DNA of 64,000 nucleotides from Anabaena sp. UHCC 0204 (lineage in GTDB: Bacteria; Cyanobacteriota; Cyanobacteriia; Cyanobacteriales; Nostocaceae). Positions 1 through 64,000 of the stretch are shown here, piece after piece. The notes under the pieces were generated by a model. That model saw only the letters and a list, made by a program, of their open reading frames with translations. It was not told the origin of the DNA and made no database searches. The position numbers and the translations under genes are program-made. Location: positions 48,986-112,985 of the forward strand of contig NZ_VIKW01000003.1 of the NCBI RefSeq assembly GCF_009711975.1, written 5' to 3'. The number at the start of each line of letters is the position of its first letter. Position 1 is the stretch's first letter.

Positions 1-226
1 GCCTGCCTACTTAAGAAGGTATCAATTGTCAATTATAAATATTTTACAGATAAAATATCTTAATTTACTTCTTCTTCATTCTTTTGATGAAATTTATAGG
101 TAAATTATATTTATCAGTTGCGGACAGAAAACAATAATCCCTCTTAATTTTCTGCATTCATTGTGCATTCTCTTCATTTCACAGTAGTTAAAGAAAAAAC
201 CACCTGCAAATCTTTGAGGTAATTAT

Positions 227-1003
227 ATGAAAGCGGTAATTTTAGCAGGGGGTCTTGGTACACGATTAAGTGAAGAAACCAGTATCAGACCCAAACCAAT
301 GGTTGAGGTTGGTGGTAAGCCAATTCTCTGGCACATAATGAAGATTTACTCGGCTCACGGTATTAATGATTTCATCATCTGTTGCGGTTATAAAGGGTAC
401 ATCATTAAAGAATACTTTGCTAACTATTTCTTACATATGTCAGATGTGACATTTGATATGCGATTTAATCAAATGAATGTCCATTCTGGATATGCTGAAC
501 CTTGGCGCGTCACCTTAGTAAATACAGGTGATAGTACGATGACTGGGGGACGTTTAAAGCAAGTTCGTGAACATATTGGAAATGAAACATTTTGCTTTAC
601 CTATGGTGATGGTGTCAGCAATATCAATATTACAGAGTTAATTAAATTCCATCGAGAACAAAACACACTAGCGACACTCAGCGCCGTCCAACCAGCAGGA
701 AGATTTGGGGCGATTTCTCTAGGATACGAACAAACAAAAATTACCAGTTTTCAAGAAAAACCTGAAGGTGATGGTGCTTGGATTAACGGTGGCTATTTTG
801 TTCTCGAACCCCAAGTAATTGATTTTATTGCTGATAACTCAACTGTGTGGGAAAAAGAACCATTAGAAAAGTTAGCGAATTTAGAAGAATTATCTGCTTA
901 CAAACATCATGATTTTTGGCAACCAATGGACACATTAAGAGATAAACACTATCTAGAAGAACTTTGGAAAAGTGGTAAAGCTCCTTGGCAAGTTTGGTCA
1001 TAA
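227..1003 (+). CDS. rfbF: Glucose-1-phosphate cytidylyltransferase
   Basis: Makes CDP-glucose from CTP and glucose 1-phosphate, the entry step to CDP-deoxysugars. The 258-residue length is normal for the family. The nucleotidyltransferase signature [13 protein letters not shown] lies at the N-terminus, followed by [16 protein letters not shown], and the mid region has YGDGVSN and INGGYFV typical of this enzyme. A GAGGT Shine-Dalgarno-like sequence sits just before the ATG. The next gene is CDP-glucose 4,6-dehydratase, 33 bp downstream, so the two probably form one transcript. This is the first gene of the polysaccharide island. The assignment rests on motifs and on the partner gene. Confidence 0.93.
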
Positions 1004-1036
1004 ATAGTTGCATAGGAACAAATAAAAGGTTTAGTC

Positions 1037-2140
1037 ATGAAATCAAATTTTTGGCATCAGAAAAAAGTGTTTGTCACAGGACACACTGGTTTTAAAGGTG
1101 GTTGGTTGTCAATGTGGCTACAAATGCTAGGGGCCCAAGTGTGTGGTTACTCTTTAAATCCGCCAACATCTCCGAATTTGTTTGAATTAGCTCATATAGC
1201 TGATGGGATGACATCGGTAATTGCAGATGTGAGAGAATTAGACAATCTCCAGGAAGTAATGCAGACTTTCCAGCCAGATATTGTTATTCATTTGGCGGCT
1301 CAACCTTTGGTACGGGAATCTTATCAAAACCCGGTAGATACCTATGCCGTAAATGTGATGGGAACAGTTAATGTACTGGAAGCAGTTAGGTCTGTATCTA
1401 GCGTCAGAGCGGTAGTTTCTGTCACTTCTGATAAGTGTTATGAAAATCGGGAATGGATTTGGGGTTACAGAGAAACAGACCCTATGGGAGGACATGATCC
1501 TTACAGTAGCAGCAAAGGATGTGCTGAATTAGTCACCACAGCTTACCGTCAATCTTTTTTCAATGCGGCTGATTATGCTCAACATAAAGTAGCCATAGCT
1601 TCCGTTCGGGCTGGAAATGTGATTGGTGGAGGAGATTGGGCAAAAGATCGTTTGATTCCTGATATTCTTAGAGCTTGGTTAGCAGGAGAGGAAGTAGTAA
1701 TTAGAAATCCTCAAGCAGTGCGTCCTTGGCAGCACGTACTAGAACCATTGCATGGTTATTTAATGTTAGCTGAAAAATTATTTACTCAAGGTTGCACTTA
1801 TAACGGAGGCTGGAATTTTGGTCCAAGTGAATCAGGAGTAAAAACTGTTGCTTGGATATTAGAAGAACTGCAACAGCTTTGGGGTAATGATGCTAATTGG
1901 ATTCAAGATAGGAGATTTCAACCCCATGAGGCTAATCTTTTAACATTAGATTGTTCCAAAGCTCGTAATCAACTTGATTGGGAAGCTCGTTTAGATTTAA
2001 AAACAGCATTGGCTTGGATTGTTGATTGGCATAAAACATGGCAACAAGGTGATGATATGAAGCAAAAAACTCAAGAGCAAATTCAGGAATTTATGCAATT
2101 GTCAAAATCTCTAGAACAGCCTATGTTGGTTTTGCGTTAA
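1037..2140 (+). CDS. rfbG: CDP-glucose 4,6-dehydratase
   Basis: Converts CDP-glucose to CDP-4-keto-6-deoxyglucose using tightly bound NAD. It is an extended short-chain dehydrogenase of 367 residues: the Rossmann motif GHTGFKGGWLS is near residue 15, VTSDKCYENREW supplies the active-site Thr/Ser-Asp-Lys region, and YSSSKGCAELV carries the catalytic Tyr and Lys. RPWQHVLEPLHGYL is typical of the CDP-glucose branch rather than of dTDP-glucose dehydratases. It lies 33 bp behind the cytidylyltransferase. The product is the precursor of 3,6-dideoxyhexoses or other 6-deoxysugars; which one is made here is not known. Confidence 0.93.
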   Translation: MKSNFWHQKKVFVTGHTGFKGGWLSMWLQMLGAQVCGYSLNPPTSPNLFELAHIADGMTSVIADVRELDNLQEVMQTFQPDIVIHLAAQPLVRESYQNPVDTYAVNVMGTVNVLEAVRSVSSVRAVVSVTSDKCYENREWIWGYRETDPMGGHDPYSSSKGCAELVTTAYRQSFFNAADYAQHKVAIASVRAGNVIGGGDWAKDRLIPDILRAWLAGEEVVIRNPQAVRPWQHVLEPLHGYLMLAEKLFTQGCTYNGGWNFGPSESGVKTVAWILEELQQLWGNDANWIQDRRFQPHEANLLTLDCSKARNQLDWEARLDLKTALAWIVDWHKTWQQGDDMKQKTQEQIQEFMQLSKSLEQPMLVLR

Positions 2141-2257
2141 TTGCTAAGAGTTAGGGAAATTTCAACTTGTATAATTGGTGAGAAATCCAAGTTAAAAAAT
2201 ACAATGTATAAATTACCAAGTGTTTGTGCATGAAAAATTTTAATTGGGAGGTGTTTA

Positions 2258-3124
2258 ATGTTTGTCAAAATTAAAGAGAAAATATCTCTGTTGCAAATAG
2301 AGTTGAATTATATAGCACAACGTTGGCAAAATCGGAGCAGTTTACCTGTTATTGATTCAGGCGATCGCAAAATTCTTAATGCTCTCAAACGTGATTGTAT
2401 TTATATCACAAATCTCACGGATTTAGGGTTTGGTTATACTCCAGAATTGCTTAATGCTGCTGATATTCTCTTACCAAGTATGGTAAATACTAACTATAGC
2501 TATTCAGAGAAAATTCCGCCCAAAATTTATACAGTTACAGATTTAGCGGAATTTTCTAATTGGGGAAGAGAACCCAGATTACTCAATCTTATTGAGAATT
2601 ATATGGGTGTTTCTATTGCCTATCATGGTGTACATTTACGCAAAGATTTCGCTAATAAAGATCAGTTTGCCACATTACTATGGCATAGAGATATAGAAGA
2701 TCGGCGAGTGATCAAGGTCATCGTTTATTTAAATGATGTAGAAGAAAAACATGGTCCTTTTGAATATGTACCATTATCTTATACTTCTTTATATAATCCT
2801 AATTATTATCGGATTAAATCTAAGATTAATACTTCAGAAGGAATAAATGATGAAACACTAAATCAGATTATCCTCAAATCAGCTTGGAAATCTTGCCCTG
2901 GTGCTGCTGGTACAGTGATTATTGTTGATACCCGCAGACTTTTACATCATGGAACTATCCGGACTCAAGAACGTTCAACATTATTTTTTGCCTACACTAC
3001 TAAATCTCCTAAACAACCACAACTTTGTAATCATTTCTGGGATGATTCTTATTTCAAACCAAATTTGTATAGTGAATCTGTTCAGGAAGAAAATGATCAC
3101 GTATTATCTGTTGGTAAAAATTAG
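2258..3124 (+). CDS. Putative Fe(II)/2-oxoglutarate-type oxygenase of the polysaccharide island
   Basis: A 288-residue soluble protein. It has a plausible 2-His-1-carboxylate iron site: H143 and D145 in LLWHRDIEDRR, a distal His in RRLLHHGTIRT (H230/H231), and a following Arg that could hold 2-oxoglutarate (R235 or R239). The pattern resembles phytanoyl-CoA dioxygenase-like proteins. It lies in the same direction between CDP-glucose dehydratase and the epimerase, so a role in modifying a sugar or sugar-bound group is reasonable, but the substrate is unknown. A GGGAGG Shine-Dalgarno sequence precedes the ATG by about 6 bases. The family call is from residue pattern only. Confidence 0.55.
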   Translation: MFVKIKEKISLLQIELNYIAQRWQNRSSLPVIDSGDRKILNALKRDCIYITNLTDLGFGYTPELLNAADILLPSMVNTNYSYSEKIPPKIYTVTDLAEFSNWGREPRLLNLIENYMGVSIAYHGVHLRKDFANKDQFATLLWHRDIEDRRVIKVIVYLNDVEEKHGPFEYVPLSYTSLYNPNYYRIKSKINTSEGINDETLNQIILKSAWKSCPGAAGTVIIVDTRRLLHHGTIRTQERSTLFFAYTTKSPKQPQLCNHFWDDSYFKPNLYSESVQEENDHVLSVGKN

Positions 3125-3444
3125 CATCTCTTAGTTTTATCAGGACTTACGCAGTCACGAAAGAATTAAGAAAGAAAGAATGAACCACGAAGGAACGAAG
3201 GAAACGAAGAGAAGAGGGTTTCAGAGATATTTTGCGTAGGTTTTAATTAAAAGAGGTTTTTTTCTTTTTCGCAAAGCAAATCCAGTTATCGCCAATTAGT
3301 AGGTGAACAGAAAAATTTAAAGGTATGTGAAGAAAAGTAAAATCGCCCAAAACTCTCTTCCTGTTCCCTTGCCCCAACGACAATTTTTAACGCCCACCTA
3401 CTTTATCCATTGATTACTATCCATCTCAACCAATATTATTATCC
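3125..3444. other. Intergenic region with dispersed repeat motifs, no gene seen
   Basis: A 320-bp gap. It holds the word AGGACTTACGCA near 3145, which recurs as inverted and direct copies at 15375-15466 and 15565. It also holds GAACCACGAAGGAACGAAG near 3182, which recurs near 34320. No open frame with a credible start was seen. A promoter for the epimerase gene may lie in its right half. Confidence 0.5.
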
Positions 3445-3990
3445 ATGATTTTTACCTCCACTAATCTTTCTGGTGCTTTCATTGTTGACTTAGAACAAAA
3501 ATCAGATGCTCGCGGTTTTTTTGCGCGGACTTTCTGTGCTGATGAATTTGTAGCACATGGTTTAAAACCTACGGTTGCCCAATGTAATCTTTCTTTTAAT
3601 CATAAAAAAGGGACATTGCGAGGAATGCACTATCAAAGTCTTCCCGCAGCCGAAACAAAATTAATTCGCTGTACTCAAGGAGTTATTTATGACGTAATTA
3701 TTGATATGCGTCCTGAATCTCCCACTTATCTAGCGCATATTGGTGTAGAACTGAGTGCAGAAAATCGCCGCGCTCTTTATGTTCCAGAAATGTTTGCTCA
3801 TGGTTATCAGACTTTAACAGATGATGCTGAAGTTATGTATCAAGTGGGTGAATTTTACACTCCTGGATATGAAAGAGGTTTGCGTTATGATGATGCAATT
3901 TTAGAAATTTCTTGGCCGTTGAGTGTTACTGAAATATCCGATAAAGATCGGAATTGGCCTTTACTAGAATCTATGTTAATAGGAGTTTAA
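3445..3990 (+). CDS. dTDP-4-dehydrorhamnose 3,5-epimerase-like cupin enzyme
   Basis: RmlC-type epimerase, 181 residues, the normal family length. Recognisable blocks are DARGFFARTFCADEF, the RGMHYQ strand carrying the catalytic His, LIRCTQGVIYDVIIDMR and VPEMFAHGYQTL. In RmlC proteins these residues epimerise C3 and C5 of a 4-keto-6-deoxyhexose. Because the upstream genes make a CDP-4-keto-6-deoxyglucose, the natural substrate here may be CDP-linked, not dTDP-linked. The next gene begins 3 bp after the stop, so they are translated together. Confidence 0.85.
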   Translation: MIFTSTNLSGAFIVDLEQKSDARGFFARTFCADEFVAHGLKPTVAQCNLSFNHKKGTLRGMHYQSLPAAETKLIRCTQGVIYDVIIDMRPESPTYLAHIGVELSAENRRALYVPEMFAHGYQTLTDDAEVMYQVGEFYTPGYERGLRYDDAILEISWPLSVTEISDKDRNWPLLESMLIGV

Positions 3991-3992
3991 TC

Positions 3993-5306
3993 ATGATTAT
4001 TGTTGATAAAGCCTTACAAGCGCGGGCTGCATTAGGTAAACCTGTGAAAGTAGCGATGATTGGGGCTGGTTTTATGGGTCGAGGCATTGCTAATCAAATT
4101 ATCAATTCTGTGCCTGGAATGGAGTTGGTAGCGATCGCTAATCGGCACATTGATACAGCCAAACGAGCTTATTTAGAAGCGGGTATTGAGGATATCAAGG
4201 TTATTACGAATGTAACTGATTTAGAAGATGCCGTCGCTGAAAATAAATATGCAGTCACCGAAGATGCCATGTTGCTATGTGAAGCAGAAGGCATAGATGC
4301 AATCATTGAAGTGACAGGAACAATTGAATATGCAACTCATTTGGTCATGTGTGCGATCGCTCATCAAAAGCATATCATTTTAATGAATGCCGAACTTGAT
4401 GCCACACTCGGACCCATCCTCAAAGTCCATGCAGACCGCGCTGGAGTCATCCTCAGTGCCTGTGATGGCGACCAACCAGGGGTAGAGATGAACCTATACC
4501 GCTTTGTCAAAAGCATCGGTTTAAAGCCCCTTCTCTGTGGCAATATCAAAGGTTTACAAGACCCCTATCGCAACCCCACCACCCAAGCAGGCTTTGCCGA
4601 ACGCTGGGGGCAAAATCCCGCCATGGTGACAAGCTTTGCCGATGGGACTAAAATTTCCTTTGAGCAAGCGATAGTGGCTAATGGCACAGGGATGAAAGTA
4701 GCCAAGCGCGGAATGTTGGGATATAACTACACAGGTCATGTTGATGAAATGACCAAAATGTATGATGTTGACCAACTCCAAGAATTAGGCGGTATAGTTG
4801 ATTACGTTGTTGGCACTAATCCCAGTCCCGGAGTGTTTGTATTTGCCACCCACGAAGACCCCAAACAACGCCATTATCTCAATCTTTACAAATTAGGTGA
4901 AGGACCCCTCTACAGCTTCTACACCCCCTATCACCTCTGTCATTTTGAAGTTCCCCTGTCTGTTGCCCGTGCTGTCCTCTTCCATGATGCTGCGCTTGCA
5001 CCAATCGCTGGACCTGTTGTTGATGTCGTCACCACTGCGAAAATTGACCTCAAAGCGGGAGAAACTCTTGATGGTATTGGTTATTACATGACCTATGGAC
5101 AATGTGAAAATTCCCCAATTGTTCAACAAGAAAACTTATTACCAATGGGTATATCTCAAGGATGCCGTTTGCAGCGCGATATCCTCAAAGATCAAGTTTT
5201 AACTTACGATGATGTCGAATTACCAGAAGGCAGACTTTGCGATCAATTACGGGCTGAACAATCAGTTTATTTTGCACCTGCGAAAACTTTAGCACTCACA
5301 AAATAG
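3993..5306 (+). CDS. NAD(P)-dependent oxidoreductase with C-terminal SAF domain
   Basis: A 437-residue protein with an N-terminal Rossmann fold (VAMIGAGFMGRGIANQI), a homoserine-dehydrogenase-like middle part and a SAF-like C-terminal part. The frame is open to an ATG at 3954, inside the epimerase gene, but the ATG at 3993 is preceded by AGGAG at 3981-3985 with proper spacing and gives the usual N-terminus, so it is preferred. It is known as a conserved member of cyanobacterial HEP-type islands. The likely role is reduction of a keto-sugar or of a branched-chain sugar intermediate; the exact reaction is not visible. Confidence 0.75.
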   Translation: MIIVDKALQARAALGKPVKVAMIGAGFMGRGIANQIINSVPGMELVAIANRHIDTAKRAYLEAGIEDIKVITNVTDLEDAVAENKYAVTEDAMLLCEAEGIDAIIEVTGTIEYATHLVMCAIAHQKHIILMNAELDATLGPILKVHADRAGVILSACDGDQPGVEMNLYRFVKSIGLKPLLCGNIKGLQDPYRNPTTQAGFAERWGQNPAMVTSFADGTKISFEQAIVANGTGMKVAKRGMLGYNYTGHVDEMTKMYDVDQLQELGGIVDYVVGTNPSPGVFVFATHEDPKQRHYLNLYKLGEGPLYSFYTPYHLCHFEVPLSVARAVLFHDAALAPIAGPVVDVVTTAKIDLKAGETLDGIGYYMTYGQCENSPIVQQENLLPMGISQGCRLQRDILKDQVLTYDDVELPEGRLCDQLRAEQSVYFAPAKTLALTK

Positions 5307-5540
5307 TTTTAAAAATCAGTATCAAGATAATTCAGAGGTTTCCTGATATTTTCATCAGACCTCTGAATTTACATATATAGCAAAAATTAATTGCATAATC
5401 AGGTGCTAATTGATTGGCATCGTGAACACGGAATTTCGGTGCATAATCACTTTTATAGTAGAGCGATCGCTACTTTTAGGAAATAGGGAAAAGAGAGGAT
5501 AATTACCAATTACCACTCACTCAATTATAGGGAATTCAGT

Positions 5541-6635
5541 ATGAAAATTGCTCTCGTTCATGATTACTTAACTCAACGCGGTGGGGCAGAGCGTGTATTT
5601 GAATTACTGTGTAAACGCTATCCCGATGCTGACATTTTCACCTCATTATATGATTCAGAAAAAAGTATTGATCTAGGTGAAAGAATTATCAATACAACAT
5701 TTTTGCAAAAAATTCCTGGTGCAACTAAATATTTTCGGATGTTAGCCCCCTTATATTTTCCTGCATTTCGGTCTTTGGATTTACAAGATTATGACCTAAT
5801 TATTAGCAGTAGCACAAGTTTTGCGAAAGCAGTACGGAAAAAACCCCAAGCTAGACATATTTGTTTTTGTCATAATGTTACCCGATTTTTATGGGACACA
5901 GAAACTTATTTACGGGAATACGGAGACTATAGATACTTTGCTCCCCTCATCGAAAAAGTATTTCAAATGATGAGAAATGTAGACCTGAAATATGCTCAAG
6001 AACCAGATATGTACATTGCCAACTCTAGCATTGTGGCCAGGCGCATTCAACAGATTTATAACAAGCAAGCCATAGTTATTAACTATCCAATTGATACTAG
6101 CAACTTTGTTTTTTCTGATACTAAATCAGAATACTACCTAGCATCAGCGCGGATGATAAGTTATAAACGTCTTGATATAATAGTCGAAGCTTTTAATTGG
6201 CTAGGCTGGAATTTATTAATATCAGGTGATGGACCAGAAGAAGAAAGATTAAAAGCTCATGCTTTGCCCAATATCCAATTTCTTGGTCATGTTAGTGACA
6301 AAGAACGTAAAAATTTATTCTCTAAAGCCAAATCAATAATTGTTGCGGCCTTAGAAGATTACGGTTTAGTTCCAGTCGAAGCAAATGCTAGTGGTACACC
6401 AGTAATTGCTTATGGAGCAGGTGGAGTATTAGATACTCAAATACCAGGTAAAACTGGCGTTTTTTTTAATAGACAAACACCATGCTCTTTACAAGCAGCA
6501 TTACTAGAGGCCGGAGGAATATCTTGGGATTATGAAACCATTCGTAATCATGCTGTTAGTAATTTTTCCGAACAGTCATTCTTTAGTAAAGTTGAGCAAA
6601 TTATTGATCAAGCTAGTATCGCAAGACGGAATTAA
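5541..6635 (+). CDS. Family 4 glycosyltransferase
   Basis: A 364-residue GT-B enzyme related to WbaZ-type mannosyl/rhamnosyltransferases. The N-terminus KIALVHDYLTQRGGAERVFE is characteristic, FCHNVTRFLWD follows in the acceptor domain, and the donor-binding part has LISGDGPEEERLK, EDYGLVPVEANASGTPVIAYGAGG and a nearby Gly-rich loop. It would add one sugar to the lipid-linked repeat unit at the cytoplasmic face of the membrane. It stands alone, 234 bp after the oxidoreductase, with its own probable promoter; a HIP1 octamer lies just upstream at about 5463. Confidence 0.88.
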   Translation: MKIALVHDYLTQRGGAERVFELLCKRYPDADIFTSLYDSEKSIDLGERIINTTFLQKIPGATKYFRMLAPLYFPAFRSLDLQDYDLIISSSTSFAKAVRKKPQARHICFCHNVTRFLWDTETYLREYGDYRYFAPLIEKVFQMMRNVDLKYAQEPDMYIANSSIVARRIQQIYNKQAIVINYPIDTSNFVFSDTKSEYYLASARMISYKRLDIIVEAFNWLGWNLLISGDGPEEERLKAHALPNIQFLGHVSDKERKNLFSKAKSIIVAALEDYGLVPVEANASGTPVIAYGAGGVLDTQIPGKTGVFFNRQTPCSLQAALLEAGGISWDYETIRNHAVSNFSEQSFFSKVEQIIDQASIARRN

Positions 6636-6779
6636 AAATTGAAAAAGCAACTTCTACCAGCTTTTTGAGAATTTTTAATTGTTAGTTAACTTCTGTCATT
6701 GTGTGCTGGATGTGTGCATCACTGATTCATTTAATTTTTTAGGTGTTTGCGTAATGTGTCGCAGATAAGGATAATAAAA

Positions 6780-9008
6780 GTGGTTCAAACTAGTCTAAAT
6801 CCAAATATAAATTCAGCATCAGAAACAGAACCAGGTTATGGACAAATATTTGCCGTACTGCTCCGGCGATTTCCCTGGTTATTATTAGTATTGCTGAGTT
6901 CTACAGCTATTGCTGGCATCATTACATTAAGAACAGAACCCAGCTTCAAAAGCACCATGCAATTGTTAGTAGAACCTAACTATCAAGGTAAGAAAGAAGC
7001 TGATACCATTGAAAGCCAGTTTACTGATGCTAACGTAGTGGTAGATACTGCTACTCAACTGAACTTAATGCAGAGTTCTGGACTAATTCAAAAAGCAGTT
7101 GATAAACTCAAAAATGAATATCCAGACTTAACTGTAATGGATTTAAAAAAGTCCTTGACCTTAACTCAAATTAAGACTCCAGAGGATAATATTGCTACTA
7201 AAATATTTCAAGTTGACTATAGCGATAACGATCCAGAAAAAACACAAAAAGTGCTGACTGCCATTCGGCAAGTTTATTTAGAATACAATAAACAACAGCA
7301 GGATTCACGCTTGCAAAAAGGTCTACAAGTTATCAGAGATCAATTAAGAAAAGCTACTGATGAAGTAACTGCTTCAGAAGCAAATCTGCAACGGTTTCGC
7401 AGAAATCAAAATCTAATTGATCCGGAAACTCAAGCCAAAGCCATAGAGGCAACTTTAAATACTATCCAACAAGAACGACAAACAACTCGTTCCCAGTATG
7501 AAGAAGCGATCGCCAAGCAAAAATCTTTGCAATTACAACTTAACCGTTCTCCACAAAATGCTCTAGTTTCTTCTCGTTTGAGTCAGTCTACCCGCTACCA
7601 AGGTTTACTTAACGAAATTCAGAAAACAGAATTAGCCTTAGCACAGGAAAAACTACGCTTCACAGATGATACTCCCAGCGTTCAAAAATTGAACGAACAA
7701 TTACAAAGTCAGAAACAACTTCTACAAAAAGAAGTTACTAGAACATTAGGACAAAGATCCAATCGTGTATTTAGTCCTGGAGACAATCTTTTAGAACAAG
7801 GACAACTTGGTGAAATTGATCTTAACCTCACAGGTCAATTAGTAGACACCCAAACTACCATAGTTTCATTAAGCGCCCGTGATCAAACTTTAGCAACCAA
7901 AGAAAAAGAACTACAAGCAGACCTGAAACGCTTTCCTTCTCTATTAGCTTATTACAATCGCATTCTTCCCCAATTACAATTTAGCCGGGAAAGATTGGAA
8001 CAATTATTAAGAGCCGAACAAAAATTACGCCAAGAACTTTCTAAAGGTGGATTTAATTGGGAAGTAGTAGAAGAACCTCAAGAAGGTATTAAAACTGGTC
8101 CCAATCTCAGACAAAACCTCTTATTAGGAGGAGTAATTGGCTTAATGTTTGGAGGTATTGCTGCCTTTATTCGTGAAGCCTCTGATGATGCTGTCCATAC
8201 TACTGCTGAATTAGAAAAACAAGTTTCTTTGCCATTATTAGGAACAACTCCTAAATTGCCACCGGCTAAACCCAGAGAATCAATGATCAAATTGCCATTT
8301 GGCAAACCAGAAGTTCTCGCTCCTTGGACAATTCAGGTACTACAATCTCCTCCTCGTTGGGAATCCCTTGATCTCATTTACAAAAACATTGAACTGCTCA
8401 ATAATGTCTCTGATTTAAGATCCTTAATGGTGACATCAGCGTTACCAGATGATGGTAAGTCAGCTTTAGCATTAGGTCTAGCCATGAGTGCCGCTCGCTT
8501 GCATAAAAAGGTATTACTAATTGATGCCAATTTGCGCTATCCTAACCTGCACAAACAATTAAATCTTCCTAATGAACAGGGACTTTCTACATTATTAGAA
8601 AGTGAAGTTACCTTACCAAATCAAATTAGTGTCCCCTACTCCGGTTCATCTTATATTGATATCTTGACTGCTGGACCTATCCCTACTGATCCTGCCCATC
8701 TTTTGAGTTCTCCCCGGATGATCCAATTGATTGCTGCATTTGAAGAAAACTATGATTTGGTACTCATAGATGCCCCCTCAGTGCTGGGTTTAGTGGATGC
8801 TATGCTCACAGCGTCATCTTGTCGAAGTGTGGTGATGATGGCGAGTATTGGTAAGGTGACACGCACCCAACTTAATCAAGCTACAGGTATGTTGAGTAAG
8901 TTAAATTTGATTGGGGTTGTGGCTAATGGTGTTTCCCCATCTGATAGCACTTATGTACCCTATGTCAAGCCAAAACATTTGGTATTACAACAAGTAATGG
9001 AAGAGTAA
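6780..9008 (+). CDS. Polysaccharide chain-length determinant / BY-kinase-like protein (Wzc type)
   Basis: About 742 residues. N-terminal Wzz-type part: a membrane segment (FPWLLLVLLSSTAIAGII), a long periplasmic coiled coil, and a second membrane segment (LLLGGVIGLMFGGIAAF). C-terminal cytoplasmic P-loop domain: Walker A ALPDDGKS near residue 553, Walker A' LLIDANLRYP, Walker B LVLIDAP. The C-terminus has only two Tyr (YVPYVKP), not the usual Tyr cluster. The frame extends to a TTG at 6747, but GTG 6780 follows AAGG with 9-bp spacing and is preferred. It probably sets chain length and couples export for the island's polymer. It lies in the place occupied in PCC 7120 by the gene just before hepC. 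Confidence 0.87.
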   Translation: MVQTSLNPNINSASETEPGYGQIFAVLLRRFPWLLLVLLSSTAIAGIITLRTEPSFKSTMQLLVEPNYQGKKEADTIESQFTDANVVVDTATQLNLMQSSGLIQKAVDKLKNEYPDLTVMDLKKSLTLTQIKTPEDNIATKIFQVDYSDNDPEKTQKVLTAIRQVYLEYNKQQQDSRLQKGLQVIRDQLRKATDEVTASEANLQRFRRNQNLIDPETQAKAIEATLNTIQQERQTTRSQYEEAIAKQKSLQLQLNRSPQNALVSSRLSQSTRYQGLLNEIQKTELALAQEKLRFTDDTPSVQKLNEQLQSQKQLLQKEVTRTLGQRSNRVFSPGDNLLEQGQLGEIDLNLTGQLVDTQTTIVSLSARDQTLATKEKELQADLKRFPSLLAYYNRILPQLQFSRERLEQLLRAEQKLRQELSKGGFNWEVVEEPQEGIKTGPNLRQNLLLGGVIGLMFGGIAAFIREASDDAVHTTAELEKQVSLPLLGTTPKLPPAKPRESMIKLPFGKPEVLAPWTIQVLQSPPRWESLDLIYKNIELLNNVSDLRSLMVTSALPDDGKSALALGLAMSAARLHKKVLLIDANLRYPNLHKQLNLPNEQGLSTLLESEVTLPNQISVPYSGSSYIDILTAGPIPTDPAHLLSSPRMIQLIAAFEENYDLVLIDAPSVLGLVDAMLTASSCRSVVMMASIGKVTRTQLNQATGMLSKLNLIGVVANGVSPSDSTYVPYVKPKHLVLQQVMEE

Positions 9009-9762
9009 ACCAAGCTATTTCCTAATTATTCAACCAGGTTTTATATTATTGACCCCTCATACTTCATGGGGGTTTTTTATTGACGAAAGTTATTTGGTAA
9101 TAGGTAATTGGTGATTGGTAATGGGTAATAGGTGATTGGTAATTGGTGATTAATGAGTAAATTTCTGTTTTCATTCTGTTAATCCTTTAATTGGTGGATA
9201 CATTTATAAGCATTTGTTGGGTTTCGCTGTTGCTTAACCAAACCTACACCTCATAAATCGGGATAAATATCCGCAATAGTCAGATATCCAATTCATGATA
9301 AAAATCTAGTTTACTGTTACTTGTATAGCATTCCTTAGTCTAACGAGATACAAATTTATCTGCGTTCATCTGTGTTTATCCTCTTCCATCTGCGGTTAAT
9401 TATTTATTCTTATATCTCACTTAAACAGTAACTGCTACAAATGATAAATAACAAAAAAATATGTTTTGCAAGTCACAAAATATTGGTTAATTTTATTTAG
9501 TTACAATTAATTCAATTTATCATAACTTGATATTTTATAGAAAAAAGGAATATCTATTTAAAGAGTAAATAAAGAAGTTGCTTATTGATGATCTATTTAT
9601 CGAGAGTCTTATATTCTAGAGATTGAGACACATATTCCCAGCCTCAAGCTAAGGACAACCTGACTATTTTATAGTGGAGATAACCATAGGGAAATACTGA
9701 TAATAATTTCCTCTGCGGATATTTCCAGTCAACCTTTTACTACTTTATTCCTGACAATATAT
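9009..9762. other. Long leader region upstream of hepC, with heptameric repeats
   Basis: A 754-bp gene-free gap. After the terminator, about 9092-9155 is a degenerate period-7 tandem (TAATTGG/TGATTGG units), an STRR-type repeat. About 9350-9410 repeats words such as TCTGCGTTCATCTGTG that recur near 26830 and 30885. The right part is AT-rich and must contain the hepC promoter. In PCC 7120, hepC and hepA are known to be developmentally induced from long upstream regions; no regulator site was recognised with confidence here. Confidence 0.55.
9053..9079 (+). terminator. Rho-independent terminator after the chain-length gene
   Basis: ACCCC at 9053 pairs with GGGGT ending at 9074, with a short AT-rich loop, followed directly by a run of T. 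It lies 44 bp after the stop codon of the chain-length gene. Confidence 0.7.
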
Positions 9763-10437
9763 ATGACAACTTCAGTTATTCCTAGTCTAAATAATAACCT
9801 TATTATCTCTCCTGAATTTGACACTATTAATCCATCATCTTGTACCTTAAAATGGCGCAGAGGAAAGTTATTAGTGAAAACTTCTACACAATCACCACAG
9901 CCCTATTTAAATTTAGTAGAAGATGCAGAATCCCTAGTCAAGTGTTTAAAACATTCTTCAGTGAATTTAGTGAGTGTAGATCCAAAACTCGGTAATTCTC
10001 TATTGAGATTTTGGGCAAATGCCTGTAAAAAAGCTAATAAACCCATCTTTATCAATATTCCTAAATATCAGAAATTACCCAAAAAAGGTAATCAAATATT
10101 CAGAATTTTCCAAAGAATTATTGATTGGAATTTAGCTTTATCTTTGTTGCTGTTGACAAGTCCATTCATGCTGGGATTATTTATTGTCATGCAGGTATAT
10201 TCTCCCAAATTATTGTTTGATTATGAATGGTATGTTGGAGAAAAAGGTCAACTTTTTCAGGCAATTAAGTTTAGCTCAATTGCTAAAAATGAAATTACAA
10301 ATTTTCTACCTGGTGTAGGTAAATACTTTCTGGAAAATGTGTCTAATTTACTGAATGTGTTACAGGGTAAATTTTACTTAATTAATAATCCTTGTTTGTC
10401 GTTAGAGGAAGTAGTGAATCTAAACTTAGAAAAATAG
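9763..10437 (+). CDS. hepC: HepC-like sugar-transferase-family protein of heterocyst polysaccharide synthesis
   Basis: A 224-residue protein with a unique N-terminal half, one hydrophobic helix (LALSLLLLTSPFMLGLFIVM, about residues 127-146) and a short C-terminal remnant of the bacterial sugar-transferase (WbaP/WcaJ) fold. It is followed by hepA, as in PCC 7120, where hepC is needed for the envelope polysaccharide. The region where phosphoglycosyl transferases carry the catalytic Asp-Glu and a GPRP motif reads YFLENVSNLLNVLQGKFYLI then NNP, so canonical catalytic residues appear lost. It may act as a scaffold or regulator rather than as an initiating transferase. The symbol rests on order and remembered family similarity. 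Confidence 0.75.
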   Translation: MTTSVIPSLNNNLIISPEFDTINPSSCTLKWRRGKLLVKTSTQSPQPYLNLVEDAESLVKCLKHSSVNLVSVDPKLGNSLLRFWANACKKANKPIFINIPKYQKLPKKGNQIFRIFQRIIDWNLALSLLLLTSPFMLGLFIVMQVYSPKLLFDYEWYVGEKGQLFQAIKFSSIAKNEITNFLPGVGKYFLENVSNLLNVLQGKFYLINNPCLSLEEVVNLNLEK

Positions 10438-10710
10438 GAGTGATGATTTAAAATTCACTGGACTACAATCTAGGATAAATATATATTTATCCAAATGATA
10501 AAAATTTCCTGGTTTGATATTTTCAAGCATGAATTATGTAGCTAATTCAAAACAAAAAACCTATGCAGATAGAGCTTTATAACGATTTTCACCAAAGTTG
10601 TAATTGCATTTATGGTTTTTGTCATCTTATTCGGAACAACTCAATTTAAGAATATTTATTGTTCTTTTAGTTGATGCTTCTGTGCTTAATTATCAAAATA
10701 ACAACTTCAA

Positions 10711-12561
10711 ATGTTTATGGATTCTAAATTTATACCCTCAACCGTGAAAATCTTGCAATCTACAAGTTTTTGGCAAAATAATCGGTTAATATTGCGAGAA
10801 TTTAAACATTTTCGGTTGGTGGCAATTTTAGCTGTAGTTTTTTCAGTAATATCTGCCAGTTTAGAGGGATTTGGTTTAGGATTTTTGTTGGTATTTCTAC
10901 AAAGCTTAACCACTCCTGGTGCAGAACCTGTGCAAACAGGAGTTGAATGGTTTGATATTTTGATTTTAGGAATTAATGCTTCCGCAAATGAGCGATTATA
11001 TCGAGTATCGGCTTTAATTGTAATTACCACCTGTATGCGTGCATTGTTCAACTACCTGGGACAATTGTGCATTCAGTTTAGTGAAGTCAGCTTAGTAGAC
11101 AATTTCCGCAAACGAATTTTTGAACAATTAGAAGCTCAAAGTCTCAGTTATTTTGGCCAGAAAAAATCTGGAGAATTAATTAATACACTCACCAGTGAAA
11201 TGGAGAGAATTAGACAGATTTTCGGTGGTATAGCTTTTTTAACCACTAGAAGCTTCACACTGATAGTTTATTCTATTTCTTTGTTTATTCTTTCATGGAA
11301 ACTCTCTATAGTTTCGATTTTGCTATTTAGTCTTTTAGCGGTGGGATTATCTACACTAAATAAACAAATTAGAGAACGTAGCTTTGCGATTACTACAGCT
11401 AATGATAATTTTACTTCTAGGACACTAGAGTTTGTCGAAGGTATCCGCACAATTCATGCTTTTTCTACTCAAGAATTTGAGCGAAAACGATATTATCAAG
11501 CGAGTGAAAAAATAGTTGATACTTGGAAACGAGTTTATTGGATTTCCTTGGTAGTTAAACCTCTAGCAGAGAGTATAGCTACGATGATTTTGATTAGTAT
11601 GATTATTGTGGCAATCGTCACAGGTTTAATGAAAGTTTCGGCTTTGTTAACGTTCTTCTTTGTACTGTTCCGAATTATCCCCATGACTCAGGATTTGAAT
11701 GGAGTAGTAGCTTTTTTAAGTACCCAAGCAGGAGCAGTAGAAAATATCAAGAATCTATTAAAACCTGATGATAAAATCTATTTTCAAAATGGAAAACTTA
11801 AATTTCCTGGTTTGAAAAGATCCATTGATTTAATATCTGTTGATTTTGGTTATAATCCCAATCAACGGATTTTACATGATGTTACTCTCTCGATTGAACA
11901 GGGGAAAATGACGGCTTTAGTGGGTTCATCTGGTGCTGGTAAAACTACATTAGCAGATTTAATTCCTCGATTTCATGATGCTACTGAAGGCTCTATTTAT
12001 ATAGATGAAGTTGATATTCGCAAATTTGAAATTAACTCTCTTCGTCGGAGAATAGCAGTTGTTAGTCAAGATACATTTATTTTCAATACTTCTGTTTGGA
12101 AAAATATTGCTTATGGGACACCAAAAGCCACAGAATCGCAAATTAGAGAAGCGGCTCGACTGGCAAATGCTCTTGAATTTATTCTAGAAATGCCTGAAGG
12201 TTTTAATACACAATTAGGAGATAGAGGGATTCGATTGTCAGGGGGACAAAGACAAAGAATTGCGATCGCTCGCGCATTACTCAGAAATCCCGAAATTTTG
12301 ATTTTAGATGAAGCTACAAGTGCTTTAGATTCTGTTTCTGAGCGTTTAATTCAAGAATCATTAGAAAAACTCTCTGTTGGGCGGACAGTAATTGCGATCG
12401 CTCACCGTCTTTCTACTATTGCTAAGGCTGATAAAATTGTCGTCTTGGAACAAGGTAAAATTGTAGAACAGGGTAAATATCAAGAGTTACTAGAACTTAA
12501 AGGGAAGCTTTGGCAATATCACCAAATGCAATATGAAATTAGACCTACTAGCGATAGTTAA
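10711..12561 (+). CDS. hepA: HepA-like ABC transporter (fused permease-ATPase)
   Basis: A 616-residue half-transporter with five to six N-terminal membrane helices and a C-terminal nucleotide-binding domain: Walker A GSSGAGKTT near residue 405, signature LSGGQRQR near 508, Walker B ILILDEAT near 529, then the switch His in AIAHRLS. In Anabaena, hepA lies directly after hepC and is required for deposition of the heterocyst envelope polysaccharide layer; the order and length match here. It probably works as a homodimer that flips a glycolipid or exports polysaccharide across the inner membrane. A 273-bp gap after hepC leaves room for its own promoter. Confidence 0.9.
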   Translation: MFMDSKFIPSTVKILQSTSFWQNNRLILREFKHFRLVAILAVVFSVISASLEGFGLGFLLVFLQSLTTPGAEPVQTGVEWFDILILGINASANERLYRVSALIVITTCMRALFNYLGQLCIQFSEVSLVDNFRKRIFEQLEAQSLSYFGQKKSGELINTLTSEMERIRQIFGGIAFLTTRSFTLIVYSISLFILSWKLSIVSILLFSLLAVGLSTLNKQIRERSFAITTANDNFTSRTLEFVEGIRTIHAFSTQEFERKRYYQASEKIVDTWKRVYWISLVVKPLAESIATMILISMIIVAIVTGLMKVSALLTFFFVLFRIIPMTQDLNGVVAFLSTQAGAVENIKNLLKPDDKIYFQNGKLKFPGLKRSIDLISVDFGYNPNQRILHDVTLSIEQGKMTALVGSSGAGKTTLADLIPRFHDATEGSIYIDEVDIRKFEINSLRRRIAVVSQDTFIFNTSVWKNIAYGTPKATESQIREAARLANALEFILEMPEGFNTQLGDRGIRLSGGQRQRIAIARALLRNPEILILDEATSALDSVSERLIQESLEKLSVGRTVIAIAHRLSTIAKADKIVVLEQGKIVEQGKYQELLELKGKLWQYHQMQYEIRPTSDS

Positions 12562-12698
12562 GCTGATCAATAATCAAGGTTCATTACTCAAGCTTTTCAG
12601 GGATGCAGAGAATTGATACGGGAGGAATAAAATAGGATTTCTAGATTGATTCTCAATCGCAATTTATAGATATTCACGAGTTAACAAATGTATGCAAA

Positions 12699-14147
12699 AT
12701 GAATAATTCTTTGTGGAACTTTTTGCCATTGAGTTTTTCTAAAGTCAGAAAATCTGCCGATTCTCACAATAAATTAGTAGAAAAGTCACCCAATCAGCCA
12801 ACACTTTTTTGTATAGCCTATGATTTACCACCCTTAAAAACACCAATTGCTCATAGGGCTAATAAACTATTAGGAGAATTTCAAAAAACTTGGCAGATTC
12901 ATGTATTAACAGGTACAACTGGTGGTTATTTATCAGAAAACTCTCACATACATTATATCAAAAGTTTGTATCCTCAAACTTTAATTAAATGGTTAAATAA
13001 ACTGAGATTGGAGAAGATAATAACATTATTGATTTGGCCAGATCCAGAAATATTTTGGTTTTTACCTGCATTATTGAAAGGCTACCAATTAATTAAGCAG
13101 CAAAAACCCGATGCTATTTTTGTGATTATGATGCCCTATTCTGCCGGGTTGGTGGGAATTGCACTTAAATTCCTCACAGGGTTGCCTTTGGTAATTAGTT
13201 TAGATGATTCACTTAGTTGTACTGATATGCACTCTAATGCCGTCAGTTGGTTACATCATCATCTTGAACGCTGGTTAGAAAACTTTTATGTCCGACAAGC
13301 AAATGCAGTAGTTTATGTTTCTCAATTCAATTTAGATTTAGTTAAAAATCGTCAATCTGCATCTCAAAAATCCAAATTTAATCTAATTCGTTGTGGCGCA
13401 GATCCAGAGGATTTTACTACTCCTATTGAATTAAAAAATGATAACTCATATTTCGATATTGTTTATACAGGTGGGATGAATGGCTGGTATGAATTTTATC
13501 ATCTTCCTTCCGAAAAAAATTTAGCTAAAAAACTTTATAAAGCCTGGCTAGAATGGGGATATTATCACCGCTCGAAACTTGATTATCGCAGTTCTAGTCC
13601 AGTTTTTGTGGGTAAAGCTATCAAAAAAGTCATCTCTCAAAACCCGGAATGGGAAAGCAAAATTAAACTTTCTGTGTATGGTAATAGTTTTCCAGAATTT
13701 GTAGTGAATCGGGTATTACAAAATCAAAATATTGCAGATGTAGTCACTGTATTAGAGCCATTACCTCACTTCCAAGCTATTCAATTAGCTAGACAGGCAG
13801 ATTTATTATTAATAACTTTACCAAATCGTCTAGACGGAACTCCAGGGGGCAGAATTTCCTGTAAAACCTATGAATATTTGATGACAGATAGACCCATTCT
13901 AGCAGCAGTTCCTCCAGGAGAGAATAGAGATTATTTACAAGATAAACCAGGTGTTTGGTTAGTTGAACCAACAGATATAGAAGCTATTATGCAAGTAATT
14001 TCTTATATTGCTCAAGCTAAATTTGCTGGTGATCCTCTCAGATTTAATCGCTCTCATTTATATGCAGAACTGAGTTATAAAAATTTAGCTCAAAACTATT
14101 TACAAATATTCAATGATGTCTGTTTTAAATCAAACTTAAAATCATGA
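12699..14147 (+). CDS. GT4-like glycosyltransferase
   Basis: A 482-residue GT-B protein. The N-terminal domain begins FCIAYDLPPLKTPIAHRANK, VISLDDSLS lies mid-acceptor domain, and the donor side has LEPLPHFQAIQLARQADLLL and CKTYEYLMTDRPILAAVPPG, the Glu-containing loop that contacts the nucleotide sugar. It is longer than a usual GT4 because of an insert around residues 250-300 (EKNLAKKLYKAWLEWGYYH). Its stop overlaps the ATG of the next glycosyltransferase by 4 bases, so the two are translationally coupled. It follows hepA as in the PCC 7120 island. Confidence 0.8.
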   Translation: MNNSLWNFLPLSFSKVRKSADSHNKLVEKSPNQPTLFCIAYDLPPLKTPIAHRANKLLGEFQKTWQIHVLTGTTGGYLSENSHIHYIKSLYPQTLIKWLNKLRLEKIITLLIWPDPEIFWFLPALLKGYQLIKQQKPDAIFVIMMPYSAGLVGIALKFLTGLPLVISLDDSLSCTDMHSNAVSWLHHHLERWLENFYVRQANAVVYVSQFNLDLVKNRQSASQKSKFNLIRCGADPEDFTTPIELKNDNSYFDIVYTGGMNGWYEFYHLPSEKNLAKKLYKAWLEWGYYHRSKLDYRSSSPVFVGKAIKKVISQNPEWESKIKLSVYGNSFPEFVVNRVLQNQNIADVVTVLEPLPHFQAIQLARQADLLLITLPNRLDGTPGGRISCKTYEYLMTDRPILAAVPPGENRDYLQDKPGVWLVEPTDIEAIMQVISYIAQAKFAGDPLRFNRSHLYAELSYKNLAQNYLQIFNDVCFKSNLKS

Positions 14148-15313
14148 AAATTACATTAACTTGCAATACGAGTTTAGGTAAAGGAGGACAAGGAATTTGC
14201 TTAGAAAATGCAGCTTTAGGTTTAAGTGAAATTGGTGATTTAACTGTATTATCTGCTGATTTAGAAGCACCAAAAACTAATTTTCCTGTTTATTCAATGG
14301 GATATTCTCGTTGGAGTCAAAGATTACTAAATACGCCATTTTTACGTCGTCGTCATGATTGGGCTGTATTAATGGGGGATTTATATTTTGATAAACAAGT
14401 AAGTAAAACTTTAAAATCTCAATTTTGCGATTTAATTATGGGGGTAGCAGGACAAACTAATTTAGGATTTAAAACAGCTAAAGCTAAAGGTGCAAAAGCT
14501 TGGCTATATTGTTTAAATAACTATTTACCTTTTATGCAGTCACAAATTCACCAAGAATTAGAATTTATTGGTGATTCTACTGTAGCAAAAATGAATCCAA
14601 AAATGCTAGATCGTTTTGAAGGTGAATGTCAACAAGCAGATTTAATTGTAGTGCTTTCTGATGTTGCTAAAAAAACTTTTATTCAAGCTGGATATACATC
14701 AGAAAAAGTTGCGGTTCTCAGACCTTTTGTAGATACTAATAGATTTCATCCTGTGACGAAGGCTGATCAAGTTTTCCGCGTTTTATATGTAGGTACAATT
14801 GAACCAAGAAAAGGAGTTATTTATTTAGTTAATGCTTTTTTACAAGCTAATATTCCTAATTCCGAATTATTGATTGTGGGTGGAACTACAACTCGTGGAT
14901 TGAAAATATTCATGGAAAAAACATTAAGTCAACATATAAATATTAAACAAGAATTTCGGGATTTTAGTCAGGATGATCCGACGGAGATATTTGGTAAATC
15001 TTCTGTTTTAGTTTTACCTTCTGTAGAAGATGGTTTTGGTTTAGTTGCATTAGAAGCAATGGCTTCTGGACTACCTGTAATTGTCACGTCTCAATGTGGT
15101 GCGGCTGATGTGGTAAATAATGGAGTAAATGGGTTTATTGTACCACCTAGAAATATAGAAGCTATAGCTGATAAATTGACATTTTTAGCGGAGAATAAAA
15201 CGATTAGATCAGAGATGGAAAAATTTGCCAGAACTACTGCTAAACAATTTAATTTAGAAAATTATCAACAACAATTGCGCCAAATCTTTGTGCAAGAAGG
15301 GTTATTAAAATAG
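14144..15313 (+). CDS. Family 4 glycosyltransferase
   Basis: A 389-residue GT-B enzyme. It has VLYVGTIEPRKGVIYLVNAF at the start of the donor domain, LLIVGGTT, and the EX7E block EDGFGLVALEAMASGLPVIV followed by TSQCGAADVV. The ATG overlaps the preceding stop (ATGA). It ends this block of the island; a 650-bp repeat-rich gap follows. The acceptor and donor sugars are not predictable from sequence alone. Confidence 0.87.
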   Translation: MKITLTCNTSLGKGGQGICLENAALGLSEIGDLTVLSADLEAPKTNFPVYSMGYSRWSQRLLNTPFLRRRHDWAVLMGDLYFDKQVSKTLKSQFCDLIMGVAGQTNLGFKTAKAKGAKAWLYCLNNYLPFMQSQIHQELEFIGDSTVAKMNPKMLDRFEGECQQADLIVVLSDVAKKTFIQAGYTSEKVAVLRPFVDTNRFHPVTKADQVFRVLYVGTIEPRKGVIYLVNAFLQANIPNSELLIVGGTTTRGLKIFMEKTLSQHINIKQEFRDFSQDDPTEIFGKSSVLVLPSVEDGFGLVALEAMASGLPVIVTSQCGAADVVNNGVNGFIVPPRNIEAIADKLTFLAENKTIRSEMEKFARTTAKQFNLENYQQQLRQIFVQEGLLK

Positions 15314-15374
15314 CTTAGTAACTTTAAAAAATATCTAATTAATTTTGTTGGCTAGGAATCTGTTCTGTTTTAAT

Positions 15375-15466
15375 AGGACTTACGCAAGATTGAACTCAAA
15401 ACCTGATTCTTGCGTAGGGGTAATTCATGAATTACCCCTACTTCCGTTCTGTTTTGCGTAAGTCCT
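15375..15466. repeat. Nested palindromic element (MITE-like)
   Basis: Outer arms AGGACTTACGCA (15375-15386) and TGCGTAAGTCCT (15455-15466) are perfect inverted repeats. Inside lies a second perfect palindrome, arms GTAGGGGTAATT and AATTACCCCTAC, at 15414-15441. The outer word also occurs singly near 3145 and 15565, so this is a dispersed family. Confidence 0.75.
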
Positions 15467-15787
15467 GTTTAATATATCAGGAAAGGACAGAGATATATTT
15501 CACAGGATGGTATATTTTTTATATTCTCTTATTAATAAGACTCTGGCTACATTGAAACAGGACTTACGCAAAATCATGAAGAAACGAAACGCAGAGGACA
15601 GGTCGAAATAAGAGTTTTAGAGAGTTATTGCGTAATTCCTATGAAAAAGTGAAGGTATTAATTAATCACTTGCTCTTAGTATCTGTTAACAAACTGATGT
15701 TAATTTATAGCAAATTGGAGATCAATGAGGTATAAAATCTAAATTGAAACATATACACAAAGCTAGTTTTACTTCTGACTCCTGTAC

Positions 15788-15852
15788 GGGCGAAGCATTC
15801 GGGTGATAACTTATCGGTTTGTTCCCAAATTTATTTTCCGAATGCTTCGCCC
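15788..15852. repeat. Hairpin repeat, copy 1 of the GCGAAGCATTCGG family
   Basis: Perfect 15-bp inverted arms, GGGCGAAGCATTCGG (15788-15802) and CCGAATGCTTCGCCC (15838-15852). A second copy with the same arms and a closely similar loop lies at 24311-24378. Confidence 0.8.
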
Positions 15853-15968
15853 CTACTTGGACAAAAATAGTCGAAAAAATAAAGCCTTAATTTCTAAGAA
15901 CTTTAAACACAGTTTTTATTGTTTGATCATGGCGTAATTCTCATATTTTTATTTATCAGACTATTTTG

Positions 15969-17102
15969 ATGATGGATAATACCGTAGTTCATGAAAAGAG
16001 GATACATCATTGCTCTAGTATTAGTCTTGAGGGTGGTGGTGGGTTAGAAACTTATATAACTTCTTTGATAAATTCACAAATTTATGAAGTTAGTAAAAAT
16101 TTGATTACTTCTCTCAAGAATATGGATCAAAGTCAGTATAAATTACTGCATTTTCATGATCGAGAAATGTTGATGGAATGGAAGGAAGAATGTCCAGCAG
16201 TCTTTACATTACATAATCATTCTAGCTACTGTCCGAGTGGGACAAAATATTTAACAGATCGTCAAAAGCAGTGCGATCGCATGATGAACCCTCTAGGATG
16301 TACTTGGGGACATTTAGTTGATGGTTGTGGTAGTCGTAGAATTCCCAACATTGCACAAAATTTGTGGAGTACGTACCATCCTTTTACAGTTCTTAAAAAA
16401 CTAAGTATTCCTATTATTGCTAATAGTCACTATGTAAAAAAGCAAATTATTAAAAATGGTATATCACCTCACCGTGTAATTACATTACCCTGTGGTGTAC
16501 AACAACCTAAAAATTACACAGAACCATTAACTAAAAATATTCATCAACAACAAAGAATTTTATTTGTTGGTCGAATTGTTCCTGATAAAGGAATTGAATG
16601 GTTGATTAAATGTTTAGCAAACACTGATCAGCGTATTTATCTGGATATTGCTGGTGATGGTTGGGCAAAATCTGATATGGAAAAATTAGTAGATCAAATG
16701 GGTTTGAGTCATCGGATTAAGTGGCATGGTTGGTGTCAAGGAGAAGCACTAGCACATCTTTATCACCAATGCTTTGCGGTGGTATTTCCTAGTCTTTGGC
16801 CTGAACCGGCTGGGCTAGTAACCCTAGAAGCTTATGCTCATTATCGTCCTGTTATTGCCAGTGCAGTCGGTGGTATTCCTGAATATGTAAAAGATGGTAA
16901 AACAGGTATTCTTGTATCACATAATCACATTTCTCAATTGTCTGATGCGATCGCTGAATTGGCTACAAATTATCAAAAAAGCCGACTTATGGGTGAACAA
17001 GGTCAGATTTTATTTCAGCAAGAATTTACGATTGAGGTTCATATTCAAAGATTAATGGCAATATATTCTCAAACTATCACTGATTTTGAATTTCAAAATT
17101 GA
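15969..17102 (+). CDS. Family 4 glycosyltransferase with Cys-rich N-terminal domain
   Basis: About 377 residues. The donor domain is standard: ILFVGRIVPDKGIEWLIK, LDIAGDGWAKSDMEKL, SLWPEPAGLVTLEAYAHYRP and VIASAVGGIPEYV. The N-terminal domain is short and carries several Cys (HNHSSYCPSG, KQCDRM, LGCTWG, DGCGSRR), a pattern seen in some GT4 enzymes and possibly structural. Two ATG codons (15969, 15972) sit together; the open frame's TTG at 15966 is unlikely. Together with the next gene it lies beside palindromic repeats and may have been inserted into the island. Confidence 0.83.
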   Translation: MMDNTVVHEKRIHHCSSISLEGGGGLETYITSLINSQIYEVSKNLITSLKNMDQSQYKLLHFHDREMLMEWKEECPAVFTLHNHSSYCPSGTKYLTDRQKQCDRMMNPLGCTWGHLVDGCGSRRIPNIAQNLWSTYHPFTVLKKLSIPIIANSHYVKKQIIKNGISPHRVITLPCGVQQPKNYTEPLTKNIHQQQRILFVGRIVPDKGIEWLIKCLANTDQRIYLDIAGDGWAKSDMEKLVDQMGLSHRIKWHGWCQGEALAHLYHQCFAVVFPSLWPEPAGLVTLEAYAHYRPVIASAVGGIPEYVKDGKTGILVSHNHISQLSDAIAELATNYQKSRLMGEQGQILFQQEFTIEVHIQRLMAIYSQTITDFEFQN

Positions 17103-17199
17103 AATATTAAATATAACCAATAGAAAAACATCAATGTATCTTCCGTCTTGTGAGGGCAACGAGCAGACTATGCTAACAAAAATCAAATAGGAGTTCTAG

Positions 17200-18378
17200 A
17201 TGATAAATAATCGTTTACCGAAAATTCCCCTCAAGATATATTTTTACTGTGACTCTCAAGAAAATATTCCTATAGGGGATAAATTTCAACATCTATTAAT
17301 TTGTCTAGCTGAAGGTTTTCGAGAATTAGGAATATCGTTTTTTTCTAATGCTAATTATTGGCAAAATTCCTTAGAAACATCAGAATATCTGTTTCAATAT
17401 CATGATCATGTGACACCTGATGATTGTTCTATTGTTATCCTTACCAATTATTGGTATCATACTCGTCAACAATTGCCAGAAAAATTATTTCATCCACAAC
17501 GTCAATATATAACTATTTATTTGGATGGTGAAGATGATGATAAAACCTATACTAAAAGACCAGAATTTAAGCAATTTGACTTTATTTTCCGAACTCATCT
17601 GAATAGTAAATTAACTTATGGTGATAACTTTCATCCTTGGGCATTTGGACTGAGTAATCGCATTTTGCAAGAACTGAACACAATCCCAGATTTTGCTGAT
17701 AGAAAAAAACAAATATTGGTAAATTTTCGACATTGGAAATCTGGACATTCTGTCAGAAATATTAGCTGTAGTCAACTTATTCCCCAGATTAAAGATATTC
17801 TCTCTATTAATGACGTAGTTGATGATCCTCGTCATCATCCTCAAGTAGGATATCATTATCTACAATATTTACAAACTGGTGGTAGACACTATCCAAATTA
17901 TTATCAACGGCTGCAAGAATCTGTTGCTTGTACTTGCTTTGGTGGTTTTTTTGTACCTACTTGGCCTAATAATCCTGGTAACTTAGTTAATCGCATGATT
18001 AAACAATGTTTAGCCAAGTTAAACTTACAATCAAAAACAATTGTCCAATGGGATAGTTGGCGATTTTGGGAATCTTTAGCCGCAGGATGTGTTACCTTTC
18101 ATGTGGATTTTGAAAAATATGGAATTTCTCTACCTGTAATGCCTGAAAATTGGCGACATTATATTGGTGTAGATTTGAATAATATCCAAGCCACAATAGA
18201 TAGAATTGTAGAAAATCCCGAAGTTCTCGAATATATTGCTAAAGAAGGCAGAATTTGGGCCATGAAATATTATACTCCTGCGCCTACTGCTTTACGTTTA
18301 TTAGAAATAGTTTCCCAAGAACAAACAAAAATTCCCGATAGTTTGTTTTCTCCTGTTACTGTCAATGCTAAAAATTAA
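17200..18378 (+). CDS. Glycosyltransferase-like protein of the polysaccharide island
   Basis: A 392-residue soluble protein without clear N-terminal family motifs. The C-terminal quarter (WDSWRFWESLAAGCVTFHVD, then residues like ENPEVLEYIAKEG and WAMKYYTPAPTALRLLEI) resembles the donor-binding end of GT-B enzymes that take the conserved Glu-Ala-Gly loop. A GGAGTT Shine-Dalgarno-like sequence precedes the ATG. It is followed directly by a GT2 gene whose favoured start is 14 bp beyond its stop. The transferase call is an inference from the C-terminal half and the surroundings. Confidence 0.5.
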   Translation: MINNRLPKIPLKIYFYCDSQENIPIGDKFQHLLICLAEGFRELGISFFSNANYWQNSLETSEYLFQYHDHVTPDDCSIVILTNYWYHTRQQLPEKLFHPQRQYITIYLDGEDDDKTYTKRPEFKQFDFIFRTHLNSKLTYGDNFHPWAFGLSNRILQELNTIPDFADRKKQILVNFRHWKSGHSVRNISCSQLIPQIKDILSINDVVDDPRHHPQVGYHYLQYLQTGGRHYPNYYQRLQESVACTCFGGFFVPTWPNNPGNLVNRMIKQCLAKLNLQSKTIVQWDSWRFWESLAAGCVTFHVDFEKYGISLPVMPENWRHYIGVDLNNIQATIDRIVENPEVLEYIAKEGRIWAMKYYTPAPTALRLLEIVSQEQTKIPDSLFSPVTVNAKN

Positions 18379-18391
18379 TGAGGTAGAATTT

Positions 18392-19381
18392 ATGTCTATA
18401 AATATGAATTCACTAGAACCGCTGGTGAGTGTAATCATTCCTACCTATAATCGCCTAGAATATCTCAAACAAGCAATTACTAGCGCCATTCAACAAAAGT
18501 ATCAAAATCTGGAAATTATTGTTTCTGATAATTGTAGTTCTGAAAATCCTCAAGCAATGGTTGAATCTTTTCAAGATTCACGCATTAAATTTTGGCGACA
18601 TGAACAAAATATTGGGATGTTAGGTAATCAGTTTAATGCTTTTAAAATGGCACGGGGAAAATATGTTGCTAGTCTTCATGATGATGATATGTGGAATGAG
18701 GATTTTTTATCTAAACTTGTACCCCATTTAGAAACAAATCCCGATTTGATCTTAGCATTTTGTGACCAATATATTATAGATGGTGATAGTAAAATAAATC
18801 TTGCTGCTACTGAAAACAATACCCGTAGTTATAAGCGAGATCAAATTGTGGCTGGAGTTCATCAAAATTTTACTCAAATTGGCTTGGTGGATAAAAGTAT
18901 CCCCACTGCGGCTGCTTGTGTAATTCGCAATGGTGTCCTTGATTGGGATAGTATTCCTGCCGAAGTTGGGGGAATGTGGGATTTATATTTAACATATCTG
19001 TGTTGTGTTTCTGGCTATGGAATTTACTATGTTCCTGAAAAATTAACTAGATATCGGGAACATGAACAAACTGATACTCTGTTGAGTGGTAGTCGTAATA
19101 CACAAGCAAAAATTCGTAAGGCTAAAAGTGAGATATTCTGTTATCAAATTTTTATGGCAGATAAAAATTTACAGGAATTTCATCAATACTTTAAAAAACA
19201 ATGGTTAACAGCGAATACAACTTTAGGTATTGGTTTATTACGAGATCAACAAATCTCCGCAGCCCGTCCTTATTTTTGGCAGACTTTGAGCGAACAGAAG
19301 TTTAATTTACGCACTTTGGTAGCTCTGATTCTTAGTTTTACTCCCCGGATTTTGAGTAATAAAATTTTAAAGGTTTCATAA
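18392..19381 (+). CDS. Family 2 glycosyltransferase
   Basis: A 329-residue GT-A enzyme. It starts VSVIIPTYNRLEYLKQAI, has IIVSDNCSSENP and the metal-binding DxD-like HDDDMW near residue 98, so it would use an inverting GT2 mechanism with a nucleotide sugar. The frame opens at 18365, overlapping the previous gene, but GAGG at 18380-18383 is spaced 8 bp from ATG 18392, which is chosen. The C-terminus ends in a hydrophobic stretch (FNLRTLVALILSFTPRI). Confidence 0.87.
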   Translation: MSINMNSLEPLVSVIIPTYNRLEYLKQAITSAIQQKYQNLEIIVSDNCSSENPQAMVESFQDSRIKFWRHEQNIGMLGNQFNAFKMARGKYVASLHDDDMWNEDFLSKLVPHLETNPDLILAFCDQYIIDGDSKINLAATENNTRSYKRDQIVAGVHQNFTQIGLVDKSIPTAAACVIRNGVLDWDSIPAEVGGMWDLYLTYLCCVSGYGIYYVPEKLTRYREHEQTDTLLSGSRNTQAKIRKAKSEIFCYQIFMADKNLQEFHQYFKKQWLTANTTLGIGLLRDQQISAARPYFWQTLSEQKFNLRTLVALILSFTPRILSNKILKVS

Positions 19382-19413
19382 TCGGTAAATTCAATAAATT
19401 CCAGAGGTGATGA

Positions 19414-20616
19414 GTGAGACTTTGTATTGTTACTCACAAAATTAAAAAAGGTGATGGTCAAGGAAGAGTTAATTATGAAGTTGCTCTAGAAGCAATTCGT
19501 CGGGGTTATCACTTAACGTTATTAGCTAGTGAAGTTACTCCAGAGTTAGCAGAAAATAGTGCAGTTGATTGGATTTCTATTCCCGTTTCTGGGTATCCAA
19601 CAGAATTTATCCGCAATTTTATTTTTGCCAAAAAAAGCGGTGATTGGTTAAAGAAAAACCGTGATCATTTGGATTTAATTAAAGTCAATGGTGCGATTAC
19701 GATGGGTGCAGCAGATGTGAATGCTGTGCATTTTGTGCATAATTCATGGTGGCGATCGCCTGTGCATATTTCCCGCACCCGTAAAGATTTGTATGGGTTC
19801 TATCAATGGTTATTTACTGCGGCTAATGCTTATTGGGAAAAACAGGCTTTTCAGCAAGCAAAAATTCTAATTGCTGTCTCTGAAAAAGTAGCTCAAGAAT
19901 TAGTAAATATTGGTATTTCCCGCCAGAAAATTCGCGTCATTGTCAATGGTGTAGATTTACAAGAATTTTCCCCTGGTGTCTCTGATCGTACTGCTTTGGG
20001 ATTACCTGAAAATGTAACTTTGGCTTTATTTGCTGGGGATATTCGCATTCCTCGCAAGAATTTAGACACTGTACTTCATGCTTTAGTAAAAGTTCCTGAA
20101 CTACATTTAGCAGTTGTGGGAGATACAAAAGATAGCCCGTATCCCGCAATGGCAAAGATGCTGAATATTAGTGAAAGAGTGCATTTTTTAGGTTATCGCC
20201 ATGATATGCCACAAATTCAACGGGCATCAGATTTATTTGTGTTTCCTTCCCGCTATGAACCCTTTGGATTGGTAGTGATTGAAGCGATGGCTTCGGGGTT
20301 GCCAGTAATTACTGCGACTACTACCGGTGCAGCAGATTTACTTAATCCTGATTGTGGCATTGTTTTAGCCGACTGTGACGATGTTGATGCTTTAGCCGAT
20401 GCCATGGAGTTGTTGAATAGCGATCGCTCATTGCGGCAAAAAATGGGTCAAGTCGCCCGTACTGTCGCTGAACAACATAGCTGGTCAACAATGGCACAAA
20501 CCTATTTAGATATATTTGAGGAGTTAATTACCCATGAGAAACACAGTTCTCATCCCCACCTATCGTCGTCCGCAAGATTTAGCCCGCTGTCTGAAAGCCC
20601 TGCAACAGCAAACTAA
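19414..20616 (+). CDS. Family 4 glycosyltransferase
   Basis: A 400-residue GT-B enzyme with a GTG start 6 bp after AGAGG. The N-terminus is LCIVTHKIKKGDGQGRVNYE; the donor side has ALFAGDIRIPRKNLDTVLHA, LAVVGDTKDSP, and SRYEPFGLVVIEAMASGLPV with the catalytic-loop Glu. The last 28 codons (after FEELITHEKHS) overlap the start of the next gene by 83 bp and are rich in Ser and Pro, unlike the rest; a late frameshift that extended the reading frame is possible. Equivalent GT4 genes occur near the end of HEP islands. Confidence 0.87.
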   Translation: MRLCIVTHKIKKGDGQGRVNYEVALEAIRRGYHLTLLASEVTPELAENSAVDWISIPVSGYPTEFIRNFIFAKKSGDWLKKNRDHLDLIKVNGAITMGAADVNAVHFVHNSWWRSPVHISRTRKDLYGFYQWLFTAANAYWEKQAFQQAKILIAVSEKVAQELVNIGISRQKIRVIVNGVDLQEFSPGVSDRTALGLPENVTLALFAGDIRIPRKNLDTVLHALVKVPELHLAVVGDTKDSPYPAMAKMLNISERVHFLGYRHDMPQIQRASDLFVFPSRYEPFGLVVIEAMASGLPVITATTTGAADLLNPDCGIVLADCDDVDALADAMELLNSDRSLRQKMGQVARTVAEQHSWSTMAQTYLDIFEELITHEKHSSHPHLSSSARFSPLSESPATAN

Positions 20617-21478
20617 ATCAGTTGATCAGGCGATCATCGTTGTCAGAGATACAGACACAGAAACCCAGGAGTTCCTTGACCAATTTCCGTACTATCTCCT
20701 ACCCCTCAAAATTGTCACTGTTACCCAGCCGGGAGTCGTAGCCGCCCTCAATGCCGGACTAGCCCAAGTACAAGGAGACATTGTTTCCATCACTGATGAC
20801 GATGCTGCCCCCCATCCTGATTGGTTAGCGAAAATTAACTCTCACTTCAGCGTCAATGGTGCTATTGGCGGCGTTGGTGGCCGTGATTGGGTTTATCAAG
20901 GAGACAAGCTAGAAGCTGGTTCTCGTTCCATAGTGGGCAAATTGCAATGGTGTGGGCGTGTGATTGGCAACCATCATTTAGGAGTAGGCGCACCCCGTGA
21001 AGTTGATGTTCTCAAAGGTGTGAATATGAGTTTTCGGACTCAAGCGATCGGTAAATTGCGATTTGATGATAGAATGCGGGGTACAGGCGCACAAGTACAT
21101 TTTGAAATGTCCTTTACTCTCACTCTCAAAAGAGCCGGATGGAAAATGATCTATGATCCCAGCATTGCTGTAGATCACTATCCAGCCCAACGTTTTGATG
21201 AAGATCAACGCCACAATTTTAATGACATCGCCTTAATTAATTTAGTCCACAACGAAACCTTAGTTTTATTAGAACATCTTTCTCCTTTCCGTCGCATTGT
21301 CTTTTTATGCTGGTCGGTTTTAGTAGGAACAAGAGAAAGTTTAGGAATATGTCAATGGCTGCGACTTTTTCCCAAACAAGGAGAATTAGTAACTAAAAAA
21401 CTGCAAGCATCTTTACAGGGTAGATGGTTAGGATATCAACAATATAAACAAATGGAAAAACACCATCTGAGCTATTAA
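20534..21478 (+). CDS. Family 2 glycosyltransferase
   Basis: A 314-residue GT-A enzyme: NTVLIPTYRRPQDLARCLKA at the N-terminus, ALNAGLAQVQGDIVSITDDD carrying the DxD-type motif, and GVNMSFRTQAIGKL. GAGGAG lies 9 bp before the ATG, which supports this start even though it falls 83 bp inside the preceding gene. The C-terminal part has a hydrophobic stretch (RRIVFLCWSVLVGTRESLG) that may hold it at the membrane. It probably adds a late sugar to the repeat unit. Confidence 0.87.
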   Translation: MRNTVLIPTYRRPQDLARCLKALQQQTKSVDQAIIVVRDTDTETQEFLDQFPYYLLPLKIVTVTQPGVVAALNAGLAQVQGDIVSITDDDAAPHPDWLAKINSHFSVNGAIGGVGGRDWVYQGDKLEAGSRSIVGKLQWCGRVIGNHHLGVGAPREVDVLKGVNMSFRTQAIGKLRFDDRMRGTGAQVHFEMSFTLTLKRAGWKMIYDPSIAVDHYPAQRFDEDQRHNFNDIALINLVHNETLVLLEHLSPFRRIVFLCWSVLVGTRESLGICQWLRLFPKQGELVTKKLQASLQGRWLGYQQYKQMEKHHLSY

Positions 21479-21524
21479 TGCAGATTTAGTTAGGTTCAGT
21501 TTTTTAGCCAATATCGAAATTAAA

Positions 21525-22961
21525 GTGATTTCTAAACCGATACTTTTCAACACTGTTTTAAAAGAACAATTTTCGCCCCAAGATCGATCTGCTCAAAGTT
21601 GGATCATTATCCTTGGCTTTATCTTTTTAACAACAGCTTGCTACTTTACCAGTACAGCCAGTTTACGCTTCGTTTTTCCCGCAATGACATTTTTAGTCGC
21701 CATATTTTTATATTTGCGACATCCCATTCACTATATCGGCTTTACCTGGTGGGTGTGGTTTCTCACTCCTTTAATTACTCGTTTGGTTGACTATAAAATT
21801 GGCTGGGACCCTACCAGACAAATGTTAATTGCTCCCTATTTAGTGGTATTTATCACTATAATCACCTTCTTTAAACATCTACCTAGCACGTTTCGTCAAG
21901 GTGGACTGCCATTTGTTTTGGGTTTTATAGGGGTTTGTTATGGGTGTTTAGTGGGTTTAGTTTATAATCAACCAGTAGCAGTAATTCGCAGTTTTTTAGA
22001 TTGGCTAAGTCCCATAATTTTTGCTTTTCACCTCTTCTCTAATTGGCGAGATTACCCTAGCTATCGCCAGAACATTCAACGCATCTTTATTTGGGGTGTA
22101 TTCATCCTTGGTGCTTACGGTATTTATCAATTTGTTGTTGCTCCTGAATGGGATCAATATTGGTTACTGCAATCGAAAATGTTTACCAGTGCTGGAAAAC
22201 CTGTACCTTTTGGAATGCGGGTTTGGAGTACATTACATTCACCTGGTCCATTTGCTACTGTGATGCAAGCTGGGTTGCTATTATTATTTACTAGTTCCGG
22301 TCCTTTCATCTTTCCGGCTTCTGCTGTGGGTTATTTGTCGTTTTTACTCACCCAAGTCCGTAGTAGTTGGGGTGGTTGGTTGTTAGGAACAATTATGATT
22401 TTTGGTTCTGTAAAACCGCGCATTCAAATGCGGTTAATTACCATAATTTTAATGATGACAATCTGTGTTGTCCCCTTGGTAAATATTGAACCTATTTCTA
22501 AAGTGATTACGACTCGCTTAGAAACTTTTTCTAACTTGGAAAAAGATGGTAGCTTTAAGGATAGATCCGCAACTTATGATCGCAACCTCAATTTAGCTCT
22601 TTCTAATGTAATTGGTAATGGTTTTGGCAATATTTGGAAGGTGAATGAAAAAACTGGACAAATAGAGGTAATTGTAATTGATAGCGGTATTTTAGATATG
22701 TTTTTCACTTTGGGTTGGATAGGTGCAATTCCCTATCTTGGTGGATTAATATTGATAGTTATTAGTGTTAGTAATTACGCCGAAGGACGTTTTGATAGTT
22801 TTCTCAGTGCTGCTCGCGCTATTGGTCTGAGTTGTTGCGCTCAGTTAATTATTTATAGCGGGATGTTGAGTATAGCCGGGATGATTCTTTGGGGATTTTT
22901 GGCGATCGCTATGGCCGGACATAAATACTATAGTAGGCAACAGGTGACAAGTGACAGGTAA
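21525..22961 (+). CDS. O-antigen ligase / polymerase-like membrane protein
   Basis: A 478-residue integral membrane protein with about ten to twelve hydrophobic helices and one large loop after the middle (residues about 330-390), the layout of the Wzy/WaaL family. It begins at a GTG (21525). A conserved-looking loop segment is KDGSFKDRSATYDRNLNLAL, which has the Arg residues expected in the ligase loop. It ends the polysaccharide island in the position of the last gene of the PCC 7120 HEP island. It likely polymerises or ligates the exported repeat units at the periplasmic face. Confidence 0.82.
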   Translation: MISKPILFNTVLKEQFSPQDRSAQSWIIILGFIFLTTACYFTSTASLRFVFPAMTFLVAIFLYLRHPIHYIGFTWWVWFLTPLITRLVDYKIGWDPTRQMLIAPYLVVFITIITFFKHLPSTFRQGGLPFVLGFIGVCYGCLVGLVYNQPVAVIRSFLDWLSPIIFAFHLFSNWRDYPSYRQNIQRIFIWGVFILGAYGIYQFVVAPEWDQYWLLQSKMFTSAGKPVPFGMRVWSTLHSPGPFATVMQAGLLLLFTSSGPFIFPASAVGYLSFLLTQVRSSWGGWLLGTIMIFGSVKPRIQMRLITIILMMTICVVPLVNIEPISKVITTRLETFSNLEKDGSFKDRSATYDRNLNLALSNVIGNGFGNIWKVNEKTGQIEVIVIDSGILDMFFTLGWIGAIPYLGGLILIVISVSNYAEGRFDSFLSAARAIGLSCCAQLIIYSGMLSIAGMILWGFLAIAMAGHKYYSRQQVTSDR

Positions 22962-23000
22962 TAGTCCTCCTGAATCCTGCTATATAGCTAAACCATAATA

Positions 23001-23027
23001 ACCCTGACTTTTTCGTGAAGTCGGGGT
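23001..23027 (+). terminator. Hairpin downstream of the ligase/polymerase gene, possible terminator
   Basis: ACCCTGACTT (23001-23010) pairs with AAGTCGGGGT (23018-23027) over 10 bp with one wobble pair. There is no clean T run after it, so it may be a weak terminator or a repeat. A similar word, CCCTGACTTTTTC, recurs near 27652. Confidence 0.45.
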
Positions 23028-23110
23028 TCTGCGGCTGGGAATTTTTATAAATCAAATGGAAGTGCTATAGGCTGATAGAATGTTCTCACTTTGATAGCAA
23101 AGAGGTATGT

Positions 23111-23992
23111 ATGAATAAAATTAACTCCTTGGCCATTGTGGGAGGAAATCACGGCAACGAATTAACAGGAATTTATTTGGTCAAAAAGTTTCAGCAATAT
23201 CCCAATTTAATTTACAGACAAAGTTTTGAAACTCTATCATTACTTGGTAATCCTCAAGCTATTATTGCCCGCACAAGATATATTGAGAAAGACTTGAATC
23301 GCTGCTTTATTGAATCTGAATCTCTAGATACAAAAACATCAAGCTACGAAGAATTAAGAGCCAAAGAAATTCAAGCCATACTACACCCACCAAACCAGAA
23401 AATTGTAGATGTAATTATTGATTTACATACGACTACTGCCAACATGGGATTATGTATTATTCTGGGTAGTGACCATCCCGTATTACTTGGATTAGCGGCT
23501 GATTTAAGTGCAATTAATCCTCTAGTAAAAGTTTATCTCCATCCACAACCCAAAGGCAGTGGTTTTCTCCGTTCCTTGAGTGAATTAGGTTTTGCTCTGG
23601 AAGTTGGTGCTGTACCCCAAGGAATTTTAAATGCTGAATTATTTCAACAAACTGAACAGCTTATTTATGCTATTTTAGATTATTTTGAAGCATATAACCA
23701 AGGTAAAAATTTGCCAAAAAATCAGATTATGACAGTTTATCAATCCATGGGAATAATTGATTATCCTAGAAATACAGAAGGAGAAATTCAAGCTATGGTA
23801 CACCCCGAACTTCAGTTTAGGGATTATGAACCATTGCATCCTGGTGATCCTATGTTTCTAACTTTTGCAGGTAAAGAAATTTTATATCAAGGAAATTCTA
23901 CTGTCTATCCCATTTTTATTAATGAAGCCGCTTATTATGAAAAAGGAATTGCTATGCACATTAGTAAAAAAGAGTTAATTCAGATTAGCTAA
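23111..23992 (+). CDS. Aspartoacylase-family zinc hydrolase
   Basis: A 293-residue protein of the AspA/AstE (succinylglutamate desuccinylase/aspartoacylase) family. Zinc ligands are visible: H14 and E17 in [10 protein letters not shown] and the His of [25 protein letters not shown]-like text ([14 protein letters not shown]) supplies the substrate-binding Arg and Asn-Arg pair, and [10 protein letters not shown] the catalytic Glu. Enzymes of this type cleave N-acyl-aspartate or related N-acyl amino acids in the cytoplasm. A GAGG precedes the ATG. Related genes are common in cyanobacteria; its substrate there is not established to my knowledge. Confidence 0.85.
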
Positions 23993-24260
23993 TCTAGCAT
24001 TTCTCACAAATAAGTAGGTGGGAAAACTTATACAGCACTTCCCTCTGTTATGAGGTACAGTTTTTTATTGTCAAACCCGTAGGGGCGGGGTTTCCCCGCC
24101 TTCCATTGTATTTCATTAGAGCGGGAAGTGCTGTAACTATGTCATTGCGAGTGGAACGGAGTGGAACGCAGCAATCCCAAGAGTTTTGGGTAATTTACAG
24201 TTCGTTACATAGTTGGGTTGATTAGCATCTACCTACTTAATCTAGCATTTCTCACAAATA
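23991..24260. repeat. MITE-like element flanked by a 22-bp direct repeat
   Basis: The same 22 bases (starting AATCTAGCATTTCTCACAAA) occur at 23991-24012 and 24239-24260. Between them is a roughly 226-bp unit with terminal inverted arms AAGTAGGT (24012-24019) and ACCTACTT (24231-24238), inner arms TACAGCACTTCCC (24031-24043) and GGGAAGTGCTGTA (24123-24135), and a central GC-rich hairpin GGCGGGG/CCCCGCC (24084-24100). It encodes nothing. Confidence 0.7.
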
Positions 24261-24310
24261 CAGCCGATTGTAGATCAATGAAGTACAGAATCTAAATTGA
24301 ACCCTATCCT

Positions 24311-24378
24311 GTAGGGGCGAAGCATTCGGACGATAAATTATCGGTTTTTCCCAAGTTTATTTTCCGAATGCTTCGCCC
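24311..24378. repeat. Hairpin repeat, copy 2 of the GCGAAGCATTCGG family
   Basis: Arms GGGCGAAGCATTCGG (about 24315-24329) and CCGAATGCTTCGCCC (24364-24378), identical to the arms at 15788-15852. The loops of the two copies share GATAA and TTATCGGTTT words. Confidence 0.8.
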
Positions 24379-24494
24379 TTACACCAAATACTTCACCCTT
24401 ACAATTCTTGATTGAAACATTTTTTAGTAGAGACATTCCAGCGGAAAGTCTCTACAGAAGTCAGGAAGAAGAACAACAATCTCGAACTTTCAAA

Positions 24495-26735
24495 TTACCC
24501 ATTAAATCTATAAATAAGCACCTTCCCTTTCCAATTTTCCTCTACAAATACAAGATATTCACCATTAGCACGGCGAAAACCACGGATACCATAGGGAATA
24601 TCAACCCAGCCACTTTCCTTCCCTACTTCTGGTCCTGGAGTCATCTTTCTCACCAATTCTCCTGTTGCAGATTTATAAACATATACCTCTGCCGTTTTTA
24701 CAGTCACTGCAAATACATAATCACCAGCTATACTCATGGCTGCGGTAGAAACTTGCCCCTTACCTGTAGTGTCATAGGGAACTACAGTTCGCCATTTGGG
24801 AGTGCGATTTCCTTTACTCCAATTATCAAACCGAGCAATTTCCGATCCTATAACTTTGGCATCATCAGCAAATGCAGGATGTTCCATCGTAAAACCTGAC
24901 AAATACATAATATCTGTTTCTGGAAAATACTCAATCCGTCGCAAGTCTTTAAAAATGCTAGGAGTCTGGATTTTCTGCATCGAACTATAGTTATAAATCG
25001 GGTTTCCTTTAGCATCTATTCCCTGCAAAGGATAACGACGAATACCATCTTGAGTTCGCAAAGTTTTCCAAATATCACCTTTACTATCTACCCACCAACC
25101 ACCCATATAGGGATAATCTTGGCTGCTGTCATACTCATTTTTTTCAAATGCACCATTCCCATTAATATCGCGCCAAATCCATTCTCCTTTTGTCGGTTGA
25201 GAAGGTGGCCAATTTCCCGAAATAGCTTGTTCACCTTTATCATTAGTACCTACAAACATCCCCGCCGGAATCGCAATTTTACCGTCTGTATTTGGTTGAA
25301 AACGATAAATTTGTAAAAAGCTGCCAAACATATCTGTCAGGAATAAAAAAGGTTTTCCCTGAATACGCCGCATCCAAGTACCATCAGGTGATGTATGCAA
25401 ACGTGGATCTTGAGGATATTTAAAAGGATTAACTGTGTAAGCTTTATAAGTCCAATCTTTACCAGGTGGCTTACTATAGTCCATCACATATTCTTCTTGT
25501 TTTGTGAATAGATGAACACCATCTGTTTTGGGATCAGTATCGGCATTATCTACAAATATTAATCCTAGTAATTGCCATTGTATTTGTCCTGACAGGGAAA
25601 ATTTTCTTAAATCTGTTCCTGATCTATTGAAACCATTATTGTTTATATAAAGATTACCTGTGGCATCTGCACCGACTCCGGTAATCCCATAGAGTTTTGA
25701 ATTTTTTACTTCTCCTGGTACACCACTAAAAATACCGTTTTTATCGCCAAATGTATCAACGCGAACTGGCTGATTATTAATATTATAAATCAGCACTTGT
25801 TGACTAACACCATTTTCTCCTATTAACAGCCGACCTCGATTATCAATAGCTAATGCTGATGGTTCGTCAATATCTATAATTTGTTGGGGTAATTTCTTTC
25901 CTGTCTGAGAATAATTAACAACTTTTCCAGGAGTGCTACCTTTTTTCTTTTGAATAATCCATAACCCACCTTTTTTATCAATGGTGATATTTCCTGGATT
26001 GGTAACAGAAAAACTAGTTATTTCCTCCATTGTTTCGGTATTATAAACCCGAACCATATTTTCATTAGCATTGCTAACAAATAGTTGATTATCTATCGTT
26101 GCTAATCCAGTCACTGCATTACTTTTGCTGGTAATTAACATACTTTTATCCCAGCCATTACCTTTACCAAAAGGGGCAGGTTTCCCTTTTAAGTCATAGC
26201 GTCTAACACAGTACCATGTCTGACCTTTGGGAGGATAATCTTGTTTGGTTTTATCTAGTCCTCCTTGAGACATAGCCAAGTAAATATATTTGTTATTTAC
26301 TGTTATGGCTTTACCACCTAACCGATACCAACCATGAGTATCTTCAAGGACAAAAATTGGTTTACCATCTTTATATACTCCTGCTTCACTGCCAGCCTCA
26401 TCCCAAATACTGTTTGTATAAATTGTTCCATCATCTTTAACATACATTCCTTCAATGTTGTTTTGTACTCGCAATTTACCATTGCCAATAGTATTACCCA
26501 ACCAAGAAGTTATATAGGTAACTTCAGAAGTTTTAGTTTTAGCTATTTTAGGTGTTTTAGTTGTAGCAAAATCCATGGCCATTCCAGCAAATGTCACCAT
26601 AAGACCACAAGTAACACCAAGTAAAATGTTGAATATTATTTTTTTGCGCCAATATTTCCTGTTAACCAAACTATTAATATATTGATATATTTTATGGCAA
26701 GTTTTCCTAATATGCGTAAAAAATGTATTGTTCAT
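24495..26735 (-). CDS. Membrane-anchored beta-propeller (NHL-like) protein
   Basis: A 746-residue protein with one hydrophobic segment near residues 33-55 (IIFNILLGVTCGLMVTFAGM), acting as signal anchor or uncleaved signal, then a large extracytoplasmic domain made of repeated Asp/Gly-rich sheets: GLATIDNQLFVSNANENMVR, NPGNITIDKKGGLWIIQKK, EPSALAIDNRGRLLIGENG, GVGADATGNLYINNNG. The spacing is typical of NHL/SMP-30 propellers. Such domains bind ligands or sugars or act as lactonases; no catalytic site was identified. It lies on the opposite strand between two groups of glycosyltransferases, so a role with the surface polysaccharide is possible but only suggested by place. Confidence 0.6.
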   Translation of the reverse strand: MNNTFFTHIRKTCHKIYQYINSLVNRKYWRKKIIFNILLGVTCGLMVTFAGMAMDFATTKTPKIAKTKTSEVTYITSWLGNTIGNGKLRVQNNIEGMYVKDDGTIYTNSIWDEAGSEAGVYKDGKPIFVLEDTHGWYRLGGKAITVNNKYIYLAMSQGGLDKTKQDYPPKGQTWYCVRRYDLKGKPAPFGKGNGWDKSMLITSKSNAVTGLATIDNQLFVSNANENMVRVYNTETMEEITSFSVTNPGNITIDKKGGLWIIQKKKGSTPGKVVNYSQTGKKLPQQIIDIDEPSALAIDNRGRLLIGENGVSQQVLIYNINNQPVRVDTFGDKNGIFSGVPGEVKNSKLYGITGVGADATGNLYINNNGFNRSGTDLRKFSLSGQIQWQLLGLIFVDNADTDPKTDGVHLFTKQEEYVMDYSKPPGKDWTYKAYTVNPFKYPQDPRLHTSPDGTWMRRIQGKPFLFLTDMFGSFLQIYRFQPNTDGKIAIPAGMFVGTNDKGEQAISGNWPPSQPTKGEWIWRDINGNGAFEKNEYDSSQDYPYMGGWWVDSKGDIWKTLRTQDGIRRYPLQGIDAKGNPIYNYSSMQKIQTPSIFKDLRRIEYFPETDIMYLSGFTMEHPAFADDAKVIGSEIARFDNWSKGNRTPKWRTVVPYDTTGKGQVSTAAMSIAGDYVFAVTVKTAEVYVYKSATGELVRKMTPGPEVGKESGWVDIPYGIRGFRRANGEYLVFVEENWKGKVLIYRFNG

Positions 26736-27736
26736 GACAATTTTTCTGTAGTTTGATAAACAGTTGAATTTCCAGTGATTTATCTATTAAAACTAGGTCA
26801 TACCAATTTTATGTGCGGCTGCACAAAGTCCATTAATTCATCCGCGTTTATCTGCGTTTATCTGCGGTCAATTATTCTTGAAATCTGATCTTATGCAGCT
26901 TCATCTTAATTTGGGATAAGACCGTAAAAATCCGGAAGAAACAATGGATAACTATTAAATAGTATTGATGCGCTCGATATCTTATTAAACCAACCATGCA
27001 GTTTCTAAAATGTATCCCATAAACTAGCAAATAAATCCAACTAGGAAGATAATTTCATCAAAACTTTATTAATTAAATATCCTCTTCAAAAAAAGAAATT
27101 ATACTCAATACATGAATACTGATTATCTCTAGATATAATTGTTATTGCTCACTTCATAAGTATTAGCAACATTTCATACATTTTTATTAATAAAAATAAT
27201 TCTTTTTTGATAGACAATTCTTGTTAGGCTATGCCACAAATATCAAACTGTTTGTTTAGAATTCAGTATAATATTTACAGGTAGTAATTTTTCTTAGTTC
27301 ACAAAGAACTCTTGCTGAAAGAATATTGACACTTGAAAATTAATTGTTTATAAATAAATTTGCTATCTTCTATCTGCTCTATATTAGACATTTCCCACAA
27401 AATCTAAAGATGTTCTCTAGCAAGTCTTGACAAGGTTTGTGGATAAGAAATATTTAATTTCTGGAGATGTCTATGAGTATCTTTTATAAACACAGACTAT
27501 TTCCTAGATGAATATATTTTTTTGCTATATATTTCATATTTAGACTGGTTTTAATCTTGAGTGCTGTATTAGAAGATCATGCTGAAATGAGTTATTTGGG
27601 TAGGGGCAAATCAGGAATATAGAAATTATACATTATTGGTGAACAATAATATCCCTGACTTTTTCTAAAAGTCAGATATCCGATGCTGGCAGTCAAATAG
27701 GATTACTAAATTATATCTATAAGAGGAGATAATTAA
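26736..27736. other. Long AT-rich intergenic region with one repeat copy
   Basis: A 1001-bp gap between the divergent propeller and GT4 genes. It holds a repeat copy at 26800-26917 and the hairpin-like word CCCTGACTTTTTCTAAAAGTC near 27652, related to the hairpin at 23001. The rest is AT-rich and carries stop codons in all frames I checked. Promoters for both neighbours should lie here. Confidence 0.5.
26800..26917. repeat. Dispersed repeat (ATACCAATTT family), copy 1
   Basis: Begins ATACCAATTTTATG and ends near AATTTGGGAT, inverted termini. Internal words CCATTAATTCATCCG, GTTTATCTGCGG and ATGCAGCTTCATCT match the copy at 30834-30951. Confidence 0.7.
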
Positions 27737-28906
27737 GTGGAAAGTAAAGATACAAAATTGGATTCAGCATCTGCATCTATTCTAACTTTGGGTACAGGTT
27801 GGTTTCCGAAAACTCCCGGAGGATTAGAACGGTATGTTTATGAACTCACGCATAAATTAGCAACACATAAAGACCAAGTAGAATTATGTGGAGTTGGTTT
27901 ACCTACAGATAATAAACATATACCCATAAAGTTAACTAATCTAGCTTTTCCAGATACCAAGATTAGTTCTAGACTGTGGTCAATTCGCAATAACTTTAAG
28001 AAAACAAGATTAGGTAAACCTGATGCAATTAATCTACATTTTGCATTATATAGTTTTCCAATTTTAGATATTTTACCTAAAGGAGTACCAATTACCTTTA
28101 ATTTCCATGGACCTTGGGCTGCGGAAAGTCAGGAAGAAGTAATTAATCAGAAATTGAGTATTTGGTTAAAAAAGCAGCTAATAGAACAAAGCACTTATAA
28201 TCGGTGCGATCGCTTCATTGTTCTTAGTAAAGCTTTTGGTCAGATTTTGCATCAAAAATACCAAATTCCCTGGCAGAAAATTCACATTATTCCCGGTGGA
28301 GTTGATATTGATCATTTTCAAAATCATCTATCACGTCATGATGCTAGAACCAAACTAGGCTGGCCGACTAATCGGCCTATACTATTTACTTCCCGTCGCT
28401 TAGTTCATCGGATGGGAATTGATAAGTTATTACAAGCGATCGCTATAATTAAACCAGGAATTCCTGATATCTGGTTAGCTATAGCCGGTCGTGGTCATAT
28501 TCAACCTTTACTTCAACAACAAGTTAGAGAATTAGGTTTAGAAAATAATGTGCAGTTTTTAGGTTTTTTACCTGATGAACACTTACCTCTAGCTTATCAA
28601 TCGGCTGATTTAACTGTCATGCCAAGTCAATCTTTTGAAGGGTTTGGATTAGCAATTATTGAATCGTTGGCTTGTGGAACTCCGGTTTTATGTACACCAG
28701 TTGGCGGTATGCCAGAAATTTTACAAGCATTTTCTCCAGATTTAATTACTGAATCTATTAGTATTGAAAGTATTGCTGATAAATTAGCACAAATTCTGTT
28801 AGGTAAACTGCTTTTACCTTCTAGAGAAGAATGTCGTGATTACACAATCAAAAATTTTGATTGGACTAATATTGCTCAAAAAGTCCGTCATGTCCTCCTA
28901 GCTTAA
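27737..28906 (+). CDS. Family 4 glycosyltransferase
   Basis: A 389-residue GT-B enzyme with a GTG start preceded by AGGAG. N-terminal LGTGWFPKTPGGLERYVYEL carries the Gly-Gly loop of the acceptor domain; FNFHGPWAAESQEE follows; the donor side has SRRLVHRMGIDKLLQAIAI, LAIAGRGHIQPLL and QSFEGFGLAIIESLACGTP. It is followed 19 bp later by another GT4 gene, so they are probably one operon. In PCC 7120 two GT genes outside the HEP island (alr3698/hepB and alr3699) are also needed for the envelope polysaccharide; this pair could correspond, but I cannot verify it. Confidence 0.87.
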   Translation: MESKDTKLDSASASILTLGTGWFPKTPGGLERYVYELTHKLATHKDQVELCGVGLPTDNKHIPIKLTNLAFPDTKISSRLWSIRNNFKKTRLGKPDAINLHFALYSFPILDILPKGVPITFNFHGPWAAESQEEVINQKLSIWLKKQLIEQSTYNRCDRFIVLSKAFGQILHQKYQIPWQKIHIIPGGVDIDHFQNHLSRHDARTKLGWPTNRPILFTSRRLVHRMGIDKLLQAIAIIKPGIPDIWLAIAGRGHIQPLLQQQVRELGLENNVQFLGFLPDEHLPLAYQSADLTVMPSQSFEGFGLAIIESLACGTPVLCTPVGGMPEILQAFSPDLITESISIESIADKLAQILLGKLLLPSREECRDYTIKNFDWTNIAQKVRHVLLA

Positions 28907-28925
28907 TGTTATAAATCAATATAAG

Positions 28926-30086
28926 ATGATGAAAATTCTATTTTTAGATCAAAGTGGTAAACTGGGTGGGGCTGAGTTGTGTTTAGTAGATATTGCTAAA
29001 CCTTATGGAAAAAATGCTCTTGTCGGTTTATTCGCAGATGGTGATTTTAGAAAGTTACTTGAAGAAAATAAAATTCCTGTAGATATTTTGACTAATCAAG
29101 TAATTAAGGTGAGGAAAAATAGCAGTTTTTTCCAAGCATTAGGTAGTTTAAAACAACTCACTCCTCTTATTTTTAAGGTGGTTCAACGCGCTCAAAATTA
29201 TGATTTAATTTATGCTAATACTCAAAAAGCCTTAGTGGTGGGTGCTTTAGCAAGTTTTTTATCGCGTCGTCCTTTGGTTTATCATTTACATGATATTCTT
29301 TCGACAGAACATTTTAGCCAAACTAATTTACGGGTTGCTGTTACTTTAATTAACCGTTTTGCATCTTTAGTAATTGCTAATTCTCAAGCGAGTAAAATAG
29401 CATTTTTACAAGCTGGAGGAAAACCAAATTTAATCGAAGTTGTTTATAATGGATTTGATCCTCAAAATTATCGCACTAATGAATTAGATACTCAAAAATT
29501 AAGGCAGAATTTAGGGTTAGAAGATAAATTTATCATTGGACATTTTAGCCGTCTTTCACCATGGAAAGGACAGCATATTTTAATTGATGCACTTGACAAA
29601 TGCCCCCAGAATGTGGTAGCTATTTTAGTAGGTGATGCACTTTTTGGTGAACATGAATATGTCAAATATCTACACCAAAAAGTTATAAAATTAGGACTAG
29701 AAAACCGAGTCAAGTTTTTAGGATTTCGTACAGATATTCCCCAATTAATGACAATGTGTGATTTAGTTGCACATACATCAATTGCCCCAGAACCTTTTGG
29801 TAGAGTTATTGTTGAAGGTATGCTTTGCGGAAAACCTGTTATTGCAGCTAATTCTGGGGGGGCAATGGAATTAGTAGAAGATGGCATTAATGGTTTTTTA
29901 GTTACACCAGAAGAACCTCAAGAATTAGCCCAAGTAATTAATAATTGTGTCCAAGAATCTGCTAAAATAGCAAATATTGCTAATAATGCCAGAATTAGTG
30001 CTAGTGAACGTTTTGATGTGAAGAGTATTAATCAGCAAATTCAACAATTGCTAAAATCATTAGTAATTGATAAGGAGTTAATTTAG
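28926..30086 (+). CDS. Family 4 glycosyltransferase
   Basis: A 386-residue GT-B enzyme. N-terminus MMKILFLDQSGKLGGAELCL; VYHLHDILSTEHFSQTN in the acceptor domain; IGHFSRLSPWKGQHILIDAL opens the donor domain and APEPFGRVIVEGMLCGKPVI is the conserved Glu loop. The start could be 28926 or the adjacent ATG at 28929. It lies 19 bp behind another GT4 gene in the same direction. It probably shares a pathway with that gene and possibly with the polysaccharide island a few kilobases upstream. Confidence 0.87.
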   Translation: MMKILFLDQSGKLGGAELCLVDIAKPYGKNALVGLFADGDFRKLLEENKIPVDILTNQVIKVRKNSSFFQALGSLKQLTPLIFKVVQRAQNYDLIYANTQKALVVGALASFLSRRPLVYHLHDILSTEHFSQTNLRVAVTLINRFASLVIANSQASKIAFLQAGGKPNLIEVVYNGFDPQNYRTNELDTQKLRQNLGLEDKFIIGHFSRLSPWKGQHILIDALDKCPQNVVAILVGDALFGEHEYVKYLHQKVIKLGLENRVKFLGFRTDIPQLMTMCDLVAHTSIAPEPFGRVIVEGMLCGKPVIAANSGGAMELVEDGINGFLVTPEEPQELAQVINNCVQESAKIANIANNARISASERFDVKSINQQIQQLLKSLVIDKELI

Positions 30087-30351
30087 TTTAAAATCTCTCT
30101 TTTTCCAGATCAAGATATTAGATATCTCCAAAAATTGGTGTTGCTGATTTGAGGTATAAACGTGATTTTTAATAGACATCTCCAAAAAAGGGCGTTGCTC
30201 AATTAGGGTATGAAATTCAAAAATCAATGATTTCAAACTCTTACTCTCTGTGACTCTGTGCCTCTGCGTGAAACAAAATCATACTCTTAATCAGCAACGC
30301 CCAAAAAAGAATGTAGAGACGTTCCATGGAACATCTCTACAAGGGTTCTGT

Positions 30352-30615
30352 TTAAGCTGCTTCCCGCAGTTTGTTGGATACAGATACTTCGGGAAAGGGT
30401 AGGGAAAGTTGTTCTACTGGTGATGTTGCCGCTTGTTCTAATACTGTGACTTCAATATTTACACTGATTAAATAATTACCTGTATCTGCACCTACAGCTT
30501 CAGAAACTAATTTAGCTATATCTGGACGTTTTGCAGTTAAAGGATCACGGATAATACAACGATCCCATTCATGCTTGGCGGTGGGGTTAAGACTGAGAAT
30601 ATAATGCTTCATCAT
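30352..30615 (-). CDS. Small conserved-looking protein of unknown function
   Basis: An 87-residue protein starting MMKHYILSLNPTAKHEWDRC. The open frame reaches 30687, but AAGGA lies 8 bp before the Met-Met pair at 30615/30612, so the shorter form is chosen. It is soluble, with LVSEAVGADTGNYLISVNIEVT in the middle and no domain I recognise. It is monocistronic and reads toward the 3' end of the upstream GT4 gene. Function unknown. Confidence 0.55.
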   Translation of the reverse strand: MMKHYILSLNPTAKHEWDRCIIRDPLTAKRPDIAKLVSEAVGADTGNYLISVNIEVTVLEQAATSPVEQLSLPFPEVSVSNKLREAA

Positions 30616-30833
30616 AGGTATAGTCCTTAAAATCCATCTTCTATAAGTCTTTCCAGGTTTGAAGACTATTTTTATAGTATAGTACAAATTTACTAAAATG
30701 GGAAGAAAACAATCGAAATTCCCCCCTAATCAGAGAAGCAGCCTGATACATAAAGGCATAAAAAAGCAGATACGGCTTATAAACCGCATCTACAGATTTT
30801 GTTTTGGAAAGCAAAGAGGGTTAATTAAGATTT

Positions 30834-30951
30834 ATACCAATTTTAGGTGAGGCTACATAGAATCATCAAATCCATTAATTCATCCGTGTTTATCTGCGGT
30901 TAATTATTATTAAAATCTCTAATTCTATGCAGCTTGATCTGAATTTGGTAT
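30834..30951. repeat. Dispersed repeat (ATACCAATTT family), copy 2
   Basis: Terminal inverted arms ATACCAATTT (30834) and AATTTGGTAT (ending 30951), with inner inverted words CATAGAAT near 30856 and ATTCTATG near 30922. It shares internal text with 26800-26917. MITE-like, no coding capacity. Confidence 0.75.
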
Positions 30952-30978
30952 TAGGTCATTAAAGATGCCTGATAGTGT

Positions 30979-32607
30979 TTAACTTTCTGGTGCTGCAATT
31001 GATGGAAATTCTGAGTAATTAGACAACTGTGCATCATTGATCCAAATGGCTTGTTGCGGGACGGGAATGGAAACTCCGACGCTATCGAATGCAACTTTTA
31101 AGCGGCGACGATATTCTCTAGCGACATCCCATTGTTTAAGAGGTTGGGTTTTAATCCAGACGCGAATCATCATCCCGCGATCGCTAAAATTGTCAATTCC
31201 TAAAATACTCGGTTTTTCAATGATTTGTTTTTTCCATAGTGGATCTTGATTCATATCCCAAGCCACATTTTCGATTAATTTCAAAGCCTCATCAATGTTA
31301 GCTTGGTAGGAAACTGGTATAGTTAAATCAGCCCGTGACCAACGACTAGAGAGATTAGCAACTACTTTAATTTCACTATTCGGAATTGTAATTAAACGTC
31401 CTTCCGCATCTCGAACTTGAGTCATTCGCAAATTGAGGTTTTCTACCAATCCTCCCACATCTCCTACAGTAATCACATCACCAAGGGCATATTGATCTTC
31501 TAAAATAATTAAAAAGCCGTTAATAGCATCTTTAATTAAACTTTGAGAAGCTAGAGATACAGCTACACCAATTAAACTAGCACCTGCTAATAAAGGAACT
31601 ATATCTATCCCTAATGAAATCAAAGCGAATAAAATACCAATTCCCATCCAAATAAGAGTGGTAATGCTTTTCGTTACTCCTGAAAATGTAGAAACTCGCA
31701 ATTGCATTCGTTCAGAAGTTTCTGAATTTAATAAAGCACCACCGCTAATTAAAGTTGTAGTAAACTTGTCAATTAGAGCATAACTAAAACGAATTGCTAC
31801 GTAAGTTACTAAGAGTACAATTCCTACTTTAACAGGAATTTTAGCAACTGTAAGCAGCGCCATTTGTAATGCTCGTGTATAGGGAAATAAACCCAAAATT
31901 ATAAAAGTGCCACTTCCCCAAATACCTGTTTGTGTTAATTGCAATAACCTTTTTTTAACTTCTGCTAAATGCTGATATTGCTGTTGATTTAGTTGATTTG
32001 TAATCGGTTTTTCTGTATCTTCATCTGAAGAAATTGGTTCTATTGAATCTTTTCGAGAACGACATTGCCAGCTATATATCAATAAACTTGATAAAATCAT
32101 TACCAAAGCTAGAATACCTGCTATTCTACCTTGATTTAGTAAAGATGAAGTTTGGCGTTCTTCCTTAGCTGTTTCCAACTCTTTTTGCAAATCGCCAGCA
32201 ATTTGATTAGCCATTGTTAAAGAGTCTACCTGACGTAATCTAGCATCTTCAGAATTAACTGTCATCAGGTATTTGTCATTCACATAAATTACTGGCAAAT
32301 CGTTAACTTTACGAATCTGCACATTAAGTTCTTGCGCTGATGAATAAAAGTAATCTCGGTTAATTTGCTGTAAATTCCGGTGGATATTTTGTAACCTTTC
32401 GGAAATATCATTTTTTGAGGCTGCAATCTGAAATAAAGGACGACCGTCTAAATAAATCCATTCGGAAACTGTTGAATTTTCAGAAGCATTACTCACACTG
32501 CTAGGAGTTTGTAAGTAGGGTAAAAGAGGAATCTGGGCTGTAGCTTTTGGAACAGAGACAACGGTAACAGCCATTGAAACTACAATTGCCAAAAATTTTA
32601 AACGCAC
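30979..32607 (-). CDS. MscS-family mechanosensitive channel with extended N-terminus
   Basis: A 542-residue protein. It opens with a signal peptide (LKFLAIVVSMAVTVVSVPKATAQ), then an extracytoplasmic region of about 130 residues, membrane helices (near 160-180, 220-275 and 310-350) and the MscS core: LAGASLIGVAVSLASQSLIK then DAINGFLIILEDQYALGDVI, GGLVENLNLRMTQVRDAEGR and IPNSEI. The core forms the pore and beta domain that release osmolytes under membrane tension. The long N-terminal part is like other large cyanobacterial MscS proteins. Divergent from ahcY. Confidence 0.88.
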   Translation of the reverse strand: MRLKFLAIVVSMAVTVVSVPKATAQIPLLPYLQTPSSVSNASENSTVSEWIYLDGRPLFQIAASKNDISERLQNIHRNLQQINRDYFYSSAQELNVQIRKVNDLPVIYVNDKYLMTVNSEDARLRQVDSLTMANQIAGDLQKELETAKEERQTSSLLNQGRIAGILALVMILSSLLIYSWQCRSRKDSIEPISSDEDTEKPITNQLNQQQYQHLAEVKKRLLQLTQTGIWGSGTFIILGLFPYTRALQMALLTVAKIPVKVGIVLLVTYVAIRFSYALIDKFTTTLISGGALLNSETSERMQLRVSTFSGVTKSITTLIWMGIGILFALISLGIDIVPLLAGASLIGVAVSLASQSLIKDAINGFLIILEDQYALGDVITVGDVGGLVENLNLRMTQVRDAEGRLITIPNSEIKVVANLSSRWSRADLTIPVSYQANIDEALKLIENVAWDMNQDPLWKKQIIEKPSILGIDNFSDRGMMIRVWIKTQPLKQWDVAREYRRRLKVAFDSVGVSIPVPQQAIWINDAQLSNYSEFPSIAAPES

Positions 32608-34238
<1,631 letters not shown>

Positions 34239-34261
34239 GTCATTAATTAGTTGATTTTTTG

Positions 34262-34291
34262 GGGATAGGCGTTTTGCTTATCCCTTTTTTT
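34262..34291 (+). terminator. Rho-independent terminator of ahcY
   Basis: GGGATAGGC (34262 on) pairs with GCTTATCCC (ending 34284) and is followed by seven T. It lies 23 bp after the ahcY stop. Confidence 0.85.
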
Positions 34292-34471
34292 CTCGTTTTG
34301 TGTTATGGATTTATTTAATGAACCACGAAGGAACGAAGAGCGCGAAGGAAGAAGGGAAGAAGAAGAGAAGAGGTAATTTTGCACTGGGATTACTTTTTTT
34401 TATTTCTCACGCAGAGGCGCAGAGGCACGGAGAGAGGATATAATAAGGGGAGGGTGTTATTGTAAGTTTGT

Positions 34472-34891
34472 ATGTCAGCGAAAGATTTTTTTCACAATGC
34501 AGTTAGGTTAGCTTTAGAAAAAGATGGTTGGTTAGTTACTGATGATCCTTTATATTTTCGACTGACAGCATTAGTTAAAATTAGGATAGATTTAGGAGCA
34601 GAAAAGTTAATTGGTGCAGAAAAAGATAATCAAAAGATAGCGGTGGAAGTAAAAAGTTTTATAGGACTTTCAGCTATTTCTGAATTTCATACAGCTATTG
34701 GTCAATTTTTAAATTATAGGATAGCATTAGGACAGCAAGACCCTGAAAGAATATTATATTTAGCTATATCTCAAGATATATATCAAGAGTTTTTTACTGA
34801 TAGTTTCATTCAAACTGTTTTACAAACTTATGAGATTAAATTATTAGTTTTTGATATTAACAAGGAGGAAATAGTCTTATGGAAACCTTAA
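34472..34891 (+). CDS. xisH: XisH-family protein (fdxN-element excision controlling factor type)
   Basis: A 139-residue protein. The N-terminus SAKDFFHNAVRLALEKDGW and the block LIGAEKDNQKIAVEVKSFIG are characteristic of XisH. The latter has the Glu-x-Lys pair (E59, K61) of a PD-(D/E)XK nuclease-like fold, preceded by acidic residues D40 and E50. In PCC 7120, XisH and XisI are needed for XisF-driven excision of the fdxN element, but the families are widespread and often unlinked to it. It overlaps the XisI gene by 13 bp, so the two are coupled. Confidence 0.9.
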   Translation: MSAKDFFHNAVRLALEKDGWLVTDDPLYFRLTALVKIRIDLGAEKLIGAEKDNQKIAVEVKSFIGLSAISEFHTAIGQFLNYRIALGQQDPERILYLAISQDIYQEFFTDSFIQTVLQTYEIKLLVFDINKEEIVLWKP

Positions 34892-35211
34892 ATTATCAAG
34901 AGATAGTAAAAGATATTATCTCTAAATACGCAAAAGACCAAGCAGAGGAAGATTTAGAAAATACAGAAATTGTCTTTGATACAGAACGGGATATTTATTT
35001 ATTACTATATACAGGATGGAAAGATGAAAATAGAATTTATGGTTGTCCCATTCATATTAGTATTAAAGATGGAAAAATTTGGATTGAAAGGGATTTTACG
35101 GAAGAAGGAATTCCTCATCAATTAGTAGAGTTAGGTGTACCGAAATCAGATATTGTTTTAGCTTTTAGATCACCTTATGTGAGACAGTTTACTGGTTTTG
35201 CATCAGTTTAG
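34879..35211 (+). CDS. xisI: XisI-family protein
   Basis: A 110-residue partner of XisH. Family text: LNYQEIVKDIISKYA, LLLYTGWKDENRIYGCPIHI, KIWIERDFTEEGI and RQFTGFASV at the end. AAGGAGG near 34861 precedes the ATG. Together with XisH it makes the only complete pair here. Its 3' end is nearly identical in DNA to that of the second XisI gene (35171-35213 against 36211-36253, one mismatch), showing recent duplication or gene conversion. Confidence 0.9.
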   Translation: METLNYQEIVKDIISKYAKDQAEEDLENTEIVFDTERDIYLLLYTGWKDENRIYGCPIHISIKDGKIWIERDFTEEGIPHQLVELGVPKSDIVLAFRSPYVRQFTGFASV

Positions 35212-35265
35212 ATATCTGAATCAAGATTTACAGGATTTTCAGCTATTGATACTTAAGAACCTACC

Positions 35266-35487
35266 ATGACACAAAAAACCTATCCTCTAACTTTCGAGCA
35301 AATTCTTAATCTTGTTTTACAACTTCCCGCACAAGAACAAGAAGAAATTATCCAACAAATAAAGATCAACTCACCAAAAAAGCAAGAAGAAGATTTATTG
35401 ACTGTTTTTGATAGAATCGGTAGAAATGCTCAAGCAAAAGGACTTACAGAAGAAATTTTAGAAGAATTATTAGCTGATGAATCATAA
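35266..35487 (+). CDS. Putative antitoxin of a PIN-type toxin-antitoxin pair
   Basis: A 73-residue, charged, helical protein (LTFEQILNLVLQLPAQEQEE, then a Lys/Glu-rich tail). Its stop overlaps the start of the PIN-domain gene by 11 bp, the usual antitoxin-toxin layout. The N-terminal part resembles antitoxins that begin with an amphipathic leucine-rich helix. No DNA-binding motif is obvious. The assignment depends on its partner. Confidence 0.65.
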   Translation: MTQKTYPLTFEQILNLVLQLPAQEQEEIIQQIKINSPKKQEEDLLTVFDRIGRNAQAKGLTEEILEELLADES

Positions 35488-35893
35488 ATTAATTGTCATT
35501 GACACCAACGTTTTAGTTAGTGCTGCACTCAGTCCAGATGGAACAGCCCGTAAAGCCCTAGATAAAGCCTATAAACAATTCAAAATAGCTCAAAGTGAGG
35601 AAACCTATCAAGAATTAAAAACACGCATTTACAAACCCAAATTTGATAAATATATCTCACATGAAGAACGGGAAGATTTTTTAGAAATAGTCAAAAAATA
35701 TAGCAAATTTATAGAAATTAGAACTCAAGTAGAAATCTGTAGAGATCCAGATGATAACAAATTTTTAGAACTCGCAAAAGATTCCAATGCCGAATTTTTG
35801 ATTACAGGAGATCAAGACCTTTTATCACTTAAAAATCTAGTCGAATATCAAAATAAGGTCATTACTCCGAGAGACTTTCTAAACCTTGATTAA
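35477..35893 (+). CDS. PIN-domain toxin (predicted ribonuclease)
   Basis: A 138-residue PIN protein of the COG1569 type. Acidic active-site residues are visible: Asp in VIDTNVLVSAALS, Glu in SEETYQELKTRI, and RDPDDNKFLELAKDSNAEFL followed by ITGDQDLL with the terminal Asp residues. PIN toxins cut RNA when free of antitoxin. It sits behind its putative antitoxin and between two XisI genes, an arrangement that may stabilise the island. Confidence 0.87.
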   Translation: MNHKLIVIDTNVLVSAALSPDGTARKALDKAYKQFKIAQSEETYQELKTRIYKPKFDKYISHEEREDFLEIVKKYSKFIEIRTQVEICRDPDDNKFLELAKDSNAEFLITGDQDLLSLKNLVEYQNKVITPRDFLNLD

Positions 35894-35921
35894 ATTATAC
35901 TTATATTATTCAAATTGTTTT

Positions 35922-36251
35922 ATGGAAGGAATGAATTATCCTGAATTGGTCAAAACTGTATTAGCAAGACATACAGAAAATCATACTTCCAAAGTAACAG
36001 AAAAGGAGTTAATTTTTGATTGTGAAAGAAATAGTTATTTAGTAGTTCATGTAGGATGGGAAAATAACGAAAGGGCTTATGGGACAATTATTCATGTAGA
36101 TATTAGAGATGGAAAAATTTGGATTCAGAGAGATTTTACTGAGGAAGGGGTAGCTAGTGAGTTGGTAGATTTAGGAGTGCCAAAAACGGATATTGTTTTA
36201 GGTTTTAAGCCACCTTATATGAGACAGTTTACTGGTTTTGCATCAGTTTAG
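35922..36251 (+). CDS. Second XisI-family protein, without XisH
   Basis: A 109-residue XisI paralogue. The frame opens at 35886, but ATG 35922 gives MEGMNYPELVKTVLA, which lines up with the first copy. It keeps the core LVVHVGWENNERAYGTIIHV, KIWIQRDFTEEGV and RQFTGFASV. No XisH gene precedes it; the toxin-antitoxin pair does. Its last 43 bp match the first copy with one difference, while the 5' parts differ. Confidence 0.87.
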   Translation: MEGMNYPELVKTVLARHTENHTSKVTEKELIFDCERNSYLVVHVGWENNERAYGTIIHVDIRDGKIWIQRDFTEEGVASELVDLGVPKTDIVLGFKPPYMRQFTGFASV

Positions 36252-36262
36252 ATTTTTGTATC

Positions 36263-37675
36263 CTATAAACAATTGTATTTTTCGCAAAAAAGCTGATAAT
36301 GCTGCTCAAGAGCTTGTTTATTGGGTTTATAATCTTTATTTTCTGGAAGTAGTATATGTTTTTCAGCTAAATCATCATAGGGAGTATTCTTTAAATTAAG
36401 TGATATTTCTATAGTCATTTTATCTGGATTAATTGAAAGTAAATGCGAGTCAAATAGTGTATGTATATCTGCTCTTAATAGTAATCCATTTGTTAGATCA
36501 TTGTTGTTAGAGACACTATAGGGAGTGATATGAGCAGCCTCTAAAACTTGTTCTACATTACAACCAGTTATTACACATTGGCAATTGTAAATTTGCATTA
36601 GTTCTTCACGAAATGAAGATTGTCCCTGACGACGTAGAATAGATACAAGTATCCGATCTTTTACCTTTTCTAAATTGTCTGGATCAAAATTATCTATAAA
36701 TGAATTTATTTTATTGTCTCTTTCTATTTGTCTTAAAAAATCTTCAGGAATTTCCCAAACTCTTACTTCACCCAGTGCATTACCAGCTGCAAGCAATTTT
36801 CCATCACAACTCAAGGTAATACTAACTACATTTGAAAATTCTAAAGTATGAATTAATTCTTTTGTCCTTAGATTCCATATCCTGATTTCCTGGGAATTAT
36901 CACTGACAAATATTTGATATTTATGATTTATAGCAAAAGAACGAACACAATACGAATCTTCAGATAAAGTATAGAGTAACTGTCTAGTTTCTAAGCTCCA
37001 AAATCTTATTCCAGCAGTACCACTACTAACTAAAGTCTCACAATCAGGAAGAATTAACAAGTCAATTATGGATGAACCATGTTCTGTAAGAGTGTAGAGT
37101 AATTGTTGTTTATTTATATCCCATACTTTGATTGTTTTGTCAGAACTACCAGTAACAATAATTTTATTATCGGGCGAAAAAGCAATGCAATTAATTCTTT
37201 GAGAATGTCCAGTCAGTGTAGATATTAATTCTTCTGTCTCTATATCCCACAAATAAACTGTTGTATTTTTACCTCCAACACTTTTATATTTATTAGTTCC
37301 ACCACAAGCAATAATTTTTCCATCATAGCTAAGAGCAACATAATTGATAGGATCTGCACGTTTAATAAAAGTAGTTATTAATTCACCAGTTTGTAAGTCC
37401 CAAATTTTAACAGTTTTATCTAAACTACCAGTAACTATATTTTTTCCATTAGGGCTAATTACTAAATTTAAAATACATTGTGAATGTTCATGAATAAAAT
37501 GATCTAATTCTCCTGTTTTTAAATCCCAAATAAATATTGCACCACCATAAGCATTTACTAGCTTTTTATTATCAGGTGTAATAGAAATTCCATAAACCCA
37601 TATAGCAGGAGTGTCTTTTGGATGGGATATAAGAGTTTTATATTGCCAATTGCTTGAATCAGTATTAACAACCAT
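36263..37675 (-). CDS. WD40 propeller fused to an HNH nuclease domain
   Basis: A 470-residue protein. Residues about 10-315 are seven WD40 repeats, each ending in a WD-like pair: FIWDLKT, KIWDLQT, YLWDIET, KVWDINK, RFWSLET, RIWNLRT, RVWEIPE. Seven blades close one propeller. Residues about 330-470 are an HNH domain of the HNH_2 type: CQCVITGC, EAAHITPY with H382, TNGLLLRADIH with N396 and H405, and FDSHLL. WD40 parts usually bind a partner; HNH domains cut DNA. The fusion suggests a nuclease gated by a sensor propeller. The neighbour upstream in the same direction is a membrane coiled-coil protein. Confidence 0.85.
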   Translation of the reverse strand: MVVNTDSSNWQYKTLISHPKDTPAIWVYGISITPDNKKLVNAYGGAIFIWDLKTGELDHFIHEHSQCILNLVISPNGKNIVTGSLDKTVKIWDLQTGELITTFIKRADPINYVALSYDGKIIACGGTNKYKSVGGKNTTVYLWDIETEELISTLTGHSQRINCIAFSPDNKIIVTGSSDKTIKVWDINKQQLLYTLTEHGSSIIDLLILPDCETLVSSGTAGIRFWSLETRQLLYTLSEDSYCVRSFAINHKYQIFVSDNSQEIRIWNLRTKELIHTLEFSNVVSITLSCDGKLLAAGNALGEVRVWEIPEDFLRQIERDNKINSFIDNFDPDNLEKVKDRILVSILRRQGQSSFREELMQIYNCQCVITGCNVEQVLEAAHITPYSVSNNNDLTNGLLLRADIHTLFDSHLLSINPDKMTIEISLNLKNTPYDDLAEKHILLPENKDYKPNKQALEQHYQLFCEKYNCL

Positions 37676-37783
37676 AAGTATTATCCTTTATTTTGTAAAG
37701 AGTATTTAACTTTAAAATTAGACCTATTTGCAAGAGTATATCACTTTTTAGATATCTCATTTAGTTGTTTGTTAAATTTATTT

Positions 37784-38413
37784 TCACAATAATCTAGCAA
37801 GTGTTTCTATTTCATTTTTAATTTCCTTAATTTGTTCTATATCAATATAACCACTCGTATCAAGTATTTCTTGCGCCAGAGAATCTTTATAATCGGCAAC
37901 TTTTTCAATGTTGTTTGATTCCTTTAATAAAATACATCTAACCTTTTTGACTTCATATTTTAAGTTATCTCGGTATTCTTTACTCTTACGATGACGAAAA
38001 TTATATAATAGCTTTAAATTATCTTCTTCATTACTTTTATTTAAAGACAAGATATGCTCTTCTTTTTTTATATGTTCTGCAAATTGATTGAGTTTATCAA
38101 CTAAATCAAGAGCATATTCTTTCCAGTTAAGTGGCTGCTCTCGCAATTTTAATGTATTATTCTCTTCTGTCAATTGTTTTATTTCTAGTTCATACTTTTG
38201 TATTGACTCATTCTTTTCTACTAACTTTTTTTCTGCAAGTTCAGCTTGCTCTTTTAATATATCTATTCTTCGCTTATTAAACAAATAATTTATACTCGCT
38301 CCAAACAAAATACATAAAATACTAATCATTAAAAAAGTGTCCCAGTCTTTGACAAAAATTTCACGTTTTCGAGCTAAAAAATCATAGGATATTTGGAGTA
38401 ACTTGTTCCACAT
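37784..38413 (-). CDS. Membrane-anchored coiled-coil protein next to the WD40-HNH gene
   Basis: A 209-residue protein of unknown family. One membrane helix at about residues 26-45 (TFLMISILCILFGASINYLF), then a Lys/Glu-rich coiled coil (about 50-95), and a charged helical C-terminal part. It lies 108 bp before the WD40-HNH gene on the same strand and would be transcribed first. Together they could form a membrane sensor and nuclease pair, but nothing in the sequence proves a link. Confidence 0.55.
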   Translation of the reverse strand: MWNKLLQISYDFLARKREIFVKDWDTFLMISILCILFGASINYLFNKRRIDILKEQAELAEKKLVEKNESIQKYELEIKQLTEENNTLKLREQPLNWKEYALDLVDKLNQFAEHIKKEEHILSLNKSNEEDNLKLLYNFRHRKSKEYRDNLKYEVKKVRCILLKESNNIEKVADYKDSLAQEILDTSGYIDIEQIKEIKNEIETLARLL

Positions 38414-38787
38414 CTCTGTTTATTCCTTATATTTTTTTGCAAAATGGGTAATCAATTAACTTTTTTCTTTAAATATAAAGTACAAAATTTTAAAGTAAAA
38501 GTCAAGGTGAAATATAAATAAAATACTTAAAATACTGAAAATCATTGAATAGCAATAATTTTACAAGAATTTAAACTTTTGTATTTTAAAATATTTGACG
38601 TATTTTACTTGTGTTAAATCTAAAACGTTTGAGATAAATAAAATAAATTCAATTCAATTAGGAAGATTATTGAATCAGAAAGCGGTTTCTAAGATATTCA
38701 TAAAAAGTGAAATATTTTATATATCTCACATTTTATATTACTTTTAATTTTCTTATTTAAAATAAAATAAATAATAAGTATTAATAA
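38414..38787. other. AT-rich gap before the truncated XisH
   Basis: A 374-bp, very AT-rich stretch. It should hold the promoter of the coiled-coil gene on the left. The lost 5' part of the XisH gene would have been at its right end, but I see no trace of it. Confidence 0.45.
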
Positions 38788-38964
38788 TATTACGACATTC
38801 TCACACGCTTAGAACCTGAACGCCGCTTATATCTCGCTATTCGTCAAGAAACCTACTCAGAACTATTTCAAGAACCAGTTGGTAAAATATTATTAGAAAA
38901 TCAACGCCTTTGTTTACTTGTCTTCGACTCCAAACAAGAGATTATACTGCAATGGATACCTTAG
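38788..38964 (+). pseudogene. Truncated XisH gene, C-terminal third only
   Basis: An open frame without a start begins at 38788 and reads TRLEPERRLYLAIRQETYSE, then LLVFDSKQEIILQWIP before its stop. This matches the last third of XisH (compare PERILYLAISQDIYQEFF in the intact copy). The N-terminal part with the nuclease-like Glu-x-Lys motif is missing. It overlaps the following XisI by 13 bp, exactly as in the intact pair, so it is the remains of a once complete pair. Confidence 0.85.
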
Positions 38965-39287
38965 AAAATTATCGCCAAATCATTCAAAAAATCTTAACCG
39001 AATATTCCCAACTTCCCTACGCTTACGGGGAACTAGAAAGACAACTAATAATAGATCAAACCGCCAACCATTACCTACTACTCACATTAGGCTGGGAAAA
39101 TAATCAACGAGTGCATGGTTGCTTAGTTCATATTGACATAATCAACGATAAAATCTGGATTCAAAGAGACGGAACAGAATACGGTATAGCCAACGAACTT
39201 GTTAACGCTGGTATTCCTAAAAATCAAATAGTTTTAGCCTTCCAGCCAGCCGATATCAGACAATATACAGAATTTGCAGTTACTTAA
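38952..39287 (+). CDS. Third XisI-family protein, behind the truncated XisH
   Basis: A 111-residue XisI homologue: LENYRQIIQKILTEYSQLPY, LLLTLGWENNQRVHGCLVHI, KIWIQRDGTEYGI and RQYTEFAVT. The frame opens at 38910, but ATG 38952 gives the standard N-terminus and the conserved 13-bp overlap with XisH. It is more diverged from the other two copies than they are from each other. With its XisH partner broken it may no longer be functional. Confidence 0.85.
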   Translation: MDTLENYRQIIQKILTEYSQLPYAYGELERQLIIDQTANHYLLLTLGWENNQRVHGCLVHIDIINDKIWIQRDGTEYGIANELVNAGIPKNQIVLAFQPADIRQYTEFAVT

Positions 39288-39300
39288 AACCTTACAATTC

Positions 39301-39332
39301 TTCCTTTGCGTCTTTGCGCCTTTGCGTGAGAT
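39301..39332. repeat. TTTGCGTC-type dispersed intergenic repeat
   Basis: CTTTGCGTCTTTGCGCC followed by TTTGCGTGAG. Close relatives lie near 30250, 34411, 40146, 41530, 43855, 45402, 49735 and 52505, in both orientations and always outside or at the edge of genes. Confidence 0.75.
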
Positions 39333-39354
39333 AAAAACCCAAAAAATCCCATCA

Positions 39355-39777
39355 TTAATTATCAGGAGGATGCCAACTTAAACTAATCCAAATTGCCCTA
39401 GCTTGGACAACATCCTCATTATTTAATCTTAAAGCTAAAACCGTACCTCTGCCAATAGCAGTTATCCCAATAATATGAGTACCACCATTTGCCCATTGAA
39501 AATGATCTAACCATCCTTGTTGACGAGGATTAAACAAAGATACAGATTCATTAGTTACAGGATCATTAACAGTTATTTTCGCTCCTTTAAATTCATTACA
39601 ACGATAACAACAAGCAGATAAATTTTCTCGCTCATCATTTCCCCCTAAAGAACTAGGCAAAATATGATCCATAACTAAAGGCATACCTGTTAAACGGCTA
39701 GAAGTGCGACAATATTCACATCTATAGCCAGCCTCATTAATAACTTGTTGACGAAGAGATTTAGAAATAGATGACAC
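39355..39777 (-). CDS. HNH endonuclease family protein
   Basis: A 140-residue protein with a compact HNH fold: CEYC and a later CCYRCNE (two CxxC-type zinc pairs), with LVMDHILPSSLGGNDERENL carrying the catalytic His and the Asn. The C-terminal part (HIIGITAIGRGTVLALRLNN) is common in cyanobacterial stand-alone HNH proteins. It begins 5 bp after the stop of a 104-residue gene in the same direction, so the two form a pair. The role could be in defence or mobility; the target is unknown. Confidence 0.85.
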   Translation of the reverse strand: MSSISKSLRQQVINEAGYRCEYCRTSSRLTGMPLVMDHILPSSLGGNDERENLSACCYRCNEFKGAKITVNDPVTNESVSLFNPRQQGWLDHFQWANGGTHIIGITAIGRGTVLALRLNNEDVVQARAIWISLSWHPPDN

Positions 39778-39782
39778 TGGTA

Positions 39783-40097
39783 TTATACTAATTGCTCAAA
39801 ATCTGGAAGAGAAAAACCTTTCCACTTTAAAAGTGCATAAGCATAAGCTTTTTTCAACATTAAATAATCAGCACTCACTCGCAGAGATTTCAATAATAAC
39901 TTATCTGATTCACTTAATTGATTATTTTGATTTTTTTCTAAAAGTTGTAAATGTAATTCTTGCTGACTTTCTGGAACTTGACTTTCAGCAATAGTTAGTA
40001 AATCCTCAATAGTTAATTCTTGCATAGCCATTAATTCCCCTTGTAATTCCAGAGGTGCATAATCAACAGCAGGAGGAGCATTAATTTGTGTAGTCAT
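39783..40097 (-). CDS. Small partner protein of the HNH gene, unknown function
   Basis: A 104-residue, Leu/Glu-rich, mostly helical protein (LTIEDLLTIAESQVPESQQE, RVSADYLMLKKAYAYALLKW). The stop is 5 bp from the start of the HNH gene, which suggests they act together. The last 90 bp of the coding end recur at 42387-42476 with three differences, so a second copy once existed about 2.6 kb away. A GGATAAATT leader precedes the ATG. No known domain was recognised. Confidence 0.65.
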   Translation of the reverse strand: MTTQINAPPAVDYAPLELQGELMAMQELTIEDLLTIAESQVPESQQELHLQLLEKNQNNQLSESDKLLLKSLRVSADYLMLKKAYAYALLKWKGFSLPDFEQLV

Positions 40098-40190
40098 AAT
40101 TTATCCTGGTATTTGACCTATATATATTTTATAACACTTCTCTTCCTTTGCGTCTTTGCTCCTTTGCGTCTTTGCGCGAAATCAAAATCT

Positions 40191-40553
40191 TCAACCCAAA
40201 GTCAAAATACCCTCTGGAAAATCCACCACCAAACGCAAAAACTTCAACCATTCAGAACCTAATAAAACTTCCGTAATATTATCCCCCACATGAACAGGAA
40301 TTTCATACTCTTGTCCAGCCAATATTACCTTACCTAAATAGATATTAAATCTTGATTCACCTTGTGCTGTTTGCATAGGTTCATTACCAAGAAAAACCCA
40401 ATCAAGTCCATCCAAATCTTGAGTATTAATTGCCATAAACTTGGTAAATCCTGTATCTAACATCGCATCTACAGGCAAATTTAACCCATCAGCAGTAATC
40501 AAATCAATTTCAAAGAATAGCTGCCCCTCACCACCAAAACTTCCCTGAATCAT
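40191..40553 (-). CDS. Retropepsin-like (clan AA) aspartic protease family protein
   Basis: A 120-residue protein with the Asp-Thr-Gly motif D33-T34-G35 in VDAMLDTGFTKFMAINTQDL and a hydrophobic-Gly strand near the end (ITEVLLGSEWLKFLRLVVDF). Single-domain proteins of this kind would work as dimers. The ATG overlaps the stop of the upstream gene by 4 bases. Such proteins occur often in cyanobacterial accessory regions, in pairs with small unknown genes. Activity is not certain. Confidence 0.75.
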   Translation of the reverse strand: MIQGSFGGEGQLFFEIDLITADGLNLPVDAMLDTGFTKFMAINTQDLDGLDWVFLGNEPMQTAQGESRFNIYLGKVILAGQEYEIPVHVGDNITEVLLGSEWLKFLRLVVDFPEGILTLG

Positions 40554-40867
40554 ATTCTCCCAGTCGTTCCTGTTTCATTTAAGCAAAACACATAATTTTT
40601 AGCATTTGGGTATTTTTCAAGAACTTTTTTATGAGCTTGAATATTATCTTGATCAAGAAAGTATTCACCACTATTTGGTTCTATGCCAATATACCAGCCA
40701 TAGTGACTTTCAATATATTCAGAACGGACACGCTCAAAAATTGCCCGACAACGTTGATAAAATATTTCATCTTCCGCTTCTCGTCTAGCTAATTCTTCTG
40801 GTGATATAGTCAATTCAGGAAAAATTCTTCCTCTTCTTACCACTTTTTTTGATGTTATGTGAGTCAT
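40550..40867 (-). CDS. Small unknown protein coupled to the retropepsin-like gene
   Basis: A 105-residue protein with a charged helical middle (ARREAEDEIFYQRCRAIFER) and a conserved-looking C-terminal part (HYGWYIGIEPNSGEYFLDQD). ATGA overlap with the retropepsin-like gene makes them a translational pair. Function unknown; it could be a partner or substrate of the protease-like protein. Confidence 0.65.
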   Translation of the reverse strand: MTHITSKKVVRRGRIFPELTISPEELARREAEDEIFYQRCRAIFERVRSEYIESHYGWYIGIEPNSGEYFLDQDNIQAHKKVLEKYPNAKNYVFCLNETGTTGRI

Positions 40868-40962
40868 ACTATTAACTTGAACTCTAGTTATTATCTTAAC
40901 TTAAATTGTGCTTAATTGCGACTATTACCATTATTTAAACATAAATTTTAACATGATTTCCC

Positions 40963-41418
40963 CTATTTATTTTCATCATTAAAAGCTGCTGCTAACTCAG
41001 GACTACTAATAGCTATAGAACTTTCATGCCATTCATGAATAATAGCATCAATCAAATCCCAAGCCTCATTAGAAGTATCAGTTAAGCGAAAAGCCTCACT
41101 CACTTCTTTAATAAAATCTTGCAATTCATCAGCATCAAATACGCTCAACCATCCATAAGGATGTTCAGAACCTATTTTTTGACCCAATAACAACCGAAAC
41201 GCCACCGATAACACCTCAAAAACAGCCTTACTTTGTGTTACCCCTTTCACAAGATAAGCCACATCCTCACGACGCAACAGGGCAAAAGATTGATCATTTC
41301 TAGTAATAGTAATTGGGTGTTCATAAGCTTTATCTAGAATTCGTCCAGGTTGACGATTCAACTCAGTGGCTGTCACTAACTCATCTGAGTAAGCATTGCT
41401 AAAAATTGCCATTGACAT
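40963..41418 (-). CDS. Phd/YefM-like antitoxin-type protein with long C-terminal extension
   Basis: A 151-residue protein. The first 55 residues fit the Phd/YefM fold: VTATELNRQPGRILDKAYEH followed by PITITRNDQSFALLRREDVA. Normal antitoxins of this family are about 80-90 residues; here about 90 extra residues follow (SEHPYGWLSVFDADELQDFI, EAWDLIDAIIHEWHESS). No toxin gene is beside it. It may be a fused antitoxin-regulator or an orphan. Confidence 0.65.
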   Translation of the reverse strand: MSMAIFSNAYSDELVTATELNRQPGRILDKAYEHPITITRNDQSFALLRREDVAYLVKGVTQSKAVFEVLSVAFRLLLGQKIGSEHPYGWLSVFDADELQDFIKEVSEAFRLTDTSNEAWDLIDAIIHEWHESSIAISSPELAAAFNDENK

Positions 41419-41794
41419 GATACCTGCGTTTTCAAGAAACGCTGACTTAATCTGAAGATGATATTACGTACTATTATACGTAGTCATTATTATTTGTCAA
41501 TAGGTAACATTACAAAAACCTTTGTTCTTGCAATTCTTCCTTTGCGTCTCTGCGTAAGACAAAAATATTCATAACAATTGCTATAAGTAGTAATGCAAAA
41601 TAAATTGAACATTTTAAAAATCCCTAAATCAATCAATTTTGTAGGGGCAAACCCCCTGTGGTTGCCCCAAATACCGGGGTAGGCACGGGGGCGCTACCCC
41701 TACATTAAATCCAAATCTTTTATATAATTAATTTTGCCTGCCTACTTACTAGAAAGATTCCCACCCAATCATCTCATGCTAACCGTAACCATAT
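41419..41794. other. Intergenic gap with a palindromic repeat
   Basis: A 376-bp gap. 41640-41704 carries inverted ends TGTAGGGG and CCCCTACA around a GC-rich core with further inverted G/C runs, a MITE-like hairpin. A TTTGCGTC-type repeat lies near 41530. No gene was seen. Confidence 0.55.
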
Positions 41795-42376
41795 ATGACT
41801 CTTAGCCAATTTCATCCTTATCTTTCCCCAGAAGAATATTTAGAAACTGAAAAATCCAGCCCTATTAAACATGAATATATCCAAGGGCAAATTTACGCAA
41901 TGGCTGGTGCTAGTGACGCTCATGTGACAATTACCGCTAACTTAGTCGCCCTTTTAAGAAACCATATTCGTGGTACAGGATGCCGTCTTTACGTCGCTGA
42001 CATGAAAGCGAGAATTGAATCTCTCGATATTTTCTATTATCCTGATATTATGGTAACTTGCGATTCAAGAGATACACAATTTGAATATTTTAAACGATAT
42101 CCGAGTTTAATCATTGAAGTTTTATCACCTTCTACAGAAGCCTTAGATAGAGGTGATAAATTTAGTGATTACCAAGAATTAGACACTTTGCAAGAATATG
42201 TTTTAGTTAGTCAAAATCGTCAACGAATTGATTGTTTTCGGCGTAATACTGAAGGAAGATGGGAACTTTATAGTTATAAAGGAAATCAAGAATTAGAATT
42301 AAAGAGTGTGAATTTTTCTGTTCATTTAACTAATGTTTATGAAGACGTTACTTTTACTACTAATTTGAGTAAATAA
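41795..42376 (+). CDS. Uma2-family (DUF820) putative restriction endonuclease-fold protein
   Basis: A 193-residue protein with all Uma2 landmarks: YLSPEEYLETEKSSPIKHEY, IQGQIYAMAGASDAH, FYYPDIMVTCD with the first acidic residue, SLIIEVLSPSTEALDRGDK with the second Glu and the Lys, and EYVLVSQNRQRIDCF. The fold is PD-(D/E)XK. The family is hugely expanded in cyanobacteria and its function is not settled; links to mobile elements have been suggested. It is a single gene here. Confidence 0.92.
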   Translation: MTLSQFHPYLSPEEYLETEKSSPIKHEYIQGQIYAMAGASDAHVTITANLVALLRNHIRGTGCRLYVADMKARIESLDIFYYPDIMVTCDSRDTQFEYFKRYPSLIIEVLSPSTEALDRGDKFSDYQELDTLQEYVLVSQNRQRIDCFRRNTEGRWELYSYKGNQELELKSVNFSVHLTNVYEDVTFTTNLSK

Positions 42377-42386
42377 AAGATGATAT

Positions 42387-42476
42387 GGTATTATACTAAT
42401 TGCTCAAAATCTGGAAGAGAATAACCTTTCCACTTTAAAAGTGCATAGGCATAGGCTTTTTTCAACATTAAATAAT
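42387..42476 (-). pseudogene. 90-bp duplicate of the 3' end of the HNH-partner gene
   Basis: Identical to 39779-39868 except for three positions, in the same orientation. It would encode the last roughly 28 codons of the 104-residue protein and then stops abruptly at an ISL3-type transposase remnant. It marks where a second copy of that gene was broken. Confidence 0.85.
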
Positions 42477-42479
42477 GGC

Positions 42480-42881
42480 TCTTCGGTAGTTGTTATGGCA
42501 CAACCAGTCATAAATTACATCAAAATCATAGGCATATTATTAAAGACCTCCCTTTTGGAGAAAAAGAAGTATTTTTAGAAGTTAATCACCGACAGTTTAA
42601 ATGTGAACAATCTAAAAAACCGTTTAGTGAAGATTTAGATTTTGTAAAAAAGAAAATATCTTTTACAAACCGCCTTGCACATAAGACAATACAAGAAGTT
42701 TTAGAAAATGATATTCATAGTGTAGCAGCAAAAGGTATAGTAACAAAAGACATTTAGTAACAGAATTAATGCCAAATGCTCAAGTTGTAGCCGATAGATT
42801 TCATGTAATGACACAGATAAATAAAGAACTAGATACACATAACAAGTACCGAAGAACCATATATGTATCTGGCTTAATATA
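42480..42881 (+). mobile_element. Degenerate ISL3-family transposase remnant
   Basis: Two frames with stops and deletions give ISL3-like text. The first reads CYGTTSHKLHQNHRHIIKDL, then PFGEKEVFLEVNHRQFKCEQ and FSEDLDFV, the zinc-finger N-terminal part, ending at a stop near 42755. The second, from about 42770, reads LMPNAQVVADRFHVMTQINK, the part around the central catalytic Asp. The middle and C-terminal parts are gone, and no terminal inverted repeats were found. It abuts the 90-bp duplicate. Confidence 0.8.
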
Positions 42882-42912
42882 AGAATAATCTCAAGGCTGA
42901 ATTAGAAAAATA

Positions 42913-43830
42913 ATGAAGAAAATTTTACGTTGGTTAATTTTAGGGGGAACGCTGTTTTTTTTGTTAAAAGCCCTTAAAGATAATTGGTTGGAAGTGAGTG
43001 CTATTCGGATTAATAGCACAGGATGGTTAATATTAACAACTGCTACGAGTGTAACTTTACTAGCACATATTTGGGCGGGTTGGATTTGGACTTGGGTACT
43101 AAAGGAGTTAAATCAATCTGTATCTTCTATTGAGTTTATTCAAGTTTATTTAAAAACGAATATTGCAAAATATTTACCTGGTAATGTTTGGCATTACTAT
43201 GGGAGAATTATAGCAGCTAAAAATGCTAACATTCCGACAAATATTGCTACATTAAGTGTTTTATTAGAACCATTATTAATGTTAGCAGCAGCTTTAATTA
43301 TTATTGTTTTATTTGGTAGCCAACTTCTTGTTAACAATGTAAATTTTAATTTATATATTCTGCAATTTCTGATGTTAATAATTGTATTAGGTATACTTCA
43401 TCCCCGATTTTTAAATCCAGCCATTCAACTTTTAGATAGGTGGAAAAATAAAAAATCTCATCAAGAAAAACAGTTAATTAATAGTTTTATAATTAAAGAC
43501 TATCCCCTTAAACCCTTATTAGGAGAGTTGGTTTTTTTAGGGTTACGTGCTGCTGGTTTTATTTTAACTATCTTGGCCTTAAATTCCTTGAATTGGGCGC
43601 AAATTCCCTTATTAGTGGGGACTTTTAGTTGTGCGTGGGTATTGGGGTTAATTATTCCTGGTGCGCCTGGTGGTTTAGGCGTATTTGAAACCACAGCCAT
43701 ATTACTATTACAAAATCATTTTCCGACAGCTTTAGTGATTAGTGCGATCGCTCTTTACCGTCTCATTAGCATCTTAGCAGAAACAGTCGGCGCGGGTTTA
43801 GCTTGGTTACATGAACGAATTAGCAATTAA
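42913..43830 (+). CDS. Flippase-like membrane protein (UPF0104 / LPG-synthase membrane region)
   Basis: A 305-residue protein with about eight hydrophobic helices. Family marks are KYLPGNVWHYYGRIIAAKNA and PGAPGGLGVFETTAILLLQN. Such proteins move or hold lipids in the inner membrane; the family includes the membrane part of lysyl-phosphatidylglycerol synthase and dolichyl-phosphate mannose-linked proteins. There is no catalytic aminoacyl domain here. It is monocistronic and ends beside a TTTGCGTC-type repeat. Confidence 0.8.
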   Translation: MKKILRWLILGGTLFFLLKALKDNWLEVSAIRINSTGWLILTTATSVTLLAHIWAGWIWTWVLKELNQSVSSIEFIQVYLKTNIAKYLPGNVWHYYGRIIAAKNANIPTNIATLSVLLEPLLMLAAALIIIVLFGSQLLVNNVNFNLYILQFLMLIIVLGILHPRFLNPAIQLLDRWKNKKSHQEKQLINSFIIKDYPLKPLLGELVFLGLRAAGFILTILALNSLNWAQIPLLVGTFSCAWVLGLIIPGAPGGLGVFETTAILLLQNHFPTALVISAIALYRLISILAETVGAGLAWLHERISN

Positions 43831-43954
43831 ATAATTTCCAATGCTTCCCTTTCTTCCTTTGCGCCTTTGCGTGAGATATAAAGTAAATAAAAGGTGGGTT
43901 TCGTTTCCTCAACCCAACCTACAATTTTTTCAACGTAAGTGGGGTATTTATTTC

Positions 43955-45295
43955 TTAATCTCCAGTAATAGAAAGTTCACTTACCCAAACCCTGGGAGAA
44001 ACTCCTCCAGGTGTTAACTCCACCTCTTTCTCTACATAAACAATAGATTTCAAAAGTTCCAAGAAATCACCAGCTACCGTTGCTGATTCAATACTGATTT
44101 TCTCACCCTTATTAACTAACCAACCATCAAAAGGCAAAGAAAAAGAACCTTGTAAAGCCTTAACACCCGCATGAAGAGCTTGTAAATCATCAATTAAAAT
44201 CACATTTTCCGCAGTTTCTAAACTCAATTCTTTTTCAGGAGTTCCTGCTGCAAAAACGTGATAAAAATTAGGACTGACACTCACTTTTGCGCCAATACTA
44301 GCATTACCTGTAGGTTGAGAATTTAACCGTTTAGCAGTTCCCGCACTATGCAAAAAGCTAGTTAAAATTCCCTTTTCTATTAACTTAATTTGCCGGGTTG
44401 GTGTTCCTTCACCATCAAAACTTTCTGCACCAATATTAGCCGGGTGTAAAGCATCATCATAAACTGAAAGTAAAGGTGAAGCAAGTTCTTTACCAATATC
44501 ATCAGTTTTCGATAAACTTTGATTATCAAGAATACTTTGGGCATTAAATAAATTAGAAAAAGCCCCCAACAAACTTAAAAAAGCTTCAGGAGAGAAAACT
44601 ACTTGATATTTACCAGTTTTGATTTTTTCATAATGCAAATGACTGATAGTTTTCTCAGCAGTTTCCTTTATACAACCAGCAATATCTAAATCAGCTACAC
44701 TTTCCTTGACTCGATAAGCACCTCCACTGCGGGGTTTTTTCCCTTCCTCCTCAGTTTTGCTATACAAATAAATAGAAGCTAAAGAATGAGACTCAGTTCT
44801 TAAAGCCCCTTCACTATTGAGATAAAACCTGTCAATATCTCTTTGTGCTAACCCATTATAAGGTACTCCCTTAATAGCAGGATGAGTTGCTAACAATTCC
44901 TTTTCTGCTACTAATAGCTTTTCTATCAGTTCAGAAACAGGTGCTTGGAGGGCTTTTTCTTGATGTGTATTGGGGATAGGAATAGTTGCTTCTGGACTAA
45001 AATCAGGAACATTTTCCTTCACACCAAAAAAGCTCGCTTCATAAGCTGTTTTTAAAGCTAATTCTAATCCTTGAGGATCTACATCTGTAGTGCTGGTAAC
45101 ACCCATTGTATTTTCCTCGTTCCAAACTCGAACTGTTACTCCAGAACGATTGGAAGCTTTAACTTGTTTGGGTTCACCTTGGTCAACTTGAACGCTGGTA
45201 TCATCTACTGTTGAGCCGTAAATGTCAAACTTCTTAATGCCAAGTTTGTCGGCATTTTCTTGGGCGTAAGTTGCGATTTCTTGTATTTTTGGCAT
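43955..45295 (-). CDS. TldE/PmbA-family protein
   Basis: A 446-residue protein of the TldD/PmbA family lacking the metal site, so it is the TldE (PmbA) subunit. Blocks: VRVWNEENTMGVTSTTDVDP, PHNGL-like YNGLAQRDIDRFYLNSEGA and SFDGEGTPTRQIKLIEKGIL. The frame opens at a TTG (45328), but ATG 45295 is the better start. In Escherichia coli TldD and TldE form a heterodimeric protease that matures microcin B17 and trims unfolded peptides. The TldD gene lies just upstream on the same strand. Confidence 0.9.
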   Translation of the reverse strand: MPKIQEIATYAQENADKLGIKKFDIYGSTVDDTSVQVDQGEPKQVKASNRSGVTVRVWNEENTMGVTSTTDVDPQGLELALKTAYEASFFGVKENVPDFSPEATIPIPNTHQEKALQAPVSELIEKLLVAEKELLATHPAIKGVPYNGLAQRDIDRFYLNSEGALRTESHSLASIYLYSKTEEEGKKPRSGGAYRVKESVADLDIAGCIKETAEKTISHLHYEKIKTGKYQVVFSPEAFLSLLGAFSNLFNAQSILDNQSLSKTDDIGKELASPLLSVYDDALHPANIGAESFDGEGTPTRQIKLIEKGILTSFLHSAGTAKRLNSQPTGNASIGAKVSVSPNFYHVFAAGTPEKELSLETAENVILIDDLQALHAGVKALQGSFSLPFDGWLVNKGEKISIESATVAGDFLELLKSIVYVEKEVELTPGGVSPRVWVSELSITGD

Positions 45296-45468
45296 AATCA
45301 AATCAACTTGGGATTTTAGATTTAACAAAAGTGCGGTTTTAAAATTGGATTTTGGATGTGATTATTTAGATTATTACTAAGGCATGAACTCATGTTACTC
45401 TCCGCGCCTCTGCGTCTCTGCGTGAGACATATATACTTTGTATTCACAAGCCAAAATCCAAAATTTAG

Positions 45469-46941
45469 TTATCTACCACCAACAGTAATAGAATCAACTT
45501 TTATATGGGGTTGTCCAACTGTGGTGTAAATGCTGCCGCTAACTGAACCACAAAAGCCGGGAGCTAGTTCTAAATCTTGGGAACATAGGGAAATTTTATT
45601 CATAATTTCCTTGGCTTCACCAATGAGGGTAGCACCTTTTAATGGTTTGGTAATTTTGCCATTTTCTATTAAGTAAGCTTCGTCAACACTAAAGTTAAAT
45701 TGACCTGTTGCGCCGACACTTCCGCCACCCATTTTCTTACAGTAAATGCCTTTATCAACGGAGGCAAATAGGTCTTCTGTTGTATGTTCTCCACAATCAA
45801 TATATGTATTTCGCATCCGACTAGCGGCAGCAAAAGTGTAATTTTGACGGCGGCCACTGCCTGTTCTGGGATGTCCGGTACGCACTGAACCGGTTCTGTC
45901 AGCGAGGAAGTTTTTGAGAATACCTTTTTCAATTAATAATGTTCTTTGGGCGGGCATTCCTTCGTCATCCATATCAATCGTGCCAAAGGCATTATCAGCC
46001 CGTCCTTCGTCCCAAGCTGTTAAACTTTCGTGGGCGATTTTTTCACCTTTTTTATCGGCAAATGGTGTGGTTTGGCGTTCAATTTGGGTGGTTTCTAACA
46101 AGTGTCCGCAAGCTTCATGGAAAATTACGCCGCCAAAGTGATTGGCCATGATAATCGGGTAAGTTCCTGATTCTACGTAATCTGCATAAAGCATTTTACC
46201 GGCTGATTCGGCGATTTGTTCGGAGGCTTGTTGATAATCCCAGGTTTTCAAGAAGTTAGGATCACTGGTGTTACCAGCCCGTTCACCAATGGAGGAACGG
46301 TTAGCACCGTCAGCACAAAGCAGGTTAAAGCCGACGGACTGGGTGAGGCGGATATCACGGGCAAATGTGCCGTCACTGGCTGCAACTAATACTTCTTGCC
46401 AATCACGGAAGTAGGAAGCGCGACGGGATTGGACGTGAGTAGCTTTTTTATTCAGTTGGGCTGTACCATCAAGGAGGACTTCTCCCATTTCGCGGATAGA
46501 ACTACACAAGGGTAGCCAAGAGTCTTTACCACGTTTGCTGGCGTAGTCTCTGAGTAATTCTAGGTTGATTTCGGGGATGAAGGCACTTGGACCTGGTAGT
46601 TGTAATCCTAAGATGGAAAGAGCTTTTTCTAAGGCGGCTTTTAAACCAGCAAATGTGAGATTATTTGTGCTAACGTAGCAGTCAGCTTTGCCGCGAAATA
46701 CTCGCACTCCTGCACCAGTGGCTAAACTGGGGGAAATGCTGGTGATGGTGTCTTCTTCGGCTAAACAACTGATGTAGTTGCGATGTTCTAAGAAGTATTC
46801 AATAAAGTCAGCACCAGCGGCGCGTCCTAGTCCCAAAAGGGTTGCCAGTGGGGCTTCCCAGGTTTCATCAAATCGTTCTGATGTGGATGAATATTGGAGA
46901 TTCGGAAGTTGATTTGAGAGAAGTAGCGTGTTTGTAAGCAT
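45469..46941 (-). CDS. tldD: TldD-family metalloprotease
   Basis: A 490-residue protein with the metal-binding HEACGH motif (H275, E276, H280) in [18 protein letters not shown] and a conserved Cys near residue 463 ([11 protein letters not shown]), the zinc site of TldD. It also has [20 protein letters not shown] and [15 protein letters not shown]. It is the catalytic subunit of the TldD/TldE protease. It is transcribed before TldE, 173 bp away. It stands about 3 kb from a lanthipeptide cluster. Confidence 0.92.
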
Positions 46942-47086
46942 GAAGAGCCTCGTCTGCTGGCGTTATTCTACAGATGTGACCGAAAAAAATCCTGGTGTAC
47001 TCAGTCTAACAAATCTATGAAAGCCGTTGTTAGCAGTTAGGCTGTAGGGTTTTCCGCCATTGTTGTGTGTTTTCAGTCTAGGCAGA

Positions 47087-47123
47087 ATGACAATTGACAA
47101 TTGATAATTGACAATTGACAACT
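47087..47123. repeat. STRR-type heptamer tandem
   Basis: Degenerate tandem of the 7-base unit GACAATT / GATAATT, about five copies. This type of short tandem is known from heterocystous cyanobacteria. Confidence 0.75.
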
Positions 47124-47235
47124 AAGAACGCTTAATCAATTGAAAACCTCGATAAATCAATGACTATAGAGGGATGAAAGACCTATTTATACAAATTAAA
47201 TGTATATTGGCTTAAGTTAGTTCACAGGTCAGGGT

Positions 47236-48159
47236 GTGAGAGCTATCACTAAAAATCAAATGGTAGATAGGATAAATGATATCGCTTGGCAAGCTCACCA
47301 GGGCAGTGTTGCAGCGATTATTCAAGTTTTAAATGAAAGGCTAGTTGTGTCTGGTGTCAGAACTAGAGCAATTTTGGCGGATGGTGTATTACAGCTTTTG
47401 TGTGAAGCGGCTACGGTAGATCAACTTGAGCAATCTATTTTAGTGCAGAAAATTCAGGAAATTTTGGAGTCCATTGCACCACGCAATATTCGCAAAGTCA
47501 ATATTAACAGTCGGATTGTTCGGGAAGAGCAATTACTTTGGTTAGAGGAAATTAACGATGAGGGCGAAAATAAATTATTGTGGTGTCAACAAATAATACT
47601 CACCCAGCCAAATTTTTTTAAGCAGCTAATTCAAGATTTAACTGAATTCTATAGAGAATCAGGAAAACCTACTTTACCACAGTTTGAATCTTTAATCAAA
47701 AATAAAAACAAACACAAACGTTTAGTCAAAACTGCAATAGTAGGCGTTTCTGGTTTATGTTCACTGATTTTACTGCTATGGCTAGTTCGTTTTTGGTTAG
47801 ATGATACAGTAAAAAATTTGACTATACTACAAGAAGCTCAAGTTTTGAAGCAAGGAAATCAGACAAAGCCAGATGTCTTAAACCGTACTGGTAATCAAAG
47901 TCTTTCTACCCCATCAGATGTATCACCAGATTTATTTGCAGATGCTGTGAGACTTGCTAACCAAGCTTCAGCCGCTGGTAAAACTGCTATAACTTCAACT
48001 CAGTGGTTGGAATTAGCTGCTACTTGGCAACGAGCTTCTGATTTAATGAGTCAGGTATCCCCTAGCCATAGCCGCTATAGAGAAGCACAGATTAGAACTA
48101 AACTATATAAAAAGTTTAGTGAGGCAGCGGAGAAAGAAGCAGATAAGAGTGAGTTGTAA
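47236..48159 (+). CDS. Conserved-looking cyanobacterial protein with one membrane helix, unknown function
   Basis: A 307-residue protein starting at GTG. The N-terminal 150 residues form a soluble domain (QGSVAAIIQVLNERLVVSGV, IAPRNIRKVNINSRIVREEQ); one membrane helix covers about 165-186 (TAIVGVSGLCSLILLLWLVR); the C-terminal part is Gln/Ser-rich and ends in a helical stretch (WLELAATWQRASDLMSQVSP). The layout is like other cyanobacterial membrane proteins of unknown role. It is convergent with the HlyD gene. Confidence 0.6.
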   Translation: MRAITKNQMVDRINDIAWQAHQGSVAAIIQVLNERLVVSGVRTRAILADGVLQLLCEAATVDQLEQSILVQKIQEILESIAPRNIRKVNINSRIVREEQLLWLEEINDEGENKLLWCQQIILTQPNFFKQLIQDLTEFYRESGKPTLPQFESLIKNKNKHKRLVKTAIVGVSGLCSLILLLWLVRFWLDDTVKNLTILQEAQVLKQGNQTKPDVLNRTGNQSLSTPSDVSPDLFADAVRLANQASAAGKTAITSTQWLELAATWQRASDLMSQVSPSHSRYREAQIRTKLYKKFSEAAEKEADKSEL

Positions 48160-48196
48160 TATGTGAGGTTGGGTAAAATAACCCTCCTCATACTTT

Positions 48197-49690
48197 TTAT
48201 AAGTTCGTCAATAATCTGGTTTTTCTCAAAATAAATGTTAATACGGTCTCTTCCTCAGCAATAATATCTGCCACCACTTCCATTCCCGCTTGAATGGGAT
48301 ATTTTTGTAAATCTCTTTGCAAATGTAGCTTTTCGGGTTCAATTGTTACTTCAAAATAAGATTCTCCTGTGTTATTCCCCTGGGGTAAAATCACATCTGC
48401 TGTAATTGACCTCACTGCACCTTCAAGTATACCATAATCAGGGTAAGGATAGGCAGAAAATCGCATTTTTACTTTGCCTATTTGGCAATTTACAACTTCT
48501 TGAGAATTGCAAACAAAGACTTTACTAATATCAGCAGTAGCGACACGAGCTTTAATAATTAAAGGGGTATGACTGGGAGCAATTTGAGCAATAGAACTAC
48601 CAGGATTTACTACCTGTCCAGGATTTCGCAAATCTAATTTTAAAATAGTTCCAGTTGCAGCAGCGCGAATTATTGTTTTTTGAATTTGTGTTAAAACTTG
48701 TTTGAGTTCTTTTTCGGTGTTATTTATCTGGCTTTGAATTTCAAGTTGACGTTGAATTAAACTGTCTTTTTCTTGCTGTAATCTCGCTAAATTAGTTTTA
48801 CCATTAGCGCGTTCAGTAGCTATTTTTTCTTCAGCGATGGAAATTACTGCATTACTCGGATTGAGAGATGAATCAGCTTTTTTACTTCTAGCGATCGCAG
48901 ATGTTAAAGCTTGTTGTGTTTGTTGAATAACTTGTTTTTGACTTGCTAATGTGGCTTTTTGTGATTCTACAATTTGTGCTTGTTGAATTGCAGCTAGTTG
49001 AACTTCTTCTAATTGATTTTGGGAAATTGAACCAGTTTTAGCTATATCTTCATAACGTAAACGTTTGACTATTGCGGCTTTTAATCCTGCTTCTGCACTT
49101 TCTAAATTAGCCTGAATTGACTGCAATTCTAATCTTACTCGCAGTAATTCATTTTTAGCAATCTTTATATTAGCTTGTGCTTCTTCCCATTCACTACTAA
49201 CAGCTACTTTTCTCTCTTGATAATCTCTTTCTGTACCCTGTAGTTCAGCTAAAGCAGATGCAACAAGGCGTTGATTTCTTTCTGTTTCTGTCGCAATTTG
49301 CCGATTTAAAGCCTGAATTTGAGCATCTAATTGTGCAAACTGTAATTGAGATTTTTGCACATTTCCTTGAAGTTGATTTTTTTGATTTTGTAATTGGGTA
49401 TCATCCAGAATTACTAAAACATCACCTTGTTTGACTATTTGATTTTCTTTAACAGAGATTTTTTTAACAGTTCCTTCTATTGCAGCTTCCACTATTCGTA
49501 CTTCACCAATAGGACGAACAGTAGCAGATACTTTGACAGTTTGCTGATATTTTGTGAAAGCAGAAATAGTCACAGCAGCACCAACAACACCAACTAAAAA
49601 TAATCCTCCTAATCTTGTCCAAATAGCAATGTTAGGTAAGTATTCATCTGATTTTGCAGTTGGTAAAAAAGTGGGAATTGTTTGATTCAT
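48197..49690 (-). CDS. HlyD-family membrane fusion protein of the lanthipeptide cluster
   Basis: A 497-residue adaptor: one N-terminal membrane helix (about 29-46, LGGLFLVGVVGAAVTISAF), a first lipoyl half (IEGTVKKISVKENQIVKQGD), a very long coiled-coil hairpin (about 85-345), a second lipoyl half (AAATGTILKLDLRNPGQVVN), then a beta-barrel. It links an inner-membrane exporter to an outer-membrane channel. It is the last gene of the cluster on the - strand, after the precursor, and probably works with the C39-peptidase ABC transporter to take the product across both membranes. Confidence 0.88.
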   Translation of the reverse strand: MNQTIPTFLPTAKSDEYLPNIAIWTRLGGLFLVGVVGAAVTISAFTKYQQTVKVSATVRPIGEVRIVEAAIEGTVKKISVKENQIVKQGDVLVILDDTQLQNQKNQLQGNVQKSQLQFAQLDAQIQALNRQIATETERNQRLVASALAELQGTERDYQERKVAVSSEWEEAQANIKIAKNELLRVRLELQSIQANLESAEAGLKAAIVKRLRYEDIAKTGSISQNQLEEVQLAAIQQAQIVESQKATLASQKQVIQQTQQALTSAIARSKKADSSLNPSNAVISIAEEKIATERANGKTNLARLQQEKDSLIQRQLEIQSQINNTEKELKQVLTQIQKTIIRAAATGTILKLDLRNPGQVVNPGSSIAQIAPSHTPLIIKARVATADISKVFVCNSQEVVNCQIGKVKMRFSAYPYPDYGILEGAVRSITADVILPQGNNTGESYFEVTIEPEKLHLQRDLQKYPIQAGMEVVADIIAEEETVLTFILRKTRLLTNL

Positions 49691-49955
49691 TGTTAATATA
49701 CAAGGTATTTTTTATGAAGTACATTTTTTTATTTCACGCAGAGACGCTCCAGACGCAGAGAGAAATTAAAATATTAACTAAGTTTAATTATTGGGGATGC
49801 TTATTTTAATTCAGGATATTCAACCATTTTCATATAGATACCAATTTGTAGAAATAGTGATTAGTTGAAAATCAAATCTCCAGTTCAAAATGGTATAACC
49901 TGCTGCTCCTGTTTTTATGAAAAAGTTGAATATCCTGAAATATTCCTCAACTAAA

Positions 49956-50177
49956 TTAGAAGCTGAGTTCTTCTGCTCCAATAGGTTTACAACCTACCCA
50001 TAATGTGTGGAAAGGATCTCCACAGGTTGTACAACCACCAGAAACCGAGGACATATCTTCATCATTAAGTTCAACTAAACCAGCGGGGTTTGCTGGTAGC
50101 TGTTCCTGTTGTTCAGCACTTAAGCTATGACGATATTCCTCGTCTTTCCAAGCGCGAATGATATCTAGATTAGACAT
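49956..50177 (-). CDS. Class II lanthipeptide precursor, mersacidin/lichenicidin type
   Basis: A 73-residue precursor. The leader starts SNLDIIRAWKDEEYRHSLSA, the mersacidin-family signature, and ends at the double Gly of MSSVSGG (residues 47-48). The predicted core (49-73) is 25 residues: Cys at 49, 52 and 63; Thr at 50, 51 and 58; Ser at 72. At most three thioether rings could form. It begins CTTC, like mersacidin's Cys-Thr start, and ends in an acidic EELSF tail. GAGG lies 6 bp before the ATG. It is placed between the exporter and the HlyD genes. Confidence 0.9.
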   Translation of the reverse strand: MSNLDIIRAWKDEEYRHSLSAEQQEQLPANPAGLVELNDEDMSSVSGGCTTCGDPFHTLWVGCKPIGAEELSF

Positions 50178-50352
50178 ATTTTACCTCATTAAAAAATTCT
50201 ACGTCTTAACTAGGAAATAGCGAAATATTCCCCAGAAGTCGCAGTTGTCAAAGTATGATTGATGACATTTTCACCAACTCCAGAATAATAATCATTCTCA
50301 TTAAAAATGTCAAGTAATCTATCCGTGTACAGTAAATCTGCTTAAGTACAGG

Positions 50353-52497
50353 TTAGGGAATTAAAAACTCTAAATGCTCACCTGCTATGCTCAGTAGTTC
50401 CGCAGGAGTACCTTGTAGTTTTAATTGTCCAGCATCTAACAGGACAATCCAATCTGCGCGTTTAATTACTCTTGGACGATGACTAATCAAAATAGTAGTT
50501 TTACCTTGACGATAAGTGAGTAATTGATCTAAAACTAAACTTTCACTAAGGGGATCTAAACCTGCGGTAGATTCATCTAAAATCAAGATGGGAGGATTAG
50601 TAATAATTCCTCTTGCTATAGCTAATCTTTGTTTTTGTCCACCGGAAAGATTCGCTCCAAATTCACCTAAAATAGTTTGATATTTTTCGGGTAATTTACT
50701 AATAAAATTATCTGCATCTGCAACTTGACAAGCGGTGACTATTTGCTCAAAATTCACCTGGGGAAGACCAAGAGATAAGTTATCTAAAATAGAACGACTC
50801 CAAAAATTTGCATCTTGAGGAATTAATACTATTTGTTGACGTAAGCAGCTAGGATTAATATCAGAAAGGTTGTAATGATGAATGCGAATATTCCCAGACT
50901 GGGGATGATATAAACTAGCAATTAATTTTGCTAAGGTACTTTTACCACATCCAGATTTACCGATAATTGCAATGACTTTTCCTCCTGGTAAAGTTAAAGA
51001 AAAGTCTTTTAATAAATCAACTCTACCAGCATGATGAAAATTGATATCTTTACAAACAATCTCCGCGTTGTCGGGAATATTTACAAAAGGTTTTTGACTG
51101 ACTTCTGAAAATTCAGGAGTTGAGTTAATTACCTCATTTAATCTTTCAGTTGCAGCTTGAGCGCGAGTAAAGTCAGTAATGAAGCGAACGCAGGTATTTA
51201 CTAAACCTAGAATATTGGCATTTAAACTATTAAAAGCTAATAATTGACCGATAGAAAGCTCTCGATTAATAACTAAAATACTTCCATACCATAGCAGAAT
51301 AATTCCACCAGCAGTAGATACCCAATTAGAAAAAATCGTATTTGTTAAAACAATTTGGACAGTGCGAAACATTAAATTTGATTGTCTTCCGTAGCGAGTT
51401 TGAAATTCTTGCCAAAATTCTGGTGCAGCATTGGTGGTTTTCACAACTAATGCACCTTTAAAAGTTTCAACTAATACACCTTGGTTTTCGGAAGCTAAAC
51501 CCATAACAGTACGGATTTTTTGCTGTAAAGTGGGGAAATAAAGCACTGTTGAGAAAGTCATAATAATAGCTATGAATATGGATATTAAAGTCAGTTGAGA
51601 ATTGTAGAATAACATCAGAATCAAAGAAGTTATGGCAATTAATAATTGACTTGGTAAGTTTACCCCAACTTGAGAAACCAATTGATTAATGGTTTGAATA
51701 TCTCGTAATCTACTAACTACTTCCCCACTGCGACGAGATTCATAATAAGATAAGGGTAAACGTAAAATATTTCTAGCAAATTCCCATACTAAATCTAATT
51801 CTAAACGATGGGCAAAATAGGATACTAAATTTCCTTGCACCCATTGTAAACAGCTACTAATAAAACTCATTGTTAATATTCCTAATGCAATCGCTGTAAG
51901 TAATTGGGTGTCTCCACGCACTAAAACATCATCAGTAAGAATTTGAATTAAAAATGGTGATAATAGGGAAAGTAACCCGACGACAAAATTTAATAATAAG
52001 GCTTCTGCAAGGATAAAGCGATAGTTAAAAAGACGCTGGATTAATTTTTTAAACCCTCCCAACTTTTCCCGATCATCTGCTTGTTCTAGAAAATCTACAC
52101 GGGGTTCTAATAGTAGCATAACACTATTAGTCCAACCAGTTAATAAGGCTTCTTTAGTTAAATATCTTACTCCAACTAAAGGATCAGCTAAGATATATTT
52201 TTGATTTTTACGCCCATATAAAACAGTCCAATGATTACCTTTCCAATATATAATTGCTGGAAGAGGAATTTGTTTTTTATCTACTAATTCTAAAGCAGCT
52301 TTAACACCCCTCGCATTAAATCCTAATACCTGCGCTCCTTGTTTGAGATTGAGTAATGTTGTTCCTAATTGTCCTGTTCCAGAGGCTTCACGGACACGGG
52401 TAATTGTGAATAATTGTCCGTAATATTTGCAGATGGTTGCTAAACAAGCTGGTCCACAATCTTCTTCGTTATGTTGTAAAATTATTGGGTATTTCAT
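50353..52497 (-). CDS. Peptidase-containing ABC transporter (LanT-type bacteriocin exporter)
   Basis: About 714 residues. C39 peptidase first (C14 in NEEDCGPACLA, the His in NHWTVLYG, Asp in LADPLVG), then six membrane helices, then a nucleotide-binding domain with Walker A GKSGCGKST near 514, signature LSGGQKQR near 616 and Walker B ILILDEST. It would cut the precursor after its double Gly and export the core. The frame extends to a TTG at 52518 within a dispersed repeat, so ATG 52497 is preferred. It follows lanM by 38 bp. Confidence 0.93.
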   Translation of the reverse strand: MKYPIILQHNEEDCGPACLATICKYYGQLFTITRVREASGTGQLGTTLLNLKQGAQVLGFNARGVKAALELVDKKQIPLPAIIYWKGNHWTVLYGRKNQKYILADPLVGVRYLTKEALLTGWTNSVMLLLEPRVDFLEQADDREKLGGFKKLIQRLFNYRFILAEALLLNFVVGLLSLLSPFLIQILTDDVLVRGDTQLLTAIALGILTMSFISSCLQWVQGNLVSYFAHRLELDLVWEFARNILRLPLSYYESRRSGEVVSRLRDIQTINQLVSQVGVNLPSQLLIAITSLILMLFYNSQLTLISIFIAIIMTFSTVLYFPTLQQKIRTVMGLASENQGVLVETFKGALVVKTTNAAPEFWQEFQTRYGRQSNLMFRTVQIVLTNTIFSNWVSTAGGIILLWYGSILVINRELSIGQLLAFNSLNANILGLVNTCVRFITDFTRAQAATERLNEVINSTPEFSEVSQKPFVNIPDNAEIVCKDINFHHAGRVDLLKDFSLTLPGGKVIAIIGKSGCGKSTLAKLIASLYHPQSGNIRIHHYNLSDINPSCLRQQIVLIPQDANFWSRSILDNLSLGLPQVNFEQIVTACQVADADNFISKLPEKYQTILGEFGANLSGGQKQRLAIARGIITNPPILILDESTAGLDPLSESLVLDQLLTYRQGKTTILISHRPRVIKRADWIVLLDAGQLKLQGTPAELLSIAGEHLEFLIP

Positions 52498-52535
52498 TTT
52501 GATCACGCAAAGGCGCAAAGACGCAAAGATTAAGA

Positions 52536-55500
52536 TTATTGTTTGGGTGGTTCAAGTAGGAGAATGGAAGGGATCATTTCGGGTTGATAAAGGCGTAAAA
52601 GTCCGTAACCAATACCCGCTAAACCTGTCATTAATCCTGGGGTTTCTATTCCTAATGGAACACCACACTGCAGGTGATTTTTTTGGATATCGTCTAATAT
52701 TTGGGAAGCGATTTTTTCGATCTTTCTGGCGATTTCTGGGTAATCTAATTTTGCATTTGCTATTAATAATAAGTCAATGTTTCCTAAGTCTCCATGACAG
52801 AGACAATGGTTATCACCAAATCCTTGTTTGATGGTGGTTTCAATGGCGGTTTTAATTTCTTTATACATGATTAAATTCAGTGCATTCCCTGGGATACCCA
52901 AACGTCCTAAACCAATTCCGGGCGCACCGCTACACCATGCTATCATTGAACTATTTTTTACCTTCTCTTGCCGTAAATCTAACCAGTTACCTGTACTGGG
53001 GTGAAAATGACTGCGTTCGTAGTTAATTGCTGCTATGGCTGCGGTTTGAAATTCTTGTTTTTTGGTAGTTACAGCCAATTTCCACAACGCCCAAGCAAAG
53101 CCAGCACCACCATGTGCAAATCCTGTTAAGGGTTGATTTTCGCTGGCTGGAGATTGCCAACCGATACCAGTATCTGTAATTTGGGCTTGGGTGAGGAGGT
53201 GTTCCCCGCATTGTATAGCAACATCAAGAATAATTTGATCTGGAAAAATTCTATAAAAACTCAGTAAGCTACCAATACAACCAGCAGCACCAGCAATTAT
53301 ATCTAGTTGTTGATCTTGCTCAATTAAGGGTGGTAACTGTTCAACTAATATAAAAGCATCTGCAATTAAACCTGGTTCTCGCCATAATATTCCTAAATGG
53401 GTAAAGGTGTAAATTATCCCTCCCCAACCACTAAATCCGCCGATGAATTTAATTGAGTCGGAATCTCTATTAAGCTTGTCTTTAAGGGTGTTTAGGGCTG
53501 TTTTGGCTAGGTTTGTATAGCTATCATTTTGAGTAATTTTCCCCAGATATGCGAGAAATAAAACTACTCCGGGTATACCTGCATATAAGTCTGTCCCTAA
53601 AGGTGATAATGTCCACTGTTGATTAGGGGTAACGCTTAATCCCATCCAGTTCACAAATTCACCGTTTTTGTGCGCTAGGAGTTCTAAATGGTCGCCAATT
53701 TTACAGGCTGCTTCTAAGAATTGGTTTTTTGTGGTTGGGTTAGTAACTTGGATTTTGCGAGGTTTTTTTCCTAATTTAATTTGATGATTATCCGCAGTTT
53801 TACTCATTTCTAGAGTAGCTAAAGCTGCTTGAATAAACCATGTTTGTCGTTGTAAATCTTTTTCGCTGAGTTTATTTAAGCGATGATGTACTAATTCAAT
53901 TCCTGATTCGTTGAAAAAGTTAGTGATGTGTAAATCTGTGTCTCGATGATATAAATCGCGGGAATGGGGATACGTTGTAAATAGGGGAATATCGTTTTTC
54001 CACAGTGCGTCTTGTTCTGCGGAAATGATTTGGCTCAGTTGCGGACGGTTTTTGACATCTATCCAAAGTTTATCAAATAAGCGATACCTTCGGTAAGCTT
54101 CGCTAACGCTCTCTAAGCCATCTCGTAAAAAATCAGGATGATAACTTTCTCGCAGTAACAAAGCATAGATTCTACTCGCACGCATCACCACCCGCACTTC
54201 ATCTTCTGCAAACTGCGTTAAAATCTCCGTTAATTCTTGCCGATATTTTAATAAAATCTCATAAACTGTTTTAAATCCATTGATTATATCTTCTGTATAT
54301 TCCCAAACATTCACTTCCTGCTGATTTAATTGGGGACGGTTTTGGCTACCTGGAATAACGGCCTGTTGACGTTCAACTCGCATCATATCTGTCCCTACCT
54401 GCACCAGTTTCGGGACTTTTTCCGGTGTCAACTGTCCTCCAGCACCCCCTAAACCACTCATATCAATTCCCGCAGTTTCCGTATTTCCCCAGGCTATCTG
54501 CGGTAACAAACCAACACGCAATACAGAATCTGCAACCATCTCTCTATCCAAAGTATCTGCTGCTGTGGTTGTTATCTCATGACGAGGATGAAATAAAGAT
54601 TCTAAATCAATTAAAATGGGAGATTCTCCCGCTGCAATTAAGTTTTCAAAGTGAAAGTCTGTAGCTTCTAAGCTATACAACAATCCTAAATATCCACCTT
54701 GACGCTGATAAAATCTCTTTAATTCATCTGCTGAATGACATTCTTTAAAGTTAACAAATTCTACCCAACCGTAATTATCCCGATTTAAAATCTTTAAAGT
54801 TGGAAAATTTGGTTTAAAGCCTTTTGCATTTAACCACAACAGCAGTTCTTGAAAATGCACATCTACTGCTAATGATCTCGGCTTATAAACTAACTGCCAA
54901 CCGCTGGCAAATTCTAGTATAATAACTGACTTACCATTATTATGGCTGTCACCCGCTCCCCATTTAACTTTAACTAATTTTTCAGGGTTTGCTGGTGGTT
55001 GAAATTGGTAACAAATATCTACCCAATCATGGCAAAAATGCTGAATAAATTCTAAGCTATTTTCTACCCAGCGATTAATTGTTTCTAAAACTTGTCTAGC
55101 TAAAACCGGGTATTCTTCCCACAATGCTAGTTGCACTTCGGGATTTTTCAAACGTTGTATAAAGCTGGAAAATCTTGATTGAGCATTATCACCCGTTAAC
55201 AAACCTTGTAATCTGGCTACATTCATTTCTAATACTAAGGTTGCATTTACCATTAATAGCAGTTGTTCTGGTAATCCCTCTAATAAAACATCATGAATAT
55301 CACTTAAATTTTCAGGAAGATTTTGTATATTATTTAATCCAGTTTCTAATTTAATCATACCTTGAGCAAGCAAAGGAGCGATCGCATTCAAAAACCCAAA
55401 ATTAGGATGTGTAGATAAACTAGAACTCGATAATAGCGTTCCAATATCTTTATCGTCTAAATGTTTATAACTTTGCTGAATCTCTTTTACCCATTGCAAA

Positions 55501-55739
55501 GGTATAGAATCTACCGTTTGTCCCAAAATACGACAAAGTTGCGCTTCGTTAATTCCTTCTAGTGCTAGTTTTTTGGCAAATAAATCCGTGTCTGCAAAGC
55601 TTGATTCCGATTTCCAAAATTTAATTCTTTTTAATCCCAACTCAACATCATACACCAACTCATCGGAACTAACTGCAATTCGTTCCTTTAATGACATAGC
55701 ACGAAACCAAGCGGAATCTTGACAGTTGACTTTTTTCAT
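52536..55739 (-). CDS. Class II lanthipeptide synthetase (LanM)
   Basis: A 1067-residue bifunctional enzyme. The N-terminal part is a kinase-like dehydratase: K286 in LVYKPRSLAVDVHF, D361/H363/N366 in DFHFENLI and D378 in ILIDLESLF, which phosphorylate Ser/Thr and eliminate phosphate. The C-terminal part (about 680-1067) is a LanC-like cyclase with zinc ligands C936 (AWCSGAPGIG) and C981-H982 (CLCHGDLGN) and GFAHGGAGFAWAL. All catalytic marks are present. It is first in the - strand cluster. A repeat-derived stretch near 54081-54109 encodes SVSEAYRRYR in frame. Confidence 0.95.
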   Translation of the reverse strand: MKKVNCQDSAWFRAMSLKERIAVSSDELVYDVELGLKRIKFWKSESSFADTDLFAKKLALEGINEAQLCRILGQTVDSIPLQWVKEIQQSYKHLDDKDIGTLLSSSSLSTHPNFGFLNAIAPLLAQGMIKLETGLNNIQNLPENLSDIHDVLLEGLPEQLLLMVNATLVLEMNVARLQGLLTGDNAQSRFSSFIQRLKNPEVQLALWEEYPVLARQVLETINRWVENSLEFIQHFCHDWVDICYQFQPPANPEKLVKVKWGAGDSHNNGKSVIILEFASGWQLVYKPRSLAVDVHFQELLLWLNAKGFKPNFPTLKILNRDNYGWVEFVNFKECHSADELKRFYQRQGGYLGLLYSLEATDFHFENLIAAGESPILIDLESLFHPRHEITTTAADTLDREMVADSVLRVGLLPQIAWGNTETAGIDMSGLGGAGGQLTPEKVPKLVQVGTDMMRVERQQAVIPGSQNRPQLNQQEVNVWEYTEDIINGFKTVYEILLKYRQELTEILTQFAEDEVRVVMRASRIYALLLRESYHPDFLRDGLESVSEAYRRYRLFDKLWIDVKNRPQLSQIISAEQDALWKNDIPLFTTYPHSRDLYHRDTDLHITNFFNESGIELVHHRLNKLSEKDLQRQTWFIQAALATLEMSKTADNHQIKLGKKPRKIQVTNPTTKNQFLEAACKIGDHLELLAHKNGEFVNWMGLSVTPNQQWTLSPLGTDLYAGIPGVVLFLAYLGKITQNDSYTNLAKTALNTLKDKLNRDSDSIKFIGGFSGWGGIIYTFTHLGILWREPGLIADAFILVEQLPPLIEQDQQLDIIAGAAGCIGSLLSFYRIFPDQIILDVAIQCGEHLLTQAQITDTGIGWQSPASENQPLTGFAHGGAGFAWALWKLAVTTKKQEFQTAAIAAINYERSHFHPSTGNWLDLRQEKVKNSSMIAWCSGAPGIGLGRLGIPGNALNLIMYKEIKTAIETTIKQGFGDNHCLCHGDLGNIDLLLIANAKLDYPEIARKIEKIASQILDDIQKNHLQCGVPLGIETPGLMTGLAGIGYGLLRLYQPEMIPSILLLEPPKQ

Positions 55740-55782
55740 CTTCTCAGAAACTTACTCAGTGTTTACACGATCGCTTAACTAT

Positions 55783-55801
55783 GATAATAATTATCATTAT
55801 C
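55783..55801. promoter_or_regulatory. Putative Fur box between lanM and the porin gene
   Basis: GATAATAATTATCATTATC matches the classical 19-bp Fur consensus GATAATGATAATCATTATC at 17 of 19 positions. It lies 44 bp from the lanM start and 52 bp from the porin start, a position to repress both divergent genes when iron is plentiful. Confidence 0.7.
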
Positions 55802-55852
55802 TGGCTATCTGTGTAAAGCAGATTCAGATGAGGGTGTATCAGTGAGGATGTG

Positions 55853-57550
55853 ATGTTAAAAGTTTTCTTAGGTTTAGTCTTAGCAACCCCAGTAGTTTTG
55901 ATTTCTTCAGTAGCATGGGGTAGTGAAATAGCAGAAAATGATGATTTAGCACAAGTAACTTCTGTATCTCAGTTGTCTGACGTACAACCGACAGATTGGG
56001 CTTTTAGTGCTTTACAATCTTTAGTAGAACGGTATGGTTGTGTAGCAGGGTATCCCAACGGGACATTCCGGGGAAACCGCGCTATGACTCGTTATGAATT
56101 TGCTGCTGGTTTAAATGCTTGTTTAGACAGAATTAATGAGCTAATAGCCACATCAACTGCTGATTTAGTTCAAAAAGAAGATTTACTTCCTATCCAACGC
56201 CTAAAAGAGGAATTTACCCCAGAATTAGCCACTTTACGCGGGCGGGTGGATGCTGTAGAAAACCGCGCCGAAATTTTAGAAAGTCAGCAATTTTCCACAA
56301 CTACCAAACTTTCCGGTGAAGCGATTTTTGCCATTACTGATGTTTTAAGTGGAGATAGTGATCCTTTTGGCGTGGGTGTACCTCGCAACAGCACTATTTT
56401 CGCTAACAGAGTCCGTCTTAACTTAGTCAGTAGTTTTACAGGTCAAGACGAGCTAAAAATTAGACTCCAAGCAGGTAGCACTCCACACCCCCAAAGGGCG
56501 GGAGGTTTTCGCTATGGTGCAGATCCTGTATTAGCGCAGTTAAGAAGCAGACAAACGACACCAGAAGGTGGACAAACCTTTAATCAAGAGTTTCCTGATC
56601 AAGCTGGTAGTGTAGAATTAGGGACGGTTAGTTATAAGTTTCCAGTAAGTAACAAATTACGAGCGGCTGTATTTGCAAATCGGGGTGAACACGTAGACTA
56701 TTTACCGAATATCTTTAGTACAATTGGTGATGAAGATGGGGGTTCTGGTTCGCTTTCTACCTTTGCTCAATATAGCCCCATTTACCGTATTGGTTCACAA
56801 GGTGCGGGTTTGGGCTTGAATTATGAATTGAATCCGGGTATTAACTTGAGTTTAGGCTATTTAGCCGCAAATGCTAATAGTCCAGAAGATTTAACTCCTA
56901 ATAGCAGTAATGGGACAACGGCCGGAGGTTTGTTTAATGGTCGTTATTCAGCTTTGACGCAATTAAGTATCCAACCAAGCAGAAATTTAGCTTTTGGCTT
57001 AACTTACGTTAATAACTATACTGCGGGAGCGCCGATTTTTCTCAATGATGTGGGGACAATTTCGGCAAACTCTCCGAATTTAACAGCGGATAATAGCCGA
57101 ATTGGGACAAATTCCTATGGGGTAGCGGGTTTATGGAGAGTTTCGCCCAAATTTGCGGTGAATAGTTGGTTTATGTATACTAATGTACAAGGGAAATCAG
57201 CAGGTTCAGATAGTGAGAGTGCAGATATTTACAGTTATGCGATCGCTCTAGCCTTTCCTGATTTGGGTAAAGAAGGTAATCTGGGAGGTATTGTCGTCGG
57301 TGTTCCTCCCCATGCGACTCGTTCCGGTATCGCTAGACCTGCTTTTCGACCCTTCTTCGGTGGTGCAACTGACGTAATTAGCACTATCCCCAATCGTACC
57401 ACACCGTTGCATTTGGAAGCTTTTTATAAGTATAAATTGAATAATAATATTTCCATTACACCTGGTGTAATTTGGTTAGTAGCTCCCAACCAAACCAGTA
57501 ATAATCCTGATGTCGTCATTGGTACGGTGAGGACAACATTCACGTTTTAA
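55853..57550 (+). CDS. Outer-membrane porin with SLH domain (cyanobacterial iron-uptake porin type)
   Basis: About 565 residues. Signal peptide (LKVFLGLVLATPVVLISSVA), an S-layer-homology domain (DVQPTDWAFSALQSLVERYG, CVAGYPNGTFRGNRAMTRYE), a short coiled coil (about 110-145) and a beta-barrel of the OprB-like class (many aromatic-ended strands, final residues TVRTTFTF). The frame's GTG at 55850 is adjacent; ATG 55853 is 5 bp after GAGG and is preferred. Porins of this family in cyanobacteria are linked to passage of inorganic iron. The Fur-like site just upstream fits. Confidence 0.88.
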   Translation: MLKVFLGLVLATPVVLISSVAWGSEIAENDDLAQVTSVSQLSDVQPTDWAFSALQSLVERYGCVAGYPNGTFRGNRAMTRYEFAAGLNACLDRINELIATSTADLVQKEDLLPIQRLKEEFTPELATLRGRVDAVENRAEILESQQFSTTTKLSGEAIFAITDVLSGDSDPFGVGVPRNSTIFANRVRLNLVSSFTGQDELKIRLQAGSTPHPQRAGGFRYGADPVLAQLRSRQTTPEGGQTFNQEFPDQAGSVELGTVSYKFPVSNKLRAAVFANRGEHVDYLPNIFSTIGDEDGGSGSLSTFAQYSPIYRIGSQGAGLGLNYELNPGINLSLGYLAANANSPEDLTPNSSNGTTAGGLFNGRYSALTQLSIQPSRNLAFGLTYVNNYTAGAPIFLNDVGTISANSPNLTADNSRIGTNSYGVAGLWRVSPKFAVNSWFMYTNVQGKSAGSDSESADIYSYAIALAFPDLGKEGNLGGIVVGVPPHATRSGIARPAFRPFFGGATDVISTIPNRTTPLHLEAFYKYKLNNNISITPGVIWLVAPNQTSNNPDVVIGTVRTTFTF

Positions 57551-57650
57551 TTCAGCTTTTGGTTAACATGGCTGAGAAAAAAGGCGAGCATTTTGACACG
57601 GATGTTGTCATTTAAGAAATTGGGGTAATATAAGTTACTATGACCGGGAA

Positions 57651-57678
57651 TTTTAGATTTTAGATTTTAGATTTTAGA
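57651..57678. repeat. STRR-type heptamer tandem TTTTAGA x4
   Basis: Four perfect units of TTTTAGA. A second heptamer tandem, AATCCAA, about three units, lies near 57757. Between them is CGCTTCGCTAACG, part of another dispersed repeat. Confidence 0.85.
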
Positions 57679-57824
57679 TGAGAAAATTTGGTATAGATTC
57701 CCCATCCTCTACTGACGGAAAAATACTCGCTGCGCTGCGTACGCTTCGCTAACGTCAATCCAAAATCCAAAATCCAAAATTGTAAATCCAAAATCGAGTG
57801 ACTTACCCTCTGTACAAAATTCAC

Positions 57825-58520
57825 ATGATACCAATTTCCACCAACGCTTATCTGAATAAGTATCTGGGTACTCTGCTCCTCAGTTTAGGAATAGCAGGAT
57901 GGAGTCTACCCGCTCAAGCATCGCCGCAACTCCTCTATGAGTTTTTAGAAGTAAATGGCAATTTATCTACTTGTCTCAACCAGGCCGAAACTGCCATTAA
58001 GCGATCTGGTTTGGTGCGTCAAAATACCAGACAAAACTCGATTAATGCTCAAGGAAGAGATATAACTGCTACCGTTTACTGTCGCCGGATTAATCCTCAG
58101 TTATCGGAAGCGGTATTAATGGTTGCTGGGACAAATGGTGTGTCTACGGCTAACTTTAATTCTGTATTCAATTCTATTGTCAAAGACATAGATGAGTCTC
58201 GTACAACTACAGTGTCTCAATCTACCTCAACCCCTATCAGTGATGCTGCTTTTGGGCAACTAATAGATGCTCTGGAGCGTAATTGGGCTAATCCACTGGA
58301 ATTCCTAGCTCAGGCAGTTCCCCAAAACTACTTTACAGCAGCCCAAGCAACTCAAATTGTCAAAAAGATCAATTTTGAGAGTCGTAAGATATCGGCAGCA
58401 GTGTTACTATATCCCCAAGTTGTAGATCGTGGTAACTGGTTTGTAGTTGAGCAGACTTTTACTTTTGAGAGCCAGCGCCGGGAATTACGCCGTCAGATTG
58501 CTAATTTATCAAATAAATAA
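57825..58520 (+). CDS. Secreted protein of unknown function
   Basis: A 231-residue protein with a clear signal peptide (LGTLLLSLGIAGWSLPAQAS, likely cut after AQA). The frame opens at a GTG (57798), but ATG 57825 gives the better signal peptide. The mature part has two halves (FLEVNGNLSTCLNQAETAIK and AAVLLYPQVVDRGNWFVVEQ) and two Cys that could form a disulphide (NLSTCLNQ, ATVYCRRI). No domain recognised. It is probably periplasmic. Confidence 0.65.
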   Translation: MIPISTNAYLNKYLGTLLLSLGIAGWSLPAQASPQLLYEFLEVNGNLSTCLNQAETAIKRSGLVRQNTRQNSINAQGRDITATVYCRRINPQLSEAVLMVAGTNGVSTANFNSVFNSIVKDIDESRTTTVSQSTSTPISDAAFGQLIDALERNWANPLEFLAQAVPQNYFTAAQATQIVKKINFESRKISAAVLLYPQVVDRGNWFVVEQTFTFESQRRELRRQIANLSNK

Positions 58521-58660
58521 TTGGCGATAATGGCAGAAAATAAACTATATTCAACTCCCCATCTGAAGATGGGGGTTGAAAGTATGAAGATTTGCGGCGC
58601 GGAAATTCATAAAAGATTTAAAATATAAAAAACTGAATTTGAGTAAAGTGAATCAAAGCC

Positions 58661-59116
58661 GTGACTCCAAACGGGACAAAGCTACCAGGTGGCAACACTA
58701 CATATTATTCCCTGCTAGGATTGCATCCTTCCGCGTCGGTGATTGATATTCGTCGCGTTTACAGAGAACTTAGTAAACAGTATCATCCAGATACAACGGA
58801 ATTACCTGCTAGTATTGCTACTGAAAAATTTCAGAAAATTAACGAAGCTTACGCCACCCTCAGTCATCCAGAAAGGCGTTTAAGTTATGATGTGAAAATT
58901 GGCTATTCTCGCTTTGGGGTAATTCAAACACCAACAGATTTAAACCAGTCTGTACATAAACCTTATGATTACTCAAAATCAATGTATCTGGATGCAAGCG
59001 ATCGCCCCCTGTCATCAGGAGAAATATTTGTATTATTTGTGTTAAGTTTAACCATTGTGGGTTGTTTACTACTAGCGATCGCCATAGCCTTCCTAAGAGG
59101 AAAAGCAATTGTCTAA
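58661..59116 (+). CDS. J-domain (DnaJ-like) protein with C-terminal membrane helix
   Basis: A 151-residue protein starting at GTG. The J-domain covers about residues 14-75: YYSLLGLHPSASVIDIRRVY, the HPD tripeptide in LSKQYHPDTTEL and KINEAYATLSHPERRLSYD. One membrane helix lies at about 122-145 (IFVLFVLSLTIVGCLLLAIA). It has no Gly-rich or zinc region, so it is a type III J-protein. It probably calls an Hsp70 to a membrane. The next small gene is 54 bp away in the same direction. Confidence 0.87.
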   Translation: MTPNGTKLPGGNTTYYSLLGLHPSASVIDIRRVYRELSKQYHPDTTELPASIATEKFQKINEAYATLSHPERRLSYDVKIGYSRFGVIQTPTDLNQSVHKPYDYSKSMYLDASDRPLSSGEIFVLFVLSLTIVGCLLLAIAIAFLRGKAIV

Positions 59117-59170
59117 ATCCAACTTCTCATTACCTTGAATAACTAATAATTTAGAAATTTTTAATTGCTT

Positions 59171-59437
59171 ATGCTTCCTGCCGATACACCCCTATATAGT
59201 CATCCTCTACCACAAATTGAACAATGGCTAAAAAACCAAGGCTGTCAACAAGACGAAAACCAGCTACATTGTTGGCGGATTCAAAAATCAAGTTGGGAAG
59301 CAGAACTTTGGTTAGATACTGAACAAATCACAGTTCGATATTTCCAAGTAGGAGTAAAAACTCAAGATATTCAACGTTCTTTTAAATATTCCCTCAGTCG
59401 GGAAGATATCCAAGAAGCAGTTTTTGCCGGACCATAA
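59171..59437 (+). CDS. DUF3143-type small conserved cyanobacterial protein
   Basis: An 88-residue protein starting MLPADTPLYSHPLPQIEQWL, with LHCWRIQKSSWEAELWLDTE and TVRYFQVG in the middle. The frame's TTG (59165) is two codons before ATG 59171. The pattern matches, as I recall it, the DUF3143 family found beside J-domain genes in many cyanobacteria. Function unknown; the pairing with the J-protein gene suggests a shared process. Confidence 0.7.
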   Translation: MLPADTPLYSHPLPQIEQWLKNQGCQQDENQLHCWRIQKSSWEAELWLDTEQITVRYFQVGVKTQDIQRSFKYSLSREDIQEAVFAGP

Positions 59438-59495
59438 ATGGGGTAATTTTTAAATTAGCCTTACCTTGTCTTCCTCTGCTTTGTGCTACCTGTTT

Positions 59496-60245
59496 CTAAA
59501 TTTTCCCAAACCGTCGTTCCCGTTGCTGATAAGCACATAAAGCCCGGTGAAATTCACCACGGTCAAAATCTGGCCAAAGAGTATCAGTAATATAAATTTC
59601 TCCATAGGCCATTTGCCAAAGTAAGAAATTCGATAACCGCATTTCTCCACTGGTACGAATTAGTAAATCGGGATCTGCTATTCCTGCTGTGTAGAGATGA
59701 GCTTCAAATACTTGTTCAGAAATTTCATCAGGCTGTAAAAAACCTTCTTTGACCTTTTGAGCGATCGCTCGACAAGCTTGTAAAATCTCCTGTCTACCCC
59801 CATAATTAGTCGCTATTGTAAAGCGGATACTGGAATTATCCTTAGTTTGAGCCATGGAACGGGAAATTTCCGTCTGGAGTGCCTGTGGCAAAGCTGACAA
59901 ATTACCCACAAACTGAATTTGCACATTTTCCTCTACCATTTCCCGCAGTTCTTGTCGCAAAACTCGCTGGAATAGAGTCATTAAAAACTCCACTTCTTCC
60001 TGTGGTCTCTTCCAGTTCTCAGTTGAAAAAGCATAAGCCGTTAGTGCCTTAATCCCCCAGTCCTTGCAACAGTGCAGTAAATCCTTGAGAGCATTTACAC
60101 CAGCCTTATGACCCATAATCCGCGGTAAACCTTGACGTTTTGCCCAGCGACCATTACCGTCCATAATTACTGCGACGTGCTGGGGTAGTAATTCTCGTTT
60201 TAAGTCAAGAGGTAAATATTGCAATTCAGTTTGTTGTGTTGTCAT
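59496..60245 (-). CDS. uppS: Undecaprenyl diphosphate synthase (isoprenyl transferase)
   Basis: Cis-prenyltransferase that makes the C55 lipid carrier used for peptidoglycan and polysaccharides. A 249-residue protein with the catalytic Asp (D29) in [20 protein letters not shown] and the conserved [15 protein letters not shown] and [19 protein letters not shown] blocks. It overlaps cdaA by 4 bases (ATGA), so they are co-translated. It is a core gene. Confidence 0.97.
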
Positions 60246-61210
60246 TTTTTATCTTGAGAAGCGGTCGTATCCCGAGGGGGAAGCAAGCTACGTGTAGCTT
60301 GTCTTAGACAAGGTAATCTAAGTAAACGAGAAATTAATTTTAGTGACTGACCACCAAGCTGACGAACTAAACTTAAAATACCAGGAGCTACAGCTTCCCG
60401 ATCTACAGTTGGAGAAAATCGAGCTTCTAAGGACTCTTTAAGCTTTTTAATAGTTAGTGGTCTATATAGAGTTCCTTGTTCCGCTAAGGAAATAGAACCC
60501 GTTTCTTCTGATACAACGACACAAATACAATTTTCGACCCTTTCCGTAATTCCCATTGCTGCCCGATGGCGTGTTCCCAACTGACGCGAGGCTGTACGTC
60601 CTGAAAGTGGTAAAATTATACCTGATGATACAATCCGTGAACCACGAATTAACGTTGCTCCATCATGTAACAAAGTTTTCGGTTGAAAAATAGTTTGTAT
60701 CAGTTCTTTAGAAACTTCGGCATTTAGCTTTACTCCTGGAACTGAGAAATCTTGTTCATCAATTGGCCCAGTAGTTTCTAATATTAGTAAAGCACCAATT
60801 CGGTTTTTCGATAATTCTTTAACTGCTTCCACAATTTCATCAATCACACTATCGGACTTAGGAATCGCCAAGCGATTATTGTGAAACAACTGCCAAAATT
60901 CACCACGTCCCAATTGTTCCAAAAAGCGGCGGAATTCTGATTGGAGTGCCACCGCCATAGCCACAGCACAGCCAATCACCAATTTTTCCAGGACAAAATT
61001 TAGCAGCGGTAATCCTAACCTGCCGCTGAGTGCCGAACAGAGCATGAGAACTATAAACCCTCGCACCATCCATAACGTGCGCCGTTCACTAATAATCACT
61101 AGGATCATGTATGTCAGTGCCAGGACTAACATCATATCCAGAGTCCCAAGGAGCAAGGACTGTGACCAATCTCCCAGGTTTATCAGCCATTGCTTCCACC
61201 AATCTCTCAT
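60242..61210 (-). CDS. cdaA: Diadenylate cyclase (CdaA/DacA type)
   Basis: Makes cyclic di-AMP from two ATP. A 322-residue protein: two to three N-terminal membrane helices ([34 protein letters not shown]) and a DAC domain with the catalytic [14 protein letters not shown] (DGA) and [12 protein letters not shown] (RHR) motifs. The C-terminal tail beyond the DAC domain includes repeat-like DNA near 60280-60300 (a near-palindrome). In cyanobacteria c-di-AMP has been tied to osmotic and day-night control. Operon with uppS. Confidence 0.95.
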
Positions 61211-61233
61211 GACATCTGGATTCTTATAGTCAT

Positions 61234-61261
61234 TTGTCAGTTGTCAGTTGTCAGTTGTCAG
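61234..61261. repeat. STRR-type heptamer tandem TTGTCAG x4
   Basis: Four perfect copies of TTGTCAG between lysA and cdaA, followed by ACTGATCACTGACCACTGAC, which extends the theme. It is part of a 93-bp gap. Confidence 0.85.
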
Positions 61262-61303
61262 TTGTGATTTTTTAACCACTGATCACTGACCACTGACTAC
61301 GAA

Positions 61304-62716
61304 CTATTTAAGTCTTTCCGGTAGGCAATCTTGTCGAATCAAGTCTTGATAAGTTTCGCGCTGCAAAATTAAATTTGCCTCGCCATTTGCCACTACAACA
61401 GCCGCCGGTCGGGGGAGGCGATTATAGTTAGATGCCATACTGTAATTGTATGCACCAGTTCCCATAACGACGAGAATATCATTTGCTTCAGTTTTTGGCA
61501 GTTGGGCATTTTTAATCAGAATATCTCCTGATTCACAATGTTTACCAGCCAATGTGACTGTTTCAGTGCAGGGAGCGGATATTTTATTAGCAACTACCGC
61601 CCGATAAACCGATTGGTAGGTGATAGGACGGGGATTATCTGACATTCCGCCATCAATAGCTACGTAGGTGCGAATTTCGGGAATGACTTTGGTCGCACCA
61701 ATGGTGTAAGCTGTAACGCAAGCTGTGGCAACGAGCGATCGCCCTGGCTCACAGAGTAACTTTGGTAAAGGCAGATTTTCCGATATACAAGCTGCTTGCA
61801 CTACTTCACAAATCGCCTTTGACCATTCAGCAATGCTAGGGGGATCATCAGATTCTATATATTTAATCCCTAAACCACCACCCACATTTAATTCGGTCAC
61901 TGTCAAACCATGTTTAGCCGCATCCCTTAACCATTGCACCATCACAGCCGCTAAATCTCTATGTGGTTGGCGTTCAAAAATTTGTGAACCAATATGAGCG
62001 TGTAACCCCACACAGTTTAAACTAGCTTGTTGACTGACAAAAGCAAAAACTTCTTGTAAATCATTGGGGTCAAAACCAAATTTACTATCTAAATGTCCAG
62101 TGCGAATATATTCGTGAGTGTGACATTCTATTCCCGGAGTTAAGCGTAGCATGACCCGAATAGGCGAAGAAGCAGAATTTTCTGTTTGCTCCCCGGCTAT
62201 TTTTACCAAAGTATGTAATTCGTGCCAGTTATCCGCAACAATAGTACAACCAGATTCAATTGCTAAAATCAACTCATCATGAGATTTGTTATTTCCATGT
62301 AAATAAATTTTGCTGGGACTCATACCCGCATTCAGCGCAGTATAAAGTTCACCACCAGATACTACATCAATTCCTAATCCTTCTGAGGCAACAATGGCAC
62401 AAACTGCTAGACAATTCCAGGCTTTAGAAGCATAAAGTACCTGAGATTCCCCTTTGTAGTATTCCTTAAAGGTGTCTCGATATTGCCTACAAGCTGTCCG
62501 CAGGGTTTCTTCATCTAAAATATATAAAGGTGAACCAAACTGTTCGACTAGAGTTGTTACATCACACCCACCGATTTCTAGGTTGTCATGATGATTAACT
62601 CTAGCTGTCAAGGGTAAGAGTTGTTGGTTGGGTGAAACATCAGCACTGTTACTATGCTGTTTCTGTAAATATTGACGGCCAGAAAGTTGAACTTCGACGG
62701 GGTGAGTCGATACCAT
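61304..62716 (-). CDS. lysA: Diaminopimelate decarboxylase
   Basis: PLP enzyme making L-lysine from meso-diaminopimelate, the last step of the pathway. A 470-residue fold-type III decarboxylase: PLP Lys K98 in VLYASKAWNCLAV, the Gly-rich phosphate loop LNVGGGLGIKY, CEPGRSLVATA, and the active-site Cys in HCESGDILI. It has an N-terminal extension of about 45 residues common in cyanobacterial LysA. It is upstream of cdaA on the same strand but separated by heptamer repeats. Confidence 0.96.
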   Translation of the reverse strand: MVSTHPVEVQLSGRQYLQKQHSNSADVSPNQQLLPLTARVNHHDNLEIGGCDVTTLVEQFGSPLYILDEETLRTACRQYRDTFKEYYKGESQVLYASKAWNCLAVCAIVASEGLGIDVVSGGELYTALNAGMSPSKIYLHGNNKSHDELILAIESGCTIVADNWHELHTLVKIAGEQTENSASSPIRVMLRLTPGIECHTHEYIRTGHLDSKFGFDPNDLQEVFAFVSQQASLNCVGLHAHIGSQIFERQPHRDLAAVMVQWLRDAAKHGLTVTELNVGGGLGIKYIESDDPPSIAEWSKAICEVVQAACISENLPLPKLLCEPGRSLVATACVTAYTIGATKVIPEIRTYVAIDGGMSDNPRPITYQSVYRAVVANKISAPCTETVTLAGKHCESGDILIKNAQLPKTEANDILVVMGTGAYNYSMASNYNRLPRPAAVVVANGEANLILQRETYQDLIRQDCLPERLK

Positions 62717-62827
62717 AATTAATAAGAGTTGTCTTTGTGAAAATTCAGGGCATGAGTATATGTCCCCATTCCCAGTTTACCCTCTCATTGGTAATGGATA
62801 ATTAACCTTCCTCAATCCTCAAAAATA

Positions 62828-63325
62828 GTGATTTCATCAGACTTAAAAATTCAATCTTTAACTACAGACAATTTAACTGAATTGTTAGAACTGGATAAAG
62901 CCTGTTTTAATGGTTTGTGGACTATGGAAGGCTACCTCCGGGAGTTAGAAAGTCCTAATAGTCATTTTTTGGGTTTATTTTCACCTTTTAATGACTCTGA
63001 ACTATTGGGAATGGGTTGCTTTTGGTCAATTTTAGAGGAAGCACACATTACAATTTTGGCTGTTCATCCCCTCTATCATGGACAAGGGTTAGGCAAGGCT
63101 ATATTGTATTCTCTACTGCGGACGGCTGCCGATATCGGTTTGGAACGAGCTACTCTCGAAGTCCGCGATTCTAACTACATTGCTATTTCCTTATACCAAA
63201 AGTTTGGGTTCAAAACTGCGGGAAAACGACGGGGTTATTACAAAGATAACAATGAGGATGCGTTGATTCTTTGGCTTTCTGAACTACAGCAGCCACATTT
63301 TCTCCAAAATTTGGATCAATCATAG
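62828..63325 (+). CDS. rimI: Ribosomal-protein-alanine N-acetyltransferase (RimI-type GNAT)
   Basis: A 165-residue GNAT enzyme starting at GTG. The acetyl-CoA loop is ILAVHPLYHGQGLGKAILYS; RATLEVRDSNYIAISLYQKF then GFKTAGKRRGYYKDNNEDAL are the C-terminal RimI blocks. It would acetylate N-terminal Ala of a ribosomal protein or a similar target. Divergent from lysA with a 111-bp gap. Confidence 0.9.
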   Translation: MISSDLKIQSLTTDNLTELLELDKACFNGLWTMEGYLRELESPNSHFLGLFSPFNDSELLGMGCFWSILEEAHITILAVHPLYHGQGLGKAILYSLLRTAADIGLERATLEVRDSNYIAISLYQKFGFKTAGKRRGYYKDNNEDALILWLSELQQPHFLQNLDQS

Positions 63326-63370
63326 CAATACCTTATTCGGAAATTCCTAATTTAACAACTGCCTAAATGA

Positions 63371-63742
63371 TTAATCTTCCAATGATTGGGCTTGAACTTC
63401 AACCGCTGTCACATCAATTGTTCCTTCTGGTGTAAAACGTTGAAATTGACTATTTTTAACTAATAGCCGCTCACCACAGTTGGTACACTGTACCTGACTG
63501 TTATTTACACCTGTTACTTCATATCCACAGACAGGACACTTGTCAGTGACTAGATTCTTTTCTAACCACCAGCGAAATCCAAAGAATGCTACCACAGGTA
63601 AAAATAACAATAACCCAAAAATAATTACTAAAGAATTAACTAACCAGCCCAAGCCTAATGATGCTAATAACCAGGCAATTGCTAACAGGGTCAGCCAAGG
63701 GCGGATTTTTTCAAAATTGAATTGCAAGTTTTTCAAGCTCAT
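63371..63742 (-). CDS. Small membrane protein with C-terminal zinc ribbon
   Basis: A 123-residue protein: two membrane helices at about 17-35 and 36-56, then a zinc ribbon with C69, C72, C86 and C89 (KCPVCGYEV and QCTNCGERL) and a short acidic tail. The layout is seen in conserved cyanobacterial membrane proteins of unknown role. It is 37 bp from the next gene on the same strand, whose C-terminus reaches the window edge. Confidence 0.75.
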   Translation of the reverse strand: MSLKNLQFNFEKIRPWLTLLAIAWLLASLGLGWLVNSLVIIFGLLLFLPVVAFFGFRWWLEKNLVTDKCPVCGYEVTGVNNSQVQCTNCGERLLVKNSQFQRFTPEGTIDVTAVEVQAQSLED

Positions 63743-63779
63743 ATCTCAAATTTTTGCTTCTAACTCTAGGATAGCGAGT

Positions 63780-64000
63780 TTAGCTCTTGGTTATGGAAGA
63801 TGAGCAAAGCAGGATTTCTTGTAACCGCAGTGGGAAAGTCTCTATCCCAAATGCAGCGATCGCCTGTTCTCGTAGCCATGTTCCATGACAACGTTGATCA
63901 TCACCTTGAAGTATTTCTATACAAGCTGCTGCTACTGCATCAGCATCACGGTGTGGAACTCTCCAACCCAGTTTACCATCCTGTAAGGGATCAGCAGAGC
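63780..64000 (-). CDS. C-terminal part of a glycosyltransferase-like protein (cut by window edge)
   Basis: The last 72 codons of a gene that starts beyond the window. Visible text: DPLQDGKLGWRVPHRDADAV, then AAACIEILQGDD and AIAAFGIETFPLRLQEIL. A Gly-Trp turn followed by a D-A-Ala helix and a final F-x-x-R-L helix is typical of the C-terminal end of GT4 enzymes. The stop codon is at 63780-63782. The family call is tentative because only the tail is seen. Confidence 0.6.
   Translation of the reverse strand, partial: SADPLQDGKLGWRVPHRDADAVAAACIEILQGDDQRCHGTWLREQAIAAFGIETFPLRLQEILLCSSSITKS

Follow-up and report, generated by a model that had tools for sequence, protein, structure and literature searches.

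A class II lanthipeptide cluster and a divergent SLH porin gene of Anabaena sp. UHCC 0204 carry Zur-type boxes: a candidate zinc-starvation module

A class II lanthipeptide cluster of Anabaena sp. UHCC 0204 appears to form, together with the porin gene that faces it, a zinc-starvation module. As read from the sequence, the module would be repressed by Zur and its peptide probably serves zinc capture as a candidate zincophore. The cluster lies in a window of 64,000 nucleotides (contig NZ_VIKW01000003.1) and comprises the following features.

48197..49690, minus strand: hlyD, lying downstream of lanA and encoding the exporter's periplasmic adaptor (HlyD_3)
49956..50177, minus strand: lanA, precursor with a 48-residue GG leader and a 25-residue core (TIGR03898, 74.6 bits, cut-off 23.5)
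50280..50300, no strand: second Zur-type box, at the lanA promoter (21.2 bits)
50285..50313, minus strand: predicted lanA promoter, sigma-70-like TTGACA-17-TATTAT (11/12, consensus match only; best of the scanned region)
50353..52518, minus strand: lanT, C39-peptidase ABC exporter (Peptidase_C39, ABC_membrane, ABC_tran)
52536..55739, minus strand: lanM, class II lanthipeptide synthetase of 1067 aa, LicM2/CylM homologue (TIGR03897, 1052 bits; DUF4135 and LANC_like)
55762..55791, plus strand: predicted porin promoter, sigma-70-like TTTACA-18-AATAAT (10/12, consensus match only)
55782..55802, no strand: Zur-type box common to the lanM and porin promoters (22.6 bits)
55790..55817, minus strand: predicted lanM promoter, sigma-70-like TTTACA-16-GATAAT (10/12, consensus match only)
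55853..57550, plus strand: SLH/OprB porin, divergent from lanM (NF033921, 524 bits; OprB, SLH); alternative GTG start at 55850

The first-pass annotation had described a complete mersacidin-type cluster with lanM, a C39 exporter, one precursor and hlyD, and profile and domain matches bore out all of these structural statements. LanM is bifunctional, full length and intact, and is the sole LanM match in the genome (E up to 0.001). Aligned with LicM2, its dehydratase half retains KPRSL, DFHxEN and LIDLE, and its cyclase half WC(S/H)GAPG and LCHG; we take these segments to be the catalytic and zinc ones, in line with the earlier statement that the catalytic residues are present. The lanT gene starts with TTG (an in-frame ATG lies 7 codons downstream), and LanT residues 5-715 match 4ry2, an "ABC-type bacteriocin transporter". 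The hlyD gene is next after lanA in 8/8 close-type loci holding both (the decayed L032 excluded) and is placed elsewhere in L179 and L180. The lanA core (codons 49959-50033) is CTTCGDPFHTLWVGCKPIGAEELSF, and its 25 residues include 3 Cys, 3 Thr and 1 Ser behind a double-Gly leader, as annotated; the mersacidin-type assignment agrees with the match to TIGR03898, the mersacidin/lichenicidin family. The GG-leader precursor, the Cys and Ser/Thr core and the C39 exporter are those of a class II cluster, whose product is predicted to carry thioether rings. A TldD/PmbA-like pair (43955-46941) was considered as the leader protease of the cluster and rejected, since the stretches retrieved for 21 relative loci held no homologue of either.

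Metal-responsive control of the cluster by a FUR-family regulator is well supported in silico, and so is control by zinc, for which binding by Zur and a response to zinc are what we infer. We scored the two boxes, the second of which was absent from the first-pass annotation, with a matrix of 12 sites from zinc genes, none of them in lan clusters. The boxes score like those training sites, whose leave-one-out scores run from 11.0 to 23.3 bits. Other stretches of the window peaked at 11.3 bits (n=559, lanM-porin) and 13.3 bits (n=360, lanA), and 0/3000 Markov sequences scored as high as 22.6 or 21.2 bits. Each box has an overlapping register, at 55776-55796 for lanM-porin and at 50286-50306 (14.4 bits) for lanA. 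The predicted -10 elements of lanA, lanM and the porin gene all lie inside Zur-type boxes; the promoter scan gave 30 sigma-70-like sites versus 22.2 in shuffles. The lanA box is identical to the TonB receptor box of the same genome at 19/21 positions, and the Zur-type sites at hemB2, thrS2, znuA and the TonB receptor of this genome resemble both cluster boxes. Both also resemble the RegPrecise cyanobacterial Zur box, as quoted in the accessible part of PMC9337993.

Genome-wide counts went against the zinc reading: neither the Zur 21-mer with up to 3 mismatches (225 versus 321 in the control) nor exact TGANAAYNRTTNTCA (9 versus 11) was enriched. Pattern counts alone did not exceed their controls and were given no weight; we relied on the position, conservation and neighbors of the boxes instead. 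Two high-scoring Zur-like sites in a cobW-like gene (C83) lie inside coding sequence and were set aside. Among the 4 FUR paralogues of the genome the zur gene was not identified, no NCBIfam model scoring over its cut-off.

The first-pass annotation had named absence of the box from related strains with the same cluster as grounds for refutation, and this check favors the box. The lanM-porin box was kept with few substitutions in 11/11 aligned regions, the window included, and the lanA box in 9/9. Sites of at least 14 bits lie upstream of lanM in 26/27 clusters of the Zur group versus 0/13 in the sister lanM group, and upstream of lanA in 25/25 versus 0/12. A site already seen was the reason for fetching 8/16 wider clusters of the Zur group, and the lack of one the reason for fetching the 4 wider controls. 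The 14-bit counts exclude L078, a near-copy of L177, and include L090 (lanM broken) and likewise the decayed L091; L077, L091 and L190, with no lanA in the stretch, fall outside the lanA count, and L191, with no lanM upstream region, outside the lanM count. On a LanM tree without L078 and L090, the Zur label is explained by 2 changes (shuffled mean 19), the search for Zur sites having reached no further than 1.5 kb in many control rows. The Zur-type lan module occurs across eight families that belong to a single cyanobacterial order; scanning named genomes for relatives yielded only 2 loci. Against zinc, the lanM upstream region of DET69 has no site (10.5 bits), the lanM site of L180 is that of the lanA immediately before lanM, and hemB2 orthologues carry a site with up to 3 mismatches in only 11/20.

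Zinc genes adjoin the cluster in several relatives. On plasmid A of Trichormus variabilis ATCC 29413 the cluster occurs together with zinc ABC, hemB and thrS genes, and zinc genes also adjoin a near-copy of that cluster and the cluster on a Dolichospermum DET69 plasmid; in G002, znuA/znuC-like genes do so. Among clusters of other families, zinc genes adjoin 7/16: znu, hemB2, cobW or folE homologues in L180, L181, L183 and L186, and only less telling neighbors of that set in L184, L187 and L190. The plasmid A TonB receptor gene lies ~15 kb from hlyD and has a 14.0-bit site upstream. Against the zinc reading, the window holds no nearby zinc-gene homologue except the porin, which is the partner of the cluster here, and no TonB receptor is part of the window cluster.

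The Zur regulon of Anabaena PCC 7120 includes znuABC, hemB2, thrS2, folE2, COG0523 genes and TonB receptors (PMC6103462, PMC10957091). Its promoters, like those of the cluster, bear Zur-type palindromes, in places two overlapping, and genes of the same kinds bear such palindromes in the window's genome. Unlike the cluster, the targets described in the accessible parts of these two papers include no lanthipeptide and no porin.

The first-pass annotation had assigned the control to iron: Fur would repress the cluster while iron is sufficient, and iron starvation would bring on production of the peptide. We confirmed the 17/19 match of 55783-55801 to the E. coli Fur consensus, on the plus strand, and found 18/19 on the minus strand. 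This box is the only place in the 5.74-Mb genome with up to 2 mismatches, and is therefore more than chance; weaker matches are not beyond chance (11 with up to 3 mismatches on both strands, the box's two included, versus 24 for the reversed control). We think that the likeness stems from the Zur-type palindrome itself. The Anabaena FurA consensus, AAATAAATTCTCAATAAAT, has only 58% in common with the E. coli box, according to the available text of PMC4005646. A FurA matrix built from 77 published Anabaena sites gave 2.6 bits in the lanM-porin region, equaled or exceeded by 258/559 other stretches, and 8.7 bits in the lanA region (40/360), yet 15.7 bits upstream of the genome's furA candidate; neither region fits the published sites, and the iron reading was rejected on this comparison. 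In its favor, besides the match to the E. coli consensus, NCBIfam names the porin subfamily "iron uptake porin", certain porin transcripts of PCC 7120 go up in iron limitation (PMC9705863), and FurA and FurB boxes can overlap, as stated in the part of PMC12282138 that was available. FurA sites are also predicted at znuA and the porin gene alr0834 of PCC 7120 in the accessible portion of PMC4005646, which counts against the zinc reading too. In relatives, however, the metal genes adjoining the cluster are mostly zinc-response genes. Control by FurA thus seems highly improbable to us; of the earlier regulator reading, FUR-family metal control stands, and the metal is probably zinc, not iron.

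The SLH/OprB nature of the porin and its NF033921 match likewise stand, but "iron uptake" is only the name of that subfamily. The lan-cluster porins (n=20) form one clade in a tree, apart from the 4 paralogues that were included (the interrupted L079 and fragmentary L091 and L032 porins were left out). Among 17 clusters outside the close type, the porin is present in 11 and was not found in the fetched stretches of L179, L180, L182 and DET69; the stretches of the other two, L191 and L192, end at a contig edge. The porin is thus not obligatory to the cluster. Against zinc control, no porin of PCC 7120 is known to be a target of Zur (PMC9705863).

The motif CTTCG[DN]P[FL]HTxxxxC occurs in 8/9 close-type cores, the window included. 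All 25 Zur-group cores contain His, versus 7/22 in the sister group (p 2e-7); counted by core type, the figures are 9/9 versus 6/16 (p 0.003). Cys amounts to 12.0 per 100 core residues versus 9.9 in the control. These residues are candidate Zn(II) ligands only. Against zinc, LanM is itself a zinc enzyme and hence costly in zinc shortage.

We favor the following mechanism. Zinc-loaded Zur would occupy both boxes and mask the -10 elements of porin, lanM and lanA, and a drop in zinc would release the three promoters. LanM would then dehydrate and cyclize the core; LanT would remove the double-Gly leader and export the peptide with HlyD and a TolC-type channel. The exported product would be small and thioether-ringed, its ligands being His and residues derived from Cys; most probably it would bind zinc outside the cell and aid zinc capture like a zincophore, while the porin, its substrate being conjectural, would increase outer-membrane permeability.

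The same switch would suit warfare equally well: an antibacterial peptide that is made in zinc shortage against zinc competitors and does not itself bind zinc. The leader belongs to a lantibiotic family, and mersacidin/lichenicidin lantibiotics share with the cluster the GG cleavage site, LanM and the C39 exporter. The cluster differs from them in its retained His, its zinc-type control, its SLH porin partner and its core: inspection by eye found the lipid II motif of mersacidin (CTLTxEC, a CTxTxEC-like ring) in none of the 25 cores. No immunity protein was found among the 10 region proteins scanned, and zinc uptake genes adjoin some clusters, so that we regard warfare as rather unlikely. The peptide seems to be linked to the porin, because porin and lanM have one box in common and the 20 compared lan porins form a single clade; the peptide might then be a signal or envelope factor for the porin or outer membrane of zinc-starved filaments, without carrying zinc. 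The 4/17 clusters lacking a porin in the fetched stretch speak against this, and we find it improbable. Zinc capture remains the reading that we prefer.

Zur-controlled zincophores have been described (PMC10957091). Pseudopaline and staphylopine are reportedly of this kind. As with them, the cluster would make a small secreted molecule by Zur-controlled synthesis; its product is predicted to be ribosomal and thioether-ringed, with putative zinc binding. The named zincophores are reportedly not lanthipeptides. The Anabaena zinc-binding exoprotein ZepA is also Zur-repressed, exported, concerned with zinc supply and preceded by two overlapping Zur sites, but is a folded protein where the cluster product is a modified peptide (PMC10957091, available part). 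The sister lanM group, cyanobacterial class II clusters with a leader type in common and a related LanM, differs in that its cores are diverse, some of its clusters have several precursors and no Zur site occurs. Nostolysamides are reported as another class II group of Nostoc. Our literature search found no report of a Zur-controlled lanthipeptide.

Tentatively, and with less confidence than in zinc capture as such, these may be the first lanthipeptide zincophores: the conserved His, with free or bridged Cys, would bind Zn(II), release and recovery would pass through the dedicated co-repressed SLH porin, and the trait would be an old one of one LanM lineage, in places on conjugative plasmids that carry an entire zinc-starvation island as well. 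The analysis corrects the iron reading, which is attractive but probably wrong and was built on the E. coli Fur consensus. To our knowledge, many cyanobacterial lanthipeptides have neither a known function nor a known trigger. A conserved zinc-type switch on synthetase, precursor and porin would give a whole lineage a condition under which to seek the product, along with a testable role, and would join RiPP biology to cyanobacterial metal nutrition.

The five genes named in the first-pass annotation are all present and open. They are listed here with two palindromes of the Zur type.

48197-49690, minus strand: hlyD, HlyD gene
49956-50177, minus strand: lanA, precursor
50280-50300: Zur-type box in the lanA promoter, missing from the first-pass annotation
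50353-52518, minus strand: lanT, exporter
52536-55739, minus strand: lanM, LanM synthetase
55782-55802: Zur-type box between lanM and porin, covering the -10 elements of the facing lanM and porin promoter matches
55853-57550, plus strand: SLH porin, divergent from lanM

The lanA precursor combines a TIGR03898 leader with a 25-residue core, and lanM is the only LanM match in its genome. Downstream of the cluster lies a pair of TldD/PmbA-like metalloprotease genes (43955-46941, minus strand). Proteins of this type can mature peptides, but homologues of the two are absent from the stretches fetched around 21 relative lan loci.

The lanM-porin box had been read as a Fur box and the cluster as iron-controlled. 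With up to two mismatches, the E. coli Fur consensus finds this box alone in the 5.74-Mb genome; with up to three, the count rises to 11, of which two belong to the box itself, versus 24 for a reversed control pattern. The published Anabaena FurA consensus is AAATAAATTCTCAATAAAT, and the E. coli sequence is not favoured by Anabaena FurA (PMC4005646). The cyanobacterial Zur box of RegPrecise is NTNANAATGATNATCATTNTNAN (quoted in PMC9337993). We scored both boxes with a Zur matrix, built on 12 zinc-gene sites in this genome and its relatives (lan clusters contributed none) that were chosen for likeness to the RegPrecise box, and with a FurA matrix of 77 published sites, mostly predictions. With the Zur matrix, the lanM-porin box scored 22.6 bits and the lanA box 21.2 bits; the best other window stretches reached 11.3 bits (of 559) and 13.3 bits (of 360), respectively, and neither box's score was reached by any of 3000 first-order Markov sequences. 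With the FurA matrix, the lanM-porin box scored 2.6 bits, equalled or exceeded in 258 of the 559 stretches, and the lanA box 8.7 bits, equalled or exceeded in 40 of the 360. The FurA matrix works in this genome: the region upstream of the furA candidate scores 15.7 bits with it (-0.8 with the Zur matrix). Fur/iron control is thus not borne out by the scores of either box.

We scanned the genome with the 21-base centre of the RegPrecise Zur box. With up to two mismatches it occurs at 26 places, six of which precede a gene: hemB2, a TonB receptor gene, znuA, lanA and lanM/porin (two overlapping registers). The remaining 20 lie within predicted ORFs (some at the extreme start or end, e.g. loci L067 and L069) or between convergent ORFs. 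The lanA box equals the TonB receptor box at 19 of 21 positions and covers the -10 element of the region's best sigma-70-like match, TTGACA-17-TATTAT; promoters here are consensus matches (30 found versus 22.2 in shuffles). The hemB2 gene is the first of a run that also contains thrS, folE and a gene for a COG0523-type GTPase, and thrS2 is preceded by another double Zur-type site with three mismatches. Genes of the hemB2, thrS2, znuA and TonB receptor types are Zur targets in Anabaena (PMC6103462). Among hemB2 orthologues, 11/20 carry a site with at most three mismatches, versus 0/10 hemB1 controls. In the window's own genome, znuA and an SLH porin gene diverge around a Zur-type site (L110:3900-3920), a layout like that of lanM and its porin, and the two porins are 45% identical. 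Its thrS2 is split into two consecutive in-frame ORFs (L097:14651-16474), by decay or by assembly error; the gene is single on Trichormus variabilis ATCC 29413 plasmid A.

A LanM search of 192 family genomes found 98 with a match at E up to 1e-100. In nine, this genome included, the LanM is at least about 62% identical along its full length (that of G008 with an internal stop), and two further genomes have a broken LanM of this close type. The divergent porin, intact or fragmentary, was found in 11/11 close-type loci (L072-L079, L090, L091, L032) and in 0/10 loci with a LanM near 50% identity, 21 loci being examined. The lanM-porin box proved to be shared by related strains, being kept with a few substitutions in 11/11 aligned regions; so was the lanA box in 9/9. 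The clusters of L090, L091 and L032 are decayed: the first has a lanM lacking its middle, the others fragments alone, and each retains one or both boxes.

Across the order, 38 of 388 genomes passed a stricter LanM threshold, E up to 1e-250. Zur scores of at least 13 within 1.5 kb were returned for 9/17 new loci (in L165 away from the lanM start) and for 0/21 loci of the own family (L010-L030). We read 16 clusters with flanks, drawn from seven further families of this order, eight picked for a seen site and eight unscanned beforehand. Together with the close type and the Dolichospermum DET69 cluster, they carry sites of at least 14 bits within 400 bases upstream of lanM in 26/27 cases and of lanA in 25/25; the L180 lanM site is that of the lanA just upstream. 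The sister LanM group has such sites before 0/13 lanM and 0/12 lanA (13 clusters, nine fetched ahead of any Zur scan and four following a clean scan). The one lanM of the 27 that lacks a site is that of DET69; its nearest strong site precedes a beta-helix repeat protein gene immediately before lanM (L178:13807-16007). On a 57-row LanM tree, made by a quick method with some long branches and open forks, the Zur label needs 2 changes (shuffled mean 19; 0/500 shuffles as low). The porin is present in 11/16 wider clusters; it is absent from the fetched stretches of L179, L180 and L182, and L191 and L192 stop at a contig edge. Twenty lan-cluster porins group together in a single clade (100/99), separate from 4 paralogues.

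Zinc genes lie beside some of these clusters. After the module on plasmid A (NC_007410.1) come two metallophosphoesterase-type genes, GTP-binding-protein genes, hisI and DUF1636, then thrS, hemB, the genes of a zinc ABC binding protein and of an ATPase and, beyond a transposase, a TonB receptor; Zur-type sites scoring 14.0 to 23.4 bits are repeated across the island. On the DET69 plasmid (CP070234.1), genes for a zinc ABC transporter, GTP-binding genes and folE come after lanM-lanT-lanA-hlyD. Both plasmids were typed conjugative; zinc-starvation-type islands adjoin lanthipeptide genes on conjugative-typed plasmids in both organisms. In the relative G002, the porin has znuA/znuC-like genes beside it, and these carry a 20.7-bit site. 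Among the 16 wider clusters, four (L180, L181, L183, L186) have znu, hemB2, cobW or folE homologues within the fetched stretch and three (L184, L187, L190) a homologue solely of another gene of the hemB2-type run; four wider control clusters and the window cluster have no such neighbours. In L183, L184 and L186, the interval between lanT and lanA contains a gene divergent from lanA that is homologous to the NAD(P)-binding protein gene in the hemB2 run (L097:13337-14575) and is preceded by a strong Zur-type site.

Zur-group cores vary, yet all contain His (25/25 versus 7/22 sister-group rows; Fisher p 2e-7). Since rows are related, the comparison by core type is fairer (9/9 versus 6/16; p 0.003); core starts were placed by eye, and a second lanM, more distant than the first, lies next to some of the control precursors (L196, L198). 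Recurrent motifs (CTTCGxPxHT, CTTCTGGTGFTHTCNWSC, CTCGSxQCSMPWHH, CNHCC/CTHCC) would suit metal binding.

Several points count against a zinc reading. LanM itself needs zinc. The cluster contains no TonB receptor, Zur pattern counts are not enriched across the genome, 9/20 hemB2 orthologues have no site with up to three mismatches, and no NCBIfam model over its cut-off marks one of this genome's four FUR paralogues as zur. No porin of PCC 7120 is a known Zur target (PMC9705863), and its znuA and alr0834 are predicted FurA targets (PMC4005646).

No Zur-controlled lanthipeptide is reported in the titles or abstract openings of the matches listed, mostly non-subscription literature, and the words zinc and porin are absent from the main text of two mining papers.

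Weighing both sides, we consider the lan/porin module very probably zinc-controlled. In the most likely mechanism, Zur would repress three promoters and release them at zinc shortage, so that peptide export and porin would be induced together. Scavenging of zinc would be the likeliest task of the peptide, although we rate this zincophore role at somewhat less than even odds. As a whole, zinc control blended with a zinc-scavenging peptide would be the best explanation, one we favour with modest confidence, in a weighting that need not sum with those of its rivals.
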